Origin: Phocaeicola abscessus CCUG 55929
GTDB taxonomy: Bacteria; Bacteroidota; Bacteroidia; Bacteroidales; Bacteroidaceae
Assembly (NCBI RefSeq): GCF_000312445.1
Contig: NZ_HE997184.1
Coordinates: 71,346 to 135,345, forward strand
Length of the DNA: 64,000 nucleotides
Direction of reading: 5' to 3'
Shown here piece after piece: positions 1 to 64,000 of this stretch. Each line of letters starts with the position of its first letter. Position 1 is the stretch's first letter. The notes under the pieces were generated by a model. It saw nothing but the letters and a program-made list of their open reading frames with translations. It ran no database searches and was not told the origin of the DNA. The position numbers were made by a program, and so were the translations under genes.

Positions 1-1284
1 TTCGGGACTTTGATCGCCATCAGTTGGCAACTCACACTATTCACGCTGATCGTCCTCCCGTTTATGGGATGGATCATGGGGCAAGTGGGCAAGATGTTGA
101 AACGCAAATCGCTGATAGCTCAGGGACAATGGAGCGATCTGATGTCGCAGGTAGAAGAGACGTTGGGAGGACTTCGCATCATCAAGGCATTCAATGCGGA
201 ACGAAAGATGAGCCAACGCTTTTTAGAGATCAACAATCTGTTTCGCCGAACGATAGGAAGAGTAAATATGCGCCAACAACTGGCACACCCCATGAGCGAA
301 TTCTTAGGTACGGTACTCATCATCATCGTGCTGTGGTTCGGAGGCATACTCATCCTACACAACGACAATACCATTACCGCCCCCTCGTTCATCTTCTATC
401 TGGTCATACTCTATAGCCTGATCAACCCGCTGAAAGAATTTTCGAAAGCAAGTTACAACATCCCCAAGGGATTAGCCAGTATGGAACGGGTAGACAAAAT
501 CCTGAAAGCGGAGAACAAGATAAAGATCAACCCGCATCCCGTTCATATCGGTATGTTCACAGACCGGATCGAGTTCCGGCACGTTTCTTTTAAATACGAG
601 AACCAATGGGTGCTTCGCGACATCAACCTGAACATTCCGAAAGGCAAGACGATCGCATTGGTCGGACAATCGGGATCCGGCAAATCGACACTGGTGGATC
701 TGATCCCCCGTTTTCATGACGTCCAGGAAGGAACGGTGCTGATCGACGGCATCGACATCAAAGACACTACGCTGTTCGAATTGCGCAGTATGATGGGCAA
801 TGTAAATCAGGAAGCCATTCTGTTCAACGACACGTTCTATAACAACATCGCCTTCGGCGTAGAGAACGCTACCGCACAGCAAGTGATCGGAGCCGCCAAG
901 ATCGCCAATGCACACGAATTCATCATGGCGAGTGAACGCGGTTACGATACGGTGATAGGCGACCGCGGAGGAAAACTCTCGGGCGGACAACGGCAACGAA
1001 TCAGCATCGCCCGAGCCATTCTGAAAAATCCCCCGATACTCATCCTCGACGAGGCGACCTCCGCCCTCGATACGGAAAGCGAGCGCATGGTGCAAGACGC
1101 CCTGGAGAGGTTGATGAAAAACCGTACCACCATCGCCATCGCCCATCGCCTGTCGACCATCCGCCATGCGGATGAAATATGCGTCCTGCATGAAGGACAA
1201 ATTGTCGAAAGAGGGAAACATGAAGAACTGCTCGCATTGAACGGATACTATAAAAAACTCTGCGACATGCAACAGATGAAATAA
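1..1284 (+). CDS. ABC exporter, MsbA-like, permease-ATPase fusion (5' end outside window)
   Basis: ATP-driven export of lipid or another hydrophobic substrate across the inner membrane is the family role; lipid A core would be the MsbA substrate, but the substrate is not readable here. The frame is open at base 1, so the N-terminus lies upstream. About 427 residues are visible: the last membrane helices (hydrophobic stretches before residue ~150), then a complete nucleotide-binding domain with Walker A GQSGSGKST (from ~222), signature LSGGQRQR (~326), Walker B ILILDEATSALD (Asp ~350, Glu ~351) and the switch His in IAHRLS (~382). The gene is followed after 27 nt by the SGNH hydrolase gene, so they may be co-transcribed. 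Could equally be a multidrug-type exporter of the same fold. Confidence 0.9.
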   Translation, partial: FGTLIAISWQLTLFTLIVLPFMGWIMGQVGKMLKRKSLIAQGQWSDLMSQVEETLGGLRIIKAFNAERKMSQRFLEINNLFRRTIGRVNMRQQLAHPMSEFLGTVLIIIVLWFGGILILHNDNTITAPSFIFYLVILYSLINPLKEFSKASYNIPKGLASMERVDKILKAENKIKINPHPVHIGMFTDRIEFRHVSFKYENQWVLRDINLNIPKGKTIALVGQSGSGKSTLVDLIPRFHDVQEGTVLIDGIDIKDTTLFELRSMMGNVNQEAILFNDTFYNNIAFGVENATAQQVIGAAKIANAHEFIMASERGYDTVIGDRGGKLSGGQRQRISIARAILKNPPILILDEATSALDTESERMVQDALERLMKNRTTIAIAHRLSTIRHADEICVLHEGQIVERGKHEELLALNGYYKKLCDMQQMK

Positions 1285-1311
1285 ATACGAATACTGAAAA
1301 ACAGAAGAAAC

Positions 1312-3078
1312 ATGAAAAAGTTACTTTTACCTTTCTTGCTGGCGACCGCTTGTTGGGTGTCGCCTCTATCCGCCCAGACGAAATGGGTGAACCCTTTGGA
1401 ACAAGGAGCGAAGACCGTTCACGGACGCTGGTGGCCAACTGAATTGAAATCGACCTATCACCGGATGCCGGAGCGAGCAGAAAAAGAGGTCAGAAAAGAT
1501 GTATGGGACTTATCTAAAGAGTCTGCAGGGCTTTCTATTGTTTTTCGCACCGATGCAACCGACATAAAGGTTCGCTACAAAGTGTCAGGCAATCGGCAGA
1601 TGGTACACATGCCGGCGACCGGCGTCTCGGGTGTGGATCTCTATGCGACGGATGCCAACGGGAAACGCTATTGGTGCGCCAACCGCTTCCACTGGAACTG
1701 GAGAGGCGATACCATCGGTTACCACTTTGAAGACTTGACTTTCCGCACGCCCGTTCGTTCGGGATACGAATTCCACCTCTATCTCCCGCTTTATAACGAA
1801 GTGACGTGGCTGGAAATCGGCGTGCCCGAAGAGCACTTCATCCGCTTCACCCCCTCATCGGAAGAAAAGCCGATCGTAGTCTACGGAACTTCCATCGCTC
1901 AAGGGGCCTGCGCTTCCCGACCGGGAATGGCCTGGACCAATATCGTGGAACGGGAGACGGAACACCCCCTGATCAATCTGGCCTTCTCGGGAAACGGACG
2001 GCTCGAAGAAGAGGTATTCCGCTATCTCTCGGAGATCGATTCGAAACTCTATATCATCGACTGCCTGCCCAACATGACCGACAAGAATCTCCGCCCACTC
2101 ATCTGCGATCGCACGCTGAAAGGGATCGACATCCTCCGCGCTAAAAACAAGACTCCCATCCTTTTGGTCGAACACAACTATGCCAACCGAGAGAGTTCGG
2201 ATACGGCCAAAGAACAGGACGAGCAGACCAATAAAGAACTTCGAAAAGCCTACGAAATGCTGCAGACCAAAGGGGTGAAAGACGTTTATTACCTCAGTCG
2301 CGAAGATTTCGATTTCAGTTTCGATTCGATGGTCGAAGGTATCCACCCCAACGATCTCGGCATGCGGCAGTATGCCGATGCCTACATCCGAAAGATTCAG
2401 GAGATTTTTCGGGAAGACGACGAAAACCGGACGATTTTCAAGCCCTGCACCCAACAGCGCGACTTCTACGACTGGAAAGAGCGCCACAACCTGACAATCG
2501 CCCGGAACAGGGAGCAGGCGCCGCAAATCGTACTGATCGGCAACTCCATCACTCACTTCTGGAGCGACGATCACAGAAAAACAGGAAAAGCAAAGAAAGC
2601 GTTCGCAAAGAGTTGGGACAAGCTCTTCGAAGGGAAGATCGTCCGCAATCAAGGTTACGGATGGGACCGCATAGAAAACGGACTCTGGAGAATCTATCAC
2701 GGAGAATTGGACGATTTCGAAGCCGAAAAGATCTTCCTCCTTTTAGGAGCGAACAACGTGGCCCTGAACACTGATGAGGAAATCGTCGACGGCATGTTGC
2801 AACTGATACGGGCTGTCAAGCAGCGGCAACCGAACGCCAAGATCTATCAGGTGGGTATCATGCCGGAAAGGCATCACGAACAGCGTATTGCCCGTATCAA
2901 TCGAACGCTGCAAGAAAAATTGCAAAGCACAGCAGTCACTTACGTGGACATGTCGACCGGCTTTTTAGACGAAAACGGAAAACTGATAGAATCGCTGTTC
3001 ATTGGAGACGGGGTACACCCCAATGCAAAAGGTTATGAGCGTGAAGCCAAAAACTTGGAACCGTACGTGAAAGAATAA
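1312..3078 (+). CDS. Secreted protein with tandem SGNH/GDSL hydrolase domains
   Basis: Predicted exported esterase or acetylhydrolase of 588 aa. An N-terminal signal peptide (basic MKK, hydrophobic core, likely cleavage after PLSA near residue 21) is followed by a beta-rich accessory domain (~25-180). A first SGNH-like domain (~187-365) has GTSIAQG as the nucleophile block, a Gly/Asn block in FSGNGR and GIHPNDLG as the final His block. A second SGNH domain (~400-588) has GNSITHFW, LLLGANN and GDGVHPNAKGYE. Both domains therefore keep the serine and histidine blocks. The family removes acetyl or acyl groups from polysaccharides or glycoproteins; the substrate here is unknown. No promoter is obvious in the 27-nt gap, suggesting transcription from the ABC exporter gene. 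Confidence 0.85.
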   Translation: MKKLLLPFLLATACWVSPLSAQTKWVNPLEQGAKTVHGRWWPTELKSTYHRMPERAEKEVRKDVWDLSKESAGLSIVFRTDATDIKVRYKVSGNRQMVHMPATGVSGVDLYATDANGKRYWCANRFHWNWRGDTIGYHFEDLTFRTPVRSGYEFHLYLPLYNEVTWLEIGVPEEHFIRFTPSSEEKPIVVYGTSIAQGACASRPGMAWTNIVERETEHPLINLAFSGNGRLEEEVFRYLSEIDSKLYIIDCLPNMTDKNLRPLICDRTLKGIDILRAKNKTPILLVEHNYANRESSDTAKEQDEQTNKELRKAYEMLQTKGVKDVYYLSREDFDFSFDSMVEGIHPNDLGMRQYADAYIRKIQEIFREDDENRTIFKPCTQQRDFYDWKERHNLTIARNREQAPQIVLIGNSITHFWSDDHRKTGKAKKAFAKSWDKLFEGKIVRNQGYGWDRIENGLWRIYHGELDDFEAEKIFLLLGANNVALNTDEEIVDGMLQLIRAVKQRQPNAKIYQVGIMPERHHEQRIARINRTLQEKLQSTAVTYVDMSTGFLDENGKLIESLFIGDGVHPNAKGYEREAKNLEPYVKE

Positions 3079-3267
3079 ATTATTCCGACGCAACCGCTTC
3101 GTTTTTTCACTCCTCCCTTGTTTTCAGAAAGTAACGCTATCGGTCGGTGCGCGCAGAAAGAAATCCTCATCGGAGATTCACCTTATAAAAAAGCATATCC
3201 GCTTTGCAGATCATCGTTGTCGGCGAAAACGGAGAATCGTGCGATTCCGCCCCTTTCGAAATGTGCG

Positions 3268-3301
3268 GCAGGGGGGAAAGGTTCCAGCACCTTCCCCCTG
3301 C
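3268..3301 (-). terminator. GC-rich hairpin downstream of the phosphorylase gene
   Basis: GCAGGGGG pairs with CCCCCTGC, and AAGGT with ACCTT closer to the loop, with a 2-nt bulge. It lies about 25-60 nt beyond the glgP stop. No T-run follows on either strand, so it may be an mRNA 3' stabiliser rather than an intrinsic terminator. Confidence 0.35.
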
Positions 3302-3324
3302 TTCGTACTCGCCCCGGCCGACGG

Positions 3325-5898
3325 TCAATTGAACCAACGCACGTAACAGAAATCCTGCCGATGAGGCAGCGCCGGGTTCTTCGGGAACATGCGAAATGCC
3401 ATCTTGAAGCTCCCCGAATTCGACAGGCTGACTTTTCCTCTGAACGTAAAGAGATTCCCCTCCCGGCGTATCACTTCCAAGGGTTCGACGGCATAGAGCG
3501 TCTCCGTGCCGTCGTGCAACTGGCGGGTGGTGACCATCTCGATGCCGATGGCATCGTCCAACCCTCTTTCGTCGACGACGAAGGTGACATCATACTGTTT
3601 ACCCGTTTCCATGCTACCCGCCACGAAGCCTTCCGTCTTTTCGGCCGAAACGATTCGGATTTGCTCCCACACGGCGGCGACCTGGGTTTTCCAAGCGGCG
3701 ATTTCCTTCGCCTTGGCGAAACGATCCGCTGTCAATTCGCGGTTGCGGGCAGCCTCCTTGATGTAGAACTTCTCATAATAATCATCCAGCTGACGCTTCA
3801 TCGTATAGTGCGGCGCCACCTGCGCGATCGAGTTCTTGATCGTCTTGATCCATTCTTCGGAATATCCTTGTTCGTTCCGTCGATAGTACAGAGGAACGAT
3901 TTCGTTTTCGAGAAGGCTGTAGATGGTCGCCGCATCCAGTTGGTCCTGATGGTCCTGATTCTGATACGTACGTCGGTCGGTCAAGGCCCAGCCGGCTCCC
4001 TCTCGATAACCTTCGTACCACCAACCGTCTAACACGGAAAAATTGACCACGCCGTTCATCAAAGCTTTCTCACCCGAGGTTCCCGAGGCTTCTAAGGGGC
4101 GCGTGGGCGTGTTCATCCAGATGTCGACGCCCGAGACCAGGCGACGAGCCAGACGCATGTCGTAGTTCTCGAGAAAGATGATTTTGCCTAAAAACTCCGG
4201 ACGGCGGGAAATCTCCACGATGCGCTTGATGAGCCCCTGCCCCGCCCCGTCGTGCGGATGCGCTTTCCCGGCGAAGAGGAATTGCACGGGACGTTCGGGA
4301 TTGTTGACGATCTTGGCCAGACGGTCGAGATCGGTAAACAGCAAATGAGCACGTTTATAGGTGGCGAACCGGCGAGCGAAACCAATGAGCAAGGCATTCG
4401 GATTGATTTTCTCCATCAACGACACGATGCGCGAAGGATCGCCTTGATTCTTCAGCCAACTTTCCCGGAATTGCTTGCGGATATAATCCACCAATATCTT
4501 TTTCAGGGTGCACCGCGTTGCCCAAATCTCTTCGTCGGGCACCTCGTAGATTACTTCCCATATCTTTTCGTTCGATTCGTCCTGCCAGAACGAGGGGTCG
4601 AAGTGTCGGTCGTAAAGTTTCTTCCACTCCGTCGAGCTCCACGTCTCGAAATGCACGCCATTGGTGACATAGCCCACGTGGGTCTCTTCCGGGAAGTACC
4701 CTTTCCATATCCCGGAAAACATGCGCTGCGAGACCTTGCCGTGCAGCCAGCTGACGCCGTTCACCTCCTGCGAGGTATTGCAGGCGAAAGTAGACATGCA
4801 GAAGCGTTCGCTCGAATCGCCGGGATTGGTGCGGCCCAGATCCATCAAGTCCTGCCAGCTGATACCCATGCGCTGCGGATAACCGCTCATATACTTACCG
4901 AACAAGCCCTCGTCGAAGTAATCGTGGCCTGCAGGTACCGGCGTGTGGACGGTGTAGAGCGAAGAAGAACGCACCACCTCCATCGCTTCCTCGAAATTCA
5001 GGCCGCTTTCGACATATTCGCACAGACGCTCGACGTTGCAAAGGGCTGCGTGCCCCTCATTGCAATGATAAATATCCTGCTTGATGCCCAACTTGTTCAA
5101 TAACAGCACGCCGCCGATGCCGAGCAGTATTTCCTGTTTCAACCGGTTCTCCCAATCGCCTCCGTAAAGCTGATGGGTGATCGGACGGTCGTACTCGCTG
5201 TTCATGTCGTTATCGGTATCCATCAGATACAAGGGGACGCGCCCCACGTTGACTTTCCACACGTTGACGTGAACGAAGTAATCCATATAGGGAACGTCCA
5301 AGACCATGGGCTGTCCGTTCCGATCGTTCACGCGTTCGATGGGCAGGCTTCCGAAATTCTGGGCTTCGTAATTGGCCACCTGCTGTCCGTCCATCGACAA
5401 GGATTGGGTAAAGTAACCGTACCGATAGAGGAAGCCGATGCCGCACATGTTCACGTTGCTGTCCGAAGCCTCCTTCATATAATCACCCGCTAAAATTCCC
5501 AAACCACCTGAATATATTTTCAGGACGTTGGTCAGTCCGTATTCCATGCAGAAGTATGCCACGGACGGGCGGGAACTGTCCGGCTGCACATCCATGTAGG
5601 CCTTGAACCGGGCATAGACGTCGTTTATGCGTTTTAAGATCGATTTGTCGGCGGCCAACGCCTGCAGCTTCTCGTAACTCAACCGTTCCAATAGGACGAC
5701 CGGATTGCGGTCGGATTCTTTCCAGAGCTCTGGATCGAGATCTCTGAACAATTCGGTAGCTTCATAATTCCAAGCCCACCAGATGTTGCGAGACAATTCC
5801 TCCAACCTCCCGAGCTCGGCGGGGATGTGGGATTTCACCACCACCGACTGCCAAACGGGCGTATTCGCATTACTAATTTTGATTTTCATATCGCTCAA
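3325..5898 (-). CDS. glgP: Alpha-glucan (glycogen/maltodextrin) phosphorylase, GT35
   Basis: Cytoplasmic PLP enzyme releasing glucose 1-phosphate from alpha-1,4-glucan ends. The 857-aa protein starts with a DUF3417-type domain (~12-120, containing RNIWWAWN), followed by the phosphorylase fold with [12 protein letters not shown] (~506) and [14 protein letters not shown] (603-616), whose Lys611 fits the PLP lysine. A ~100-aa beta-rich C-terminal extension follows. This is the long alpha-glucan phosphorylase subfamily common in Bacteroidetes, not the GlgP/MalP subfamily. It begins 16 nt after the glycogen synthase stop on the same strand, so one operon makes and mobilises glycogen. The start may be the first ATG or the ATG three codons on (MKIKISN); nothing decides between them. 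Confidence 0.93.
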
Positions 5899-5914
5899 CT
5901 GTAAAATAATGTCA

Positions 5915-7588
5915 TTAATTCTTATGCTTCACTCGTCGCAGATGCGCCTTGTGCAAAGCGATGTCGTACGCATCGTAATAATAGGGTATGAAGTCTTTCC
6001 ACAATGCTTTTTGGGACAAAGTCCAAGCATGTTTTCGGATTTGTCTGACCTCGTTTTTCGTCAACTGCGAAAAAGCGACGACAGATTCCTTTATCGTGTC
6101 TGCCACCTGGGAATAATTGTAGTCCGAACGGTGAACGACTTTCACCCCGTCCGTCAATTCCCCCGGCTTGCCCAATTCCTTATCCACCCAGCGTCCGAAG
6201 CCGGACAAGTCGGTCGTGAGGGTTGGAACTCGGAAAGCGATGCTCTCGAGGGGGGTGTATCCCCACGGCTCATAATAAGAAGGATACACGCTTAAATCAT
6301 TGCCGATAATCACGTCGTAGTACGCCATGTTCAGTATGCTGTCTTTTCCGTCCAAATAGCAGGGAACAAAGATGACTTTTACGTTGGAATCGGCGGCATT
6401 CGACAGCCCCTTGTCCTTCATCATAGCCAAAACCTGATCGTGTTCCATATTATGCAACCAATGCGTAATACAGGGGCATTCGAGAGGAGTCATGAAGCAT
6501 TCGTCACTCATGAGGCGCTGTTGCAGGTCTGCCCGGGGGTCGCTCACCCATCCGGGCACATGGATGAAGGCAAGTACGTTCTTCTTCAAGTCGTGTTCCT
6601 TCGTCAAGCGGCTCAGCGCTTCCAGATAGACGTCGATTCCCTTATTGTAAAATTCATATCTCCCACTCGTGCCGACGATGAGCGTATCGTCGTCCAACGA
6701 AACGCCCAATAATTTGTTTGCCAGATTCAGGACCGCCGCCCTGGCCTCCCCCCTTTTGTCGTCGAAGCTCTTTCCTTTGGCGACAAAGCTATCGTCGAAA
6801 CCGTTCCTCAAGATTACGTCAGCCGGTTTATCGAGCAGTTCCTTGCATTCCCTGTCGGTAATATCGCTCACCGTGGTGAAACAATCCGCATAATGAGCCG
6901 TCTGTTTTTCGATCGAATGTTTCGATCGGACGTTCAGTTCCTCTGCCATCCGATCGCCGTCGTAGGCGAAAAGATAATCGTACAAGGGTTTGCGGTTGCA
7001 TGCGATAGACCTGCCGACCGTAGTGGCATGCGTGGTAAACACGGTGGCTATTTCGGGAACATGCTTTTGGATATACAGCGCTCCCATACCCGTCATCCAT
7101 TCGTTGGCATGGAAGATGACATTGGCAAACTCCGTCAAATTGAAGCGATAAAAACTTTCCGCCACTTTTCCCGCAGCGACTGCAAACATGCACGATTCGT
7201 CATAATCTCCGTAAGCGTGCAACGAGTCCACCTGAAAATCTTCCCACATCCGGGCATAGATCGTATCCTTCTCGACAAAAAGAGAACGGAAATCGACCAG
7301 AAAGACCACCGGATACCCCGGAACATTCCACCGTCCCGTCCTGACTTTTAATCCGTCGACCCGCCAAGCGTGCTCCCTCCATGCGGTCAGCAGATTCGTA
7401 TCCTCTGCGAAGGTGGGGTTCATCTTCTTACCCCAAATATCCGGTCCGATAAAGAATATTCTATCCGTCAAAGCTTCCTGCAACGTTTTAGCTCTCGTCG
7501 ATAAAACCGTATATATTCCACCTATCTTATTACATACCTCCCAACTGGTTTCAAAAATGTAATCGGGTGTCATCCATTCATTAGTCAT
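5915..7588 (-). CDS. Glycogen synthase, GT3 (eukaryote-type) family
   Basis: Transfers glucose from a nucleotide sugar to growing glycogen in the cytoplasm. The 557-aa protein has the N-terminal acceptor-loop motif [18 protein letters not shown] (16-33), a THATTVGR segment (~190) and the retaining-transferase E-x7-E motif with Glu440 and Glu448 in [12 protein letters not shown]. Length and motifs resemble animal/fungal Gys-type GT3 enzymes more than bacterial GlgA (GT5), so I do not call it glgA. First gene of a two-gene operon with the phosphorylase; a promoter lies 23-54 nt upstream of the ATG. Whether UDP- or ADP-glucose is used cannot be read from sequence. Confidence 0.9.
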
Positions 7589-7610
7589 TGATCCTCGTAG
7601 AAATTTATTG

Positions 7611-7642
7611 CAAAAGTAAATAAAACCTCCAACTTGCTCAAG
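7611..7642 (-). promoter_or_regulatory. Promoter of the glycogen operon
   Basis: Read on the minus strand: TACTTTTG (7618-7611) matches the Bacteroidetes -7 box TAnnTTTG exactly, with CTTG (7642-7639) at the -33 position after a 20-nt spacer. It serves the synthase start at 7588. Confidence 0.65.
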
Positions 7643-7750
7643 CTTTAACCCATTTTTATGTTTACGGGAAAAGCCCGACCTGGCCTCCGATCCCGCGGCG
7701 ACGAACGAGGCCTGCTACGCGGTGCTTCGGCTCCGGCAACGCTCAACGGA

Positions 7751-9120
<1,370 letters not shown>

Positions 9121-9133
9121 AATAATATTTCTG

Positions 9134-12100
9134 ATGAAAAAAGATTTAAAGAAAGTATTGGTCTTAGGATCCGGTGCATTGAAGATCGGACAAGCCGGAG
9201 AATTCGACTATTCAGGATCACAAGCTCTCAAGGCTTTACGCGAAGAGGGCATCCATTCCGTACTGATCAATCCGAACATCGCTACCATTCAGACCACCGA
9301 GGGCATTGCCGACAAGGTTTATTTCCTACCCGTCACCCCTTATTTCGTCGAACGGATTATTGAAAAAGAACGTCCGGACGGCATACTGCTGGCCTTCGGT
9401 GGACAAACCGCACTGAACTGCGGAACGACTCTATATAAAGAAGGTATCCTCGACAAATACCAGGTTCAGGTTCTGGGTACTTCAGTCGAAGCAATCATGA
9501 ATACGGAAGACCGTGAGCGCTTCGTCGGAGAATTGAACAAGATCCCGATGAAAACGCCGCGAAGCCATGCCGTAGAATCGATGGAAGAAGCAATAAAAGC
9601 AGCTCACGACTTGGGATTCCCCGTCATGATCCGTTCGGCTTACGCCTTAGGAGGACAAGGCAGCGGTATCAGCCAGCACGAAGAGCAATTCGAGGAATTG
9701 GCTGAAAGCGCATTCACTTTCTCGAATCAGATTCTGGTAGAAGAATCGTTGAAAGGTTGGAAAGAAATAGAATTCGAAGTCATCCGCGATGCGAACGATC
9801 ATTGCTTTACCGTAGCGAGCATGGAAAACTTCGATCCGCTCGGCATTCATACCGGAGAATCCATCGTGGTGGCACCCACCTGCTCGTTGACACCCGAACA
9901 GGTGAAGCTGTTGCAAGAATTGTCCATTCGATGCGTCCGTCACTTGAACATCGTCGGCGAATGCAATATCCAATTCGCATTCCATGCAGAGACCAACGAC
10001 TATCGGGTCATCGAAGTCAACGCTCGCCTAAGCCGTTCTTCCGCTTTGGCCTCCAAGGCCACCGGCTATCCGCTGGCTTTCGTCGCAGCGAAGATCGCAT
10101 TGGGTTATACCCTCGATCAGATCGGCGAGATGGATACCCCGAACTCGGCCTACACGCCCCCACAATTAGATTACCTCATCTGTAAAATACCTCGCTGGGA
10201 CTTAACGAAATTCGCGGGAGTATCGAGGAAGATCGGATCCAGTATGAAATCGGTCGGAGAAATCATGTCGATCGGACACTCGTTCGAAGAAGTCATCCAG
10301 AAAGGTCTCCGGATGATCGGGCAGGGGATGCACGGATTCGTGGGCAACGAACATATCCGATTCGAGAACCTGGACGAAGAATTGACCAACCCTACCGACT
10401 TACGCATTTTCGGTCTGGCTGCCGCCTTGGAAGCCGGCTATACCGTTCGCCACATCTGCGAACTCACGAAAATAGATCCATGGTTCATCGAGAGATTGAA
10501 AAACATCGTCGACTATAAGATAAAACTCTCTTCCTACCATTCGCTGGACGAATTGCCAGCCGAAGCCCTGAAACAAGCGAAAGCATTGGGATTCTCCGAC
10601 TTCCAGATCGCCCGTTTCGTACTGAAACTCAAAGAGAACATGGAAAGCGGAAACTTAAAAGTCCGGGCACGCCGGAAAGAATTAGGGATTCTCCCGGCGG
10701 TCAAACGCATCAACACAGTGGCCTCAGAACACCCGGAGCTGACAAACTACCTGTACATGACTTACGGTACGGCGGGCTACGACGTCAACTATTACAAAAA
10801 TATCCGCTCGGTGGTCGTACTCGGATCAGGCGCGTACCGCATCGGTTCGTCCGTGGAGTTCGACTGGTGCTCGGTCAATGCCACGAACACGGCCCGAAAG
10901 TTGGGATACAAAACCATTATGATCAACTACAACCCCGAGACAGTTTCGACCGACTACGACATGTGCGATCGCCTCTACTTCGATGAGCTCTCCTTCGAGC
11001 GGGTGATGGACGTAATCGATCTTGAAGAGCCAAGCGGGGTGATCGTATCCGTAGGTGGACAGATCCCCAACAACCTGGCGATGAAACTCTACCGGCAGTC
11101 CGTCCCCGTAGTTGGCACCTCCCCCGTCTCGATCGATCGTGCGGAGAACAGAAACAAATTCTCGGCCATGCTCGACCAGCTGGGAATCGATCAACCGGCT
11201 TGGCAGGAGCTGACGAGCATGAAAGAAATGGAAGAATTCGTGGCGCGCGTCGGCTATCCCGTGCTGGTGCGGCCGTCATACGTGCTCTCCGGAGCGGCCA
11301 TGAACGTCTGCTACAATGAAGAGCAACTGAAGGAATACCTGCAGCTGGCCGTCGAAGTTTCGAAGGAATTTCCCGTGGTGGTCTCGCAATTCATGCAAGA
11401 GACGAAGGAACTCGAGTTCGACGGTGTGGCTCAGAACGGCGAGATCGTGGAATATGCCGTCTCCGAGCACATCGAATTCGCCGGCGTACACTCGGGCGAC
11501 GCCACCCTCGTCTTCCCGGCTCAAAAGGTATACTTCGCTACCACAAGGCAGATCAAGCGAATCAGTCGGCAAATCGCGAAAGAGCTGAACATCTCCGGAC
11601 CGTTCAACATCCAGTACCTCGCCAAGAACAACGAGGTCAAAGTGATCGAATGCAACCTCCGTGCCTCCCGCTCGTTCCCCTTCGTCTCGAAGATTCTCAA
11701 GCGGAACTTCATTGAGACCGCCACCCGCATCATGTTGAACGCTCCTTATGAAAAGCCCGACAAATCGGAATTCGACATCGACTGGATCGGCGTAAAAGCT
11801 TCGCAATTCAGCTTTGCAAGATTACACAACGCAGACCCAGTATTAGGCGTAGACATGTCGTCGACTGGCGAAGTTGGCTGCATGGGCGACGACTTTAACG
11901 AGGCGTTACTCAACGCACTGATTTCCGTCGGGCTCCGTATCCCGAAGAAGACGATCATGTTCTCCTCCGGACCGGCCAAATCGAAAGTCGATCTCTTGGA
12001 AGCGAGCCAGATGCTCGCCGAGCGCGGGTATGAGATCTATGCCACGAAAGGCACGGCGAAGTTCCTGCAAGCGCATGAGGTAAACGCCAAAGAGGTGTAC

Positions 12101-12355
12101 TGGCCCGACGAGTGCCCCGACGCCGAAGAGAACGTGATGAAAATGATTGCAGAACATCGCTTCGAACTGATCGTCAATATCCCGAAGAACCAGACGAAGC
12201 GTGAACTGACCAACGGATACAAGATCCGCCGCGCCGCCATCGACCACAACATCTCGCTGATGACGAATGCCCGTTTGGCAAGCGCCTTCATCAATGCTTT
12301 CTGCACCATGGGCGTGGAAGACATCCAGATAAAGAGTTGGCAGGAATATAAATAA
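9134..12355 (+). CDS. carB: Carbamoyl-phosphate synthase, large subunit
   Basis: Makes carbamoyl phosphate from bicarbonate, ammonia and two ATP for pyrimidine and arginine synthesis; ammonia comes from the glutaminase subunit CarA, which is not in this window. The 1073-aa protein has the usual duplicated layout: ATP-grasp half 1 (to ~400), an oligomerisation region, ATP-grasp half 2 starting at SVVVLGSGAYRIG (~558), and a C-terminal MGS-like allosteric domain from ~938 containing ATKGTAKFL. Length is normal for the family. It lies 13 nt after the small ORF and converges with lpxH across 95 nt. Any pyrimidine control would act in the ~140-nt leader; I see no clear attenuator hairpin with a T-run there. 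Confidence 0.97.
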   Translation: MKKDLKKVLVLGSGALKIGQAGEFDYSGSQALKALREEGIHSVLINPNIATIQTTEGIADKVYFLPVTPYFVERIIEKERPDGILLAFGGQTALNCGTTLYKEGILDKYQVQVLGTSVEAIMNTEDRERFVGELNKIPMKTPRSHAVESMEEAIKAAHDLGFPVMIRSAYALGGQGSGISQHEEQFEELAESAFTFSNQILVEESLKGWKEIEFEVIRDANDHCFTVASMENFDPLGIHTGESIVVAPTCSLTPEQVKLLQELSIRCVRHLNIVGECNIQFAFHAETNDYRVIEVNARLSRSSALASKATGYPLAFVAAKIALGYTLDQIGEMDTPNSAYTPPQLDYLICKIPRWDLTKFAGVSRKIGSSMKSVGEIMSIGHSFEEVIQKGLRMIGQGMHGFVGNEHIRFENLDEELTNPTDLRIFGLAAALEAGYTVRHICELTKIDPWFIERLKNIVDYKIKLSSYHSLDELPAEALKQAKALGFSDFQIARFVLKLKENMESGNLKVRARRKELGILPAVKRINTVASEHPELTNYLYMTYGTAGYDVNYYKNIRSVVVLGSGAYRIGSSVEFDWCSVNATNTARKLGYKTIMINYNPETVSTDYDMCDRLYFDELSFERVMDVIDLEEPSGVIVSVGGQIPNNLAMKLYRQSVPVVGTSPVSIDRAENRNKFSAMLDQLGIDQPAWQELTSMKEMEEFVARVGYPVLVRPSYVLSGAAMNVCYNEEQLKEYLQLAVEVSKEFPVVVSQFMQETKELEFDGVAQNGEIVEYAVSEHIEFAGVHSGDATLVFPAQKVYFATTRQIKRISRQIAKELNISGPFNIQYLAKNNEVKVIECNLRASRSFPFVSKILKRNFIETATRIMLNAPYEKPDKSEFDIDWIGVKASQFSFARLHNADPVLGVDMSSTGEVGCMGDDFNEALLNALISVGLRIPKKTIMFSSGPAKSKVDLLEASQMLAERGYEIYATKGTAKFLQAHEVNAKEVYWPDECPDAEENVMKMIAEHRFELIVNIPKNQTKRELTNGYKIRRAAIDHNISLMTNARLASAFINAFCTMGVEDIQIKSWQEYK

Positions 12356-12450
12356 AAGCGCAACGGAAAACGTCCGCAAAGGCAACTCAAATCAGCCCAA
12401 CGCAAGCGAATCGACGCATTGGTCACTCCGCACGATTGGGCAGGAGCGTA

Positions 12451-13218
12451 TCAAGACAAGCGACTTTCTCCCTCCACGTATTGTTCGAGGAACAGGTTCT
12501 CCCCATCGAATACGGCATACGAATAACTCTCAATCCAATCGCCGACGATCATCATGCGGGCGGAATGCGTGAGCATCAAATCGAGCATAATATGGCGATG
12601 CCCATATATAAAAAAATTGATGTCGGGATGTGCTTTCAAATAGGCCTTTGAGAAGAGCACGAGCGATTCTTTGTCTTCTCCCTGGTACGGCGGTTCTTTA
12701 CCGTTCTCCCGTTTTTCCCGACTGTGTTTAGCCCACTTCAGGCCGAATTCTACGCTCCACCGAGGATGCAATGTAGCGAACAGACGAATCAACGTTTTGT
12801 TATGGAACATCCAGCGCAGGAGCTTGAACTTCGAATCATCATCTCCTAATCCATCGCCGTGGGCAAGGAAGAATTCTTTTCCGTAAATCTCACACGTGAG
12901 CGAAGTGCGATGAAGGATGACGCCACACTCCTTCTCCAAATAGTCACCGCACCAAATATCGTGATTACCGGTAAAGAAATGCACTTCGACCCCCATGTCA
13001 GTCAGTTCGGAGATTTTCCCTAAAAAGCGGGTATACCCTTTCGGCACGACGAGCTTAAACTCGTACCAAAAGTCGAACATATCGCCTAAGAGGTATACGG
13101 CGGTGGCCTGGTACTTGATACTGTCGAGGAAATTCACCAGGCGGCGTTCCTGATTTCGGCCGTGAGCGATAGCCCGCGAGCCGAGGTGTGCATCCGAGAG
13201 AAAGTATACGTTCTTCAT
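12451..13218 (-). CDS. lpxH: UDP-2,3-diacylglucosamine diphosphatase
   Basis: Peripheral inner-membrane metallophosphoesterase of the lipid A pathway, producing lipid X and UMP. The 255-aa protein has the full metal ligand set: Asp9 and His11 in SDAHLGS, Asp46 in LLGDMFDFW, Asn85-His86 in GNHDIW, His120 in AHGDG, and His207/His209 in GHRH. It starts 6 nt after the DUF59 gene, so the two are co-transcribed. A second lipid A gene, lpxB, sits 16 kb away. The C-terminus converges with carB. Confidence 0.9.
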   Translation of the reverse strand: MKNVYFLSDAHLGSRAIAHGRNQERRLVNFLDSIKYQATAVYLLGDMFDFWYEFKLVVPKGYTRFLGKISELTDMGVEVHFFTGNHDIWCGDYLEKECGVILHRTSLTCEIYGKEFFLAHGDGLGDDDSKFKLLRWMFHNKTLIRLFATLHPRWSVEFGLKWAKHSREKRENGKEPPYQGEDKESLVLFSKAYLKAHPDINFFIYGHRHIMLDLMLTHSARMMIVGDWIESYSYAVFDGENLFLEQYVEGESRLS

Positions 13219-13224
13219 AAGCGT

Positions 13225-13545
13225 TTACATCAGGCCTAATTCCAACTTGGCCTCTTCATTCATCATGTCCTTATTCCACTCCGGCTCGAATACCAGGTTG
13301 ACGGTAACTTGTCCGACTTCTTCGATCGAATTGACTTTCTGCCGGACATCTTCGATAATAAAATCGGCGGCCGGACAGTTCGGCGCCGTCATGGTCATAT
13401 CCAATTCTACGGAATAATCATCCTTCACTTCAATCCGATAAATCAATCCCAAATCGTACACATCTACGGGGATCTCCGGGTCATATACCGTTTTCAACAT
13501 CTTTACGACCTTCTCTTCCAAATCCAAACGCGTTTTCTCGTCCAT
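13225..13545 (-). CDS. DUF59/MIP18-family iron-sulfur assembly protein
   Basis: A 106-aa single-domain protein of the SufT/MIP18 family, which helps mature Fe-S proteins. Seen: the conserved DPEIPVDVYDLGLIY segment (~22-36) and the cysteine motif in MTMTAPNCPAAD (Cys ~57), the residue normally conserved in this domain. No other suf gene is adjacent. Its own promoter lies just upstream at 13566-13573, and lpxH follows after 6 nt. The exact client proteins cannot be inferred. Confidence 0.85.
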   Translation of the reverse strand: MDEKTRLDLEEKVVKMLKTVYDPEIPVDVYDLGLIYRIEVKDDYSVELDMTMTAPNCPAADFIIEDVRQKVNSIEEVGQVTVNLVFEPEWNKDMMNEEAKLELGLM

Positions 13546-13565
13546 ATTTTTTCGATTACTTATGG

Positions 13566-13573
13566 CAAAGATA
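13566..13573 (-). promoter_or_regulatory. -7 box of the DUF59-lpxH operon
   Basis: Minus-strand TATCTTTG, exact TAnnTTTG, 20 nt upstream of the DUF59 ATG and between it and the radC stop. No clear -33 TTTG. Confidence 0.6.
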
Positions 13574-13580
13574 GTTATTT

Positions 13581-14267
13581 TTACAATCTCCCTTCATCCG
13601 CATAACTATAAAATTTGCCTTCGGCAAGAACGACATGATCGAGCAAACGGATGTTCATCACCTGCGAAGCCTTCATCAATCGGTCGGTCAAGTTATCGTC
13701 TTCTTTGCTCGGGCGAATGTTTCCCGAAGGATGATTGTGGCAGAGCACCATGGAAACCGCTCGCTTCAGCAAGGCCTCGCGCAAAACGCAACGGATGTCG
13801 ACGGCAGTAGCCGCAATTCCTCCGACACTGATCCTGACCCGCTCTATGACCTTTGAGGCCTGGTCCAAAAGCAGCACCCAACACTCCTCGACAGGCGAGT
13901 CGCACAGCAGCGGATAGAAGATCTCGTAGATGTCCACTGCACTCCGAACAACCGTCCGTTTCCGAACGGCTTCTTCTTTACGGCGCTTGCCCACTTCCAG
14001 GGCTGCCAGAATGGAAATGGCCTTGGCCGGTCCGATACCTTTGTAAGCACACAACTCGTCGACGGAACATTTTCCCAATTCGTTCAGATTGTTATGGTAA
14101 TCTCCCAAAATCTTCCGCATCAGTTCCACTGCCGATTCTTCTCCGTTCCCCGAGCCGATGAGAATGGCCAATAATTCAGCATTCGAAAGGGAGCAAATGC
14201 CGTGCGAGATCATCTTTTCACGGGGGCGATCCTCCTGCGCCCATTCTCGAATAGTCAGTCTCTCCAT
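13581..14267 (-). CDS. radC: RadC family JAB-domain protein
   Basis: A 228-aa protein with an N-terminal helix-hairpin-helix-like part (YKGIGPAKA ~75-83) and a C-terminal JAB1/MPN-like metalloprotein domain with the metal motif HNHPSG (His177, His179, Ser181) and Asp190. The family is annotated as DNA repair, but its biochemical function is unsettled. I start it at MERLTIREWAQEDRPREK, the usual Bacteroidetes N-terminus; an ATG three codons upstream (14276) is possible, while the longer frame to 14312 is unlikely. The glycosyltransferase gene ends 50 nt upstream on the same strand, so the two may share a transcript. Confidence 0.9.
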   Translation of the reverse strand: MERLTIREWAQEDRPREKMISHGICSLSNAELLAILIGSGNGEESAVELMRKILGDYHNNLNELGKCSVDELCAYKGIGPAKAISILAALEVGKRRKEEAVRKRTVVRSAVDIYEIFYPLLCDSPVEECWVLLLDQASKVIERVRISVGGIAATAVDIRCVLREALLKRAVSMVLCHNHPSGNIRPSKEDDNLTDRLMKASQVMNIRLLDHVVLAEGKFYSYADEGRL

Positions 14268-14317
14268 TACAGTCATTTCATTTAAATGAACGAAAAGCGT
14301 ACACAGCGACAAATTCG

Positions 14318-15307
14318 CTATTTATAGAAATTTTCAGCAAAGGCTGAAAATTCGTCCTTTCCCCGTACGCAACGCTTCCACCATCCGCGGAGGAATCCCG
14401 TCCCGTACCCGATAAGCTGCACGAAGGACGCACCTACCGCCACAAGACCGATCTTCGCACTCTTATTGCGTGAGCTCGCGTCGACGAAAACGACCGAAGC
14501 AAAGAGCACGATGGGCAGCAAACTCCACCAGCAAAAGGCCGCCCCGAGCAAGAGCATCATCACCCCGACCGTAAAGGCGGCCGGCAACAGATGTACCCCT
14601 TTCAACGAATCGGGATATTTTTTGTACAGATTGATGCGAGCGATGCCAAAGTTATGCACCTGTTTAAAGAATTTTTTCAAGTCCGTCCGTCGTTTGTGCC
14701 ATACCCACGCTTGCGGAAACAGTCGACAACGATAGCCACCTTGAAGAATTCGGATGCTGAAGTCGATATCCTCGCCGAAACGCATCTTCGAGAACCCTCC
14801 CAAGGCATTGTATACATCCGCACGAACTCCCATATTGAAGCTTCGGGGATAAAACCGATCCAATTTCTTTTCTCCTCCACGAATACCACCGGTGGTAAAG
14901 AACGAAGTCATGGCATAATTGATCGCCTTCTGCATATCGGAAAAGGACATATGAGCTCGGTCAGGTCCGCCGAAAGCATCGACTGGATCATGTTGCAAGG
15001 CGTCTTCGACGGCTTTCAGGTAATCGGGAGGAAGGATGCAGTCCGAATCCAAGATAAGGAGGTACTCGCCTTGAGCCTTCATAGCCCCGAAATTCCGAGT
15101 CTGTCCGGGGCCGGAATTCGGCTTATAGAAATAACGAATCTTCAACGTTGAAGTATAGGCCTCCGCTACCGCACCGCACGGCACGTCAGACCCATCTTCT
15201 ACGAGGATCACTTCAAAATCGCGGACAGTCTGTCGCGTCAGGCTGTTCAACAATTCTTCCACCTCATCGGGACGATTGTAAACAGGAATGATAAAGGAAT
15301 ACTTCAT
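14318..15307 (-). CDS. Family 2 glycosyltransferase with C-terminal membrane segments
   Basis: Membrane-associated glycosyltransferase of 329 aa. Seen: GT-A start FIIPVYNRPDEVEELLNSL (5-23), VEDGS (~36-40), the metal-binding DSD in LILDSDC (Asp87, Asp89) and GEDIDFSIR (~178). Two hydrophobic segments (about 240-262 and 264-280) and a third weaker one (~288-305) precede a basic tail. The donor and acceptor are unknown; cell-surface glycan synthesis is the likely setting. It lies after the efp terminator, and I see no clear promoter in the short gap before it. Confidence 0.85.
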   Translation of the reverse strand: MKYSFIIPVYNRPDEVEELLNSLTRQTVRDFEVILVEDGSDVPCGAVAEAYTSTLKIRYFYKPNSGPGQTRNFGAMKAQGEYLLILDSDCILPPDYLKAVEDALQHDPVDAFGGPDRAHMSFSDMQKAINYAMTSFFTTGGIRGGEKKLDRFYPRSFNMGVRADVYNALGGFSKMRFGEDIDFSIRILQGGYRCRLFPQAWVWHKRRTDLKKFFKQVHNFGIARINLYKKYPDSLKGVHLLPAAFTVGVMMLLLGAAFCWWSLLPIVLFASVVFVDASSRNKSAKIGLVAVGASFVQLIGYGTGFLRGWWKRCVRGKDEFSAFAENFYK

Positions 15308-15366
15308 AGGCGGTCAAGTCGTTTCGGGTTTTCAACAAGCAAACATCTATCTCCCCACAAAGAAAT

Positions 15367-15400
15367 AAAAAAAAGGCGGAGCGAGCAAGCGTTCCACCTT
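15367..15400 (-). terminator. Rho-independent terminator of efp
   Basis: On the minus strand AAGGTGGAACG pairs with CGCTCCGCCTT (one mismatch, one G-T pair) around a 6-nt loop and is followed by eight T residues. It lies 22 nt beyond the efp stop. Confidence 0.85.
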
Positions 15401-15422
15401 AATTTATCCTGTTTGCACGATC

Positions 15423-15986
15423 TTATCTCACACGGCCTACATAAGAACCGTCGCGCGTATCGATTTCTATCGTTTCCCCTTCGTTGATGAATAAAGGTAC
15501 CCGAACTTCCGCACCACACTCGACCTTGGCGGGCTTCAACGTATTCGTGGCCGTGTCGCCTCTGAGGCCGGGTTCCGTATAGACGACTTTTTGCCGTATC
15601 TTCACGGGCAAATCGACAAACAACACCGTTTCGGTGGAAGCGTCGGAAACCACATCCACGATATAACCCTCCAAAAGGAAGTCTACCCCATTGATTATCT
15701 TTCCCGAAATAGGAACCTGGTCGAATGTTTCCTGATTCATAAAAATATAGTCCTCTCCATCCTTATAAAGGAACTGATACGGCCGACGTTCCACACGCAC
15801 ATCTTCCAATTTTTCGCCAATATTGAAGCGGCGCTCCAGCACATAGCCCTCCACTACATCTTTCAGTTTGGTACGCATAAAGGTGTTGCCTTTACCGGGC
15901 TTCACATGAAGGAAATCAATGCAGAAATACAACTTCCCGTCCATACGGATAGCTGTTCCGATCTTAATGTCTTGAGCGTTAATCAT
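15423..15986 (-). CDS. efp: Translation elongation factor P
   Basis: Binds ribosomes stalled at polyproline stretches and promotes peptide bond formation. The 187-aa length and three-domain OB-rich layout are normal. The tip loop reads HVKPGKGNTF with Lys32 at the position that carries the modification in other bacteria; no modification enzyme is seen in this window. It has its own promoter about 140-170 nt upstream, a structured leader and an efficient terminator, so it is probably monocistronic. It diverges from rpmH. Confidence 0.97.
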   Translation of the reverse strand: MINAQDIKIGTAIRMDGKLYFCIDFLHVKPGKGNTFMRTKLKDVVEGYVLERRFNIGEKLEDVRVERRPYQFLYKDGEDYIFMNQETFDQVPISGKIINGVDFLLEGYIVDVVSDASTETVLFVDLPVKIRQKVVYTEPGLRGDTATNTLKPAKVECGAEVRVPLFINEGETIEIDTRDGSYVGRVR

Positions 15987-16120
15987 ACTTTTTATTTTAA
16001 TTATCTGTCATTTCCAATCAGTCGCCAACGAATCGTTGACACAGCAAAGACAGCACGATTGGAGTATCCCCCAAGAGGTTGCGCACTTTTATGCCGCAAC
16101 ATGGTTCGTACGGTAATTTG
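15987..16120 (-). other. Long efp 5' leader with inverted repeats
   Basis: Transcription from the promoter at 16127-16158 leaves a ~130-nt leader. On the minus strand it holds GTTGCG...CGCAAC (near 16081-16103) and CCAATC...GATTGG (near 16013-16062), either of which could form hairpins. No known riboswitch is recognised. Confidence 0.4.
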
Positions 16121-16126
16121 CGCAGG

Positions 16127-16158
16127 CAAAATTAATGCAAAGGAAGAGAAAACACAAA
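16127..16158 (-). promoter_or_regulatory. Promoter of efp
   Basis: Minus strand: TTTG (16158-16155), a 20-nt spacer, TAATTTTG (16134-16127). Both boxes match the Bacteroidetes consensus exactly. Confidence 0.8.
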
Positions 16159-16185
16159 AAGATTTCAGCAAAAAAGAAACAAAAC

Positions 16186-16216
16186 TTTGTTTATTTCAAA
16201 AAAGTACGTAATTTTG
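16186..16216 (+). promoter_or_regulatory. Promoter of rpmH
   Basis: TTTG (16186-16189), a 19-nt spacer, TAATTTTG (16209-16216): exact consensus. The start point would be near 16223, giving a ~36-nt leader. Confidence 0.8.
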
Positions 16217-16258
16217 CCATCCGTAATTTCGATTGAAAACAATAAATAGTATATTGAC

Positions 16259-16414
16259 ATGAAAAGAACATTCCAACCTTCTAACAGAAAGCGAAAGAAC
16301 AAGCACGGCTTCCGGGAGAGAATGGCGACGGCCAACGGGCGCCGCGTGTTGGCGAGCCGTCGTGCTAAAGGACGCAAGAAATTAACGGTTTCCGACGAAA
16401 CTCACGGGAAATAA
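16259..16414 (+). CDS. rpmH: 50S ribosomal protein L34
   Basis: A 51-aa, very basic protein beginning [20 protein letters not shown] and continuing with [20 protein letters not shown], the highly conserved L34 sequence, plus a short acidic tail (VSDETHGK). L34 is a late-assembling component of the large ribosomal subunit. It has an exact-consensus promoter upstream and a strong terminator 23 nt after its stop, so it is a single-gene unit, not part of the rpmH-rnpA arrangement seen in many other bacteria. Confidence 0.97.
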
Positions 16415-16436
16415 TCCCCCGATAAAAGACCCAGAG

Positions 16437-16473
16437 AAGCTGATTTCAACATGGATGTGAAATCAGCTTTTTT
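16437..16473 (+). terminator. Rho-independent terminator of rpmH
   Basis: AAGCTGATTTCA pairs perfectly with TGAAATCAGCTT (12 bp) around a 9-nt loop and runs into TTTTTT. Confidence 0.92.
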
Positions 16474-16548
16474 CGTCTTTTCCAGCAGAAGATATGCCTC
16501 AGCGAAACGAAAAGGTGGAAAGAAAATAGATTTATTCCGAGAATTAAA

Positions 16549-16556
16549 TATCTTTG
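16549..16556 (+). promoter_or_regulatory. -7 box of the permease-fructokinase operon
   Basis: TATCTTTG, exact consensus, 22 nt before the permease ATG. No TTTG at the -33 position. Confidence 0.6.
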
Positions 16557-16578
16557 CATCAATAAGATTTTACCCTAT

Positions 16579-17736
16579 ATGAAAGACAATAAGACCTTAA
16601 AACTGATCCCCGTCATATTCTGCTTCTTCGCCATGGGCTTCGTGGATCTGGTAGGAATCGCTTCGAATTACGTAAAGGAGAACTTGAACCTAAGCGATTC
16701 CTCCGCCAATGTTTTTCCTTCGCTCGTTTTTTTCTGGTTTCTTATTTTCTCGGTCCCGACAGGTATGTTGATGAACCGGATCGGACGGAAGAAAACCGTA
16801 TTGGTGAGTTTGGCGGTTACCATCGTTTCCCTGCTGTTGCCCATCTTCGGAGAGACCTATGGGCTGATGCTCGTCTCGTTTTCTCTGTTAGGCATCGGCA
16901 ATACACTGATGCAGACTTCTCTGAATCCGCTCATTTCCAACATCATCACGGGCGACCGTTTGGCCAGTACATTAACTTTCGGGCAGTTCGTAAAAGCCAT
17001 CGCCTCGTTCATGGCTCCGCTTATCGCCGCATGGGGCGCTCAGGCCAGCATTCCCGCTTCGGGCTTGGGTTGGCGCATCTTGTTTCCTATCTACACGACG
17101 ATCGGCATCCTGGCCTCCATTCTCTTGTCCGTTACGTCGATTAAAGAAAAAGAGCCGACCGACAAGGCATCTACGTTCGCCGAATGTTTCAAGCTCTTGG
17201 GCAAACCCATCGTACTACTCTCTTTCCTCGGCATCATGTGTCACGTAGGTATCGACGTGGGCACGAACACCACCGCCCCGAAACTCTTAATGGAAAAGGT
17301 AGGCATGTCGCTGAACGAAGCCGCCTTCGCAACGACCGTTTACTTCATCTTCAGAACTATCGGATGCCTGTTTGGCTCGTACGCCCTGACCCGATTCAGT
17401 CATAAAAGATTTTTCCTGTTCAGCGTCCTGATCATGGGCGTCGCCATGTTGTTGATGATTGGTGCGAGTCACCACCTGCTGCTTTATGTAGCTTTCGCCC
17501 TGGTAGGCTTCGGCAATTCGAACGTATTCTCCATCATTTTCTCGGAAGCCTTGCTCTCCGTTCCGGAAAAACAAAACGAAGTCTCCGGCCTGATGATCAT
17601 GGGACTTTTCGGCGGAACTGTCTTCCCCCTGATCATGGGCTTTGCAAGCGATGCCCTCGGGCAGGCTGGCGCGGTACTCGTCATGATCGCCGGCGTAATC
17701 TATTTGCTCTATTACATGAATAAAATCGATAAATAA
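16579..17736 (+). CDS. MFS sugar permease, probably fructose
   Basis: Inner-membrane transporter of 385 aa with about 12 hydrophobic segments and the MFS loop motif between helices 2 and 3 (GMLMNRIGRKKTVL, ~61-75). A fructokinase gene begins 2 nt downstream, so the two form an uptake-and-phosphorylation unit; in other Bacteroidetes a comparable permease next to a fructokinase imports fructose released from fructans. No fructan hydrolase or SusCD pair is present here, so free hexose from elsewhere is the likely substrate. Substrate assignment is inference from the neighbour. Confidence 0.8.
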   Translation: MKDNKTLKLIPVIFCFFAMGFVDLVGIASNYVKENLNLSDSSANVFPSLVFFWFLIFSVPTGMLMNRIGRKKTVLVSLAVTIVSLLLPIFGETYGLMLVSFSLLGIGNTLMQTSLNPLISNIITGDRLASTLTFGQFVKAIASFMAPLIAAWGAQASIPASGLGWRILFPIYTTIGILASILLSVTSIKEKEPTDKASTFAECFKLLGKPIVLLSFLGIMCHVGIDVGTNTTAPKLLMEKVGMSLNEAAFATTVYFIFRTIGCLFGSYALTRFSHKRFFLFSVLIMGVAMLLMIGASHHLLLYVAFALVGFGNSNVFSIIFSEALLSVPEKQNEVSGLMIMGLFGGTVFPLIMGFASDALGQAGAVLVMIAGVIYLLYYMNKIDK

Positions 17737-17738
17737 CC

Positions 17739-18632
17739 ATGATCAAAGACAATTTAGTAATCGGCTTGGGCGAAATATTATGGGACGTCTTACCCGAGGG
17801 GAAAAAATTGGGAGGCGCTCCGGCGAACTTCGCATACCATGCCTCGCAATTCGGTTTAAACGCCATGGCTGTCAGCGCGATCGGACAGGACCCGTTAGGC
17901 GACGAAACCCTTCGGGCGCTCGAAAGCAAAGGACTGGATTATTATATCGAGCGGATCGAATACCCGACGGGAACAGTCCAAGTAAGACTCGACGCAAACG
18001 GCATCCCTCACTATGAAATCAAAGAAGGGGTGGCATGGGATAACATCCCTTACACTGACAGCATGAAGCAACTTGCCCAACATTGCCGGGCAGTCTGCTT
18101 CGGTTCGCTGGCGCAACGGAACAACATCTCTCGCAGAACGATCGCCAAATTCCTCGACACCATGCCGGAAGATCGCGAACAACTGAAGATCTTCGACATC
18201 AATCTCCGACAAGAGTTCTATTCCGAGGAGGTGATCGATGCTTCGCTCAGGAGATGCAATGTACTCAAGATTAACGAAGAAGAAATCATGCAGGTAAAGA
18301 CGTTATTCGAATGGGAAGAAACCGGCTTCGAAACCGTCTGTCGAAAACTCCTCGAGAGGTACGGTCTGAAGATGGTCATCCTCACCTGCGGCGTAAACGG
18401 AAGCTACGTCTTTATGCCTCGCTTCACTTCTTTCCAACCTACGCCTCACGTGAAAGTGGCCGATACAGTCGGAGCTGGCGATTCCTTCACGGGAGCTTTC
18501 ACCGCTGCCATCATGAATAATCTCCCCATAACGGAAGCCCATGAGCTGGCGGTAAAGGTATCAGCGTACGTTTGCACGCAGCAAGGAGCCATGCCGAAGA
18601 TCCCAGAAGCGTTGAGGAAATTCGCCAAATAA
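17739..18632 (+). CDS. PfkB-family carbohydrate kinase, probable fructokinase
   Basis: Cytoplasmic ribokinase-like sugar kinase of 297 aa. Seen: N-terminal GEILWDVLPEGKKLGGAPAN (from residue 10) including the GGAPAN sugar-binding motif, and the C-terminal PfkB signature DTVGAGDSFTGAF with catalytic Asp near 247. It begins 2 nt after the permease stop, so translation is probably coupled. The GEILWD/GGAPANFAYH pattern is that of fructokinases rather than ribokinases or adenosine kinases. Confidence 0.87.
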   Translation: MIKDNLVIGLGEILWDVLPEGKKLGGAPANFAYHASQFGLNAMAVSAIGQDPLGDETLRALESKGLDYYIERIEYPTGTVQVRLDANGIPHYEIKEGVAWDNIPYTDSMKQLAQHCRAVCFGSLAQRNNISRRTIAKFLDTMPEDREQLKIFDINLRQEFYSEEVIDASLRRCNVLKINEEEIMQVKTLFEWEETGFETVCRKLLERYGLKMVILTCGVNGSYVFMPRFTSFQPTPHVKVADTVGAGDSFTGAFTAAIMNNLPITEAHELAVKVSAYVCTQQGAMPKIPEALRKFAK

Positions 18633-18944
18633 GAGCAATTTTTCTGTGCCGCACAAAGAAATTCGGTTGCGTCAGCCACAATGCACCTATCATCGAAAAG
18701 AGGAAGGTGTGTCTAAATGCCCCTCCTTCGCCGAGGCCTGAAAGCAAATTTAGACACCGGCAAACATTATTCCCGGATCCTCGGTACTCCGCAGCGGAAA
18801 AACAAATTATTTCCCGACCGCCGGACGCTCTGCAACAGCTCCCCTACAAAGGGCGACAGCTTTAAAAAGCAATTGGACTTCCATCTTGGACCAGGTGAGC
18901 TCTTCTTGAGAGAAGAGGGATTGTTCGAATCACGAACATCCCGG
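18633..18944. other. 312-bp gap between convergent genes, with inverted repeats
   Basis: No convincing gene. It contains a perfect 10-bp inverted repeat (18709-18718 and 18748-18757, GTGTCTAAAT / ATTTAGACAC, 29-nt spacer). Nearer pepD are CTCTTC/GAAGAG and a bulged GGGAT-GTTCG hairpin (about 18921-18946), which could end either flanking transcript. No T-runs follow them. Confidence 0.5.
18709..18757. repeat. 10-bp perfect inverted repeat
   Basis: GTGTCTAAAT (18709-18718) and ATTTAGACAC (18748-18757) with a 29-nt spacer, between fructokinase and pepD. Could be a hairpin or the ends of a very small decayed element. Confidence 0.5.
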
Positions 18945-20405
18945 TTATTTCACCGGCGTATTCTCTAACGTAGCTATCAGGAAGTTGTAAAAATACGGTA
19001 CGCTGGCTATCAGACAGCGCTCGTTGGGGGTATGCGGCGACTCTAACGTCGGTCCGAAAGAGATCATATCCAATCCCGGCATGATGGCTCCAATAATGCC
19101 ACATTCCAAACCGGCATGGATCACTTTGACCGAAGCCTCCTTGCCGAATTGCTTTTTATAAGCCTCCCTCATAGCTTTTAGGATAGGGCTCTTCACGTCG
19201 GGTTCCCAGCCGCCGTAAGCGCCCGAGAACTGCACCTTCATGCCCGCCATACGGAAGGTAGCCGCAATGCTCTGAGCCATGTAATCCTTCATGCTGTCGC
19301 GCGAGCTGCGAGTCAGGAATTTCACCGAAACCCGACCATCCTTCACATTCACGATAGCCAAATTCGAAGAAGTCTCCACCGTATCGGGAACGGTAGGGAT
19401 ATAACGGAGCACGCCATTCGGGCAGGCCAAGATCGCATCAATGATATTATCTGAGATCTCCTGCGGGACACCTTTCTCAGGAGTTTCGATGGGTTCAACA
19501 GTTAACGTAATCTCGTTTTCCGTTTCTTTAAATTCTTCGCTCCAGACTCGAGCGCAAGCTTCGGCCGTTTTCTCGACGGCACTCACCTGATTCTCGTCGA
19601 GAGTAATCACCGCTTCCGCTTCCCGAGGGATAGAATTACGCATATTTCCGCCGTCCCAACTTACCAAGCAAATACCGTTCTCCGCCGCTACCCGATTCAG
19701 GAAACGGGCCATCAGCTTATTCGCATTTGCCCTGCCCTGATTGATTTCCATACCGGAGTGTCCGCCACGCGGTCCTTTCAGCGTAACGTTCAAAGCGATT
19801 TTCTTCTTGTCCACAGGTGTTTCTTTATACTCCATCGTACAGGTTATATCGATACCTCCTGCACAGCCGATATACAATTCTCCTTCCGTTTCCGAATCGA
19901 GATTCAACAGGATATCGCCCTCCACCGTTCCCGGCTTCAGGCCGAAAGCGCCGAACATCCCCGTCTCCTCGTCGGCAGTAATCAAGGCTTGCAAGGGACC
20001 GTGCTTCAGCGTTTTATCTTCCATAATAGCCATAATGGCAGCCACCCCCATACCGTCGTCGGCGCCTAACGTCGTTCCGTTGGCATAAAGCCATTCACCG
20101 TCGATGACCGTCTCGATCGGATCCTTTTCAAAATCGTGCACTTTCTCTTTATTCTTCTGCGGAACCATATCCATGTGAGCCTGCAGGATCACAGCCTTCC
20201 GATTTTCCATCCCCGGATAAGCTGGTTTTTTGTATACCACATTTCCCGCATCATCTTTAAAAGAGATTACGTGGATCTTCTTTCCGTAATCCAGCAAGAA
20301 TTTTTGAATTTGCTCCAAATGTCCCGACGGACGCGGTACTTGCGACAATTCATGAAAATGTTTCCACACATTTTGTGGAGCGAGGTTAAGGATTGAATTC
20401 ATCAT
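18945..20405 (-). CDS. pepD: Cytosolic M20 dipeptidase (aminoacyl-histidine dipeptidase type)
   Basis: Zinc-dependent dipeptidase of 486 aa, cutting a broad range of dipeptides. Metal ligands fit the M20 pattern: His77 and Asp79 in LQAHMDMV, Asp116/Asp117 in GADDG, and Glu146-Glu147 in TADEETGMFGA. No signal peptide, so cytoplasmic. The start overlaps the 3' end of the flippase-like gene by 20 nt in another frame, implying coupled translation; the first or second ATG could be used. Dipeptide use fits the peptide-fermenting lifestyle of many Bacteroidales. Confidence 0.92.
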   Translation of the reverse strand: MMNSILNLAPQNVWKHFHELSQVPRPSGHLEQIQKFLLDYGKKIHVISFKDDAGNVVYKKPAYPGMENRKAVILQAHMDMVPQKNKEKVHDFEKDPIETVIDGEWLYANGTTLGADDGMGVAAIMAIMEDKTLKHGPLQALITADEETGMFGAFGLKPGTVEGDILLNLDSETEGELYIGCAGGIDITCTMEYKETPVDKKKIALNVTLKGPRGGHSGMEINQGRANANKLMARFLNRVAAENGICLVSWDGGNMRNSIPREAEAVITLDENQVSAVEKTAEACARVWSEEFKETENEITLTVEPIETPEKGVPQEISDNIIDAILACPNGVLRYIPTVPDTVETSSNLAIVNVKDGRVSVKFLTRSSRDSMKDYMAQSIAATFRMAGMKVQFSGAYGGWEPDVKSPILKAMREAYKKQFGKEASVKVIHAGLECGIIGAIMPGLDMISFGPTLESPHTPNERCLIASVPYFYNFLIATLENTPVK

Positions 20406-21405
20406 GTTTTTTGTTTTTAATATGATTAGTAAAAGGTAAAGCTATCATCGCATATACGCCCAGCAAAATTACCGAAAAGGTTTGTATTCCGTGCACGATC
20501 AAGGCAAAAATTCCGGCCTCTTCCTTCCCTACTCCATATAACACAAGCATGGTGATAACGGCGAAATGCCAGGGGCCCGCCCCGTTGGGCGTAGGTACTA
20601 CGACTGCTATCGATCCGACGACAAATATCAGCAGCACGGCCGTGAGGCCTAACTGATCGGTAAACGGAAAGCAAAAGACGGTCACATAGAATTGCAGAAA
20701 ATAACCAAGCCAAATCCCAACGGTGTAGAGGAAGAATAAAGGCAGCCGCTTTACGTGTTTCAACGAGAGGATACCCTCTCGAATATTAATCAGAATACCT
20801 TTCAACTTTCCAAAAACAGTTAGCTTGCGCAGCATGAAATACAGCAGCAGCAAAACGGCCGAGACGCTCAGCAAAATGATATAAAAACCGGGAGAAGTGA
20901 GCATCTCTTCGAGGGTAGAAGCATTCGTCCCCGTTTTCGCGAAGAACGACACAAATGCAGTCGCCTGAAGCGATACCGCCAAACCAGTGATCAGCAAAAT
21001 GCAAGCCGTATCGATCAAGCGTTCCGTAACGACGGTTCCCAACGACTTCGAAAAAGAAGTTCCGTCGTATTTATGCAATACTCCGCAACGCGAAATTTCC
21101 CCGACACGGGGAATGACTAAATTCGCCGCGTACGAAAAGAATATCGCATAAATGCAATTATTCGTTCGGGGATATTCGTTGAGAGGAGCCAATGTCAACT
21201 TCCACCGCAACCCGCGGAGGACGTGACTCCACACACCGAAAAGCAGGGACAAGAGCATCCAGCTCCAATTCATCCCCGATTCCATCAACGTCCATATCGA
21301 AGAGAAATCAAAGTCCCGGTACATCCACCACAGAATACTCCCTCCCAAGATCAATGGAAGCAGTATCTGCAAGCCATATTTCGCTGTCTGTCCAAACGTT
21401 ACCAC
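20386..21405 (-). CDS. Flippase-like integral membrane protein (UPF0104/LPG synthase N-terminal family)
   Basis: A 339-aa polytopic protein with about eight hydrophobic segments and the family motif PTPNGAGPWHFAVITM (~282-297), related to the membrane half of lysylphosphatidylglycerol synthases and to proposed lipid flippases. No transferase domain is attached, so aminoacylation of lipid is not expected. Its 3' end overlaps pepD by 20 nt. Its promoter faces that of rsmA. The function is unproven for this branch of the family. Confidence 0.75.
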   Translation of the reverse strand: MVTFGQTAKYGLQILLPLILGGSILWWMYRDFDFSSIWTLMESGMNWSWMLLSLLFGVWSHVLRGLRWKLTLAPLNEYPRTNNCIYAIFFSYAANLVIPRVGEISRCGVLHKYDGTSFSKSLGTVVTERLIDTACILLITGLAVSLQATAFVSFFAKTGTNASTLEEMLTSPGFYIILLSVSAVLLLLYFMLRKLTVFGKLKGILINIREGILSLKHVKRLPLFFLYTVGIWLGYFLQFYVTVFCFPFTDQLGLTAVLLIFVVGSIAVVVPTPNGAGPWHFAVITMLVLYGVGKEEAGIFALIVHGIQTFSVILLGVYAMIALPFTNHIKNKKHDEFNP

Positions 21406-21478
21406 GAGTTATCGCCTCCTTCATCGACATTTCGACCGATTTTTCGAAGAGTGATGTCCAAATTCCTCAGATTTATAT

Positions 21479-21486
21479 TATCTTTG
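21479..21486 (+). promoter_or_regulatory. -7 box of rsmA, facing the flippase promoter
   Basis: TATCTTTG, exact consensus, 69 nt upstream of the rsmA ATG. With 21502-21509 it forms a perfect 9-bp inverted repeat. Confidence 0.65.
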
Positions 21487-21501
21487 CACGAAATCTTCTT
21501 G

Positions 21502-21509
21502 CAAAGATA
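21502..21509 (-). promoter_or_regulatory. -7 box of the flippase-pepD operon
   Basis: Minus-strand TATCTTTG, exact consensus, 96 nt upstream of the flippase ATG. Its predicted start point falls at almost the same place as that of rsmA. Confidence 0.6.
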
Positions 21510-21555
21510 GTTTCTTAAAAGAAATATTGATTATTTAATTGGAAATTTTAACCGA

Positions 21556-22386
21556 ATGGCGTGGGTTCGACCGAAAAGATCGTTAGGGCAGCATTTTTTA
21601 ACGGATCTAAACATTGCTCAACAAATAGCGGATACCGTCGATGTGTGTCCTGATATCCCCGTTCTGGAAGTGGGGCCGGGCATGGGTACGCTCACCCGAT
21701 TCCTGCTAAAGAAAGAACGGAAGGTAAAAGTAGTAGAACTGGACGCCGAATCCATCGTTTATTTACAGACGAACTTCCCGCAATTGAGAGGGCAGCTTAT
21801 CGAAAGCGATTTCCTCAGGCTCGACTTACGCAAGGTTTTCGAAAACGAACCATTCGTCTTGACGGGGAATTATCCTTACAACATCTCCAGCCAAATATTT
21901 TTCAAGATGCTGGCATACAAAGATCTGATTCCCTGCTGTACGGGGATGATCCAAAAGGAAGTAGCCGAGCGGATGGCCGCCGGTCCCGGAAGTAAGACGT
22001 ACGGCATATTAAGCGTGTTGATCCAGGCATGGTATCGAGTCGATTATCTCTTTACCGTCCATGAATACGTCTTCAATCCTCCGCCGAAGGTAAAAAGCGC
22101 CGTGGTTCGACTGACCAGAAACTCGACCATGGATTTAGGGTGCGACGAACAACTATTCAAACGGATCGTCAAGGCAACTTTCAACCAGCGTCGCAAGCAA
22201 ATGCGTAACAGCATTCAAACGATCTTGCCCAGGAACCACCCGCTGAGTAACGATCCGATATTCAACCGACGTCCCGAACAACTCTCCGTACAGGAATTCG
22301 TCGAGTTGACCAACCGGATAAAACCGGTTTTGAACGAAACCCGCGAAGAGGAGCATCCAGAAACCATTAATCCCTCCAGCCTATGA
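21556..22386 (+). CDS. rsmA: 16S rRNA adenine dimethyltransferase
   Basis: Also called ksgA. Dimethylates two adjacent adenines in the loop of 16S helix 45 during late small-subunit assembly. The 276-aa protein has SLGQHFLTD (9-17), the SAM-binding EVGPGMGTLT (38-47) and the catalytic motif NYPYNIS (104-110). The mgtE start codon overlaps its stop (ATGA), so the two are translationally coupled, an arrangement of no obvious functional meaning. Confidence 0.96.
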   Translation: MAWVRPKRSLGQHFLTDLNIAQQIADTVDVCPDIPVLEVGPGMGTLTRFLLKKERKVKVVELDAESIVYLQTNFPQLRGQLIESDFLRLDLRKVFENEPFVLTGNYPYNISSQIFFKMLAYKDLIPCCTGMIQKEVAERMAAGPGSKTYGILSVLIQAWYRVDYLFTVHEYVFNPPPKVKSAVVRLTRNSTMDLGCDEQLFKRIVKATFNQRRKQMRNSIQTILPRNHPLSNDPIFNRRPEQLSVQEFVELTNRIKPVLNETREEEHPETINPSSL

Positions 22387-23723
22387 AAGAAGAAGATTTA
22401 GAGCACATCAAAGCACTTATCGAGCAAAAAGACGCCGAACGACTCAAAGCGATATTGAACGAATGGCATCCTGCCGATATTGCGGAACTCTGCAACGAAC
22501 TCAACGCAGAGGATGCCCGTTATATCTACTTGTTGCTCGATAACGAAAAGGCGGCCGACGTCCTCATCGAGATGGACGAGGACGCCCGAAACGATTTTCT
22601 GAACATCTTGCCTTCGGAGGTCATCGCCAAACGTTTTGTCGACAACATGGATACGGACGACGCCGTGGAAATCATCCGCAATATGGACGACGAAAAGCAG
22701 CAGGAAGTCTTGCAGCAAATCGACGACGTCGACCAGGCGGGAGACATCGTGGACCTGTTGAAATACGACGAAGATACTGCCGGCGGATTGATGGGGACGG
22801 AAATGGTTGTCGTAAACGAAAACTGGAGTATGCCGGAATGCCTGCGAGAAATGCGGCAGCAAGCAGAAGACATGGATGAGATTTACTACGTCTATGTGGT
22901 CGACGATGACCAACGTTTGCAAGGCGTATTTCCATTGAAGAAGATGATTACCAGCCCATCCGTCTCGAAGGTGAAACACGTGATGAAAAAAGATCCGGTC
23001 TCGGTGATGGAAGATACGCCTATCGACGAAGTAGCCCAACTGATCGAGAAATACGACTTGGTAGCCATCCCGGTAGTCGACAGCATTGGCCGCCTCGTAG
23101 GACGGATCACCGTCGACGATGTCATGGATGAGATTCGCGAACGGGGAAATCGCGACTACCAATTGGCCTCCGGTTTGTCGCAGGATGTGGAAACCGACGA
23201 CAACGTCTTCCAACAAACGAAAGCGCGTCTGCCCTGGCTGATTATCGGCATGTTGGGAGGGATAGGCAACTCGATGATCTTAGGCAATTTCGACAGCACC
23301 TTCGCCGCCCATCCCGAGATGGCTCTGTATATCCCCTTGATCGGCGGTACCGGCGGTAACGTGGGCACGCAATCTTCCGCCATCGTCGTACAAGGTTTGG
23401 CCAACCACTCGCTTCATTCTGAGAACACGTTCAAACAGGTGGTGAAGGAATCGGTCGTCGCCTTGATCAACGCCACCATTATTTCCATGTTGGTGTACGT
23501 CTACAACTTCATCCGGTACGGAGCGCAGGAAACGGTTTCCTACTCCGTATCCCTCAGTTTATTCACAGTGGTTATGTTTGCCAGTATCTTCGGGACCTTA
23601 GTTCCGATGACTTTGGAGAAATTAAAAATAGATCCGGCAATAGCCACCGGCCCGTTTATCCAAATTACCAACGATATTATCGGAATGCTTTTATATATGG
23701 GTATTACCGTCGCTTTAGCCTAA
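22383..23723 (+). CDS. mgtE: Magnesium transporter, MgtE family
   Basis: Inner-membrane Mg2+ channel of 446 aa gated by its own cytoplasmic part. Layout: MgtE N-terminal helical domain (to ~130), a CBS pair (~134-258, with DDDQRLQGVFPLKK and DSIGRLVGRITVDD), then about five membrane helices including the conserved PLIGGTGGNVGTQSS (~319-333). The CBS domains act as the Mg2+ sensor in characterised members, so regulation is probably mainly post-translational. Starts inside the rsmA stop. Confidence 0.95.
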   Translation: MKEEDLEHIKALIEQKDAERLKAILNEWHPADIAELCNELNAEDARYIYLLLDNEKAADVLIEMDEDARNDFLNILPSEVIAKRFVDNMDTDDAVEIIRNMDDEKQQEVLQQIDDVDQAGDIVDLLKYDEDTAGGLMGTEMVVVNENWSMPECLREMRQQAEDMDEIYYVYVVDDDQRLQGVFPLKKMITSPSVSKVKHVMKKDPVSVMEDTPIDEVAQLIEKYDLVAIPVVDSIGRLVGRITVDDVMDEIRERGNRDYQLASGLSQDVETDDNVFQQTKARLPWLIIGMLGGIGNSMILGNFDSTFAAHPEMALYIPLIGGTGGNVGTQSSAIVVQGLANHSLHSENTFKQVVKESVVALINATIISMLVYVYNFIRYGAQETVSYSVSLSLFTVVMFASIFGTLVPMTLEKLKIDPAIATGPFIQITNDIIGMLLYMGITVALA

Positions 23724-23837
23724 CCGCCGATCGACACGAAAACAAAAAATACTTCATTTTATTATGAAAAGATAATTTATTTCTTTTAATTTGTGTTTTG
23801 AATCTCAATAAGTCGGATAAAAATTAAAACCTATACA

Positions 23838-25769
23838 ATGGAATCGAACGAAACAACTCACCCTTTAGCCGAAGTTCCAGCTGATAAAACGCCTGAAACC
23901 GAGACAAATACATCTTCTGCCAATGCTCAACCCGTGAAGGGCAACGCCGAGGAAGAAGCAGCTGCCGTTACGCTGCCGACGGAAGAGAATATTCAACTTG
24001 AGGAAACGACAACTTCTTCGGAAGACGAACTTGTCAACGAAAAAGAAAAAGAGGCTCTTCTCAAGTACGAACCCAAACAGACAAAAGAAGAAGTCATCGA
24101 GCGCCTGAAAGAAATCGACGCCAACGGAGGAAAAGCAGAAAGACAAGAAATCGATTACTTAAAGCAAACATTTTACAAGCTACAAAAGGCAGAAACCGAC
24201 GCCGCCCGTAAAAGCTTTGAAGAACAAGGCGGTACCCCCGAAGCCTTCGCCATGCCGGAAGATGACTCCGAAAACCGATTCAAAACCTTACTGGGTGATA
24301 TCAAAGAAAAACGAAACGCCCTTGCAGCGAAAGAAGAAAAAGAATTAGAAGAAAATCTACTGAAGAAACTTCATATCATCGAACGCTTGAAAACGATCTC
24401 CGAAAGTCAGGAAGATTCCAGCAAATCGTACAACGAATTCAAGAAACTGCAACAGGAATGGAACAGCATCAGACGAATCCCAGCCAATAAGGTGAACGAG
24501 CTGTGGCGCAACTACCAGCTCTACGCAGAGAAATTCTACGATCTGATCAAGCTGAACAACGAATTTCGCGAATACGACTTTAAAAAGAACCTTGAAATAA
24601 AAACCCACCTTTGCCAAGCTGCCGAACGACTGGCGGACGAACCGGATGTGGTATCCGCTTTCCATCAGCTGCAGAAGCTCCATCAAGAATTCCGCGAAAC
24701 AGGCCCCATCGCGAAAGATTTGCGCGAAGCGATCTGGACGCGATTCAAAGCGGCATCGACCGCAGTAAATCGCCGCCATCAACAACATTTTGAAGAACTC
24801 AAGGAAAAAGAGCAAACAAACTTGGACGCCAAGATCGTGATCTGCGAAATCGCCGAAGGCATGGAATACGACAAATTCAAAAATTTCCGCGATTGGAGCG
24901 ATAAGACGCAAGAAATATTGGCCCTGCAAGCCAAGTGGAAAACCATCGGCTACGCTCCGCGCAAAATAAACGTAAAAATCTTCGAACGCTTCCGCGCAGC
25001 CTGCGACGAATTCTTTAAACGGAAAGCCGAATTCTTCAGACAAATGAAGGAAGAGATGAACGCTAATTTAGAGAAAAAACGTGCATTGATCGAAAAAGCG
25101 GAAGCGTTGAAAGACAGTACCGAGTGGAAGAAAACCACCGAAGCCTTGACCGAACTGCAAAAAGAATGGAAGACGATAGGCCCGGTACCCAAAAAACATT
25201 CGGACGTCATCTGGAAAAGATTCATCGACACGTGCGATCGTTTCTTTGAAAAACGGAACAAAGCAACCTCTTCGCAATATACGGAAGAACAAAATAACCT
25301 AAAAGCCAAAAGAAACATTATCCAGCAATTAAACGAAATAGATGCCCGAGACGAGCTGAACGAAGGCGATGAAAACAACGTACGCGAGCTGATGAAAACA
25401 TGGAACGAAACGGGACATGTCCCGTTCCGCGAAAAAGACAGGATCTATAAACAATACCATACGGTCATCGACAGCCTGTCCAATAAAATGAACATTTCGG
25501 CGAAACATTTTCCAAGCAGTCTGTACGCCGGCAGCAAAGGCACAGGAGGCAAAGAACGCGACAAGTTGTTACGGCTGTACGAAAACATGAAGAACGAAAT
25601 CCAAACTTACGAGAATAATTTAGGGTTCTTCAACACCTCCTCCGAGAAAGGCAGCGGACTCTTGGACGAAATGAAAAGAAAAGTGGAAAAATTAAAAGCT
25701 GAAGCGGAAAAAATCCGTCAGAAGATCAGCAACCTGGATGAGGAAACCCCGAAAGAGGAACAGCTATAA
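23838..25769 (+). CDS. DUF349-repeat protein
   Basis: A 643-aa, highly charged protein of unknown function common in Bacteroidetes. Residues 1-85 are an acidic, Thr/Glu-rich disordered region. Then come five DUF349 repeats (about 165-240, 245-320, 325-405, 410-480 and 490-560), each ending in a variant of W.....PRK....W.RF...D.FF. The C-terminal ~80 residues are a predicted coiled coil. No signal peptide or membrane segment, so cytoplasmic. Upstream (near 23790) TTAATTTG is a one-mismatch -7 box. Nothing in the neighbourhood hints at a role. Confidence 0.85.
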   Translation: MESNETTHPLAEVPADKTPETETNTSSANAQPVKGNAEEEAAAVTLPTEENIQLEETTTSSEDELVNEKEKEALLKYEPKQTKEEVIERLKEIDANGGKAERQEIDYLKQTFYKLQKAETDAARKSFEEQGGTPEAFAMPEDDSENRFKTLLGDIKEKRNALAAKEEKELEENLLKKLHIIERLKTISESQEDSSKSYNEFKKLQQEWNSIRRIPANKVNELWRNYQLYAEKFYDLIKLNNEFREYDFKKNLEIKTHLCQAAERLADEPDVVSAFHQLQKLHQEFRETGPIAKDLREAIWTRFKAASTAVNRRHQQHFEELKEKEQTNLDAKIVICEIAEGMEYDKFKNFRDWSDKTQEILALQAKWKTIGYAPRKINVKIFERFRAACDEFFKRKAEFFRQMKEEMNANLEKKRALIEKAEALKDSTEWKKTTEALTELQKEWKTIGPVPKKHSDVIWKRFIDTCDRFFEKRNKATSSQYTEEQNNLKAKRNIIQQLNEIDARDELNEGDENNVRELMKTWNETGHVPFREKDRIYKQYHTVIDSLSNKMNISAKHFPSSLYAGSKGTGGKERDKLLRLYENMKNEIQTYENNLGFFNTSSEKGSGLLDEMKRKVEKLKAEAEKIRQKISNLDEETPKEEQL

Positions 25770-25805
25770 GAAAACAGCGGATTTCAGAAAAAAACAGCAT
25801 ATTTT

Positions 25806-25836
25806 TTTGCCGGTTTATGTAAAAACCGTATATTTG
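25806..25836 (+). promoter_or_regulatory. Promoter of tRNA-Gln
   Basis: TTTG (25806-25809), a 19-nt spacer, TATATTTG (25829-25836): exact consensus in both boxes, 38 nt before the mature tRNA. Confidence 0.82.
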
Positions 25837-25874
25837 CGGCGGCTTATCCGGAGGGCTTTCGGAAAGCCCGAGAT

Positions 25875-25945
25875 TGGAGTATGGTGTAATGGTAACACTA
25901 CAGATTCTGGTCCTGTCATTCCAGGTTCGAATCCTGGTACTCCAA
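25875..25945 (+). tRNA. tRNA-Gln (anticodon CUG)
   Basis: Folds as a complete cloverleaf of 71 nt: 7-bp acceptor TGGAGTA/TACTCCA, D stem GTGT/ACAC, anticodon loop TTCTGGT giving CTG, T arm CCAGG-TTCGAAT-CCTGG, discriminator A. The anticodon stem has one A-C mismatch next to the loop. CCA is not encoded. Confidence 0.95.
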
Positions 25946-25948
25946 CGA

Positions 25949-25977
25949 AAACTTCACTTTCGCAGTGAAGTTTTTTT
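25949..25977 (+). terminator. Rho-independent terminator of tRNA-Gln
   Basis: AACTTCACT pairs with AGTGAAGTT around a 5-nt loop and continues into a run of seven T. Confidence 0.9.
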
Positions 25978-25996
25978 CGTCCGCTACTTATCCTTT

Positions 25997-26338
25997 GAAG
26001 TTCCGAACCTCTCCAACGACGTTGGACAACCTGAAATTTGACGTTCCGGATCCCGTCGTTTAGGTCCAAGATAGATCCGTTGAGGTTAGGCAACCTCTCC
26101 GTTGAGGTTCGGAACCTCATCGGAGAGGTTGAGTAACCTAAAATTTGACGTTCGGGACGTAGGCGGATAGGTTGTACAACCTATCCGGCGAGGTTTCGGA
26201 CGTCAACGACGGGATAAAGAACCGCGCCGGCGAGGTTTCGGACGTCAACGACGGGATAAAGAACCGCGCCGGCGGGGTTCCGGACGTATCCAGATAGGTT
26301 AGGGAACGTATCCGGATAGGTAGGAGGACGTCATCGGA
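25997..26338. repeat. Modular intergenic repeat array 1 (about 16 units of 20-23 bp)
   Basis: Aligning on the recurrent AACC/ACGT starts gives about sixteen consecutive units, mostly 21 or 22 bp. Typical units are dyads, for example AACCTC-N6-GAGGTT followed by CGG, AACCTA-N6-GAGGTT, or AACCT...ACGTT. One 42-bp pair (units beginning ACGTCAACGACGG and AACCGCGCCGGCG) occurs twice in tandem. The array fills the gap between the tRNA-Gln terminator and the rsfS promoter. It is GC-rich compared with its flanks and has no consistent reading frame. It shares unit variants with the array at 55088-55468. Confidence 0.85.
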
Positions 26339-26378
26339 TTTCTAAAAAATAAAAAAAAAATCGTTTTCCGTCACGATC

Positions 26379-26410
26379 TTTCGTAAAAACGAGAAAACTG
26401 CGTATCTTTG
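26379..26410 (+). promoter_or_regulatory. Promoter of the rsfS-ftsH-cdsA operon
   Basis: TTTC (26379-26382, one mismatch from TTTG), a 20-nt spacer, TATCTTTG (26403-26410). It lies immediately after repeat array 1. Confidence 0.7.
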
Positions 26411-26444
26411 TCTCTCATTAATCAAAAACATTTATCCTTTTAGA

Positions 26445-26804
26445 ATGAGTGAAACGGAAAAATTAATCAAATCAATCACTGACGGGATTCAAGAGAAAAA
26501 AGGCAAAGGAATTATTATCGCAGATCTGAATGAAATCGACGGAAGTATTGGCGAATACTTCGTGATTTGTCAAGGAAACTCGCCTGCACAAGTCAATGCA
26601 TTGACAGAGTCTGTTTACGAGCAGGTTTTAAAACATACAGGCGATAAACCCACTTCGATCGACGGACTACGGAATGCCCAATGGGTAGGCATGGACTACA
26701 GCAATGTGCTGGTTCATATCTTCCTCCCTGAAATACGCGCTTTCTATGACTTGGAACACCTTTGGGCCGATGCGAAACTCACTCGTATCCCAGACCTGAA
26801 TTGA
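26445..26804 (+). CDS. rsfS: Ribosome silencing factor RsfS
   Basis: A 119-aa protein of the DUF143/Iojap family that binds L14 on the large subunit and blocks subunit joining when nutrients are short. Seen: the conserved SIGEYFVICQGNSPAQVNAL (~35-54) and WVGMDYSNVLVHIF (~85-98). First gene of an operon with ftsH (17-nt gap) and cdsA (11-nt overlap). Length is normal. Confidence 0.93.
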   Translation: MSETEKLIKSITDGIQEKKGKGIIIADLNEIDGSIGEYFVICQGNSPAQVNALTESVYEQVLKHTGDKPTSIDGLRNAQWVGMDYSNVLVHIFLPEIRAFYDLEHLWADAKLTRIPDLN

Positions 26805-26821
26805 CCTAAAACAGCATAAAG

Positions 26822-28808
<1,987 letters not shown>

Positions 28809-28819
<11 letters not shown>

Positions 28820-29648
28820 TTTAGTACGACGGACGACGACCGGCATTCTTTTCGTGGCCGCGACGGTCGGCTGCATCATGGGCGGAGCCGTTTCGTTCGG
28901 TGCGCTGTTCTTCCTTATCACCTTGCTGTCGGTCTACGAATTCTGCCGACTGGTCAATCGATATGAGAAAGAGATCCGAACCAATACCGGCTTGTGTGTC
29001 ATGGGAGGAGGGGTCTTGTTTCTCAGTTTCTTCTTGCATGAAATGACTCCGTACGTAAACGGCCTCTTGATCCCCTACCTGATTATTCTGATAGGAATCA
29101 CCGTCTCCGAACTTTACGGGAAGAGAGCCAATCCCGTCGGCAATTGGGCGTACAGCGTTCTAAGTCAGATCTATGTAGCCCTCCCCTTTTCCCTACTCAA
29201 CGTCTTGGCTTTCCGCACGGACGACGCTGGCGGTATGTCGACGTACTATCCCGTACTTCCTTTAGCGCTGTTCTTATTCATTTGGGCGAACGACACCGGC
29301 GCCTACACCATCGGCGTGACTTTCGGGAAACACCGACTGTTTGAACGAATCTCGCCCAAAAAGTCGTGGGAAGGCTCCCTCGGAGGAGCGATTTTTTGCC
29401 TCGTCGCCGCAGCCGTCATAGCTCATTTCTATCCGGCGCTGAGCATGGGCAAATGGATAGGATTTGCATTGACCGTCATCGTATTCGGAACATGGGGCGA
29501 CCTCTGTGAATCACTGATGAAACGGCATTGGGGAATAAAAGACTCCGGCGCCATCCTTCCCGGACACGGAGGAATGCTCGATCGATTCGACAGTATGCTG
29601 CTTGCCGTGCCCGCCGTTTTACTCTATTTATGGGCAATTGCTTTTTAA
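28809..29648 (+). CDS. cdsA: Phosphatidate cytidylyltransferase
   Basis: Integral membrane enzyme making CDP-diacylglycerol, the precursor of all phospholipids. The 279-aa protein has about eight hydrophobic segments and the C-terminal CDP-DAG synthase signature: SLMKRHWGIKDSG followed by LPGHGGMLDRFDS. It starts 11 nt inside ftsH. Its last 21 nt overlap the end of lpxB on the opposite strand, so the two transcripts collide there and no separate terminator is visible. Confidence 0.95.
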
Positions 29649-30776
29649 ACAGGCTATCATCTGCCGGGCAGCCCTTCGCGAAGCTCCCGGTTCACCGATA
29701 AGACAGATAATCCGATCGTATTCCTCCAACATCGTGCGCCGATATGTCGTGTCATAGAGTATGGACTTCAATTCCGAACGGATATTCGCTACGCGCATCT
29801 TATCGGCAACTAACTCCGCCACCACTTCTTTGCCAGCAATCAGATTTACCAATGAAATATAGGGGACTTTCAGGATATGCCGCCTCAGCCAAGCGATCAC
29901 CTTTCCGACAGGCGTGTAATAACAAACCGCTTGCGGGACGCGAAACAGGCAGGTTTCCAATGTAGCCGTACCGGAAGTGACCAAAGCCGCCGCCGCCTGT
30001 TGAAGCAATCCGTAAGTCTGACAATGGACAAGCCGTAAAGAGGCAGCCCCCTCGGTGCAGTCCCGATAAAAACTTTCGTCGATACCGGGCGCCCCGGCCA
30101 CGATCAGCTGGTAATCCTCCTCGAACGAAGAGGCCGCTTCGAGCATCAGGGGAAGATTGTCTCTTATTTCCTGTCTTCGGCTGCCCGGCAGCAAAGCGAT
30201 GATCGGTTTATCCGAGAATCCGTTATGCATTATAAACGAATCGAAGGATTCGGCCCGGCATCGTTTGAATTCGTCGACCGCATCCACGCAAGGGTTCCCT
30301 ACATAATGAATAGGGTACTGATGTTTATCATAGAAATCGACCTCAAAAGGCAAAATAGAGAAAAGTTCGTCCACGTCGCGCTTTATATACTTTATGCGAT
30401 ATTCTTTCCACGCCCATATCTTGGGAGAGATATAATAATAGACGGGAACGGACGAATGTTTCTTTAGATAAGCAGCGATTCTCAAGTTAAATCCGGGATA
30501 ATCTACCAAGATCACGACATTCGGTCGCCAAGCGAGGATATCTCGCTCGCACAGATCCATATAGCGAAAAATGGTCGGCAGATGTGTCAGTACGGGGATA
30601 AAACCCATATAAGCCAATTCGTTATAATGCTTCACCTTCGTGCCTCCGACAGCCGACATCAAATCTCCTCCGAAGAAACGGAATTCAGCTTCCGTATCTT
30701 CCTCCTTCAATGCCCGCATCAAATTCGAGGCATGTAAATCGCCCGACGCTTCTCCTACTACCAAATAGTACTTCAT
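29628..30776 (-). CDS. lpxB: Lipid-A-disaccharide synthase
   Basis: GT19 glycosyltransferase joining lipid X and UDP-2,3-diacylglucosamine at the inner membrane. The 382-aa start at MKYYLVVGEASGDLHASNLM is chosen because VGEASGD is the conserved N-terminus; the frame is open 60 codons upstream only because surE lies there. Also seen: DYPGFNLRIA, YYISPKIWAWKEYR, LLPGSRRQEI and VTSGTATLE. The ATG overlaps the surE stop as TAATG, so the genes are coupled. LpxB acts directly on the product of LpxH, encoded at 12451-13218. Confidence 0.95.
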   Translation of the reverse strand: MKYYLVVGEASGDLHASNLMRALKEEDTEAEFRFFGGDLMSAVGGTKVKHYNELAYMGFIPVLTHLPTIFRYMDLCERDILAWRPNVVILVDYPGFNLRIAAYLKKHSSVPVYYYISPKIWAWKEYRIKYIKRDVDELFSILPFEVDFYDKHQYPIHYVGNPCVDAVDEFKRCRAESFDSFIMHNGFSDKPIIALLPGSRRQEIRDNLPLMLEAASSFEEDYQLIVAGAPGIDESFYRDCTEGAASLRLVHCQTYGLLQQAAAALVTSGTATLETCLFRVPQAVCYYTPVGKVIAWLRRHILKVPYISLVNLIAGKEVVAELVADKMRVANIRSELKSILYDTTYRRTMLEEYDRIICLIGEPGASRRAARQMIACLKSNCP

Positions 30777-31543
30777 TAAAGATGCCAGTCTTTTAACTCT
30801 TCCATAAAGTGATAAGCCGTCACATCGATAGAAGTAGGCGTAACGGCGACATAACCGTGATCCATCGCCCAATGATCCGTATTTTCCGCATCCGGTTCGA
30901 AGTTTATATATTCGCCCGTCACCCAGAAATAATGATCGCGATAAGGATGAACGCACGGCACGAACTCTTTAATCCAATCGCCGTCGGTCTGGCGACAGAT
31001 TTTGACGCCCTTATAATAAGGAATATCCGGGAAATTTATATTTAAACAGATTCCCCTCGGCAAACCGTGTTGCAAGACCTTCTCCGTGATAGTTCTCACA
31101 TACGGAAGCGTAGGGGTAAAATCGGCATCGAGGTGATGATTGCACAAGGAGTAAGCCACTGAGGGAATACCTTTCAAACACCCTTCCTTCACAACTCCCA
31201 TCGTTCCCGAATAATGCACATTGACAGCCGAGTTATCACCGTGATTGATCCCGCCGATAACCAGATCCGGTACTCTCGGAGCTAAGACATACAGTCCTAA
31301 CTTCGTACAATCAGTCGGCGTACCATTGCATTTGCAGACAGTCAAGTCCTCTTCCTGGCGAATCGTCTCGTAATGAATGGCGTTCTCGGTAGTAAAACAC
31401 ATCGAATAACCGGAACGGGGACTTTCCGGCGCCATCACCAGCATCTCGCCTATCCCCTTCAATGTACGAATCAATTCATTCAGCCCTTTGGCAGCAATCC
31501 CATCATCATTCGAAATCAGCAATAAGGGTTTCTCTCTATTCAT
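30776..31543 (-). CDS. surE: 5'/3'-nucleotidase SurE
   Basis: Metal-dependent nucleoside monophosphate phosphatase, 255 aa. Seen: ISNDDGIAAKG (Asp13-Asp14, metal ligands), APESPRSGYS (~38-47) and GGINHGDNSAVNVHYSGT (~93-110). The start at 31543 is used because the family begins immediately before LLISNDDG; the 36 extra upstream codons pass through the promoter. Linked to lpxB by a TAATG junction. Promoter 20-27 nt upstream. Confidence 0.95.
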   Translation of the reverse strand: MNREKPLLLISNDDGIAAKGLNELIRTLKGIGEMLVMAPESPRSGYSMCFTTENAIHYETIRQEEDLTVCKCNGTPTDCTKLGLYVLAPRVPDLVIGGINHGDNSAVNVHYSGTMGVVKEGCLKGIPSVAYSLCNHHLDADFTPTLPYVRTITEKVLQHGLPRGICLNINFPDIPYYKGVKICRQTDGDWIKEFVPCVHPYRDHYFWVTGEYINFEPDAENTDHWAMDHGYVAVTPTSIDVTAYHFMEELKDWHL

Positions 31544-31562
31544 ATCCCACTTTATTTGCGGA

Positions 31563-31570
31563 CAAAGATA
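31563..31570 (-). promoter_or_regulatory. -7 box of surE-lpxB
   Basis: Minus-strand TATCTTTG, exact consensus, 19 nt upstream of the surE ATG. It places the start point downstream of the longer ORF start at 31651, supporting the shorter surE. Confidence 0.65.
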
Positions 31571-31666
31571 CGACAACATTCCGCATAAACGTAGGGAATA
31601 AAAGAAAATTAACTTAATGTTATTCAACGGGCGAGGAAAAAGTCCGTCCAATTCAATGGAATTATA

Positions 31667-31674
31667 TATCTTTG
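31667..31674 (+). promoter_or_regulatory. -7 box of the parA operon
   Basis: TATCTTTG, exact consensus, 121 nt before the parA ATG; no clear -33 TTTG. The leader contains the two direct repeats and the hairpin listed separately. Confidence 0.6.
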
Positions 31675-31683
31675 CAGCCTAAC

Positions 31684-31715
31684 GAGTTATTAACAAAACG
31701 GAAGAGTTATCAACA
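31684..31715 (+). repeat. Two DnaA-box-like direct repeats upstream of parA
   Basis: GAGTTATTAACA (31684-31695) and GAGTTATCAACA (31704-31715) differ at one base and are spaced 20 bp apart, about two helical turns. The cores TTATTAACA and TTATCAACA resemble the DnaA box TTATCCACA (two and one mismatches). AT-rich DNA follows. Confidence 0.4.
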
Positions 31716-31718
31716 GTT

Positions 31719-31741
31719 CGGGTAATGTCTTGCCCGTTTTT
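31719..31741 (+). terminator. Terminator-like hairpin in the parA leader
   Basis: CGGGTAA pairs with TTGCCCG (one T-G pair) around a TGTC loop and is followed by TTTTT. It lies between the parA -7 box and the ATG, so it could be an attenuator; the trigger is unknown. Confidence 0.45.
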
Positions 31742-31795
31742 AAGGTAGATTTAATGATTATTCATTATTTCGCGATGTATTAAAAACAGATCAGT

Positions 31796-32563
31796 ATGGG
31801 AAAAGTTATTGCTTTAGCCAATCAGAAAGGAGGTGTGGGTAAAACAACCACTACCATCAACCTGGCTGCATCATTAGCCACATTGGAAAAGAAAGTATTG
31901 GTCGTCGATGCAGACCCTCAGGCGAATGCGTCTTCCGGTTTAGGCGTAAATATCAAGGAAGTAGAAACTTCCATTTACGAATGCCTTATCAATCACGTAG
32001 CTATTCACGAAGCGATCTATACCACAGACATCGACGGATTGGACATCGTTCCCTCGCATATCGACTTGGTGGGGGCAGAAATAGAAATGTTGAACTTGGA
32101 TCACCGGGAAAAGATCATGAAAAAGGTCATCGCCCCGATGATTAAAGACTACGATTATATACTCATCGACTGTTCTCCCTCCTTGGGGTTGATCACAATC
32201 AATTCGTTGACTGCCGCGGATTCCGTCATAATCCCCGTTCAATGCGAATACTTCGCCTTGGAAGGCATCAGCAAATTACTGAATACGATCAAGATTATTA
32301 AATCGAAACTAAACCCGTCCTTGCAGATCGAAGGATTCCTCTTGACCATGTTCGATTCTCGATTGCGCTTGGCCAATCAAATATACGACGAAGTGAAACG
32401 ACATTTTCAGGAATTGGTATTCAAAACCATCATCCAACGGAACGTAAAGCTGAGCGAAGCTCCGAGTCATGGCATCCCCGCGATATTGTACGATGCCGAT
32501 TCTACCGGAGCGAGAAATTATCTGACTTTGGCAAAAGAACTCATAGAACGAAACAGGAGATAA
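31796..32563 (+). CDS. parA: Chromosome partitioning ATPase ParA
   Basis: Soj/ParA-type ATPase (255 aa) that separates newly replicated origins with ParB. Deviant Walker A KGGVGKTTTT with the signature lysine Lys11 and Lys16, Walker A' region VDADPQANASSGLG (~39-52), and Walker B ILIDCSPSLG. It begins a four-gene run: parB (1-nt gap), a DUF5683 protein and a lytic transglycosylase. Chromosomal rather than plasmid type, judging by length and neighbours. No perfect parS was found in the window. Confidence 0.94.
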   Translation: MGKVIALANQKGGVGKTTTTINLAASLATLEKKVLVVDADPQANASSGLGVNIKEVETSIYECLINHVAIHEAIYTTDIDGLDIVPSHIDLVGAEIEMLNLDHREKIMKKVIAPMIKDYDYILIDCSPSLGLITINSLTAADSVIIPVQCEYFALEGISKLLNTIKIIKSKLNPSLQIEGFLLTMFDSRLRLANQIYDEVKRHFQELVFKTIIQRNVKLSEAPSHGIPAILYDADSTGARNYLTLAKELIERNRR

Positions 32564-32564
32564 T

Positions 32565-33449
32565 ATGGTAGTACAGAAGAAATTCGCTTTAGGACGCGGT
32601 TTGGACGCACTTATTTCTACCGACGAAGTAAAGACGTCGGGGTCTTCTTCCATCAATGAGATAGAATTAAGCAAAATATCCGTCAATCCGAACCAACCGC
32701 GACGGGAGTTCGACCCGGTGGGGCTCCAGGAATTGGCCGACTCGATCGTTGAAATCGGCATCATCCAGCCGATTACGTTACGGCAGTTGAATGAAAACTC
32801 ATATCAGATTATCGCCGGTGAACGTCGCTACCGCGCTTCCATCCAGGCAGGATTGAAAACGATTCCAGCTTACATTCGGACCGCAGACGACGAAAACGTC
32901 ATGGAAATGGCACTCATCGAGAACATTCAACGGGAAGATCTGAACTCGCTTGAGATTGCATTAGCCTACCAGCACCTACTGGAACAGTATGAACTCACTC
33001 AAGAACGACTGAGCGAACGCGTGGGAAAAAATCGTACGACCATAGCCAATTACTTGCGCTTACTAAAACTCCCCGCGCAAATTCAGGTCGCCTTGAAAAA
33101 CCGGCTGATAGACATGGGACACGCGAGAGCATTACTGGCGTTGGATAATCCGAAACAACAAATCCGAATCTTCAAGGAAATACAGGAGCAAGGGTACTCC
33201 GTCCGGAAAGTCGAAGAGATTGTAAAAATGCTTTCTCAAGGTAGAAAAGAAAAACAGAACAATATGCTGAAAAAAACAAAGCTGACGGAAGAATATCTAC
33301 TTTTGCAAAAACAGCTCTCTGGTTTCTTCGGCTCAAAAGTCAGATTGTCCTATAGTTCAAAAGGAAAAGGAAAGATCAGCATTCCGTTTGACAATGAGGA
33401 AGATTTGGAACGGATCGTCGAAATTTTCGATACCTTGAAAAAGAAATAA
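32565..33449 (+). CDS. parB: Chromosome partitioning protein ParB
   Basis: Spo0J-type CTP-dependent DNA clamp, 294 aa. Seen: LGRGLDALI near the start (ParA-contact region), NPNQPRREFD (~46-55), the CTP/nuclease-fold motif GERRYRAS (~85-92) and ENIQREDLNSLE (~109-120), then a helix-turn-helix region (~125-175). The C-terminal ~60 residues fit the dimerisation domain. It starts 1 nt after parA. Confidence 0.94.
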   Translation: MVVQKKFALGRGLDALISTDEVKTSGSSSINEIELSKISVNPNQPRREFDPVGLQELADSIVEIGIIQPITLRQLNENSYQIIAGERRYRASIQAGLKTIPAYIRTADDENVMEMALIENIQREDLNSLEIALAYQHLLEQYELTQERLSERVGKNRTTIANYLRLLKLPAQIQVALKNRLIDMGHARALLALDNPKQQIRIFKEIQEQGYSVRKVEEIVKMLSQGRKEKQNNMLKKTKLTEEYLLLQKQLSGFFGSKVRLSYSSKGKGKISIPFDNEEDLERIVEIFDTLKKK

Positions 33450-33452
33450 GAC

Positions 33453-34265
33453 TTGGAAAGATATAATTCCATATTTCAACTTATAGCAATACTCTTTCTG
33501 ACCCTATTCGGATTGGACAATACGAACATATATGCTCAAAACGCACGCATACGGCGCACGCAAACTCCTCAAAATGACACGCTCGCTATCCGACCGAACG
33601 CAGCCGACACGATGAAAATGGATGTGATCGCTCCCGATCATATGACCGATAGCATTACCCAGACCAAGCTGGCTACCACAGAAAAGCTCTCCGCTCCTGC
33701 AAATACCACCCTATTGAGCCGACAACGGGATTCTCTCTACAACAACGCGGCCTCCTCATCTCTGAAAAAACGCTTTATCCCCGATGCTAAAAAGGCAACC
33801 TGGACAGCGATAGTATTTCCCGGAGGAGGACAAATCTACAATCGCAAATACTGGAAATTGCCCATTTTCTACGGGGGCTTCGTAGGCTGCGCTTATGCTT
33901 TACATTGGTGCAATAATATGTATAAAGATTACAAACAAGCCTACATCGACATCATGGACGACGACCCCAATACCAGAAGCTATGAAAATTTTTTACCTCC
34001 TAATTACGACATCACCGGGCAGGAAGCACAATTTCAAGAACGTTTCAAGAAAAAGAAAGATATCTTTCGCCGGCAACGGGATTTGAGCATTTTCGCTTTC
34101 ATCGGCGTTTACGTCCTATCCATCATCGATGCGTATGTGGACGCAGAATTATCCGACTTCGACATATCCCATGATTTAGGATTGAAGATAGAACCGACTT
34201 TAATCAATCACAGCTACGGCAATACCTCGCACAGCATCGGTTTGCAATGTAGCATTAAATTTTAG
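33453..34265 (+). CDS. Exported DUF5683-type protein, TTG start
   Basis: A 270-aa protein of unknown function. A TTG start 3 nt after the parB stop gives a good signal peptide (hydrophobic FQLIAILFLTLFGL, likely cleavage after IYA near residue 28); the first downstream ATG would lose it. Middle region low-complexity (Thr/Asp-rich), then the conserved Bacteroidetes block KKATWTAIVFPGGGQIYN (~107-124) with a hydrophobic helix, and another membrane helix near 210-228. The pattern fits DUF5683. It sits between parB and a lytic transglycosylase, a common order in Bacteroidetes, suggesting an envelope role. Confidence 0.75.
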   Translation: MERYNSIFQLIAILFLTLFGLDNTNIYAQNARIRRTQTPQNDTLAIRPNAADTMKMDVIAPDHMTDSITQTKLATTEKLSAPANTTLLSRQRDSLYNNAASSSLKKRFIPDAKKATWTAIVFPGGGQIYNRKYWKLPIFYGGFVGCAYALHWCNNMYKDYKQAYIDIMDDDPNTRSYENFLPPNYDITGQEAQFQERFKKKKDIFRRQRDLSIFAFIGVYVLSIIDAYVDAELSDFDISHDLGLKIEPTLINHSYGNTSHSIGLQCSIKF

Positions 34266-34274
34266 AGATTTACC

Positions 34275-35552
34275 ATGAAACAACTTCTATTCGTACTGTT
34301 CGCCTTATCGGTCGCACGGAGCGTCCAAGCTCAAAACACCACCATTACAGTCCATTCTCAAACAACGGGAAAAGAAGAAATCATCGATATCCCGGAAAGT
34401 CTGCAAAAAGATCTGGATACCAAACTCTTGAATTGGCAACTGAAAAACTATGTGAATGCCGACGAAAGCTGTAAGACGACATCGACCAACCCGACGGTCG
34501 ACGATTCTATCCTGATCGATCGCCTCTCCCGCATCCCGTCCGTCATCGAAATGCCGTTCAACGAAGCCGTCAGGAAATTCATCGACTTATACGCTATCTC
34601 GCTAAGAACGAAAGTATCCTATCTGTTGGCAGCCACCAACTTTTATATCCCGATGTTCGAAGAAGTTTTGGATCTGTACAACCTGCCTCTCGAGCTGAAA
34701 TACCTTCCCATCATCGAATCGGCATTGAATCCGAACGCCATTTCCAGACAGGGAGCCGCAGGTTTGTGGCAATTCATGTTATCCACAGGCAAACTCTACG
34801 ACTTAAAGACGAACAGTTTATTGGACGAACGACAAGATCCCATAAAATCGACTTGGGCCGCAGCGCGTTACCTGAAAGACCTCTATGATATCTACCAAGA
34901 TTGGAATCTGGTTTTAGCCGCATATAATGCCGGGCCCGGAACCATCAACAAAGCCATCAAACGTTCGGGAGGAGCGACCGATTATTGGGAACTCTATCCG
35001 TACCTCCCCAAAGAGACCAGGGGCTATGTGCCGGCCTTCATTGCCGCGAACTACATCATGACTTATTACTGCGAACACGGTATCTGTCCGATGGAAGCGG
35101 AATTGCCTACCTCCACCGATACCATCATGGTCGACAGAGACATTCACTTACGCCAAATCGCGGAAATCTGCCATATCGACATCGACGAACTCAGAGGCCT
35201 GAACCCGCAATATCGCCGAGACATTATTCCGGGCAAGAGCGAATGGTGCGCATTGCGACTGCCTAACACCTTCACCAGCTGCTTCATAGAAAAACAAGAC
35301 AGCATCGCGGCCTATCAAGCAGACAAATATTTAAGCAAACGACAAACCGTCGCCGTTCAGGAACAAAGCAAAAGAGGAAGGAACAAAGATAGATCTGCTT
35401 CCAACCCGGATGCCCAATATTATAAAGTCCGCAAAGGTGACACCCTGGGCGGGATTGCCGATAAATACCGTACTACCGTCGCACAATTGCGCAAGCTGAA
35501 CGGCATCAAAGGGAACAACATCGTCGCAGGCAAGTCTATCAGAGTAAAATAA
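34275..35552 (+). CDS. Membrane-bound lytic transglycosylase, MltD-like, with LysM
   Basis: Periplasmic peptidoglycan-cleaving enzyme of 425 aa. Signal peptide to about residue 20 (ARSVQAQ). Goose-type lysozyme/SLT domain ~95-270 with the catalytic Glu in IIESALNPNAISRQGAAGLWQFM (split here as the SLT motif ESALNP and GAAGLWQFM), AAYNAGPG (~215) and YVPAFIAANYIM. A C-terminal LysM (~380-424, YKVRKGDTLGGIADKY) binds glycan. MltD proteins often have more LysM copies; one clear copy is seen here. Co-directional with parAB and only 9 nt after the DUF5683 gene. Confidence 0.9.
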   Translation: MKQLLFVLFALSVARSVQAQNTTITVHSQTTGKEEIIDIPESLQKDLDTKLLNWQLKNYVNADESCKTTSTNPTVDDSILIDRLSRIPSVIEMPFNEAVRKFIDLYAISLRTKVSYLLAATNFYIPMFEEVLDLYNLPLELKYLPIIESALNPNAISRQGAAGLWQFMLSTGKLYDLKTNSLLDERQDPIKSTWAAARYLKDLYDIYQDWNLVLAAYNAGPGTINKAIKRSGGATDYWELYPYLPKETRGYVPAFIAANYIMTYYCEHGICPMEAELPTSTDTIMVDRDIHLRQIAEICHIDIDELRGLNPQYRRDIIPGKSEWCALRLPNTFTSCFIEKQDSIAAYQADKYLSKRQTVAVQEQSKRGRNKDRSASNPDAQYYKVRKGDTLGGIADKYRTTVAQLRKLNGIKGNNIVAGKSIRVK

Positions 35553-35602
35553 TTCTTAAAAGAATAAGGAGGGAAAGCGCTTGCACCCACCCGTTTTTTC
35601 TT

Positions 35603-35610
35603 TACTTTTG
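35603..35610 (+). promoter_or_regulatory. -7 box of the rel gene
   Basis: TACTTTTG, exact TAnnTTTG, with CTTG (35580-35583) 19 nt upstream as a weak -33. Because transcription would begin near 35617, the TTG start at 35581 is excluded and the ATG at 35635 is favoured. Confidence 0.65.
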
Positions 35611-35634
35611 CAACGATCATTAGAGAATAAGGAA

Positions 35635-37917
35635 ATGCCCTCGGAAGCGAAAATACAGGAACAGCTGGAAGACAAGATGATAAACGACGCCTTCCAAGAA
35701 CTGTTAAATGCCTATCTGGCTACCAAGCATCGGAAAAGAACAGAAATCATTACAAAAGCGTTCAGCTTCGCCAAGCAAGCCCACAAAGGCGTACGCCGTC
35801 GCTCGGGTGAACCGTATATCATGCATCCTATCGCCGTGGCCAAAATCGTGTGTACAGAAATAGGCTTAGGCTCGACTTCCATCTGTTCGGCCCTACTCCA
35901 CGATGTGGTCGAAGATACAGATTATACGGTAGAAGATATCGAAAACCTCTTCGGCCCCAAGATCGCACAGATTGTCGACGGATTGACAAAAATTTCCGGA
36001 GGCATCTTCGGAGACCGCGTCTCCGCCCAAACTGAGAACTTCAAGAAATTACTGCTCACCATGAGCGACGATATTCGGGTCATTCTCATCAAGATGGCCG
36101 ACCGTCTGCACAACATGCGTACCTTGGGCTCCATGCTCCCGAGCAAGCAATATAAAATTGCGGGAGAAACGCTCTACATCTATGCACCGCTCGCAAACCG
36201 CTTAGGCCTCAACAAAATAAAAACGGAACTGGAAGACTTGAGCTTCAGGTATGAGCATCCCGAAACATACAAGGAAATTCAGCATAAACTGAAAGAAACC
36301 CAAGCCGAACGCGAGAAACTGTTCGACAACTTTACCGCTCCCATCAGGGAACAATTGGATAAAATAGGTATCAAATACCGCATCGTCGCCCGCATCAAAA
36401 CTCCCTACTCCATCTGGAACAAGATGCAGACCAAACATGTCAGCTTTGAAGAAATTTACGATATCTTAGCCGTCCGCATCATCTTCACGCCCAAGGATAT
36501 CGAAGAGGAGATCAACGAATGTTTCAATATCTACGTCAATATTACCAAAATATACAAGCCGCACCCCGACAGGTTACGCGACTGGGTAAGTCATCCCAAA
36601 TCGAACGGATATCAGGCTTTACATGTCACCCTGATGAGCAATAAGGGGCAATGGATAGAAGTCCAGATTCGCAGCGAAAGGATGAACGACGTAGCCGAAC
36701 AAGGATTCGCCGCACACTGGAAATACAAGGAAGGCGGCTATACAGAAGATCAGGGAGAATTAGACAAATGGCTGCATACCATTAAAGAAATCTTGGACGA
36801 TCCGCAACCTGACGCCATGGACTTTTTAGATACCATCAAGCTCAATCTGTTCGCTTCGGAAATTTTCGTATTCACTCCTAAAGGCGAACTGAAAACCATG
36901 CCACAGAATTGTACGGCCTTAGATTTCGCTTTTTCCATCCATACCTTTTTAGGAAGTCACTGTATTGGGGCCAAGGTAAACCACAAGCTGGTACCCATGA
37001 GCTATAAACTCAAGAGCGGCGACCAAGTGGAGATTCTTACCTCCAATTCGCAGCACGTGCAACCCTCGTGGATCAACTTCGCCACCACAGCCAAAGCCAA
37101 GTCGAAGATACTGGCGATCCTGCGAAGAGAACAAAGAAGCGCGCAACAAGACGGCGAAGAGATGCTTCAGGAATTCTTCGACGAAACCGAAATAGAAAAC
37201 ACCTCAACCAACATTAAGAAGTTGTGCGATTTCCATCGATTGGATACGCCGGAAGAACTTTTTGCCGCCATTGGCAGAAAAGACATTGTACTTGGCGAGA
37301 ACGACAAAAATGAATTAAAAGAAAAATCGTCGGGGAAGAACTGGAAAAAATACATCACTTTCGCCTTCGGCAACAAATCGAATAAGAATGGGAAAAAAGT
37401 TGAAGAGGAGAAAGCAGAAGCAACCGTCTCCAAGATCGACAACAAGCAAATCATCACGCTCACCGAAGACGACGATATCCAGAAGAATTATATCATCGCA
37501 AACTGTTGCAAACCGATTCCCGGCGACGATGTACTCGGTTTTATCGACGATAAGAATCACATCGTTATCCATAAGCGGCAATGCCCCGTGGCGACCAAGC
37601 TGAAAAGCGGCTACGGCAACCGGCTCTTGGCGGTAAATTGGGAACCCGGAAAGTCGGTCTATTTCTCGGTATTCCTATACATCAAAGGAATCGATCGGAT
37701 CGGTGTGCTCAACAGAGTCACCCAACTCATTTCCGATCGGTTGAACGTAAACATCCATCGGCTGACCATCCACACGAACGACGGAATTTTCGAAGGACGC
37801 ATCGAATTGTTCGTCCACGATGTCAACGATGTAAAAATCATCCTATCTACGCTAAAAAAGATTGCGGAAATAAAGACCGTCACCCGCATCGATCAGTTCG
37901 ATGCCGTTCCGACCTGA
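35635..37917 (+). CDS. Bifunctional (p)ppGpp synthetase/hydrolase (Rel/SpoT type)
   Basis: Long RSH enzyme of 760 aa controlling the stringent response. HD hydrolase domain intact (HPIAVAKI near 64, ALLHDVVED near 88), synthetase domain with YDILAVRIIF and SNGYQALHVTL (~275-345), TGS domain (FVFTPKGELKTMP, ~405) and a C-terminal ACT domain (~680-760). Cys-rich NCCKPIPGDDVLGF (~620) is the conserved zinc-finger/CC region. Both active sites look complete, so it can make and degrade the alarmone. Its TGA abuts the stop of the convergent MerR-like gene. Confidence 0.95.
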   Translation: MPSEAKIQEQLEDKMINDAFQELLNAYLATKHRKRTEIITKAFSFAKQAHKGVRRRSGEPYIMHPIAVAKIVCTEIGLGSTSICSALLHDVVEDTDYTVEDIENLFGPKIAQIVDGLTKISGGIFGDRVSAQTENFKKLLLTMSDDIRVILIKMADRLHNMRTLGSMLPSKQYKIAGETLYIYAPLANRLGLNKIKTELEDLSFRYEHPETYKEIQHKLKETQAEREKLFDNFTAPIREQLDKIGIKYRIVARIKTPYSIWNKMQTKHVSFEEIYDILAVRIIFTPKDIEEEINECFNIYVNITKIYKPHPDRLRDWVSHPKSNGYQALHVTLMSNKGQWIEVQIRSERMNDVAEQGFAAHWKYKEGGYTEDQGELDKWLHTIKEILDDPQPDAMDFLDTIKLNLFASEIFVFTPKGELKTMPQNCTALDFAFSIHTFLGSHCIGAKVNHKLVPMSYKLKSGDQVEILTSNSQHVQPSWINFATTAKAKSKILAILRREQRSAQQDGEEMLQEFFDETEIENTSTNIKKLCDFHRLDTPEELFAAIGRKDIVLGENDKNELKEKSSGKNWKKYITFAFGNKSNKNGKKVEEEKAEATVSKIDNKQIITLTEDDDIQKNYIIANCCKPIPGDDVLGFIDDKNHIVIHKRQCPVATKLKSGYGNRLLAVNWEPGKSVYFSVFLYIKGIDRIGVLNRVTQLISDRLNVNIHRLTIHTNDGIFEGRIELFVHDVNDVKIILSTLKKIAEIKTVTRIDQFDAVPT

Positions 37918-38268
37918 TCAGGTGAGATAGTCCAACTCTCTTCTCATCGATTCCAGCTCCACCTTTATATTTTTCAATCGGTCGACGATTTCGGCTGTCC
38001 GGGCGGTAGCCTCCCTATTCGTTTTCAACCGTTTGCGAGCGCCTTCGAGAGTCATGCCGCATTCTTTCACCAAGTGATAAATCAAGCGGATGTTTTCTAT
38101 ATCTTCCCTTCGGTACTGCCGAACATTCCCTCCGGCTTTTTTAGGCGATATCATCGTCGGGAATTCCTTTTCCCAGTACCGCAACAGCGACTCGTTCACT
38201 TTCAACATATCGGCGACCTCGCCGATAGCGTAATATCTCTTCAAATCCTTATCAAGATTCAATACCAT
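37918..38268 (-). CDS. MerR-family transcriptional regulator
   Basis: A 116-aa protein with an N-terminal winged helix (YYAIGEVADMLKVNESLLRY, ~12-31; then WEKEF and GNVRQYRREDIENI) and a short C-terminal dimerisation helix. No cysteine-based metal-binding loop or ligand domain, so it belongs to the short MerR group seen beside envelope genes in Bacteroidetes. It begins 13 nt after the M23 peptidase gene, so they form one unit. The 14-bp inverted repeat over the shared promoter could be its operator, but that is a guess. Confidence 0.85.
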   Translation of the reverse strand: MVLNLDKDLKRYYAIGEVADMLKVNESLLRYWEKEFPTMISPKKAGGNVRQYRREDIENIRLIYHLVKECGMTLEGARKRLKTNREATARTAEIVDRLKNIKVELESMRRELDYLT

Positions 38269-38281
38269 ATGACCTCTTTCC

Positions 38282-39250
38282 TTAATCGAACACCTTTCCG
38301 TGATTCGCCGCTATTTGAATCATCTTATCGTAATCGTCTGCATTCAAATCCATGAAATAGTAATTGACGGGATTCACGATTTTACCTTTCGCACGCACTT
38401 CATAATGCAGATGAGGTCCCGTACTTTTCCCCGTATTCCCCACCTGCCCGATGATCTGTCCGCGCAATACCTGCTGTCCAACCCGCACTTTGATTGCGCT
38501 CAGATGAGCGTACCACGTCACGTATCCAAATCCGTGATCGATCTGCACTAAATTGCCGTATCCGCTCTTTCTCCCGGCGCCTATCACGTGTCCGTTCCCC
38601 GTAGCATATACCGGCGTGCCGATATGAGCGGAGAAGTCCATCCCGGCATGGAACTTTTGCGTTTGATAGACAGGATCTATCCGCATTCCGTAGCCGGAGG
38701 CCGTCATCTTCAAGTCCTTATTCGATACGGGCTGAATAGCGGGGATGCACTTCAACATCTCGTCGTGGTTCTTACACAATTCCATCACTTCGTCGAACGA
38801 CTTGGATTGAATATACAGTTGGCGGTTAAGCATATCCATCTTCATGGTGGTATGGATCACCAGTTCCGAATTCGCCATATCCAACAGCTGTTCATACCTG
38901 TTGGTCCCCCCATAACCGGCTCGGCGAACGGCTTCCGACACCGGTTCAGCCATCAACATCATCCGGTACAGGTTATCATCTCGTTGCTGAACATCCTGCA
39001 TGATCTCCAACGATTCGTCCAAGCGATGCGACAAGACATGATACTGCGCCAACAGTCTCGCATTTTCTATTCGAAGTTCTTTCTCTGACGGAGAGCCGAA
39101 AATGAGCAACAACAATAAAAAGAAACCGGCCCCCAACCCCATGCCTACGAATAATCGGCGGGCATAACTCAGCGCCCGCTGCCGAATAGTAGGATAAATG
39201 CGATCGAAAGTCCGTGTTTGCGGATTATATATGTAATAGACCTTTCGCAT
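38282..39250 (-). CDS. M23-family peptidoglycan endopeptidase, membrane-anchored
   Basis: A 322-aa LytM/lysostaphin-type protein. One membrane helix (~34-51, LFVGMGLGAGFFLLLLLIF), a coiled-coil segment (~55-95), then the peptidase domain (~178-295) with the zinc and catalytic residues His201, Asp205, His249 and His280/His282 in GPHLHYEV. As all ligands are present it is probably an active endopeptidase rather than an EnvC-type activator. Followed by the MerR-like gene. Exact-consensus promoter at 39310-39340. Confidence 0.92.
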   Translation of the reverse strand: MRKVYYIYNPQTRTFDRIYPTIRQRALSYARRLFVGMGLGAGFFLLLLLIFGSPSEKELRIENARLLAQYHVLSHRLDESLEIMQDVQQRDDNLYRMMLMAEPVSEAVRRAGYGGTNRYEQLLDMANSELVIHTTMKMDMLNRQLYIQSKSFDEVMELCKNHDEMLKCIPAIQPVSNKDLKMTASGYGMRIDPVYQTQKFHAGMDFSAHIGTPVYATGNGHVIGAGRKSGYGNLVQIDHGFGYVTWYAHLSAIKVRVGQQVLRGQIIGQVGNTGKSTGPHLHYEVRAKGKIVNPVNYYFMDLNADDYDKMIQIAANHGKVFD

Positions 39251-39258
39251 CAGCGTTC

Positions 39259-39316
39259 ATTTTTGTCGTTAACCAGTGTGTACTCGAAGAATTTCATCAA
39301 TCTTAACGACAAAAAT
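39259..39316. repeat. 14-bp perfect inverted repeat over the M23/alaS promoter region
   Basis: ATTTTTGTCGTTAA (39259-39272) and TTAACGACAAAAAT (39303-39316), separated by 30 nt. The right arm covers almost all of the M23 -7 box and its start point; the left arm lies in the M23 leader just before the ATG. Could be an operator pair or a long-loop RNA hairpin. Confidence 0.75.
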
Positions 39317-39340
39317 AATAAAACCGATTATCTTTGCAAA
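39310..39340 (-). promoter_or_regulatory. Promoter of the M23-MerR operon
   Basis: Minus strand: TTTG (39340-39337), a 19-nt spacer, TATTTTTG (39317-39310), both exact. Interleaved with the alaS -7 box. Confidence 0.8.
39329..39336 (+). promoter_or_regulatory. -7 box of alaS
   Basis: TATCTTTG, exact consensus, 42 nt before the alaS ATG, lying within the spacer of the opposing M23 promoter, so RNA polymerase cannot occupy both at once. Confidence 0.65.
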
Positions 39341-39378
39341 ATCATTTTTCGGAATATTAACTACAGACAGATAGCGAA

Positions 39379-41997
39379 ATGATGACAGCTAACGAAATCA
39401 GAGAATCATTTAAAAATTTTTATCGTTCCAAGGGACATCAGATCGTTCCTTCGGCCCCAATGGTCGTAAAGGACGACCCGACCCTAATGTTTACGAACGC
39501 CGGCATGAACCAGTGGAAAGATATTATTCTGGGCAATCACCCCGCCAAGTATAAAAGAGTGGCGGACTCGCAAAAATGCTTGCGCGTGAGCGGCAAACAC
39601 AACGACTTGGAAGAAGTGGGTCACGATACGTACCACCATACCATGTTCGAGATGTTAGGAAACTGGAGCTTCGGTGACTATTTTAAAGAAGGTGCGATCG
39701 ACTTCGCCTGGGAATATTTGGTGGAGGTGTTGCACGTAGATCCGAACGATCTCTACGTTACCGTTTTCGAAGGCTCCCCCTCCGAAAATATTCCACGCGA
39801 TGAGGAGGCGGCACGCTATTGGAGCAAGCACCTTCCCGCCGATCACATCATCGATGGGAACAAACACGATAATTTCTGGGAGATGGGAGACACGGGCCCC
39901 TGCGGACCGTGTTCCGAAATCCATGTCGACTCTCGCACACCGGCAGAAAAGGCACAGGTCCCCGGCCGGGAAAAGGTGAACAAAGATGATCCGCAAGTCA
40001 TCGAGATATGGAACATTGTGTTCATGCAATTCAACCGGAAGGCCGACGGATCGCTCGAACCGCTTCCGATGCATGTCATCGATACGGGGATGGGCTTCGA
40101 ACGCTTGGTTCGCATGCTGCAAGGCAAACATTCCAACTATGATACCGACCTTTTTCAGCCGATGCTCAGGGCGATCGGAGCACTGTCGGGGAAAAGATAC
40201 GGCGACGGCGAAAAAACGGATATCGCCATGCGGGTCGTGGCCGACCACATCCGCACCATCGCTTTCTCCATCGCCGACGGGCAGTTGCCGGGGAATGCCA
40301 AGGCTGGCTACGTCATTCGTCGCATTTTGCGCCGCGCCGTCCGCTATGCCTATACATTCCTCAACCAGAAGCAGGCATTTCTGTATAAGCTCGTCCCCGT
40401 CCTAATCGCAGACATGGGGGGAGCATATCCGGAGTTGAAAAAGCAGGAACGGCTGATAGAGAAAGTCATCGAAGAAGAGGAAGAAGCCTTCCTCCGCACC
40501 TTGGACACCGGCATCCGCCTGTTGGAAAAGATGATGACCGAAACCCGAGCCGTCGGCAAACGGGAAATCAGCGGTACAGACGCTTTTACGCTGTACGATA
40601 CTTTCGGTTTCCCCTTAGACCTAACGGAACTCATCCTTCGGGAAAATGGCATGACAGTCGACGAAAGTGCATTCGATGCGGAAATGCAAAAACAGAAACA
40701 GCGCGCTCGCCATGCCGCCACCATCGAAACGGGCGACTGGGTAATTGTGCGGGAGGGGGAAACGAATTTCGTCGGTTACGACACCACCGAATGCGAGACG
40801 AGCATCCTCCGGTACCGTGAAGTAGTGCAAAAGAAACAAACCTTCTACCAAATTGTCCTGAAAGAGACGCCTTTCTATGCGGAAAGCGGCGGACAAGTGG
40901 GCGATACAGGCGTGTTGAAAAACGCCGACGAAACGATCGAAATCATCGATACAAAAAAAGAAAACGACTTGCCCATTCACCTCACCCAAAAACTGCCCGC
41001 ACACATAGCGGCGACGTTCGTCGCCTGCGTGGACGAAAAGAAACGGGCGGCCTGTGCGGCGAACCATTCCTGTACGCACCTGTTCGACTTTGCCCTGCGC
41101 AGTGTATTGGGCAACCATGTGGAGCAGAAGGGCTCATTAGTAACATCGGAAGGACTGCGTTTCGACTTCTCCCATTTCCAAAAGGTAACCGATGAACAAC
41201 TGCGCGAAGTCGAACACATCGTCAATGCCCTAATCCGGGACGACATCCCACTGGAGGAGCATCGCCACATGCCCATCGACGAGGCGAAGCGACTGGGAGC
41301 GATCGCCCTCTTCGGGGAAAAATACGGCGATGAGGTCCGGGTGGTTAAATTTGGGCCCTCCGTCGAATTCTGCGGTGGCACGCACGTCACGGCCACAGGG
41401 AAAATAGGAATGGCGCGTATCGCCAGCGAAAGTTCCGTCGCTGCGGGAGTCCGCCGAATCGAAGCCATCACGGGCGAAAAGGTAGAAGAATGGATGAATA
41501 CGATACAGGACGTGCTGAACGGCGTGAGAACCTTGTTCAACCATGCACCGGATCTGCAAAGCGCCATCAAAAAACACATTGAAGAGAACGCCGAACTGAA
41601 AAAGCAAGTGGAAGACTTCCTCAAAGAAAAGACGGCGCTCGTCAAGGCCAAACTCCTGGCCAATGCTGTCGAGAAAAACGGAGTAAAAGTAATCAGCACC
41701 ATTTTGCCCGTCCCGCCTGCCGTGGCCAAGGACATCGCTTTCCAGCTAAAAGGTGAAATCGCCTCCGATCTATTCGTCGTGATCGGCAGTATCGAAAATG
41801 AACGTCCCACACTGACGGTCATGATCAGCGAGGACTTGGTAAAGGGCGGATTGGACGCTGGTCGATTGGTTCGAGAGGCTGCTACGCTAATACAAGGTGG
41901 CGGAGGCGGGCAGCCGCACTTCGCCACGGCCGGCGGCAAGCTGGCGGACGGTTTAAGCATGGCCATCGACAAAGTGCTGGCATTAGCGAATCTGTAA
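39379..41997 (+). CDS. alaS: Alanine--tRNA ligase
   Basis: Class II synthetase of 872 aa charging tRNA-Ala and editing mischarged Ser/Gly. Catalytic core ([16 protein letters not shown] ~35-50, GCGPCSEIH-type motif read as [12 protein letters not shown] ~173-184), editing domain with zinc ligands in [12 protein letters not shown] (~564) and [12 protein letters not shown] (~663-674), and the C-terminal [15 protein letters not shown] (~844-858). Start may be either of two adjacent ATG codons. Length is standard. Confidence 0.97.
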
Positions 41998-42124
41998 ACT
42001 GTTGAAACGCCTTTGCCACTCAGAAGAGAAGCTTTTATTTTGACATACCCTTTTTTAGCCGATACGACAGTCAAAAAGACCTCTCTCGATGAAAAAGAGC
42101 ACCAACTCCGTCAACTTTGTATCG

Positions 42125-43276
42125 ATGAAACCGATTTACCTGTTCAATCCGGAAAATGACATGGCTTTGGCTTACGGAAAGCCGCACTTCATGATGCGTC
42201 GCAGCATCGGGAAAATGGCAGATGATCTGTCTTTCTTGCCAGCTTGGTATGCCGACCGGGGGAGCTTTGTGCAGGTGGACTCGGAATGGCGAATCGAATT
42301 GTTCGAAAAGTACTGCCCTGTCAACTTAGGCGTTTCGTTCGTAACCGGGATTCCTTCCGATTGCAATGCGGTAAGGCCGTGGGGGTGGAATCATTCGCTA
42401 TGCCATCGGTTGGCGAAAAGAGGCTTGCCCGCCCACCTTTTTCCGTCTCGAACACAGATGGATCTTATTCGGCAATTGTCGAGTCGGGAGACTGCCGTCC
42501 ACTTGTTGAGTCACTTCGAAGGCCATCCATTCCTGACCGGTGCAGCCACCGTTCTTCATAGTGCGGAAGAAGCGACACGTTTTGTCTTCTCGCACGAAAA
42601 GTCCGTACTGAAAGCTCCCTGGTCGGGGAGCGGAAGGGGCGTTCAATTTGTCTCACCAGCATCGTGGAACGTACCGATAAGGAGTTGGGCCGAACATATC
42701 ATACGCACTCAACATGTCCTCATCGCCGAACCCTGTTATATGAAAACACTCGACTTCGCAATGGAATTCCAATCGGAAGCTGACGGGAACGTCCGCTTCA
42801 CAGGCTATTCGCTTTTCGAGACGGACGACAACGGGGCATACAAGCGGAATGTATTAGCCTCGGACAAGGCGACGGAAAACCGACTGACTAAGTTCGTCCC
42901 CGCACCGGTCCTACTTTTCGTGAAAGAGAAGCTGGAAAAAGAGTTGTCCCGCACGATCGGTGGTATTTATCAAGGTTACCTCGGCATAGACATGTTCATC
43001 AGCGGAAAATTGTTGCACCCCTGCGTGGAGCTCAATCTGCGCATGAATATGGGAATCCTTTCTCGTATACTATTCGACCGTTATCTCGCGGACCGTTCCA
43101 CAGGCTACCTCTACGTGGAGCATTATCCGCATCGGGGAGAGGCTCTGAGCGCTCATCACCGGTTGCAAGAGGAACATCCGTTTTTGACGGAGCACGGCCG
43201 TATCAGGAAAGGGTACTTGCCTTTGACTCCGGTCGACGAATACACGTCGTATGCGACATATCTCGTGATGGAGTAA
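42125..43276 (+). CDS. ATP-grasp-like protein of unknown function
   Basis: A 383-aa protein starting MKPIYLFNPENDMALAYGKP; a start 12 codons upstream is possible but adds a sequence without conserved character. The middle has a glycine-rich nucleotide-loop-like LKAPWSGSGRGVQFV (~162-176), then IAEPCYMKTLDFAMEF (~202) and, near 300, GIDMFISGKLLHPCVELNLRMNMG, whose E-x-N-x-R is the metal-binding pattern of ATP-grasp ligases. I infer an ATP-dependent carboxylate ligase fold; substrate unknown. No signal peptide. It stands alone 127 nt after alaS and converges with the receptor gene. Confidence 0.6.
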   Translation: MKPIYLFNPENDMALAYGKPHFMMRRSIGKMADDLSFLPAWYADRGSFVQVDSEWRIELFEKYCPVNLGVSFVTGIPSDCNAVRPWGWNHSLCHRLAKRGLPAHLFPSRTQMDLIRQLSSRETAVHLLSHFEGHPFLTGAATVLHSAEEATRFVFSHEKSVLKAPWSGSGRGVQFVSPASWNVPIRSWAEHIIRTQHVLIAEPCYMKTLDFAMEFQSEADGNVRFTGYSLFETDDNGAYKRNVLASDKATENRLTKFVPAPVLLFVKEKLEKELSRTIGGIYQGYLGIDMFISGKLLHPCVELNLRMNMGILSRILFDRYLADRSTGYLYVEHYPHRGEALSAHHRLQEEHPFLTEHGRIRKGYLPLTPVDEYTSYATYLVME

Positions 43277-43303
43277 GGCGGCAAAAGTTCGGTGACATCC
43301 TAT

Positions 43304-43350
43304 AACGTCAACGATGATGTTCCGGAACCTATTCGGAGACGGTCAACGAG
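43304..43350. repeat. Degenerate patch of the modular intergenic repeat
   Basis: Two consecutive 22-bp units, beginning AACGTCAACGATGATG (43304) and AACCTATTCGGAGACGG (43326), match the phase and flavour of arrays 1 and 2. The rest of the gap to 43541 (convergent gene ends) shows only a small TTACTC-AAT-GAGTAA palindrome near 43516. Confidence 0.5.
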
Positions 43351-43541
43351 AGAAAATTCGCCGTTAAACGGGCGAAAAACCGTCGTAAGTCGTGGTACTT
43401 GGCGAAAAGTTCTTCGAAATCAATGACTATCTTTTAACTCATTGTAAACGGGCTTCGTCTTTGGTTGATCTTCGAAATCCAAATAACGGAAAAAACCACA
43501 TACGTTTTTTGTTTACTCAATGAGTAATTTTCCTTACAAGG

Positions 43542-46445
43542 TTAGAAACTTCTACCGGGATGGTCGAAACCTCTTCCCTGACCTCCGTCAGGAGTGCGCC
43601 GCCGTCTAAATTCTTCCGGCTCCGTTCCCATTCGATCACGAACTTCCTTGCTGCCGAACAGATTAAACTTATAAATAAAGTGTACCATGCAATAGTTGTT
43701 GATACTGTTATACTCGTTGACAGAACGGATTTCCGCTGTCAACTGACGGGAAATATTGCTCTGGTTATGCAAGATATCGTACAACTCAAAGCTCAAGGTA
43801 GCGGCTCCCTTAAACATGCTTTGGGCGATCTGGACGTTCCAAATCAGTTCGTCGCGATTCATACTGGAATCCCTGTATCCTCGGCGGCATTGATTGACCA
43901 GATTGGTAGAAAGTGTCATGCTCCAAGGTAAGGTAACATTCGTACTGACACCGTAAGAATAAGTATACGGCTCCTGATTATTTTCCGGACGCAACACGCT
44001 CCGTTCCCAATTGTACTCCATCGTGCCAGTCAATGTCAGCTCGAGCCATTTGTCGCGATAAGAGCCATTCAAATTTTCGGCAAGAACCCAATGAGTAGTT
44101 TTATTCCGATCATCCATTCGGTCGGTGTCATTAAACAAGTAAGCAACATTATGGGCATAGTTCGCACGAGAGAAAGAATGAATGTTGAATTTCTTATTTT
44201 TCAAGGCCGAATTGAAGCCGTACATGCCAAATATATTCCAGTTTCCGTTTATATTCTTCGGCGTAGTGATTCTGCCGCCGGTTTCTGCACTATATCGCGT
44301 ACTGTTACTGATAGCATTCTGCGTGGCATTGAACATGAGATGCGCGATCATACCCCTTTGTCTCTCGGCATCGTACGTATTGAAAAAAGCGCGGACATTA
44401 TGCGAGAACGAGGGTTTTAAACCTGGATTACCCACGCTGATATTCAAGGGATTGGAATCGTCGACAATAGGCAAAAGCCTTTCCATGCCCGGCTGATTGC
44501 TTCGTCCGCGATAGGTGATTTCCAATCGACTCATGTTGGAAAATTTATAACGGTAACGCAGATTAGGTGCAAAATTGAAGACATGTCGCAACGTATCCGT
44601 CAGGTAATTTCCACGAGCATAAGAGAGTTTTGTATTTTGAGGCTGGAAGGAAAACCCTGCATCCAACTGGTATTTGCTACGCATCATACGAAAACCGACT
44701 GTTACGTTATGGTTGAAATAGTCATACGTAGCTTCTTTACTTAAGTTTGGGTCAAAACCGTCCGTATAGTTCGCCGGCAACGGTTCCCCCAAACGCCATC
44801 CGAAACCATCCAAATTATAAGTCGAACGGTCATTCGTACTACGGCGATACTGCCATTCGTAACTGAACTGGAAATAGATCCCTCTGCCCACAGGTTCGCT
44901 ATAGGCCAACTGTCCCGCATAGGTATAATTACGTGTCGGACTGGTAATATGTCTGCGACGATAATTGGTCGAGTCCGGATGATAATTAAACTGATAATAA
45001 CGAGTTTCAGCATCCGTATACGAATCGTTGTCCGTATCACCGTATCCGAATCGCCCCCGGAACGTGATATTCCGTCCTTTTGTCCCTAACTTACGATTCA
45101 ATTGCAGCGTCGCATTGACCGCAAAGTCTGTCGTTTGGATATACGACAAGTCATTCGAGGCATTGACGCGAATATTTTTCAATGGATCGGTCTCACTGAT
45201 GACGTCGAAATCCAAATAATCGTTCGGATTGGCAACTGTCGCGAACGGATCGTCAGCAAATGTCCCCGATTCGCTTGCCCTATTGTTCTTCGAGGTATTG
45301 TAACTCAGGTTCGGACGGAAGATGATGTTGGTCATGCTGTCCGGTTTCCATTCCATACGGAAGTCGAGGTTGAACGAATGCTGTTTATTCCTGATATTTG
45401 AATTCATATTCGAATAAGAACTTCCTTGATGAAGGAAACGTTCTGAATAACCGCGAGCAATAGCGTCCTGATCACTATAATTGTAGCGGGCACTACCTCC
45501 CCACTCCAACTTCTCCGTTTCGGTTGCAAAGTTCGCTCCAAGCATCTTTTGGGCATTCAGTCCGTTCGGTCGAAACCAACGGGGGCCGCCTCCCGAGAAT
45601 CCGGCATCATTGACATTATTGGACGACCCGACAATCGAGTACTGCGTTCGATCTTTAAAATAGTTTATCATACTGCGAGCAGCATAGCGATCTTGATTAC
45701 CGATCGCCACATCCGCATTTCCGAACAAACCTTTATTCATACCTCTCTTCACACTCAAATCGAGTACGGTTTCCTCCTCCCCGTCATCGATACCGGTGAT
45801 ACGGGCTAAATCCGACTTCTTATCATAAGCCTTTATCCGCTCCACCATATCGACAGGCAGATTCTTCAAGCCCGTCTTCACATCACCGCCGAAGAACTCT
45901 TTGCCGTCGACCATGATTTTTTTAACTTCCTTCCCATTGATTTTTACATTACCGTCGTCATCAACCTCCGCACCGGGCAATTTCTTTACCAATTCTTCCA
46001 ACATAGCCCCCTTCGGAGTACGATACGCCGAAGAGTTATACAACATCGTATCCTTCGAAACGGAAACCATCGGCGCTTCAGCAGTGACTACGGTTTCACC
46101 CAACATAACGGCATCGGCTGCTAAAGTGATGGTTCCGACACTTACTTGCGACCGGTCGGAAGATAAGGAATAATGTTTATATTGTGGAACGTAACCGACG
46201 AAAGAAACCTTTAAGATATACTTCCCCGGCTTGGCACGAAGGACAAAATTCCCGTCCGCATTGGTTACATTTCCATTCACCATCGCACTGTCTTTAGGAG
46301 AAAGTAGTTGTACCGTGGCCAGAATAACGGGCTCCTGCGAATCCTTATCTACAATCTTTCCTACCATTGTCACCTGATTACCGGATTGTGCGAGTAAAAT
46401 CGTTACGATCATCGACAACAGCAACGTAAAAAATATTTTTTTCAT
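43542..46445 (-). CDS. Outer-membrane beta-barrel receptor, TonB-dependent-type, with carboxypeptidase-regulatory domain
   Basis: A 967-aa outer-membrane protein. Signal peptide (MKKIFFTLLLSMIVTILLAQ), carboxypeptidase D regulatory-like domain (~25-112, VGKIVDKDSQEPVILATVQL), plug domain (~130-230, YNSSAYRTPKGAMLEELVKK then the KMDG-like KKIMVDGKEFFGG), then a long barrel rich in alternating aromatic strands. The C-terminal tail (from ~943) is an unusual Arg/Gly-rich stretch. It resembles the OMP_b-brl_3 outer-membrane proteins rather than SusC, and no SusD partner or TonB box is obvious. Ligand unknown. Confidence 0.88.
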   Translation of the reverse strand: MKKIFFTLLLSMIVTILLAQSGNQVTMVGKIVDKDSQEPVILATVQLLSPKDSAMVNGNVTNADGNFVLRAKPGKYILKVSFVGYVPQYKHYSLSSDRSQVSVGTITLAADAVMLGETVVTAEAPMVSVSKDTMLYNSSAYRTPKGAMLEELVKKLPGAEVDDDGNVKINGKEVKKIMVDGKEFFGGDVKTGLKNLPVDMVERIKAYDKKSDLARITGIDDGEEETVLDLSVKRGMNKGLFGNADVAIGNQDRYAARSMINYFKDRTQYSIVGSSNNVNDAGFSGGGPRWFRPNGLNAQKMLGANFATETEKLEWGGSARYNYSDQDAIARGYSERFLHQGSSYSNMNSNIRNKQHSFNLDFRMEWKPDSMTNIIFRPNLSYNTSKNNRASESGTFADDPFATVANPNDYLDFDVISETDPLKNIRVNASNDLSYIQTTDFAVNATLQLNRKLGTKGRNITFRGRFGYGDTDNDSYTDAETRYYQFNYHPDSTNYRRRHITSPTRNYTYAGQLAYSEPVGRGIYFQFSYEWQYRRSTNDRSTYNLDGFGWRLGEPLPANYTDGFDPNLSKEATYDYFNHNVTVGFRMMRSKYQLDAGFSFQPQNTKLSYARGNYLTDTLRHVFNFAPNLRYRYKFSNMSRLEITYRGRSNQPGMERLLPIVDDSNPLNISVGNPGLKPSFSHNVRAFFNTYDAERQRGMIAHLMFNATQNAISNSTRYSAETGGRITTPKNINGNWNIFGMYGFNSALKNKKFNIHSFSRANYAHNVAYLFNDTDRMDDRNKTTHWVLAENLNGSYRDKWLELTLTGTMEYNWERSVLRPENNQEPYTYSYGVSTNVTLPWSMTLSTNLVNQCRRGYRDSSMNRDELIWNVQIAQSMFKGAATLSFELYDILHNQSNISRQLTAEIRSVNEYNSINNYCMVHFIYKFNLFGSKEVRDRMGTEPEEFRRRRTPDGGQGRGFDHPGRSF

Positions 46446-46518
46446 TAATTCTTTGTTAGCTGATTATACGAATAACTCCTCTTTGATAAAGAAATAATGA
46501 AAAAGTTTAATTCAATAA

Positions 46519-46929
46519 TTATTTTTTATTCTTAAACAATTTATCGACACGCTGTTTTTGCATAAAAAATTCAAAACATGCGACGTTAAAAGCCATATAA
46601 ATGATTGCAATGGAATTGTCGGCGCTCTCTGCATGCCCTTGGTACAAACTTCTGATCAATGCCACGATGTAGTAAACGCCTAACAGATAAATAGCATAAT
46701 ATACCGCTTTCAGGCGTATCCGCGCCGTCGACTCGTTTTCTTTCTTCATGCGGGCGAAGAATATCATAAAGAGGGAGAACCAGACGAACAACTTTATAGC
46801 GGTTTTCGTCAACAGCAGATTGCTGTCATGGATGGCGCCTGCCATAAACATCACGACAGGAACGAATACGGACAGGATAAGGAGTCCATATCCTAAAATT
46901 CGGCAAAAGGGAGGTAAAATTCCATTCAT
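46519..46929 (-). CDS. Small integral membrane protein, unknown
   Basis: A 136-aa protein with four hydrophobic segments (about 9-31, 38-56, 72-92 and 102-121) and a basic C-terminus (KQRVDKLFKNKK). I do not recognise the family. It is followed on the same strand after 73 nt by the receptor gene, so co-transcription is possible. Confidence 0.65.
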   Translation of the reverse strand: MNGILPPFCRILGYGLLILSVFVPVVMFMAGAIHDSNLLLTKTAIKLFVWFSLFMIFFARMKKENESTARIRLKAVYYAIYLLGVYYIVALIRSLYQGHAESADNSIAIIYMAFNVACFEFFMQKQRVDKLFKNKK

Positions 46930-46988
46930 TTTCTCAATGATTTAATCGTGTTAAAAAAGTCGGACGATCTTTTATCTTCAATTAGATA

Positions 46989-46996
46989 CAAACATA
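46989..46996 (-). promoter_or_regulatory. Possible -7 box of the small membrane protein gene
   Basis: Minus-strand TATGTTTG, exact TAnnTTTG, 60 nt upstream of the ATG. A second exact box (TATATTTG) lies at 47053-47060; neither has a good -33. Confidence 0.35.
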
Positions 46997-47066
46997 CAGC
47001 ATTTACTCGTAAAAGCGATGTATTATTTTATATTTTTCCTTAATTTTACGGCCAAATATAAGATTT

Positions 47067-48125
47067 ATGCAAAAACAGAAAATCATCTTCACGCAGGATA
47101 TAGAGAACGATCTGACAAACGCACTCCACCGTCGGCCTTACGACAAACTCTTCATCCTCACGGATGAAAGTACATTAAAAGCTTGTGCGTCGCGGATAAA
47201 AGATTTCCCTTGTCTGCAAGAGGCCAACTTCATTACAATTCCTTCGGGCGATTTGAACAAAAACATCACCTCTCTGCAATCAGTGTGGAACGCCTTGGGC
47301 GAGCTGATGGGGACACGCAAGTCGCTACTCATCAACTTAGGAGGCGGCATGGTTACCGACTTGGGAGGCTTTGCAGCCTCTACCTTCAAACGCGGTATCA
47401 CATTCATCAACATCCCCACCACTTTACTCGCCATGGTAGACGCTTCGGTAGGAGGAAAAACCGGCATCAATTTCAACGGACTGAAAAACGAAATCGGCGT
47501 ATTCAATATGGCCGAAAGCGTTATCGTGGATGCCGACTTCTTGCAGACATTGGACATGCCCAACCTGCTTTCCGGCTATGCCGAAATGTTAAAGCACGGA
47601 CTTATCAGCAATACGAAACATTGGGCAGCATTGCTGAACTTCGATTGGCACGAACCTGATTTCAGAAAGTTACAGCACCTGATTGCGGAATCTGTTCGTA
47701 TAAAAGAAGCAATCGTGGAAGAAGATCCGTACGAATACGGTATCCGGAAAGCGTTGAACTTCGGCCATACCATCGGGCATGCGTTCGAGAGTCTGTCGAT
47801 GGAAACCCATCATCCGCTGCTCCACGGTTATGCCGTAGCGTTCGGCCTGATCTGCGAACTTTATTTTTCATTCTTGAAATGGGGTTTTCCGAAAGATAAG
47901 TTAGTACAGACCGTCCAATTCATCAAAGAGCACTACGGCATTTACAACATTGATTGTAAGCAATACGACCGCTTATACGAATTGATTACGCACGACAAGA
48001 AAAACACGGACGGTATCATCTATTTTACCTTATTAGGCGAGATTGGCGAAATCCATATCAACCAACCCGCCACTCAAGAAGAAATATGTTCGGTATTTGA
48101 TTTCTTCAGGGATGCCGGGTTTTAA
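47067..48125 (+). CDS. aroB: 3-dehydroquinate synthase
   Basis: Second step of the shikimate pathway: converts DAHP to 3-dehydroquinate, using NAD+ and a metal. The 352-aa protein has NLGGGMVTDLGGFAAST (~91-107, NAD-binding), DASVGGKTGINF (~130-141), and metal ligands in RKALNFGHTIGHAFE and HPLLHGYAVAFG. No other aro gene is nearby. The convergent 114-aa ORF ends 17 nt downstream. Confidence 0.96.
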   Translation: MQKQKIIFTQDIENDLTNALHRRPYDKLFILTDESTLKACASRIKDFPCLQEANFITIPSGDLNKNITSLQSVWNALGELMGTRKSLLINLGGGMVTDLGGFAASTFKRGITFINIPTTLLAMVDASVGGKTGINFNGLKNEIGVFNMAESVIVDADFLQTLDMPNLLSGYAEMLKHGLISNTKHWAALLNFDWHEPDFRKLQHLIAESVRIKEAIVEEDPYEYGIRKALNFGHTIGHAFESLSMETHHPLLHGYAVAFGLICELYFSFLKWGFPKDKLVQTVQFIKEHYGIYNIDCKQYDRLYELITHDKKNTDGIIYFTLLGEIGEIHINQPATQEEICSVFDFFRDAGF

Positions 48126-48142
48126 TGATTGCTTCTTAAAAA

Positions 48143-48487
48143 TTATGGCTCCAAGCTTACTCCAAGAATCTGCCAATCATTACACCCTTCTTTAAAGTCA
48201 AACTCCTCCACAATTAGAGGAAGAGGTTCAAAATAGAGAGAAAATTCCATATTTGTCACATCCGAAAAAGGTTCAAAATCAGCTGTCGAAATTCCTTCAA
48301 CTCTTTGAATCGCATACTTTTCATCACCGGCTATCAAAGATGCCGTGTGTTGAATTCTTACATTCTCTTTCGAAGAGTCAATACTTTTAAAGGTAATCTT
48401 TGTTTCTGTCGGGCTCAGTTTTGCCTCTTTGATCACTAAACTGCCAGTCCTATCTTCTTGATATTTAGGATATGTTATCAATTTCAT
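48143..48487 (-). CDS. Orphan beta-rich module, 114 aa, possibly a gene relic
   Basis: The pattern SLYFEPLPLIVEEFDFKEG...WQILGV near the C-terminus resembles, from memory, an N-terminal beta domain that in Bacteroidetes precedes thioredoxin-like or peptidase domains of secreted proteins. Here it stands alone: no signal peptide, and the frame stops at SLEP just before aroB ends, so no enzyme domain follows. Lower GC than aroB. Either a solitary domain protein or the remnant of a longer gene; the adjoining decayed Fic segment favours the latter. Confidence 0.45.
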   Translation of the reverse strand: MKLITYPKYQEDRTGSLVIKEAKLSPTETKITFKSIDSSKENVRIQHTASLIAGDEKYAIQRVEGISTADFEPFSDVTNMEFSLYFEPLPLIVEEFDFKEGCNDWQILGVSLEP

Positions 48488-48496
48488 GCTCTCTTC

Positions 48497-48619
48497 TCAG
48501 GTAATCACCGTCTCGCGGACATCTTGTATCTACTTGTAGTATTCCGCTTTATTATCAATGACGTATCTACTCAGGTAAAGAATCGGCAAGTCGAGCAAAT
48601 CTTTCTCTATTAAAACCTT
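48497..48619 (-). pseudogene. Fic-family protein C-terminal remnant with internal stop
   Basis: The minus-strand frame from 48619 reads KVLIEKDLLDLPILYLSRY, then VIDNKAEYYK, a TAG stop (48532-48530), IQDVRETVIT and TGA. This matches the conserved C-terminal stretch of Fic/DOC AMPylase-type proteins (LLDLPVLYLSRYI..NK..YY.LLQ.VR). A stop replaces the expected residues after YYK, an upstream TGA closes the frame, and neither the HPFxxGNG catalytic motif nor the rest of the gene is present. It is a dead fragment. Confidence 0.7.
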
Positions 48620-48760
48620 TCATTTTCATCACAATTAGCATTAAATACTAAACAAGTTACAAACTCTTCTCATGCCACTTTTACAGCGAAAATATGGAAA
48701 GATAAAATCAAAGGCAAAGAAAATTATAGGCATTTTCTTTTCTAATAGAAAAATAAAAAC

Positions 48761-48768
48761 TATCTTTG
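48761..48768 (+). promoter_or_regulatory. -7 box of tRNA-Pro
   Basis: TATCTTTG, exact consensus, 13 nt before the mature tRNA 5' end. Confidence 0.65.
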
Positions 48769-48781
48769 TCCTCACATTTTT

Positions 48782-48857
48782 CGGGGTGTAGCTCAGCCCG
48801 GTTTAGAGTACGCGTCTGGGGGGCGTGTGGTCGCTGGTTCGAATCCAGTCACCCCGA
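48782..48857 (+). tRNA. tRNA-Pro (anticodon GGG)
   Basis: 76-nt cloverleaf: acceptor CGGGGTG/CACCCCG, D stem GCTC/GAGT, anticodon loop CTGGGGG giving GGG, T arm GCTGG-TTCGAAT-CCAGT, discriminator A. CCA not encoded. Confidence 0.95.
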
Positions 48858-48869
48858 CCGGTGCATAGG

Positions 48870-48899
48870 GGAGTTAGGCGATCGGCTTAGCTCCTTTTT
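48870..48899 (+). terminator. Rho-independent terminator of tRNA-Pro
   Basis: GGAGTTAGGC pairs with GCTTAGCTCC (two G-T pairs) around GATCG, followed by TTTTT. Confidence 0.85.
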
Positions 48900-49143
48900 A
48901 CGTATTACTATTACGGTATGATAGGCAATACCGGTAAATCTCAACAATAACTTTCTCGTAGCGATAAAATAAAAGCGGTGCCCCTGTCATGGAATTACCG
49001 CATAAAAATATTGTAAATAACTGTAATATTCGATTACTAATTATCTGCAAAGGAATAAGCAACTCTTAACATCATATCCGAACCTTCATTTGTCTTATAA
49101 AGAAAAAATGAAGGATCCAAATAGAAACGCAATGCTTTGAGCC

Positions 49144-49181
49144 TCTCTTCTGTGTAGCGCTGCGGCGCTACACAGAAGAGA
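49144..49181. repeat. 17-bp perfect palindrome with 4-nt loop
   Basis: TCTCTTCTGTGTAGCGC, loop TGCG, GCGCTACACAGAAGAGA. No T-run follows on either strand (A-rich on the plus side), so it is not a standard terminator. Confidence 0.85.
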
Positions 49182-49283
49182 AAAATATGACGAAGTGGGA
49201 TTCGAGAAAGTGTAAAGAGTAACGACAGCAATACAAAAAAAGAAAAGAGAGACCGAAGGCTCCCACCATTAATTAACTTTGTA

Positions 49284-49500
49284 TTGGACAAGCGGAAGCA
49301 GAAAAACCACACTTATCAAACTACTTCTGGGATTCTCTATGTGCCATTGAACGGAAGCATTCGGATAGGCAGTGCCAACCTGAATGAATGCAATCTCGGA
49401 TGGTGGCGGAACAAGTATTACAAGTCCACAGGGCTTGATTTTTTATTACACCGGCACAAAAAACGAAGATTTTTATGTAAGTTTGCAATGATTTATTAGT
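49284..49500 (+). pseudogene. Possible frameshifted remnant of a secreted-protein gene
   Basis: One frame reads TTSGILYVPLNGSIRIGSAN up to about 49385; a second, from ATG 49385-49387 region, reads MNAISDGGGTSITSPQGL then IFYYTGTKNEDFYVSLQ and TGA at 49498-49500. Joined by a single frameshift they look like the end of one protein. I cannot name a family. The promoter for the next gene lies inside it. Confidence 0.3.
49478..49485 (+). promoter_or_regulatory. -7 box of the nitronate monooxygenase-like gene
   Basis: TAAGTTTG, exact consensus. Start point near 49492 favours the ATG at 49540 over the one at 49504. Confidence 0.6.
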
Positions 49501-49539
49501 CTCATGAACCGTGGCGACAGGAAAAAGAACAACAATATA

Positions 49540-50475
49540 ATGGAAGCAAATAGAATAACAGAGCTTTTCGAAATAAAATATCCGATTATAGCCGGAGGAA
49601 TGGTTTGGTGCAGTGGCTGGCGATTGGCTTCGGCCGTAAGTAATGCCGGAGGGTTAGGACTGATCGGTTCAGGGAGCATGCATCCCGAAACGCTAATGGA
49701 ACATATCGACAAAATAAAGGTTGCGACCGACAAGCCGTGGGGAATCAATATCCCGTTGATGTATCCGGAAATCGATAGGCTGGTGGATTTGGTGATCGAG
49801 AGAGACGTAAAAATCGTATTTACCTCGGCCGGAAATCCAAAAAAATATACGGATCGCTTCCACGAAGCAGGTATGAAAGTAATACATGTGGTATCGAGCA
49901 GCAAGTTCGCCCGTAAGTGTGAAGAGGCGGGAGTAGATGCCGTTGTGGCCGAAGGCTTTGAAGCCGGCGGACATAACGGTCGCGAAGAAACGACCACCAT
50001 GACGCTGATTCCTCAAGTACGCGAAGCTACTTCCCTGCCCTTGATTGCAGCGGGAGGCATCGGCTCGGGCAAAGCCATGTTAGCCGCGAAAGCATTGGGA
50101 GCGGAAGGGGTACAGATAGGCACTTTGTTTGCGCTGAGCGAAGAAAGCTCCGCCTCCGAAGCCTTCAAACGGCGTTGTATCATGCTGAATGAAGGCGACA
50201 CGATGTTAGCCTTAAAAAAGATCTCGCCTACCCGCCTTATCAAGAATGCGCTCTACGAAAAAATTGCGGCAGCCGAAGACCGCGGAGCCGATGCAGACGA
50301 GTTACGCAAGATACTCGGAAAAGCCTCTTCCAAACGAGGAATATTCGAAGGAGAGGTGGAAACGGGAGAATTGGAAATCGGACAAATCGCATCGGCCATT
50401 CGCGAAATCAAGCCCGTAGCCCGAATCATCTGGGAACTGATAAGCGATTATGAGGCAACCCGACTCAAATTGTGA
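49540..50475 (+). CDS. Nitronate monooxygenase / FabK-like flavoprotein
   Basis: A 311-aa TIM-barrel FMN enzyme. Seen: FEIKYPIIAGGMVWCSG (~8-24), AVSNAGGLGLIGSGS (~30-44), EGFEAGGHNGREET (~142-155) and IAAGGIGSGKAMLAAKALGA (~169-188), the FMN phosphate-binding region. The GGMVW and EAGGH motifs are shared by 2-nitropropane dioxygenases and the enoyl-ACP reductase FabK, so it could detoxify nitronates or reduce enoyl-ACP. No fatty acid synthesis genes are nearby. Start chosen from the promoter position. Confidence 0.8.
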   Translation: MEANRITELFEIKYPIIAGGMVWCSGWRLASAVSNAGGLGLIGSGSMHPETLMEHIDKIKVATDKPWGINIPLMYPEIDRLVDLVIERDVKIVFTSAGNPKKYTDRFHEAGMKVIHVVSSSKFARKCEEAGVDAVVAEGFEAGGHNGREETTTMTLIPQVREATSLPLIAAGGIGSGKAMLAAKALGAEGVQIGTLFALSEESSASEAFKRRCIMLNEGDTMLALKKISPTRLIKNALYEKIAAAEDRGADADELRKILGKASSKRGIFEGEVETGELEIGQIASAIREIKPVARIIWELISDYEATRLKL

Positions 50476-50568
50476 TCCACCTTTTTCTTTTCAAGAAAAT
50501 TCAGATCCAAACGCTTTTTCCATCGAAACATATTCCTTATCTTTAACAAACTTTTTAAATCAAAATAA

Positions 50569-51846
50569 ATGAAAACAAGTATGCTAAAACTAAAAACTCT
50601 GCTCGCACTGCCTCTGATAGGTTGCTCGACGACGATCGCTATGACTGTTAATGAAACGGATGCAACGGCCGCTTCGGACACGACGATCTGCATTTCGAAA
50701 GTACTTCATCAGTATACCCCCGAAGGGAAAGAACCGCTTTACTTAATCGACGACGTCCTGGTCGATCAGGCAACTGTGGGAAAACTGATGCTCGGCTCTA
50801 TCGAATCGGTACAACTATTAAAAGAAGATACCCCGATGACTCATTACGGAAAAGAAGCCGAAAACGGCGTAGTGATCATTACCACAAAGAAATACGCCGA
50901 AGAAAAGGCTAAGATCTCCCAAACGCCGGAAAATCGGTTGATTCGCTTGAAAGAACAAATAGAGAAAACCTCTTCGACGGAGAGAAAGAGAGACTTATTG
51001 AAAAGCATCGGCCAAACAGGTACCTTCCAGGCGATGGTATATATCGCCAAATACATGAACGACGAAATGTTGAAACAGACCGCTGCCGAAGCAGTCAAAG
51101 ACATCGCGCTCAACCACGAGGAATATAACGGCGTCAACACGCGAAATTATTTGAAGCAGGCCCAGAAGATCCTGAATGACAAGCAGGCTAAACAAGAAAT
51201 ACAGCATTATTTGAAAAGAGTTTCGACTAAAGAGAAAGGTTATGTCGCCATCTTCAACGGAAAAGACCTGACCGGTTGGAAAGGCCTGGTGGAAAATCCG
51301 ATCCAGCGAGCGAAGATGACGAAAAAAGAATCTACGCAGAAACAAATCAAAGCGGACGAAGCCATGCGAAACGACTGGACGGTGGAAGACGGATCGCTGA
51401 CCTATATCGGCAAAGGATTTGATAACCTTTGTACCGTCAAGCAATACGGCGATTTCGAAATGTACGTAGACTGGAAACTCGACTCTCACGGCAGCGAACC
51501 GGACGCAGGCATCTATCTTCGCGGAACGCCTCAAGTGCAGATCTGGGATGTTACACGGATCAATGCCGGCGCTCAGGTCGGTTCCGGCGGACTCTACAAT
51601 AACCAAAAGAACAGGAGCACCCCATTGAAAGTGGCCGACAATAAGTTGAACGAATGGAACAGCTTCTACATCAAGATGATCGGCGACAAGGTAACCGTTT
51701 ATCTCAACGGCGTACTGGTAGTTGACAACGTACCCTTAGAAAATTTCTGGGACCGTAAGTCGCCGATTTTCCCGAAGGAACAGATAGAACTTCAGGCACA
51801 CGGTAGCAAAGTTTATTTCAAAAATATCTACGTAAAGGAACTATAA
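50569..51846 (+). CDS. Lipoprotein with plug-like segment, helical repeats and DUF1080
   Basis: A 425-aa exported protein. The signal peptide ends in a lipobox LIGC, so Cys19 is probably lipidated. Residues ~50-105 resemble the TonB plug of SusC-type receptors (PLYLIDDVLVDQ, then YGKEAENGVVIITTKK), but no barrel follows. Residues ~110-215 are HEAT-like helices (MVYIAKYMNDEMLKQTAAEAVKDIA). The C-terminal DUF1080 (~220-425, FNGKDLTGWKG, GSEPDAGIYLRGTPQVQIWD) is a LamG/jelly-roll fold found in 3-keto-disaccharide hydrolases. An MFS transporter gene starts 48 nt downstream, suggesting sugar use. Confidence 0.8.
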   Translation: MKTSMLKLKTLLALPLIGCSTTIAMTVNETDATAASDTTICISKVLHQYTPEGKEPLYLIDDVLVDQATVGKLMLGSIESVQLLKEDTPMTHYGKEAENGVVIITTKKYAEEKAKISQTPENRLIRLKEQIEKTSSTERKRDLLKSIGQTGTFQAMVYIAKYMNDEMLKQTAAEAVKDIALNHEEYNGVNTRNYLKQAQKILNDKQAKQEIQHYLKRVSTKEKGYVAIFNGKDLTGWKGLVENPIQRAKMTKKESTQKQIKADEAMRNDWTVEDGSLTYIGKGFDNLCTVKQYGDFEMYVDWKLDSHGSEPDAGIYLRGTPQVQIWDVTRINAGAQVGSGGLYNNQKNRSTPLKVADNKLNEWNSFYIKMIGDKVTVYLNGVLVVDNVPLENFWDRKSPIFPKEQIELQAHGSKVYFKNIYVKEL

Positions 51847-51894
51847 CAGCAATCCCCAGAAGAAAAAAGGCAAGACAGCCGGGAGAAGGAAAAG

Positions 51895-53160
51895 ATGACG
51901 GCACGGAGAGTGGGGATGTTAGCGGTAATCATGATGTTTTGGTTTTCGATTGCGTTTATAACCAACATCCTAGGGCCGTTGATTCCGGATATTATCGATA
52001 ATTTCAAACTGAAAGATCTGACGATGGCCGGATTCATCCCTACCTCTTTTTTTATAGCTTACGCCGTCATGTCCATTCCTGCGGGAATCCTGATCGACAA
52101 GTACGGTGAGAAACGAGTGTTGATCGCCGGTTTTCTGATGCCTTTCATCGGGGCATTGTCTTTCGCCTGCTGTCCTATCTATCCCATGCTGTTGACCTCT
52201 TCTTTTATCATAGGCTTGGGAATGGCCATGCTCCAAACCGTATTGAACCCGTTGCAAAGAGCCGTCGGCGGTGAAGAGAATTACGCATTTGTAGCCGAAT
52301 TGGCCCAATTTATTTTCGGAATCGCATCGAGTACCGGTCCGTTAGTCTATATTTATTTAGTGCATGCGTTAGCCCCACACACTTATCGGCCGGGAACGAA
52401 CGTCCTGCTCGATCTGTTCGCTAAAGTCACTCCGAAAGAATTGCCATGGGTGGCCTTATACTGGGTCTTTACAGCCATTCTGTTCATCATGCTCGTGGCG
52501 GTAATCTTCATCCGTTTCCCGAAAATCGAAACTTCTGCCGACGAAACCAACACGTTTTCCTCCTACAAGATGTTAATTCGGCAAAAACACGTTTGGCTCT
52601 TCTTTCTGGGAGTATTCAGTTACGTTTGTGCCGAACAGGGAATCGCCATCTATATGAGCAAGTTTTTAGAACAGTATCACGGCATCGAGCATACCACCTT
52701 AGGCGCTCAGAGTGTCAGTCTTTTCTGGGGATTGATGATGGCGGGCTGCCTCCTGGGCATGATCCTGCTGAAACTTATCGACAGCCGGAAGTTGCTGTGC
52801 TGTTCAGGTATCCTTTCCATGATTCTGCTTGCAACAGCGTTATTCGGCCCGGCCGAGGTTTCGCGCTGGGCTTTTCCATGGATCGGGTTCAGCATTTCCA
52901 TGATGTTCTCCATCATTTTTTCGTTGGCATTGAACACGGTGGCGGTACATCACGGCGCCTTTGCGGGAATTCTTTGCTCCGCCCTTTCAGGCGGGGCGGT
53001 CGGCCCGTTACTGATTTCTCAAATTGCAGATTCGACCTCTTTGCGCATGGGCATGATGACCATCTTCGTCTTTATGGGATACATAACGGTTATCGGATTG
53101 TGGGCGAACCCTTTAATCAACAACAAGACAATCAGTCTGAAAAAATTGCTTCGGATATAA
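51895..53160 (+). CDS. MFS transporter, probably sugar
   Basis: Inner-membrane carrier of 421 aa with about 12 hydrophobic segments and the loop motif GILIDKYGEKRVL (~63-75). Similar in layout to FHS-type sugar permeases (compare the permease at 16579-17736). It follows the DUF1080 lipoprotein closely on the same strand, so a shared transcript and a role in importing a sugar derivative are inferred. Substrate unknown. It ends 183 nt before a bidirectional terminator. Confidence 0.8.
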   Translation: MTARRVGMLAVIMMFWFSIAFITNILGPLIPDIIDNFKLKDLTMAGFIPTSFFIAYAVMSIPAGILIDKYGEKRVLIAGFLMPFIGALSFACCPIYPMLLTSSFIIGLGMAMLQTVLNPLQRAVGGEENYAFVAELAQFIFGIASSTGPLVYIYLVHALAPHTYRPGTNVLLDLFAKVTPKELPWVALYWVFTAILFIMLVAVIFIRFPKIETSADETNTFSSYKMLIRQKHVWLFFLGVFSYVCAEQGIAIYMSKFLEQYHGIEHTTLGAQSVSLFWGLMMAGCLLGMILLKLIDSRKLLCCSGILSMILLATALFGPAEVSRWAFPWIGFSISMMFSIIFSLALNTVAVHHGAFAGILCSALSGGAVGPLLISQIADSTSLRMGMMTIFVFMGYITVIGLWANPLINNKTISLKKLLRI

Positions 53161-53342
53161 GGAGGCTTTATCGGCATTGCCAAATTTTTTCTTTCCTTAT
53201 TATCAAGAAAATGCTATCGCCCGTTCTCGCCGAGGTCAAAACAGACTCCGACGAAATAAATAACCGAAATGAATCTTTCTGCGATCGATGTTGACAGAAG
53301 AGATATTCGAAATTCCGATAAGCTGTTGAAGTATAAGGATAT

Positions 53343-53377
53343 AAAAAGCGAGTGAACGATCAATTCACTCGCTTTTC
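53343..53377. terminator. Bidirectional terminator between the MFS and CoA-transferase genes
   Basis: AAAAGCGAGTGAA pairs perfectly with TTCACTCGCTTTT around a 7-nt loop; A-run on one side and T-run on the other serve both strands. Confidence 0.88.
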
Positions 53378-53392
53378 TGATTGGAAACAGCA

Positions 53393-54901
53393 TTATTCTT
53401 TCACATACTCTGCAAAATCAGTGAGGTGCATATCCCCTTTCCGGAACAAGGTATCATGCATTGCAAATGCAACGGGCAGATTATGCCGCGTATGACCGCC
53501 CTGGGCAATCTTCAGATAATCCCGGAGCAACTTCCTGTAATCGGGATGAGCACAATTTTCGATGATTGCTTCGGCCCGTTGCATAGGGCTCTTCCCTCGC
53601 AAATCGGCTACGCCCTGCTCGGTAATGATAATGTTTACATCGTGCTCCGAATGATCCTGATGACTGACAAAAGGAACGATGGAACTGATAAGACCTCCTT
53701 TCGCCGTAGAAGGGCAGGTAAAGATGCTGATGTAAGCATTGCGCTCAAAGTCGCCGGAACCGCCGATGCCGTTCATCATCTTCGTTCCGCTGATATGCGT
53801 AGAATTCGCATTACCATAGATATCGCATTCTATGGCAGTATTGATGGCAATAACGCCCAATCGGCGAATAACCTCGGGCGAGTTAGAAATTTCACTCGGG
53901 CGAAGCGTCAGGTGATCCTTAAAATAATCCATATTATCGTATACCTGCATCAGGCACTCGTTCGAAACAGTCAGGGAACAGGCCGAAGCATCTTTCACCC
54001 GACCGTTTAACATCATCCCGATCACAGCGTTCTGAATCACCTCGGTATAGATGTTGAAGTCGGGCACATGCTTGTCTTTGCCCAACGCGCCGAGTATGGC
54101 GTTCGCCGTACTGCCTACGCCGCTTTGTAAAGGTAGGAACGAAGCGGGAATGATTCCCCGTTTCATGTCGTCGACCAGAAACTCTGCCGTCAAGTGGCCG
54201 ATCGTATCCGTTACCGGATCGTTATCTTTAAAGGCACGGGCTTCGTCGGGGATGCAGCATTCCACTACGCCGGCAATCTTCTTCGCATCGATCTTCACGT
54301 AAGGCGTACCGATACGATCGCCTACCTTTACGATGGGAATCGGCTGGCGAGAAGGGGGATCGAGCGGTTCGTACACGTCATGGATAAATTTGGCATTGGG
54401 ATTGTGAAACGAATTTAACTCCAAAATAACGTGTTTCGCCAACCGAGCTGCCGTAGGGCTGATTCCTCCGGCTGCCGTCAGATAAGCTTTACAAACACTT
54501 TCTCCTTCCTCGATATCACAGACTTCGAGGATAGCCCAATCCACGGCTCCCATAAAGCCGTAACGAAGCTCTTGAGCCATCTGACTCAAATGAAGATCAT
54601 TGTACGGTATCTCTCCCTTATTGACATACTTGCGGAAGTCTGAATTCGTGGTATACGGCGCGCGATACTTAATCGCATGCGCATTGGCCAAATCTCCATC
54701 CGTACTCTGTCCCGTCGAAGCCCCCGTAAGGATTCCCACCGCAAAAGGGCGCCCCGCCTCGTGTTCCATCTCGGCAATTTTAGCCAGTTCTTTCGTCACA
54801 GCCTTAGCCGTACCGGCCGGCGTAAAACCGCTAAGCGCCAAATTCTCTCCATTTTTGATCAACGATGCAGCCTCAACTGCCGATAAGCGTTTATAAGCCA
54901 T
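53393..54901 (-). CDS. Acetyl-CoA hydrolase / CoA-transferase
   Basis: Cytoplasmic 502-aa enzyme of the succinyl-CoA:acetate CoA-transferase/acetyl-CoA hydrolase family. Seen: N-terminal LALSGFTPAGTAKAV (~21-35), a central block GTPYVKIDAKKIAGVVE (~198-214), the CoA-site motif GIGGSGDFERNAYISIF (~379-395) and IITEQGVADLRGKSP (~434). In fermenting Bacteroidales such enzymes interchange succinyl-, propionyl- and acetyl-CoA during acid production. Which acids are used is not readable. Single gene with its own -7 box and terminator. Confidence 0.9.
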   Translation of the reverse strand: MAYKRLSAVEAASLIKNGENLALSGFTPAGTAKAVTKELAKIAEMEHEAGRPFAVGILTGASTGQSTDGDLANAHAIKYRAPYTTNSDFRKYVNKGEIPYNDLHLSQMAQELRYGFMGAVDWAILEVCDIEEGESVCKAYLTAAGGISPTAARLAKHVILELNSFHNPNAKFIHDVYEPLDPPSRQPIPIVKVGDRIGTPYVKIDAKKIAGVVECCIPDEARAFKDNDPVTDTIGHLTAEFLVDDMKRGIIPASFLPLQSGVGSTANAILGALGKDKHVPDFNIYTEVIQNAVIGMMLNGRVKDASACSLTVSNECLMQVYDNMDYFKDHLTLRPSEISNSPEVIRRLGVIAINTAIECDIYGNANSTHISGTKMMNGIGGSGDFERNAYISIFTCPSTAKGGLISSIVPFVSHQDHSEHDVNIIITEQGVADLRGKSPMQRAEAIIENCAHPDYRKLLRDYLKIAQGGHTRHNLPVAFAMHDTLFRKGDMHLTDFAEYVKE

Positions 54902-54947
54902 ATTTATAAGATTGTTTTAGTAGGTTATTAGTTTATCAGACCGGATG

Positions 54948-54955
54948 CAAAGTTA
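54948..54955 (-). promoter_or_regulatory. -7 box of the CoA-transferase gene
   Basis: Minus-strand TAACTTTG, exact TAnnTTTG, 46 nt upstream of the ATG; a one-mismatch -33 (TCTG) lies 20 nt further up. Confidence 0.6.
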
Positions 54956-55087
54956 TATACTTTTTTCTAAAATCACAGAAAAGTCTCAAATCTATATCAT
55001 GGTTTTCCAATTTGAATGACAATTAAAAAACATAAGATCAGTACCCAGGGGTCTGAACCATCTTCGGATTACTATTACTCTCAAATT

Positions 55088-55468
55088 CTACCGTCGGATA
55101 TGTTGGGCAACCTGAAATTTGACGTTCCGGATCCCGCCGTCGACGTCCAAAATAGAATCGTCTACGTTGAGGAACCTGTCCGTTGACGTTCCGAACCTCG
55201 CCGGAGAGGTTGAGGGACCTCAAATTTGACGTTCCGGACGTAGGCGGATAGGTTGTACAACCTCAAATTTGACGTTCCGGACGTAGACGGATAGGTTGTA
55301 TAACGTATCCGACGGGATAAAGAACCGCGCCGGCGGGGTTCCGGACGTAGACGGATAGGTTAGGGAACGTATCCGGATAGGTTAGGGAACGTGTCCGGAT
55401 AGGTTAGGGAACGTGTCCGGATAGGTTAGGGAACGTGTCCGGATAGGTTGAGGGAGGTATCGATTAGG
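55088..55468. repeat. Modular intergenic repeat array 2 (about 17 units of 17-25 bp)
   Basis: About seventeen units, mostly 21-22 bp. Starts AACCTGAAATTTGACG (55109), AACCTGTCCGTTGACG, AACCTCGCCGGAGAGG and AACCGCGCCGGCGGGG recur with or without small changes in array 1. Positions 55366-55454 form a near-perfect tandem of four 22-bp units beginning AACGTGTCCGGATAGG (first unit AACGTATCC). It fills the gap between the divergent CoA-transferase and yqgE genes. The left edge carries a short minus-strand coding-like tail (VEFESNSNPKMVQTPGY, stop at 55038) that may be a gene relic. Confidence 0.85.
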
Positions 55469-55512
55469 TCGCCCGGCCCGTATCGGAAAGAACTTCCTGA
55501 CGAGGACGAATA

Positions 55513-55543
55513 TTTGCGTCGAATAAATTATAACATATTTTTG
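55513..55543 (+). promoter_or_regulatory. Promoter of yqgE
   Basis: TTTG (55513-55516), a 19-nt spacer, TATTTTTG (55536-55543): exact consensus, directly downstream of repeat array 2. Start point near 55550 rules out the longer ORF start at 55448. Confidence 0.8.
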
Positions 55544-55609
55544 GGAGGTAATGTTTTTTATTTCAAAATACATGTGTATATTAGTAGGGCAATTTTGAGG
55601 AGACTCTCT

Positions 55610-56200
55610 ATGGACATGCAAATCTTTCAAGTCGAAGTAAATAAGGTGGAACCTGTAAAAGGAAAAATCCTTATTTCGTCTCCCTTTCTTCATGACATTC
55701 ATTTCATAAGATCCGTCATCTTATTGATCGAACATAATGAGGAAGGAAGCGTAGGGCTTGTCATGAATAAAGATTTCAAGATGCATATCTATTTGAACGA
55801 CCTCATTCCCGACCTGGCTTATTCGCAACGGATACCGATCTATAAAGGCGGCCCGGTAAGTGCCGATACGCTCTTTTACCTTCATAGGCTGAAAGACTTG
55901 GAAGGCGCCATCGAATTGTCGAACGGTTTATACCTCAACGGCGATTTCGAGGCCGTGAAGAATTACATCCGCGAGGGCGGAGTCACGGAGGGAGTGTTCC
56001 GTTTCTTCACCGGATACGCCGGTTGGGAGAGAGGGCAATTGGAACACGAGATCGAGGAGAACACTTGGGTCGTGGGCTCCGGTTACAGCGAATTGCTCTT
56101 GAGCCTGCACGCCGGACAGTTGTGGAAGAACTGCTTGGACAAGATGGGCGGGCGTTACGCCCTTTGGGCAACCTATCCGCTTTACCCGATTCTCAACTAA
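55610..56200 (+). CDS. yqgE: YqgE/AlgH family protein
   Basis: A 196-aa DUF179 protein of unknown biochemical function. Seen: the family start KGKILISSPFLHDIHFIRSV (~14-33), GLVMNKDF (~46-53), YKGGPVSADTLFYLHR (~81-96), GYAGWERGQLEHEI (~140-153) and the typical C-terminal end KMGGRYALWATYP. Start at 55610 is used because the promoter sits upstream and the extra 54 codons have no family character. It converges on the GNAT gene with a 7-nt gap. Confidence 0.9.
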   Translation: MDMQIFQVEVNKVEPVKGKILISSPFLHDIHFIRSVILLIEHNEEGSVGLVMNKDFKMHIYLNDLIPDLAYSQRIPIYKGGPVSADTLFYLHRLKDLEGAIELSNGLYLNGDFEAVKNYIREGGVTEGVFRFFTGYAGWERGQLEHEIEENTWVVGSGYSELLLSLHAGQLWKNCLDKMGGRYALWATYPLYPILN

Positions 56201-56207
56201 CCTCTTG

Positions 56208-56741
56208 CTAAGGGAGGGAACTTATCAGTCGAAGCATGCTCGCATCCCTGAATCCGCCCTCGTGAGCACGTATCCAATCCTTAAGGCATGCGCATTCCCG
56301 ATATCCGCACGAGACGAACAAAGAAAGACAAGCGGTATTCGTCCGATCGATATACGCATAGAGTTGATGCACCGCCAAACGACGGAAAGCATAGTCGGTC
56401 AAAAGAGTCAGGGCCGTGCGGCCGATTCCTTGCCGACGCCGGGTTGCTTCGACGATAATGCCGATTTCGGCTCGGCGATTAAATGGATCATAATTGAAAA
56501 GATCGATGATCCCGACCACTTCTTTCGCGGCAATCTCTATCATCAGCCGCAGCTGGAGGTCCGAGAACAAATCATTCTGCGACTGCTCGATGAACCGTTT
56601 CAAGGCATACCGCGAATAAGGTCCGGTCACGTTGGCATATTGCCACAAGTCCGTCGTATTCTCCAATCGGTACATCGCCTCGAGATCTTCCAGCTCCGGC
56701 GCGCGAAGTTTTATGTCTTTATCCTGCAGAAAAGAGTTCAT
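56208..56741 (-). CDS. GNAT-family N-acetyltransferase
   Basis: A 177-aa acetyltransferase. LRAPELEDLEAMYRLEN (~11-27), a beta strand before EIGIIVEATRRRQGIGRTAL (motif A with RRQGIGR, ~108-127) binding acetyl-CoA, and CGYRECACLKDWIRAHEGGF near the end. The layout resembles RimJ/RimL and spermidine acetyltransferases; target unknown. The ATG overlaps the stop of the preceding membrane protein gene by 4 nt (ATGA). Last gene of the recR operon. Confidence 0.88.
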   Translation of the reverse strand: MNSFLQDKDIKLRAPELEDLEAMYRLENTTDLWQYANVTGPYSRYALKRFIEQSQNDLFSDLQLRLMIEIAAKEVVGIIDLFNYDPFNRRAEIGIIVEATRRRQGIGRTALTLLTDYAFRRLAVHQLYAYIDRTNTACLSLFVSCGYRECACLKDWIRAHEGGFRDASMLRLISSLP

Positions 56742-57196
56742 TCTCCTTCGTTTTTGACGATATCCAATTCCCTGAGCAGCCTGTCGCGGGTGGGCAAACA
56801 AAACAAAGTGGCCAAAAGCGCCATCAGGCCGCAAAACAGTCCGGTGGTATTCATGGTTAAATAATAGAACGAGAGGTTGAGGATCGCGGCGACGAAGAGC
56901 AGACTCAATCGGACTTCGTTCCAGCGCCGATAGCTCTTCAATGCCTCCGGTAAGGACAATTCCCGGACCCGTTTCGTCAGATTCCGACTGAACAGTCGTA
57001 GACTCACCGGAATCATTCCCACCGTCAACAAGATGCCTGCGGTTTGCAGCACGAAATCCGTCCTCGCATCGCCCGCCAAAGCACCTTCGGGCATGAAGCC
57101 GGTCTCATACAGCGTGACGAGCAGGAAAAACAAGCCCCATACGGCCATAAATTCCAGCTTAAGCCAGCACAGCGTTTTTTCGATCAGTTCGTCCAT
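56738..57196 (-). CDS. Membrane protein of unknown function
   Basis: 152 aa with four hydrophobic segments (about 14-32, 48-66, 95-112 and 116-134). No family recognised. It lies between recR (10-nt gap) and the GNAT gene (4-nt overlap), so it is part of a three-gene operon. Confidence 0.75.
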   Translation of the reverse strand: MDELIEKTLCWLKLEFMAVWGLFFLLVTLYETGFMPEGALAGDARTDFVLQTAGILLTVGMIPVSLRLFSRNLTKRVRELSLPEALKSYRRWNEVRLSLLFVAAILNLSFYYLTMNTTGLFCGLMALLATLFCLPTRDRLLRELDIVKNEGE

Positions 57197-57206
57197 ACGT
57201 CACGGT

Positions 57207-57821
57207 TCAATTTCCTATAAACAATATTCGGTCGACAATCGAACGCCCCAACGTGACTTCATCCGTGTACTCCAATTCGTCGCCTACGGAGATACCTCGC
57301 GCAATGACCGTCAACTTCACCTCATAATCAGCCAGTCTGCGATGGATGTAGAAGTTTGTCGTATCGCCCTCCATGGTAGAACTCAAGGCGAGGATCACTT
57401 CTTTGACTTCCCCCGTTTTCACCCGATCCACCAGACTGTCGATCTGCAGGTCGGACGGCCCGATGCCGTCCATCGGCGAGATAATTCCTCCCAACACGTG
57501 ATATAGTCCGTGAAACTGTTGGGTCGCTTCGACGGCCATTACATCCTGTACATTTTCCACCACGCAGACGGTCGAACGGTCCCTCGACGGATCGGCACAG
57601 ATCCGACAAAGGTCCGTATCCGAAATATTATGGCAGACTCTGCAATACTTCACCTCATGTTTCAGATGGATAACGGCATGGCCGAAAGCTTCCACTTCAG
57701 CCACCTCCTGCCGCAGGAGATGAAGCACCAATCGCATGGCGGTTTTCCTTCCGATGCCGGGCAGTTTGGCAAATTCATCGATCGCTTTCTGCAATAATGC
57801 CGAAGGATATGGTCGGTTCAT
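57207..57821 (-). CDS. recR: Recombination mediator RecR
   Basis: Helps RecO load RecA at single-strand gaps. 204 aa: helix-hairpin-helix [17 protein letters not shown] (~18-34), four-cysteine zinc finger CRVCHN...CRICAD (~57-74), and a Toprim domain starting [16 protein letters not shown] (~81). The start at [10 protein letters not shown] is used; 13 extra upstream codons would begin before the predicted transcript start. Confidence 0.95.
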
Positions 57822-57857
57822 AGGTTCATTTCTTCCTTCCTTTGCTCTTTTTAAGGG

Positions 57858-57865
57858 CAAAGATA
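57858..57865 (-). promoter_or_regulatory. -7 box of the recR operon
   Basis: Minus-strand TATCTTTG, exact consensus, 36 nt upstream of the recR ATG. Confidence 0.62.
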
Positions 57866-57897
57866 CGGGAAACTTATGGAAGTTACGCGATTTTTCC

Positions 57898-57905
57898 TAT
57901 CTTTG
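57898..57905 (+). promoter_or_regulatory. -7 box of the sodium:solute symporter gene
   Basis: TATCTTTG, exact consensus, 17 nt before the ATG at 57923, leaving a leader of only about ten nucleotides and excluding the longer start at 57842. Confidence 0.62.
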
Positions 57906-57922
57906 TGCTCAAATTTTACTCC

Positions 57923-59404
57923 ATGAGTCCGATTTACATCTTATTGACGATCGTCGCCTACTTCGGTATTTTACTGATAGTTTCCCGTCTGACGGGGAAG
58001 CGAAGTGACAACGACGCCTTTTTCAGAGGTAACCGCCAGTCGCCATGGTACGTCGTCTCCTTCGGCATGGTAGGCGCCTCTTTGTCGGGCGTCACTTTCG
58101 TATCGGTTCCCGGTATAGTTCGGCACATCGACATGACTTATATGCAGACGTGCATCGGTTTCTTTTTCGGCTATTTAATCATTGCTCATATCCTGTTGCC
58201 GCTGTATTACAAACTAAACCTGACCTCCATTTACACTTATCTGGAAGGAAGGTTGGGAAAACGTTCCTATAAGACGGGAGCCTCGTTCTTTCTTTTCTCC
58301 AAGATTCTCGGCGCGGCCATCCGTCTGTACTTGGTCTGTCTTATCCTCCAACATTTCGTTTTCGACAGCATGCACATACCGTTTGCAGCAACGGTGGTGG
58401 CCATCGTCATCTTAATTTGGCTCTATACCCGTAAAAGCGGCATCCGTACCATCGTCTGGACAGACAGTTTCCAAACGTTTTGCCTGTTGGCCACGTTGGT
58501 TTTGATCCTTATCGGCGTATGTCGAGAATTGAACCTCGATTTCGGCGGATTGGTTCAGACCGTAAGGGATAACGAACACAGCCGGATGTTCGTCTTCGAC
58601 GATTGGCATTCCAAACAGAATTTCTTCAAGCAATTCTTCAGCGGCATTTGCATCACGATCGTCATGACCGGCTTGGACCAAGACATGATGCAAAAAAACC
58701 TCTCTTGCAAAAATTTGAGAGACGCCCAAAAAAACATGTATTGGTATGGCATCTCCTTCGTGCCGGTCAATTTCCTGTTCCTGATCTTGGGCATCTTGTT
58801 ACTGATCGCAGGCCCTCAGATGGGATTGGCTCTGCCCGAGGCGGGGGATGACATATTACCTTTCTTTGCCGCCAACGGATATTTAGGTTACCCCGTGCTG
58901 ATCTTCTTTACCATCGGCATCATTGCCGCAGCGTTCTCCAGCGCCGACTCGGCGTTGGCTGCGCTGACGACCAGTTTCTGCATCGACATTCTCGGGAACA
59001 AAGATTTGCCGAAAGCCCGAGCGGAGAAACAGCGGAAACGGGTGCACCTCCTCATCTCCCTGGTATTTATCGGTTGCATCCTGATCTTTAAAGTCTTGAA
59101 CAATCGGAGCGTCATCGACGCGCTATACATCATGGCTTCTTATACGTACGGGCCCCTGTTGGGTTTATTTGTTTTCGGGTTATTCACGAGACTGCACCCA
59201 AGGGATCGATACGTTCCTTACATAGCCGTAGCTTCCCCGTTTATCTGCTACCTGGTCCATGTCGCGGCATCTGCCTTGACCGGTTACCAGTTCGGATACG
59301 AAATGCTGATATTCAACGGCTCGCTTACTTTTATCGGATTATATTGTCTAAGCATTAAAAACAATAATTATGGAAATACGGAGCGCAGAATTTGTAATCA
59401 GTAA
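57923..59404 (+). CDS. Sodium:solute symporter (SSS family)
   Basis: Inner-membrane Na+-coupled transporter of 493 aa with about 13 hydrophobic segments. Seen: [20 protein letters not shown] (~30-49), [14 protein letters not shown] (~51-64) and the family signature region [18 protein letters not shown] (~334-351), with Ser/Ala small residues typical of the sodium site. Substrate unknown; sugars, amino acids and sialic acid are all carried by relatives. Its 3' end overlaps engB by 35 nt. Confidence 0.88.
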
Positions 59405-59969
59405 TACGGACTACACCCGATGTCCTCAGAACGGATTGCCGGAATATGCTTTCATCGGTCGTTCCAATGTAGGAAAGTCGAGTTTGATCAATATGTTGAC
59501 CAATCATGCCAAACTCGCCCTGACCTCCTCGACGCCCGGGAAAACACTGCTGATCAATCATTTCTTAGTGAATAAAGAATGGTATTTAGTCGACCTTCCG
59601 GGATACGGATACGCCAAACGAAGCAAAGAAGCCACCGCCAAGATTCAGGAAATCATTGAGAAATACATCATCTACAGAAAACAGATGACAAATCTGTTCG
59701 TACTGATCGATATCCGGCACGACCCTCAGCAGATCGACATGGAATTCATCGAATGGTTAGGCGAAAATAGCATTCCTTTCGCTATAATCTTCACCAAGGC
59801 AGATAAATTGAGCGTGAATCGTGGGAAGGAACGGGTAAAGGCTTATTTAAACCGATTGCAGGAACAGTGGGAAGAACTTCCGCCCTATTTTATCTCGTCG
59901 GCCGAAAAGAAAACCGGGCGAGACGAAATCCTCCATTACATTGAACAAATCAATCGAAGCATTCGATGA
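59370..59969 (+). CDS. engB: Ribosome assembly GTPase EngB (YsxC/YihA)
   Basis: 199-aa GTPase needed for large-subunit assembly. G1 GRSNVGKSS (~31-39), G2 threonine in STPGKT (~55-60), G3 DLPGYG (~75-80), G4 TKAD (~142-145) and G5 SSAEK (~178-182). The start inside the symporter gene is convincing because [15 protein letters not shown] is the family N-terminus. After its stop the same frame stays open for 53 more codons (see findings). Confidence 0.96.
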
Positions 59970-60131
59970 GAGGATACGAGCGAAGGTTTCGGCGTCGAAA
60001 GTAGCAACTCCGTATTGAGGAAACTGTTTATCGACGATATTTATAGTCGTCATGCATTCTATGCCACCTTTTCACCGATCTCGTTCTTCTTGAACGATCA
60101 TCCTGGAAACAGCTATGTCAATGTGCCATAA
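59970..60131 (+). pseudogene. Coding-like segment in frame after engB, possible gene relic
   Basis: Immediately after the engB TGA the frame continues EDTSEGFGVESSNSVLRK, LFIDDIYSRHAFYATF, SPISFFLNDHPGNSYVNVP and stop. Composition looks like protein. The minus strand is also open and protein-like (MTTINIVDKQFPQYGVATF... from 60053). No family recognised and no start codon of its own on the plus strand. The rest of the 320-bp gap holds a TGTCCGGACA palindrome (~60163) and the amidase promoter. Confidence 0.3.
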
Positions 60132-60236
60132 TATCAGCTCAGACGATTACCTATCTTTTTTCTGTCCGGACAGTTGGGGCGATAACCGTAGCACTATACC
60201 AAACATCCGCAACCATAGCAACAAAGACTTAAAAAT

Positions 60237-60268
60237 TTTGCACAGCATCGAAATAATACATAGTTTTG
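60237..60268 (+). promoter_or_regulatory. Promoter of the amidase-ampG unit
   Basis: TTTG (60237-60240), a 20-nt spacer, TAGTTTTG (60261-60268): exact consensus, 21 nt before the ATG. Confidence 0.8.
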
Positions 60269-60289
60269 TAGGTACAATCGAATGATCTT

Positions 60290-63277
60290 ATGAAACTAAT
60301 ATATCTTCTTCCTATCTTTTCTATACTACCGTTTTTACCATGTCGGATGGCTGCCCAGCAACTTCCCGCCTCTGTTTGCAATCGCATCGGCGAATACTTG
60401 GAAACGATCGGAAGAAGAGAAATCGCCCTAAAGAATCCTATAAAAATTATTTCGACGAGAGTCGTAGAGAAAAAGATTATCCTCAACGCCGGCATCGACT
60501 GCTCGTATATCCCTTTCCGTGAAGATAACGTAGCAGAGATTTATAAAGGAATTAAACAACTCTTGCCGACGAAGTATGCGAATCATAAAATTGAAATCAT
60601 CACTAACAAGCGAACTATCGAAAGCCTGATCCCTCCCCCTCTGCGAACTCGAAAGACGGCGGAAGGAAAGCTCTTTGCACCGACACCCGTCACACCATTG
60701 GTGACCAACATTTCGAAACCGTATCGACCCACTCAAGGTTTACATTGCAGACATATCGCCCTATGGCAAAGTCACGGACTTTATTACAATCAAAAGAAGC
60801 CTCGCTGGGAATGGCAGCGCGGACGACTTTTCGAAACCGTCGAAGATCTCTATACGCAGAGTTACGTGCTGCCTTTCCTCGTTCCGATGTTGGAGAATGC
60901 CGGCGCCAACGTACTGATTCCCCGCGAACGAGACACCAATACGGAAGAAATCATCGTAGACAACGATAAAGGCGTAGATCCCGATTCTCAATACAGAGAA
61001 ACGGTCGGTTTGAAAAAATGGCAAGACGGAGCGGGATACGGCTTCGCACACCTGCATGAGGCGTACATAGAATTCGAAAATCCGTTTCACGACGGGACTT
61101 ATCGGCAAACAGAAACGGTAACGAAAGAGCAAGAGAGCACGGCGACATGGATTCCCGCCATCCCCCAAACAGGAGAATATGCCGTATACGTCGCTTACAA
61201 AACCCTTGCCAACAGCACGAAAGACGCCTTATATACCGTTTACCACCAAGGTGGGCAGACGCAGTTCAAAGTCAACCAGCAAATGGGCGGCGGCACCTGG
61301 ATCTACCTGGGAACTTTCACCTTTGAAAAAGGGTTGCGCGATGCGTGTAAGGTGACGCTCACCAACCGTTCCGCTACAACCGGTAAAATCGTTACGGCAG
61401 ATGCAGTCAAGATCGGCGGAGGAAGGGGCAATATAGCCCGCCGTCCACTCCGTGAGAAAGAGGCCGACTATTTGACAAGCGGATACCCGCGTTTCTGCGA
61501 AGGAGCACGCTATTGGTTGCAATGGGCGGGAGCGCCGGACAGTATCTATTCGGAATCGAAGGGAGAAAACGACTATTTGGACGATTTCAAGAGTCGCGGA
61601 CATTGGGTGAATTACTTGGCCGGAGGTTCGCAAGCGCTCAGAAAACAAGACGGCCTTCATATACCGATAAACATGGCTTTCGCACTACATTCGGATGCCG
61701 GACTGACCGACAACGACTCGATCATCGGCACCTTAGGCATCTATCAGACCGCATCGTGGAAAGGACGCTATGAAAACGGAGCGTCGCGATACTTGGCACA
61801 CGATTTGACCGACCTCATCCAAACAATGGTAGTCCGGGACATACGGAAGACCTACGAACCGAACTGGACAAGACGGGAAAAGTGGGACAAGCCGTACCAC
61901 GAGGCGCGTTTCCCCCATGTCCCGACAATGCTGCTGGAAATCCTTTCGCATCAGAATTTCGCAGACATGCGGTATGGGCTCGACCCTCGCTTCCGATTTC
62001 TGGTAAGCAGAGCAATCTATAAAGGCATGTTGCAATTTCTTTGCTGGCAATATCATCAGCCTTATATCGTACAGCCTCTGCCCGTAAACCATTTCGAAAT
62101 ATCCATGACGGACGAAAACGAAGCGACCCTGAGCTGGCAACCGACGGACGACCCCTTAGAACCGACGGCCAAAGCGACGAAATACATTGTCTATCGCCGT
62201 ACAGGAGACGGCGCTTTCGACAACGGCGTCTTAGTCGAAAGTCAAACCTTCCGCACCGTCATCCCCCAGGATACGGTGTGCAGCTTTAAAGTCGCCGCTG
62301 TAAATGCAGGTGGAGAAAGCTTCCCTTCCGAAATTCTATCCGTAGGAAGAGCCAGTCGCAGTAAAGGCACCGTGCTGATCGTAAACGGTTTCGACCGTAT
62401 CAGCGCACCTGCCGACTTCATCGACCCGGAGGACTCGTTACGCGCCGGTTTTCTGGACTACGAAGATCATGGTGTAGCCTATCTGAAAGATATCAGTTAT
62501 ACCGGAAAAATGAATGTGTTCGACCGGAGTGCGGAGTTCGTGTCGAATGATGAAACCGGTTTCGGAAACAGCGAAAGCGATTATGAAACAACAGTCGTCG
62601 CCGGCAATCGTTTCGATTACCCCGCTTTGCACGGGGCAGCCGTGTTACGTGCGGGATACTCGTTCACCTCGTGCAGCAACGAGGCTGTCAGCCACCGGAG
62701 CGTATCCCTGAATCAGTACCAGTTCGTAGACCTAATACTCGGGAAACAATATCGTTCGAAGATGGGACGAGGAGGTATCTATCCCTTGGAATTTGCGACG
62801 TTCGATCACGACATGCAAAATGTTATTGAAGCATATTGCGCCCAAGGGGGGAACCTGTTCGTGTCGGGCGCTTTCGTTGCCAGCGATTTATGGAACAATC
62901 GATACGTGCAACCGAACGAAACCGATCAGCGGTTTACGCAGCAAGTGCTGAAATTCAAATGGGAAAAGAGCAACGCTGCCCACGAGGGGAAAATCGAGAG
63001 CGAAGATGCCGGCTATTCGCTTTTCAGCGGCAACTTTACTTATTATAACAAGTTGAATGACAAGTCGTATGCCGTAGAAGCGCCAGACGCGATCCGCCCC
63101 GTGGGAAAAGGCGCCGAAATCGTATTGCGTTATGCGGAAAACGGCTTAGGAGCAGGTATCGCCTATAAAGGGCCGTACAAGATCGTCGTATGGGGATTCC
63201 CTTTCGAATCGATACGGGAAGAGCAAGCACGCGATCTACTGATGGAAAAGATATTGAACTTCTTTAACGCCGATTAA
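60290..63277 (+). CDS. Large exported N-acetylmuramoyl-L-alanine amidase with golvesin-like insertion
   Basis: 995 aa, likely periplasmic or surface. A signal peptide (MKLIYLLPIFSILPFLPC; cleavage near MAAQ) is followed by a ~130-aa N-terminal region. The amidase_3 zinc fold is split: ALWQSHGLYYN (His162), Glu182, LENAGANVLIPRERDT (201-216), then an insertion (~255-378, VPAI..TGEYAVYVAYK) of the golvesin/xanthan-lyase-associated type, then FALHSDAGL (His467) and the catalytic Glu550 in PTMLLEILSHQNFADMR. A fibronectin III-like domain (~600-690) and a ~300-aa C-terminal region follow. Often misannotated as xanthan lyase. The AmpG-like permease gene starts 10 nt downstream. Confidence 0.8.
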   Translation: MKLIYLLPIFSILPFLPCRMAAQQLPASVCNRIGEYLETIGRREIALKNPIKIISTRVVEKKIILNAGIDCSYIPFREDNVAEIYKGIKQLLPTKYANHKIEIITNKRTIESLIPPPLRTRKTAEGKLFAPTPVTPLVTNISKPYRPTQGLHCRHIALWQSHGLYYNQKKPRWEWQRGRLFETVEDLYTQSYVLPFLVPMLENAGANVLIPRERDTNTEEIIVDNDKGVDPDSQYRETVGLKKWQDGAGYGFAHLHEAYIEFENPFHDGTYRQTETVTKEQESTATWIPAIPQTGEYAVYVAYKTLANSTKDALYTVYHQGGQTQFKVNQQMGGGTWIYLGTFTFEKGLRDACKVTLTNRSATTGKIVTADAVKIGGGRGNIARRPLREKEADYLTSGYPRFCEGARYWLQWAGAPDSIYSESKGENDYLDDFKSRGHWVNYLAGGSQALRKQDGLHIPINMAFALHSDAGLTDNDSIIGTLGIYQTASWKGRYENGASRYLAHDLTDLIQTMVVRDIRKTYEPNWTRREKWDKPYHEARFPHVPTMLLEILSHQNFADMRYGLDPRFRFLVSRAIYKGMLQFLCWQYHQPYIVQPLPVNHFEISMTDENEATLSWQPTDDPLEPTAKATKYIVYRRTGDGAFDNGVLVESQTFRTVIPQDTVCSFKVAAVNAGGESFPSEILSVGRASRSKGTVLIVNGFDRISAPADFIDPEDSLRAGFLDYEDHGVAYLKDISYTGKMNVFDRSAEFVSNDETGFGNSESDYETTVVAGNRFDYPALHGAAVLRAGYSFTSCSNEAVSHRSVSLNQYQFVDLILGKQYRSKMGRGGIYPLEFATFDHDMQNVIEAYCAQGGNLFVSGAFVASDLWNNRYVQPNETDQRFTQQVLKFKWEKSNAAHEGKIESEDAGYSLFSGNFTYYNKLNDKSYAVEAPDAIRPVGKGAEIVLRYAENGLGAGIAYKGPYKIVVWGFPFESIREEQARDLLMEKILNFFNAD

Positions 63278-63287
63278 TCTGACAGGG

Positions 63288-64000
63288 ATGAAAAGAAAGC
63301 ATATTTCGCCATGGGCTTGGATCCCGACACTTTACTTTGCCGAAGGAATCCCTTATTTCATTGTCAATACCATTTCGGTGACCATGTTCACGAGGATGGG
63401 AGTACCCAACGGAGAAATGGCACTGTTTACCAGCTTATTGTATCTGCCGTGGACCATCAAGCCACTATGGAGCCCCTTTGTAGACATCGTCAAGACCAAG
63501 CGATGGTGGATATTCGCCATGCAAATACTGATCGCCGTCACATTCGTCCTGCTGACGCTGTCCATCCCCCACCCCGATTCGACAATCATTCAAGCTATGC
63601 AGACACCGATCGAGCTCTTCGACTTTACGCTGCTGTTATTCATCGTCACCGCTTTCGCTTCCGCTACGCATGACATCGCCGCCGACGGGTTTTATATGTT
63701 GGCGCTCACGCAGAAAGAACAATCTTTTTTCGTCGGTATCCGAAGCACCTTTTATCGGCTGTCATCCATCTTCGGTCAAGGGGTGCTCGTCTTTATTGCA
63801 GGCGTGTTGGAAACGAAAACGAATCATATCCCGATGGCCTGGACTATCACAATGGGCTTGACGGCGATCATCTTCGCCTCGATCTCCTGTTACCATCTCT
63901 TCTTTATTCCGAAACCGAAAGCCGATGCGCCTCGCGTAGCAAACGAGGCGAATAGAAAAGCGGGTAAGATTTTTCGGGCTTTCGGCCGTACCTTTTCCAC
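63288..64000 (+). CDS. AmpG-like MFS permease (3' end outside window)
   Basis: At least 237 residues are visible, running off the window with no stop. The N-terminus MKRKHISPWAWIPTLYFAEG leads into helix 1 with the AmpG-type YFAEGIPYFIVN, then LPWTIKPLWSPFVD (~57-70) and DIAADGFYMLAL (~129-140), as in muropeptide permeases. AmpG imports anhydro-muropeptides into the cytoplasm. Starting 10 nt after the amidase, it points to an operon that cuts and takes up peptidoglycan fragments. No other recycling gene is visible before the window ends. Confidence 0.8.
   Translation, partial: MKRKHISPWAWIPTLYFAEGIPYFIVNTISVTMFTRMGVPNGEMALFTSLLYLPWTIKPLWSPFVDIVKTKRWWIFAMQILIAVTFVLLTLSIPHPDSTIIQAMQTPIELFDFTLLLFIVTAFASATHDIAADGFYMLALTQKEQSFFVGIRSTFYRLSSIFGQGVLVFIAGVLETKTNHIPMAWTITMGLTAIIFASISCYHLFFIPKPKADAPRVANEANRKAGKIFRAFGRTFS

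Follow-up and report, generated by a model that had tools for sequence, protein, structure and literature searches.

The closest described systems are two kinds of short repeat dispersed through bacterial genomes. In the portions of the published account drawn on here, BrickBuilt elements of Porphyromonas gingivalis are tandem arrays of 23-nt units without spacers, provided with a leader, a tail and IS5-like terminal inverted repeats, and they occupy 19 loci in one strain and 0.44% of the genome (PMC4596501). The same account gives them a narrow host range (P. gingivalis and P. gulae), long predicted hairpins and a varying copy number (PMC4596501). REP, BIME and REPIN sequences, as outlined in the consulted parts of two reports, are short extragenic palindromes in many copies that form clusters of alternating orientation and are associated with RAYT (TnpA_REP) transposases (PMC3733652, PMC6006769).

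Two palindromic tandem arrays, 29 kb apart, were found in the window, by which we mean the whole 64,000-nt stretch of Phocaeicola abscessus DNA that was analysed. Compared by description, these and related arrays of the genome are like BrickBuilt in being built of ~22-nt tandem units without spacers, dispersed between genes and narrow in range, with long predicted hairpins and a copy number that varies, and unlike it in having 21/22-nt units, a two-unit superperiod, no flank inverted repeat and no general leader or tail (PMC4596501, as far as its description goes). With REP and BIME sequences, as those reports outline them, they share palindromic units, many copies (34 dispersed loci) and alternating half-sites, but the units stand head to tail at a fixed 21/22 bp, with 9-29 per array, no Y1_Tnp gene was found, and the dyad-symmetric consensus has arms that do not covary (PMC3733652, PMC6006769), where a REP is a palindrome of 20-40 nt kept as a hairpin. 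Where REPs are outlined as extragenic, the arrays lie between larger ORFs, yet in 18 of the 34 some ORF of 65-247 aa covers over half of the array. Arrays 1 and 2 are probably paralogues, drawn from one family of palindromic tandem arrays that is dispersed in the genome, private to the lineage and of the REP/BIME or BrickBuilt type.

The unit, a consensus of 565 copies, is an 18-nt dyad, RACSTNNNC/GNNNASGTY, followed by a 3-4-nt linker, and its conserved positions are A2 C3 C9/G10 G16 T17. Similar half-sites therefore alternate in orientation about every 10.75 bp. Array 1 lies between tRNA-Gln and rsfS, and array 2 between an acetyl-CoA hydrolase gene and yqgE (Table 1).

Table 1. Positions in the window of the two arrays, their shared units and tandem blocks, and the neighbouring genes
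Feature	Position	Strand	Description
Array 1	25985..26341 (about)	+	16 units, same family as array 2; first unit weak
Array 1, two-unit tandem block	26185..26287	+	42 bp, 2.5 copies, 96% matches
Array 1, right-end run	26282..26339	+	22 bp, 2.6 copies
Array 2	55109..55466	+	16 units and an incomplete last one (18-nt core + 3-4-nt linker; 21/22-bp steps)
Array 2, two-unit tandem block	55183..55304	+	43 bp, 2.8 copies
Array 2, right-end run	55352..55455	+	22 bp, 4.7 copies, 97% matches
Unit AACCTGAAATTTGACGTT	26028 (array 1), 55109 (array 2)		identical 18-nt core
Unit GACGTAGGCGGATAGGTT	26156-26173 (array 1), 55237..55254 (array 2)	+	identical 18-nt core
Unit AACCGCGCCGGCGGGGTT	26262-26279 (array 1), 55323..55340 (array 2)	+	identical 18-nt core
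tRNA-Gln (ctg)	25875..25946	+	upstream of array 1
rsfS (PF02410)	26445..26804	+	downstream of array 1
Acetyl-CoA hydrolase/transferase gene (PF02550, PF13336)	53393..54901	-	other side of array 2
yqgE (PF02622)	55610..56200	+	downstream of array 2

When array 2 was searched against the assembly it comes from, G000 (2.54 Mb in 14 contigs, with 85% completeness), 93 BLAST matches were obtained, which were grouped into 34 loci, arrays 1 and 2 included; because of these matches, the sharing of units between the two arrays is not a matter of chance. The family thus comprises at least 34 arrays of 209-619 nt, about 0.46% of the genome, with 543 units in runs of two or more and 308 distinct cores. 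Among 502 steps between units, the spacing was 21 bp in 262, 22 bp in 238 and 23 or 24 bp in 2. A profile of 98 two-unit stretches matched 143 places and revealed no new locus among the 150 of 1769 candidates that were scored. The arrays are richer in G+C than their flanks (0.54 vs 0.48), and a two-unit superperiod is seen in the identity of units at lag 2 (12.4 of 18) as compared with lag 1 (11.2) and random pairs (10.4). A run of N, an assembly gap, sits at the left end of the array at locus L061, which may therefore be longer. Given the ORF cover in 18 of the 34 arrays, it is a judgement that the family is apparently non-coding, made because a 43-bp superperiod cannot hold a reading frame and because the 10 ORFs tested, of the 18 that cover these arrays, had no family match in Pfam.

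An earlier note on this DNA, made from the letters alone, had claimed that array 2 reuses the units of array 1 in a different order and with different neighbours, and had read this as shuffling, copying or gene conversion of modules. The reuse is borne out, with all three units that it named identical over the 18-nt core in both arrays, and the arrays share a colinear stretch of 162 nt at 86%. The order is not different: the three named units follow one another alike in both arrays, and local alignment at the level of units matches 3-16 of array 1, in order, to 1-13 of array 2 (14/16 and 13/16 units), with a score of 40.4 as compared to a mean of 21.2 and a maximum of 34.1 for order shuffles (0 of 1000 reach the score). 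Outside the alignment are units 1-2 of array 1 and units 14-16 of array 2, the last three belonging to its 22-bp run. The gaps of the alignment, where array 2 has a single additional unit and array 1 has two, lie beside the 43-bp and 42-bp tandem blocks; differences of neighbour do exist, but they are sited at the tandem blocks of both arrays and do not amount to reordering. Module shuffling is therefore unsupported for arrays 1 and 2, since its basis, a different order, is wrong there, while the copying of blocks is evident from the dispersed arrays and the two-unit tandem duplications. The two arrays differ mainly by two-unit tandem duplication and by the 22-bp run at the right end of array 2, and duplication with local tandem growth fits their common order; alignable arrays left by an old duplication are the outcome that the earlier note had set against its own reading.

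Across all 561 pairs of arrays, the order score exceeded all 20 shuffles in 241 (median z 1.4) and did not in 320. Among its 33 possible partners array 1 has its best in array 2, and the best partner of array 2 is the array at L046, with array 1 second. Shared unit order is common across the family, not universal, and elsewhere reordering is possible. The reading in the earlier note, in which units are recombination cassettes undergoing reordering, could draw on the 320 pairs that fall within the range of their shuffles, but in light of the common order of arrays 1 and 2 it is extremely unlikely.

The family was found in a single genome. A match to array 2 was present in 1 of 40 genomes and a match to the array at L060 in 1 of 61 genus genomes, in each case its own only; phage and plasmid records had no match to the family, viral contigs none to one exact core pattern, and the contigs of named relatives none in a pattern scan. 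The best reading is that the family is private to its lineage (1 of 61 genus genomes). Our search of the literature, covering the titles and abstract openings listed, found none that described palindromic arrays of 22 bp from Phocaeicola or Bacteroides, which is not proof of absence.

Such a dispersed family with a minisatellite core, filling about the same share of its genome as the 0.44% given for BrickBuilt in the account cited above (PMC4596501), might be expected to be a non-autonomous transposon (MITE) moved by a resident transposase. This is very unlikely, as the flanks lack what such an element would carry. Left flanks compared with the reverse complement of right flanks scored 7.4, and mismatched flanks 7.5, in 33 of the 34 arrays (the array with N was left out); in 29 sampled arrays of one relative, G041, the values were 8.7 and 9.8 for mismatched flanks, again with no sign of an inverted repeat. 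Only 6 short homologies of 17-41 nt were found among 68 flanks of 200 nt, and there is therefore no general leader or tail. These homologous stretches, just outside the array to the left at L045/L053 and to the right at L036/L045/L055, include a CGATGAACTTCTTTT end. The earlier note had suggested looking for a linked transposase; none emerged with the Y1_Tnp profile (PF01797), which had 0 matches in the 85%-complete source genome and matches in 5 of 14 control genomes. A CRISPR array was also considered and rejected, as the units abut with 3-4-nt linkers and there are no unique spacers.

That the arrays are dispersed, have part of their unit order in common and carry tandem duplications of single units and of two-unit blocks is seen directly. 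As to mechanism and function, we infer that the family would have been amplified in this lineage by whole-array copying through some factor and that arrays would grow by tandem duplication of one- and two-unit blocks, the hairpin-prone DNA of the arrays possibly favouring its own duplication. Its persistence would be chiefly that of a repeat which is parasitic or nearly neutral, and any benefit to the host, such as a transcription boundary or protein docking, would be secondary.

Selection for hairpins in the source-genome family was tried at three levels, that of the single unit, that of arms on either side of a linker and that of units i and i+1 to i+8, and found unsupported at each. Arm complementarity within 308 cores averaged 4.935 of 9 as compared to 4.942 after shuffling, and 4.853 vs 4.984 across linkers, neither indicating covariation. 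Complementarity between units i and i+k (k=1-8) showed no excess, and at lags 1, 2 and 4 it was below shuffled values, probably because unit types alternate. When array 2 was set against its own reverse complement, the strongest register paired 253 nt at 58% (z 12.0, the next 9.3); other arrays had either one prominent register or several alike. The single strand of array 2 folds far better than its shuffles (z -7.7 as RNA, -7.5 as DNA), low fold energy being what such repeats give by themselves.

These folds would suit structured RNA acting as a bidirectional transcription boundary, in which transcripts of the arrays would form long hairpins, and these would terminate transcription or shield 3' ends. 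The gaps holding the 34 arrays are 14 convergent, 12 tandem and 8 divergent, as judged from crude ORF calls (ORFs of at least 90 aa, those overlapping an array by >120 nt left out), and 30 neighbouring gaps of 50 nt or more at the same loci are 7 convergent, 19 tandem and 4 divergent. The convergent excess is weak, however, and only 6 of 26 sampled arrays in G041 lie in convergent gaps. With no covariation in the source-genome family, and with Rfam models over the 64-kb window yielding only two tRNAs at gathering score, we regard a transcription boundary as quite unlikely.

The earlier note also held that both arrays end just upstream of a promoter, of rsfS and of yqgE. Both arrays do lie upstream of the gene, and TAnnTTTG boxes, which we take to be the Bacteroides -7 motif, occur at 26403 (about 60-80 nt past array 1) and 55536 (about 70-90 nt past array 2), but a sigma-70 scan of 54900-55700 gave no plus-strand site between array 2 and yqgE. 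Association with promoters was rejected as a rule of the family, whose 34 arrays are spread over convergent, tandem and divergent gaps; because 14 of them are in convergent gaps, promoter proximity is a feature of arrays 1 and 2 and not of the family.

Comparison of the two gene neighbourhoods with relatives showed rsfS-ftsH to be kept in 29 of 29 fetched loci, with a DUF349 gene near rsfS in 11, and yqgE to be accompanied by the downstream orf219 in 11 of 11 loci and by orf157 in 10. The acetyl-CoA hydrolase gene was near yqgE in none of these 11 within the fetched flank of up to 1500 nt. A search with YqgE gave four distant MAG loci at 47-51% identity. The tRNA-Gln is on the same strand as rsfS here; beside rsfS in relatives it is on the opposite strand in 14 of 16 and was not found in 2, and the gap holding array 1 has therefore probably been rearranged. 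In 3 of 29 loci (L064, L073, L087) the 1500 nt before rsfS hold arrays with a period of 18 to 22, none of them of the source-genome family; such arrays were seen upstream of yqgE in 0 of 11 loci, two of which have only 293-351 nt of flank. The array at L064, about 300-420 nt before the rsfS start codon of G041, is of the G041 type, with a 22-bp period and other letters, and the gap that holds it is the one that holds array 1 in the source genome. As G041 is dense in arrays, this may be coincidence.

A different account of the dyad design is that arrays are coated by a dimeric DNA-binding protein (an insulator, recombinase or nucleoid protein), which would dock at half-sites that fall on one helix face every ~10.75 bp, so that recognition letters co-evolve separately in each lineage and spacing is fixed. 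In addition to the conserved dyad positions, this would accord with the use of the same arm words in both orientations: 79% of right arms are in the left-arm vocabulary as compared to 35% after column shuffling, an excess that is inflated because column shuffling ignores the shared descent of words. No candidate protein emerged from the one profile searched, PF01797, and we consider protein docking rather unlikely.

A period close to that of the source-genome family recurs in some relatives. Twenty stretches of 20 kb each were sampled from G011 and G041, and 2-40 kb each from other relatives in the genus and order. In these and the window, 53 intergenic tandem arrays were found, of which 39 have a period of 20-23 and 5 more a period of 42-44; no intergenic array was seen in small samples of 21 relatives. 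Period alone would favour protein docking, but G041 supplies 28 of the 39 arrays, G011 6 and the window 2, and G002, G017 and G025 have one each. The consensus units of the 39 exceed their shuffles in palindromic character (p<0.05 in 18, Fisher 3e-15), as compared to 5 at p<0.05 among 33 other arrays (Fisher 0.32), though the combined Fisher p overstates independence because the same families recur among the arrays of a genome. ATGAN10TCATNCGN, the family of G041, has 422 matches in one genome and 3 in another out of 61, and its reversed control had two matches, in G073. G041 is very rich in 22-bp palindromic arrays, with 28 intergenic in 400 kb (examples L128-L147). Repeats of 21 bp of the TTTTTAAAAAAGCTC type are alike in G011 and G016 (L109:15462, L158:19588) and are perhaps another shared family. 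A ~22-bp period in unrelated families is a hint of shared constraint, which a purely parasitic account leaves unexplained.

One further family was followed in sister species. The pattern TCACN4GTGA at 22-bp spacing, with up to one mismatch, is present in 27 of 61 genomes, and the reversed-pattern control in 0 of 61; it has 0 matches in the source genome, and one exact four-unit pattern had no match in viral contigs. In G011 and G059, 37 of 39 arrays (L253-L291) consist of exactly four units, 78 nt in length. Like the source-genome family, these arrays are dispersed and have dyad units with a ~22-bp period; unlike it, they have other letters, a fixed number of four units in those 37, flanking inverted repeats and complementarity between units. 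In 25 non-redundant elements the centres of units 1 and 2 are complementary at 64% vs 36% (z 5.9) and those of 3 and 4 with z 3.1; weaker values were obtained for 1:3 (z 2.8) and 1:4 (z 2.3), 0.0 for 2:3 and at most 1.1 within a unit, and pairing extends to the 9 flanking nt (z 4.2). With G011 alone and 2000 shuffles, only the pairs 1:2 (1 shuffle) and 1:3 (38) are prominent, and 3:4 (170) and 1:4 (638) are not.

An outer stem with two hairpins accounts for this pairing with a covariation of 0.312 vs 0.169 shuffled (0 of 500) in 31 elements, some of them orthologous, and slid versions of the model reach at most 0.136. A nested-rod fold was rejected, its covariation of 0.261 being lower than 0.312. 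The covariation would speak for an RNA boundary in the sister family, but G-T and A-C mismatches are equal (92 vs 91), and there is therefore no sign of a favoured strand. The 11 matches that Rfam gave on 14 four-unit loci were without exception to miRNA-precursor models and fell short of the gathering score (best E 2.5e-7); they are taken as the generic signal of long hairpins. Sister orthologues also weigh against the boundary: for the two-hairpin model, compensatory double changes number 0 among 61 changed pairs, with 2 for the nested rod, 1 for 1:3+2:4 and 0 within units (in these counts the inverted pair L284/L256 was read directly). With compensatory changes nearly absent, inter-unit complementarity may therefore reflect the copying of units and not selection of a fold; copying of a unit from the complement of another, or slow decay, may explain it as well as fold selection does.

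The orthologues were 14 pairs of G011 and G059 arrays, found by their flanks. Thirteen keep place, order and orientation, which further weakens the idea of reordered cassettes; the fourteenth, L284/L256, would lend that idea some support, as its core is inverted in place between unchanged flanks (direct 0.76, inverted 0.92). With this pair read inverted, differences number 11/448 in arms, 55/224 in centres and 29/420 in linkers, as compared to 154/1752 at fourfold-degenerate sites in nearby genes. Relative to those sites, centres are faster (p 1e-10), arms slower (p 6e-7) and linkers alike (p 0.24), with centres changing about 2.5-2.9 times faster; 42/192 remain when the two most divergent pairs are removed. 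An earlier estimate from 5 of 7 array groups, which left out one group out of register and one with an unalignable flank, gave 0/152 for arms and 23/76 for centres and is replaced by the 14-pair estimate. Slow arms would be expected of protein docking, but the arms were the search pattern, and their conservation is partly ascertained because the arrays were found by them.

Conserved arms, fast centres and inversion in place are what would be expected if something opens, cuts or re-templates unit centres. We tentatively raise, as possible though doubtful, a genus-wide system of palindromic arrays in which a ~22-bp period (two helical turns) and the dyad persist, the letters turn over by lineage and a factor acts at unit centres. 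In such a system the four-unit element has the look of two hairpins enclosed by an outer stem, and the arrays of the source genome would be that lineage's own longer version.

Beyond the relation of arrays 1 and 2, for which membership in a lineage-private family remains the favoured reading, the most interesting result is a period that recurs with changing letters, together with a sister family whose centres evolve fast. If it is spacing and not sequence that congeners share, this would point toward a constraint, physical or imposed by a protein, to which searches by sequence are blind, and such arrays would look private to a species and be set aside as repeats without relation to one another. 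Because the arrays of the four-unit family are few, seldom move and can readily be deleted, the role of palindromic repeat clusters in gut Bacteroidales becomes testable.
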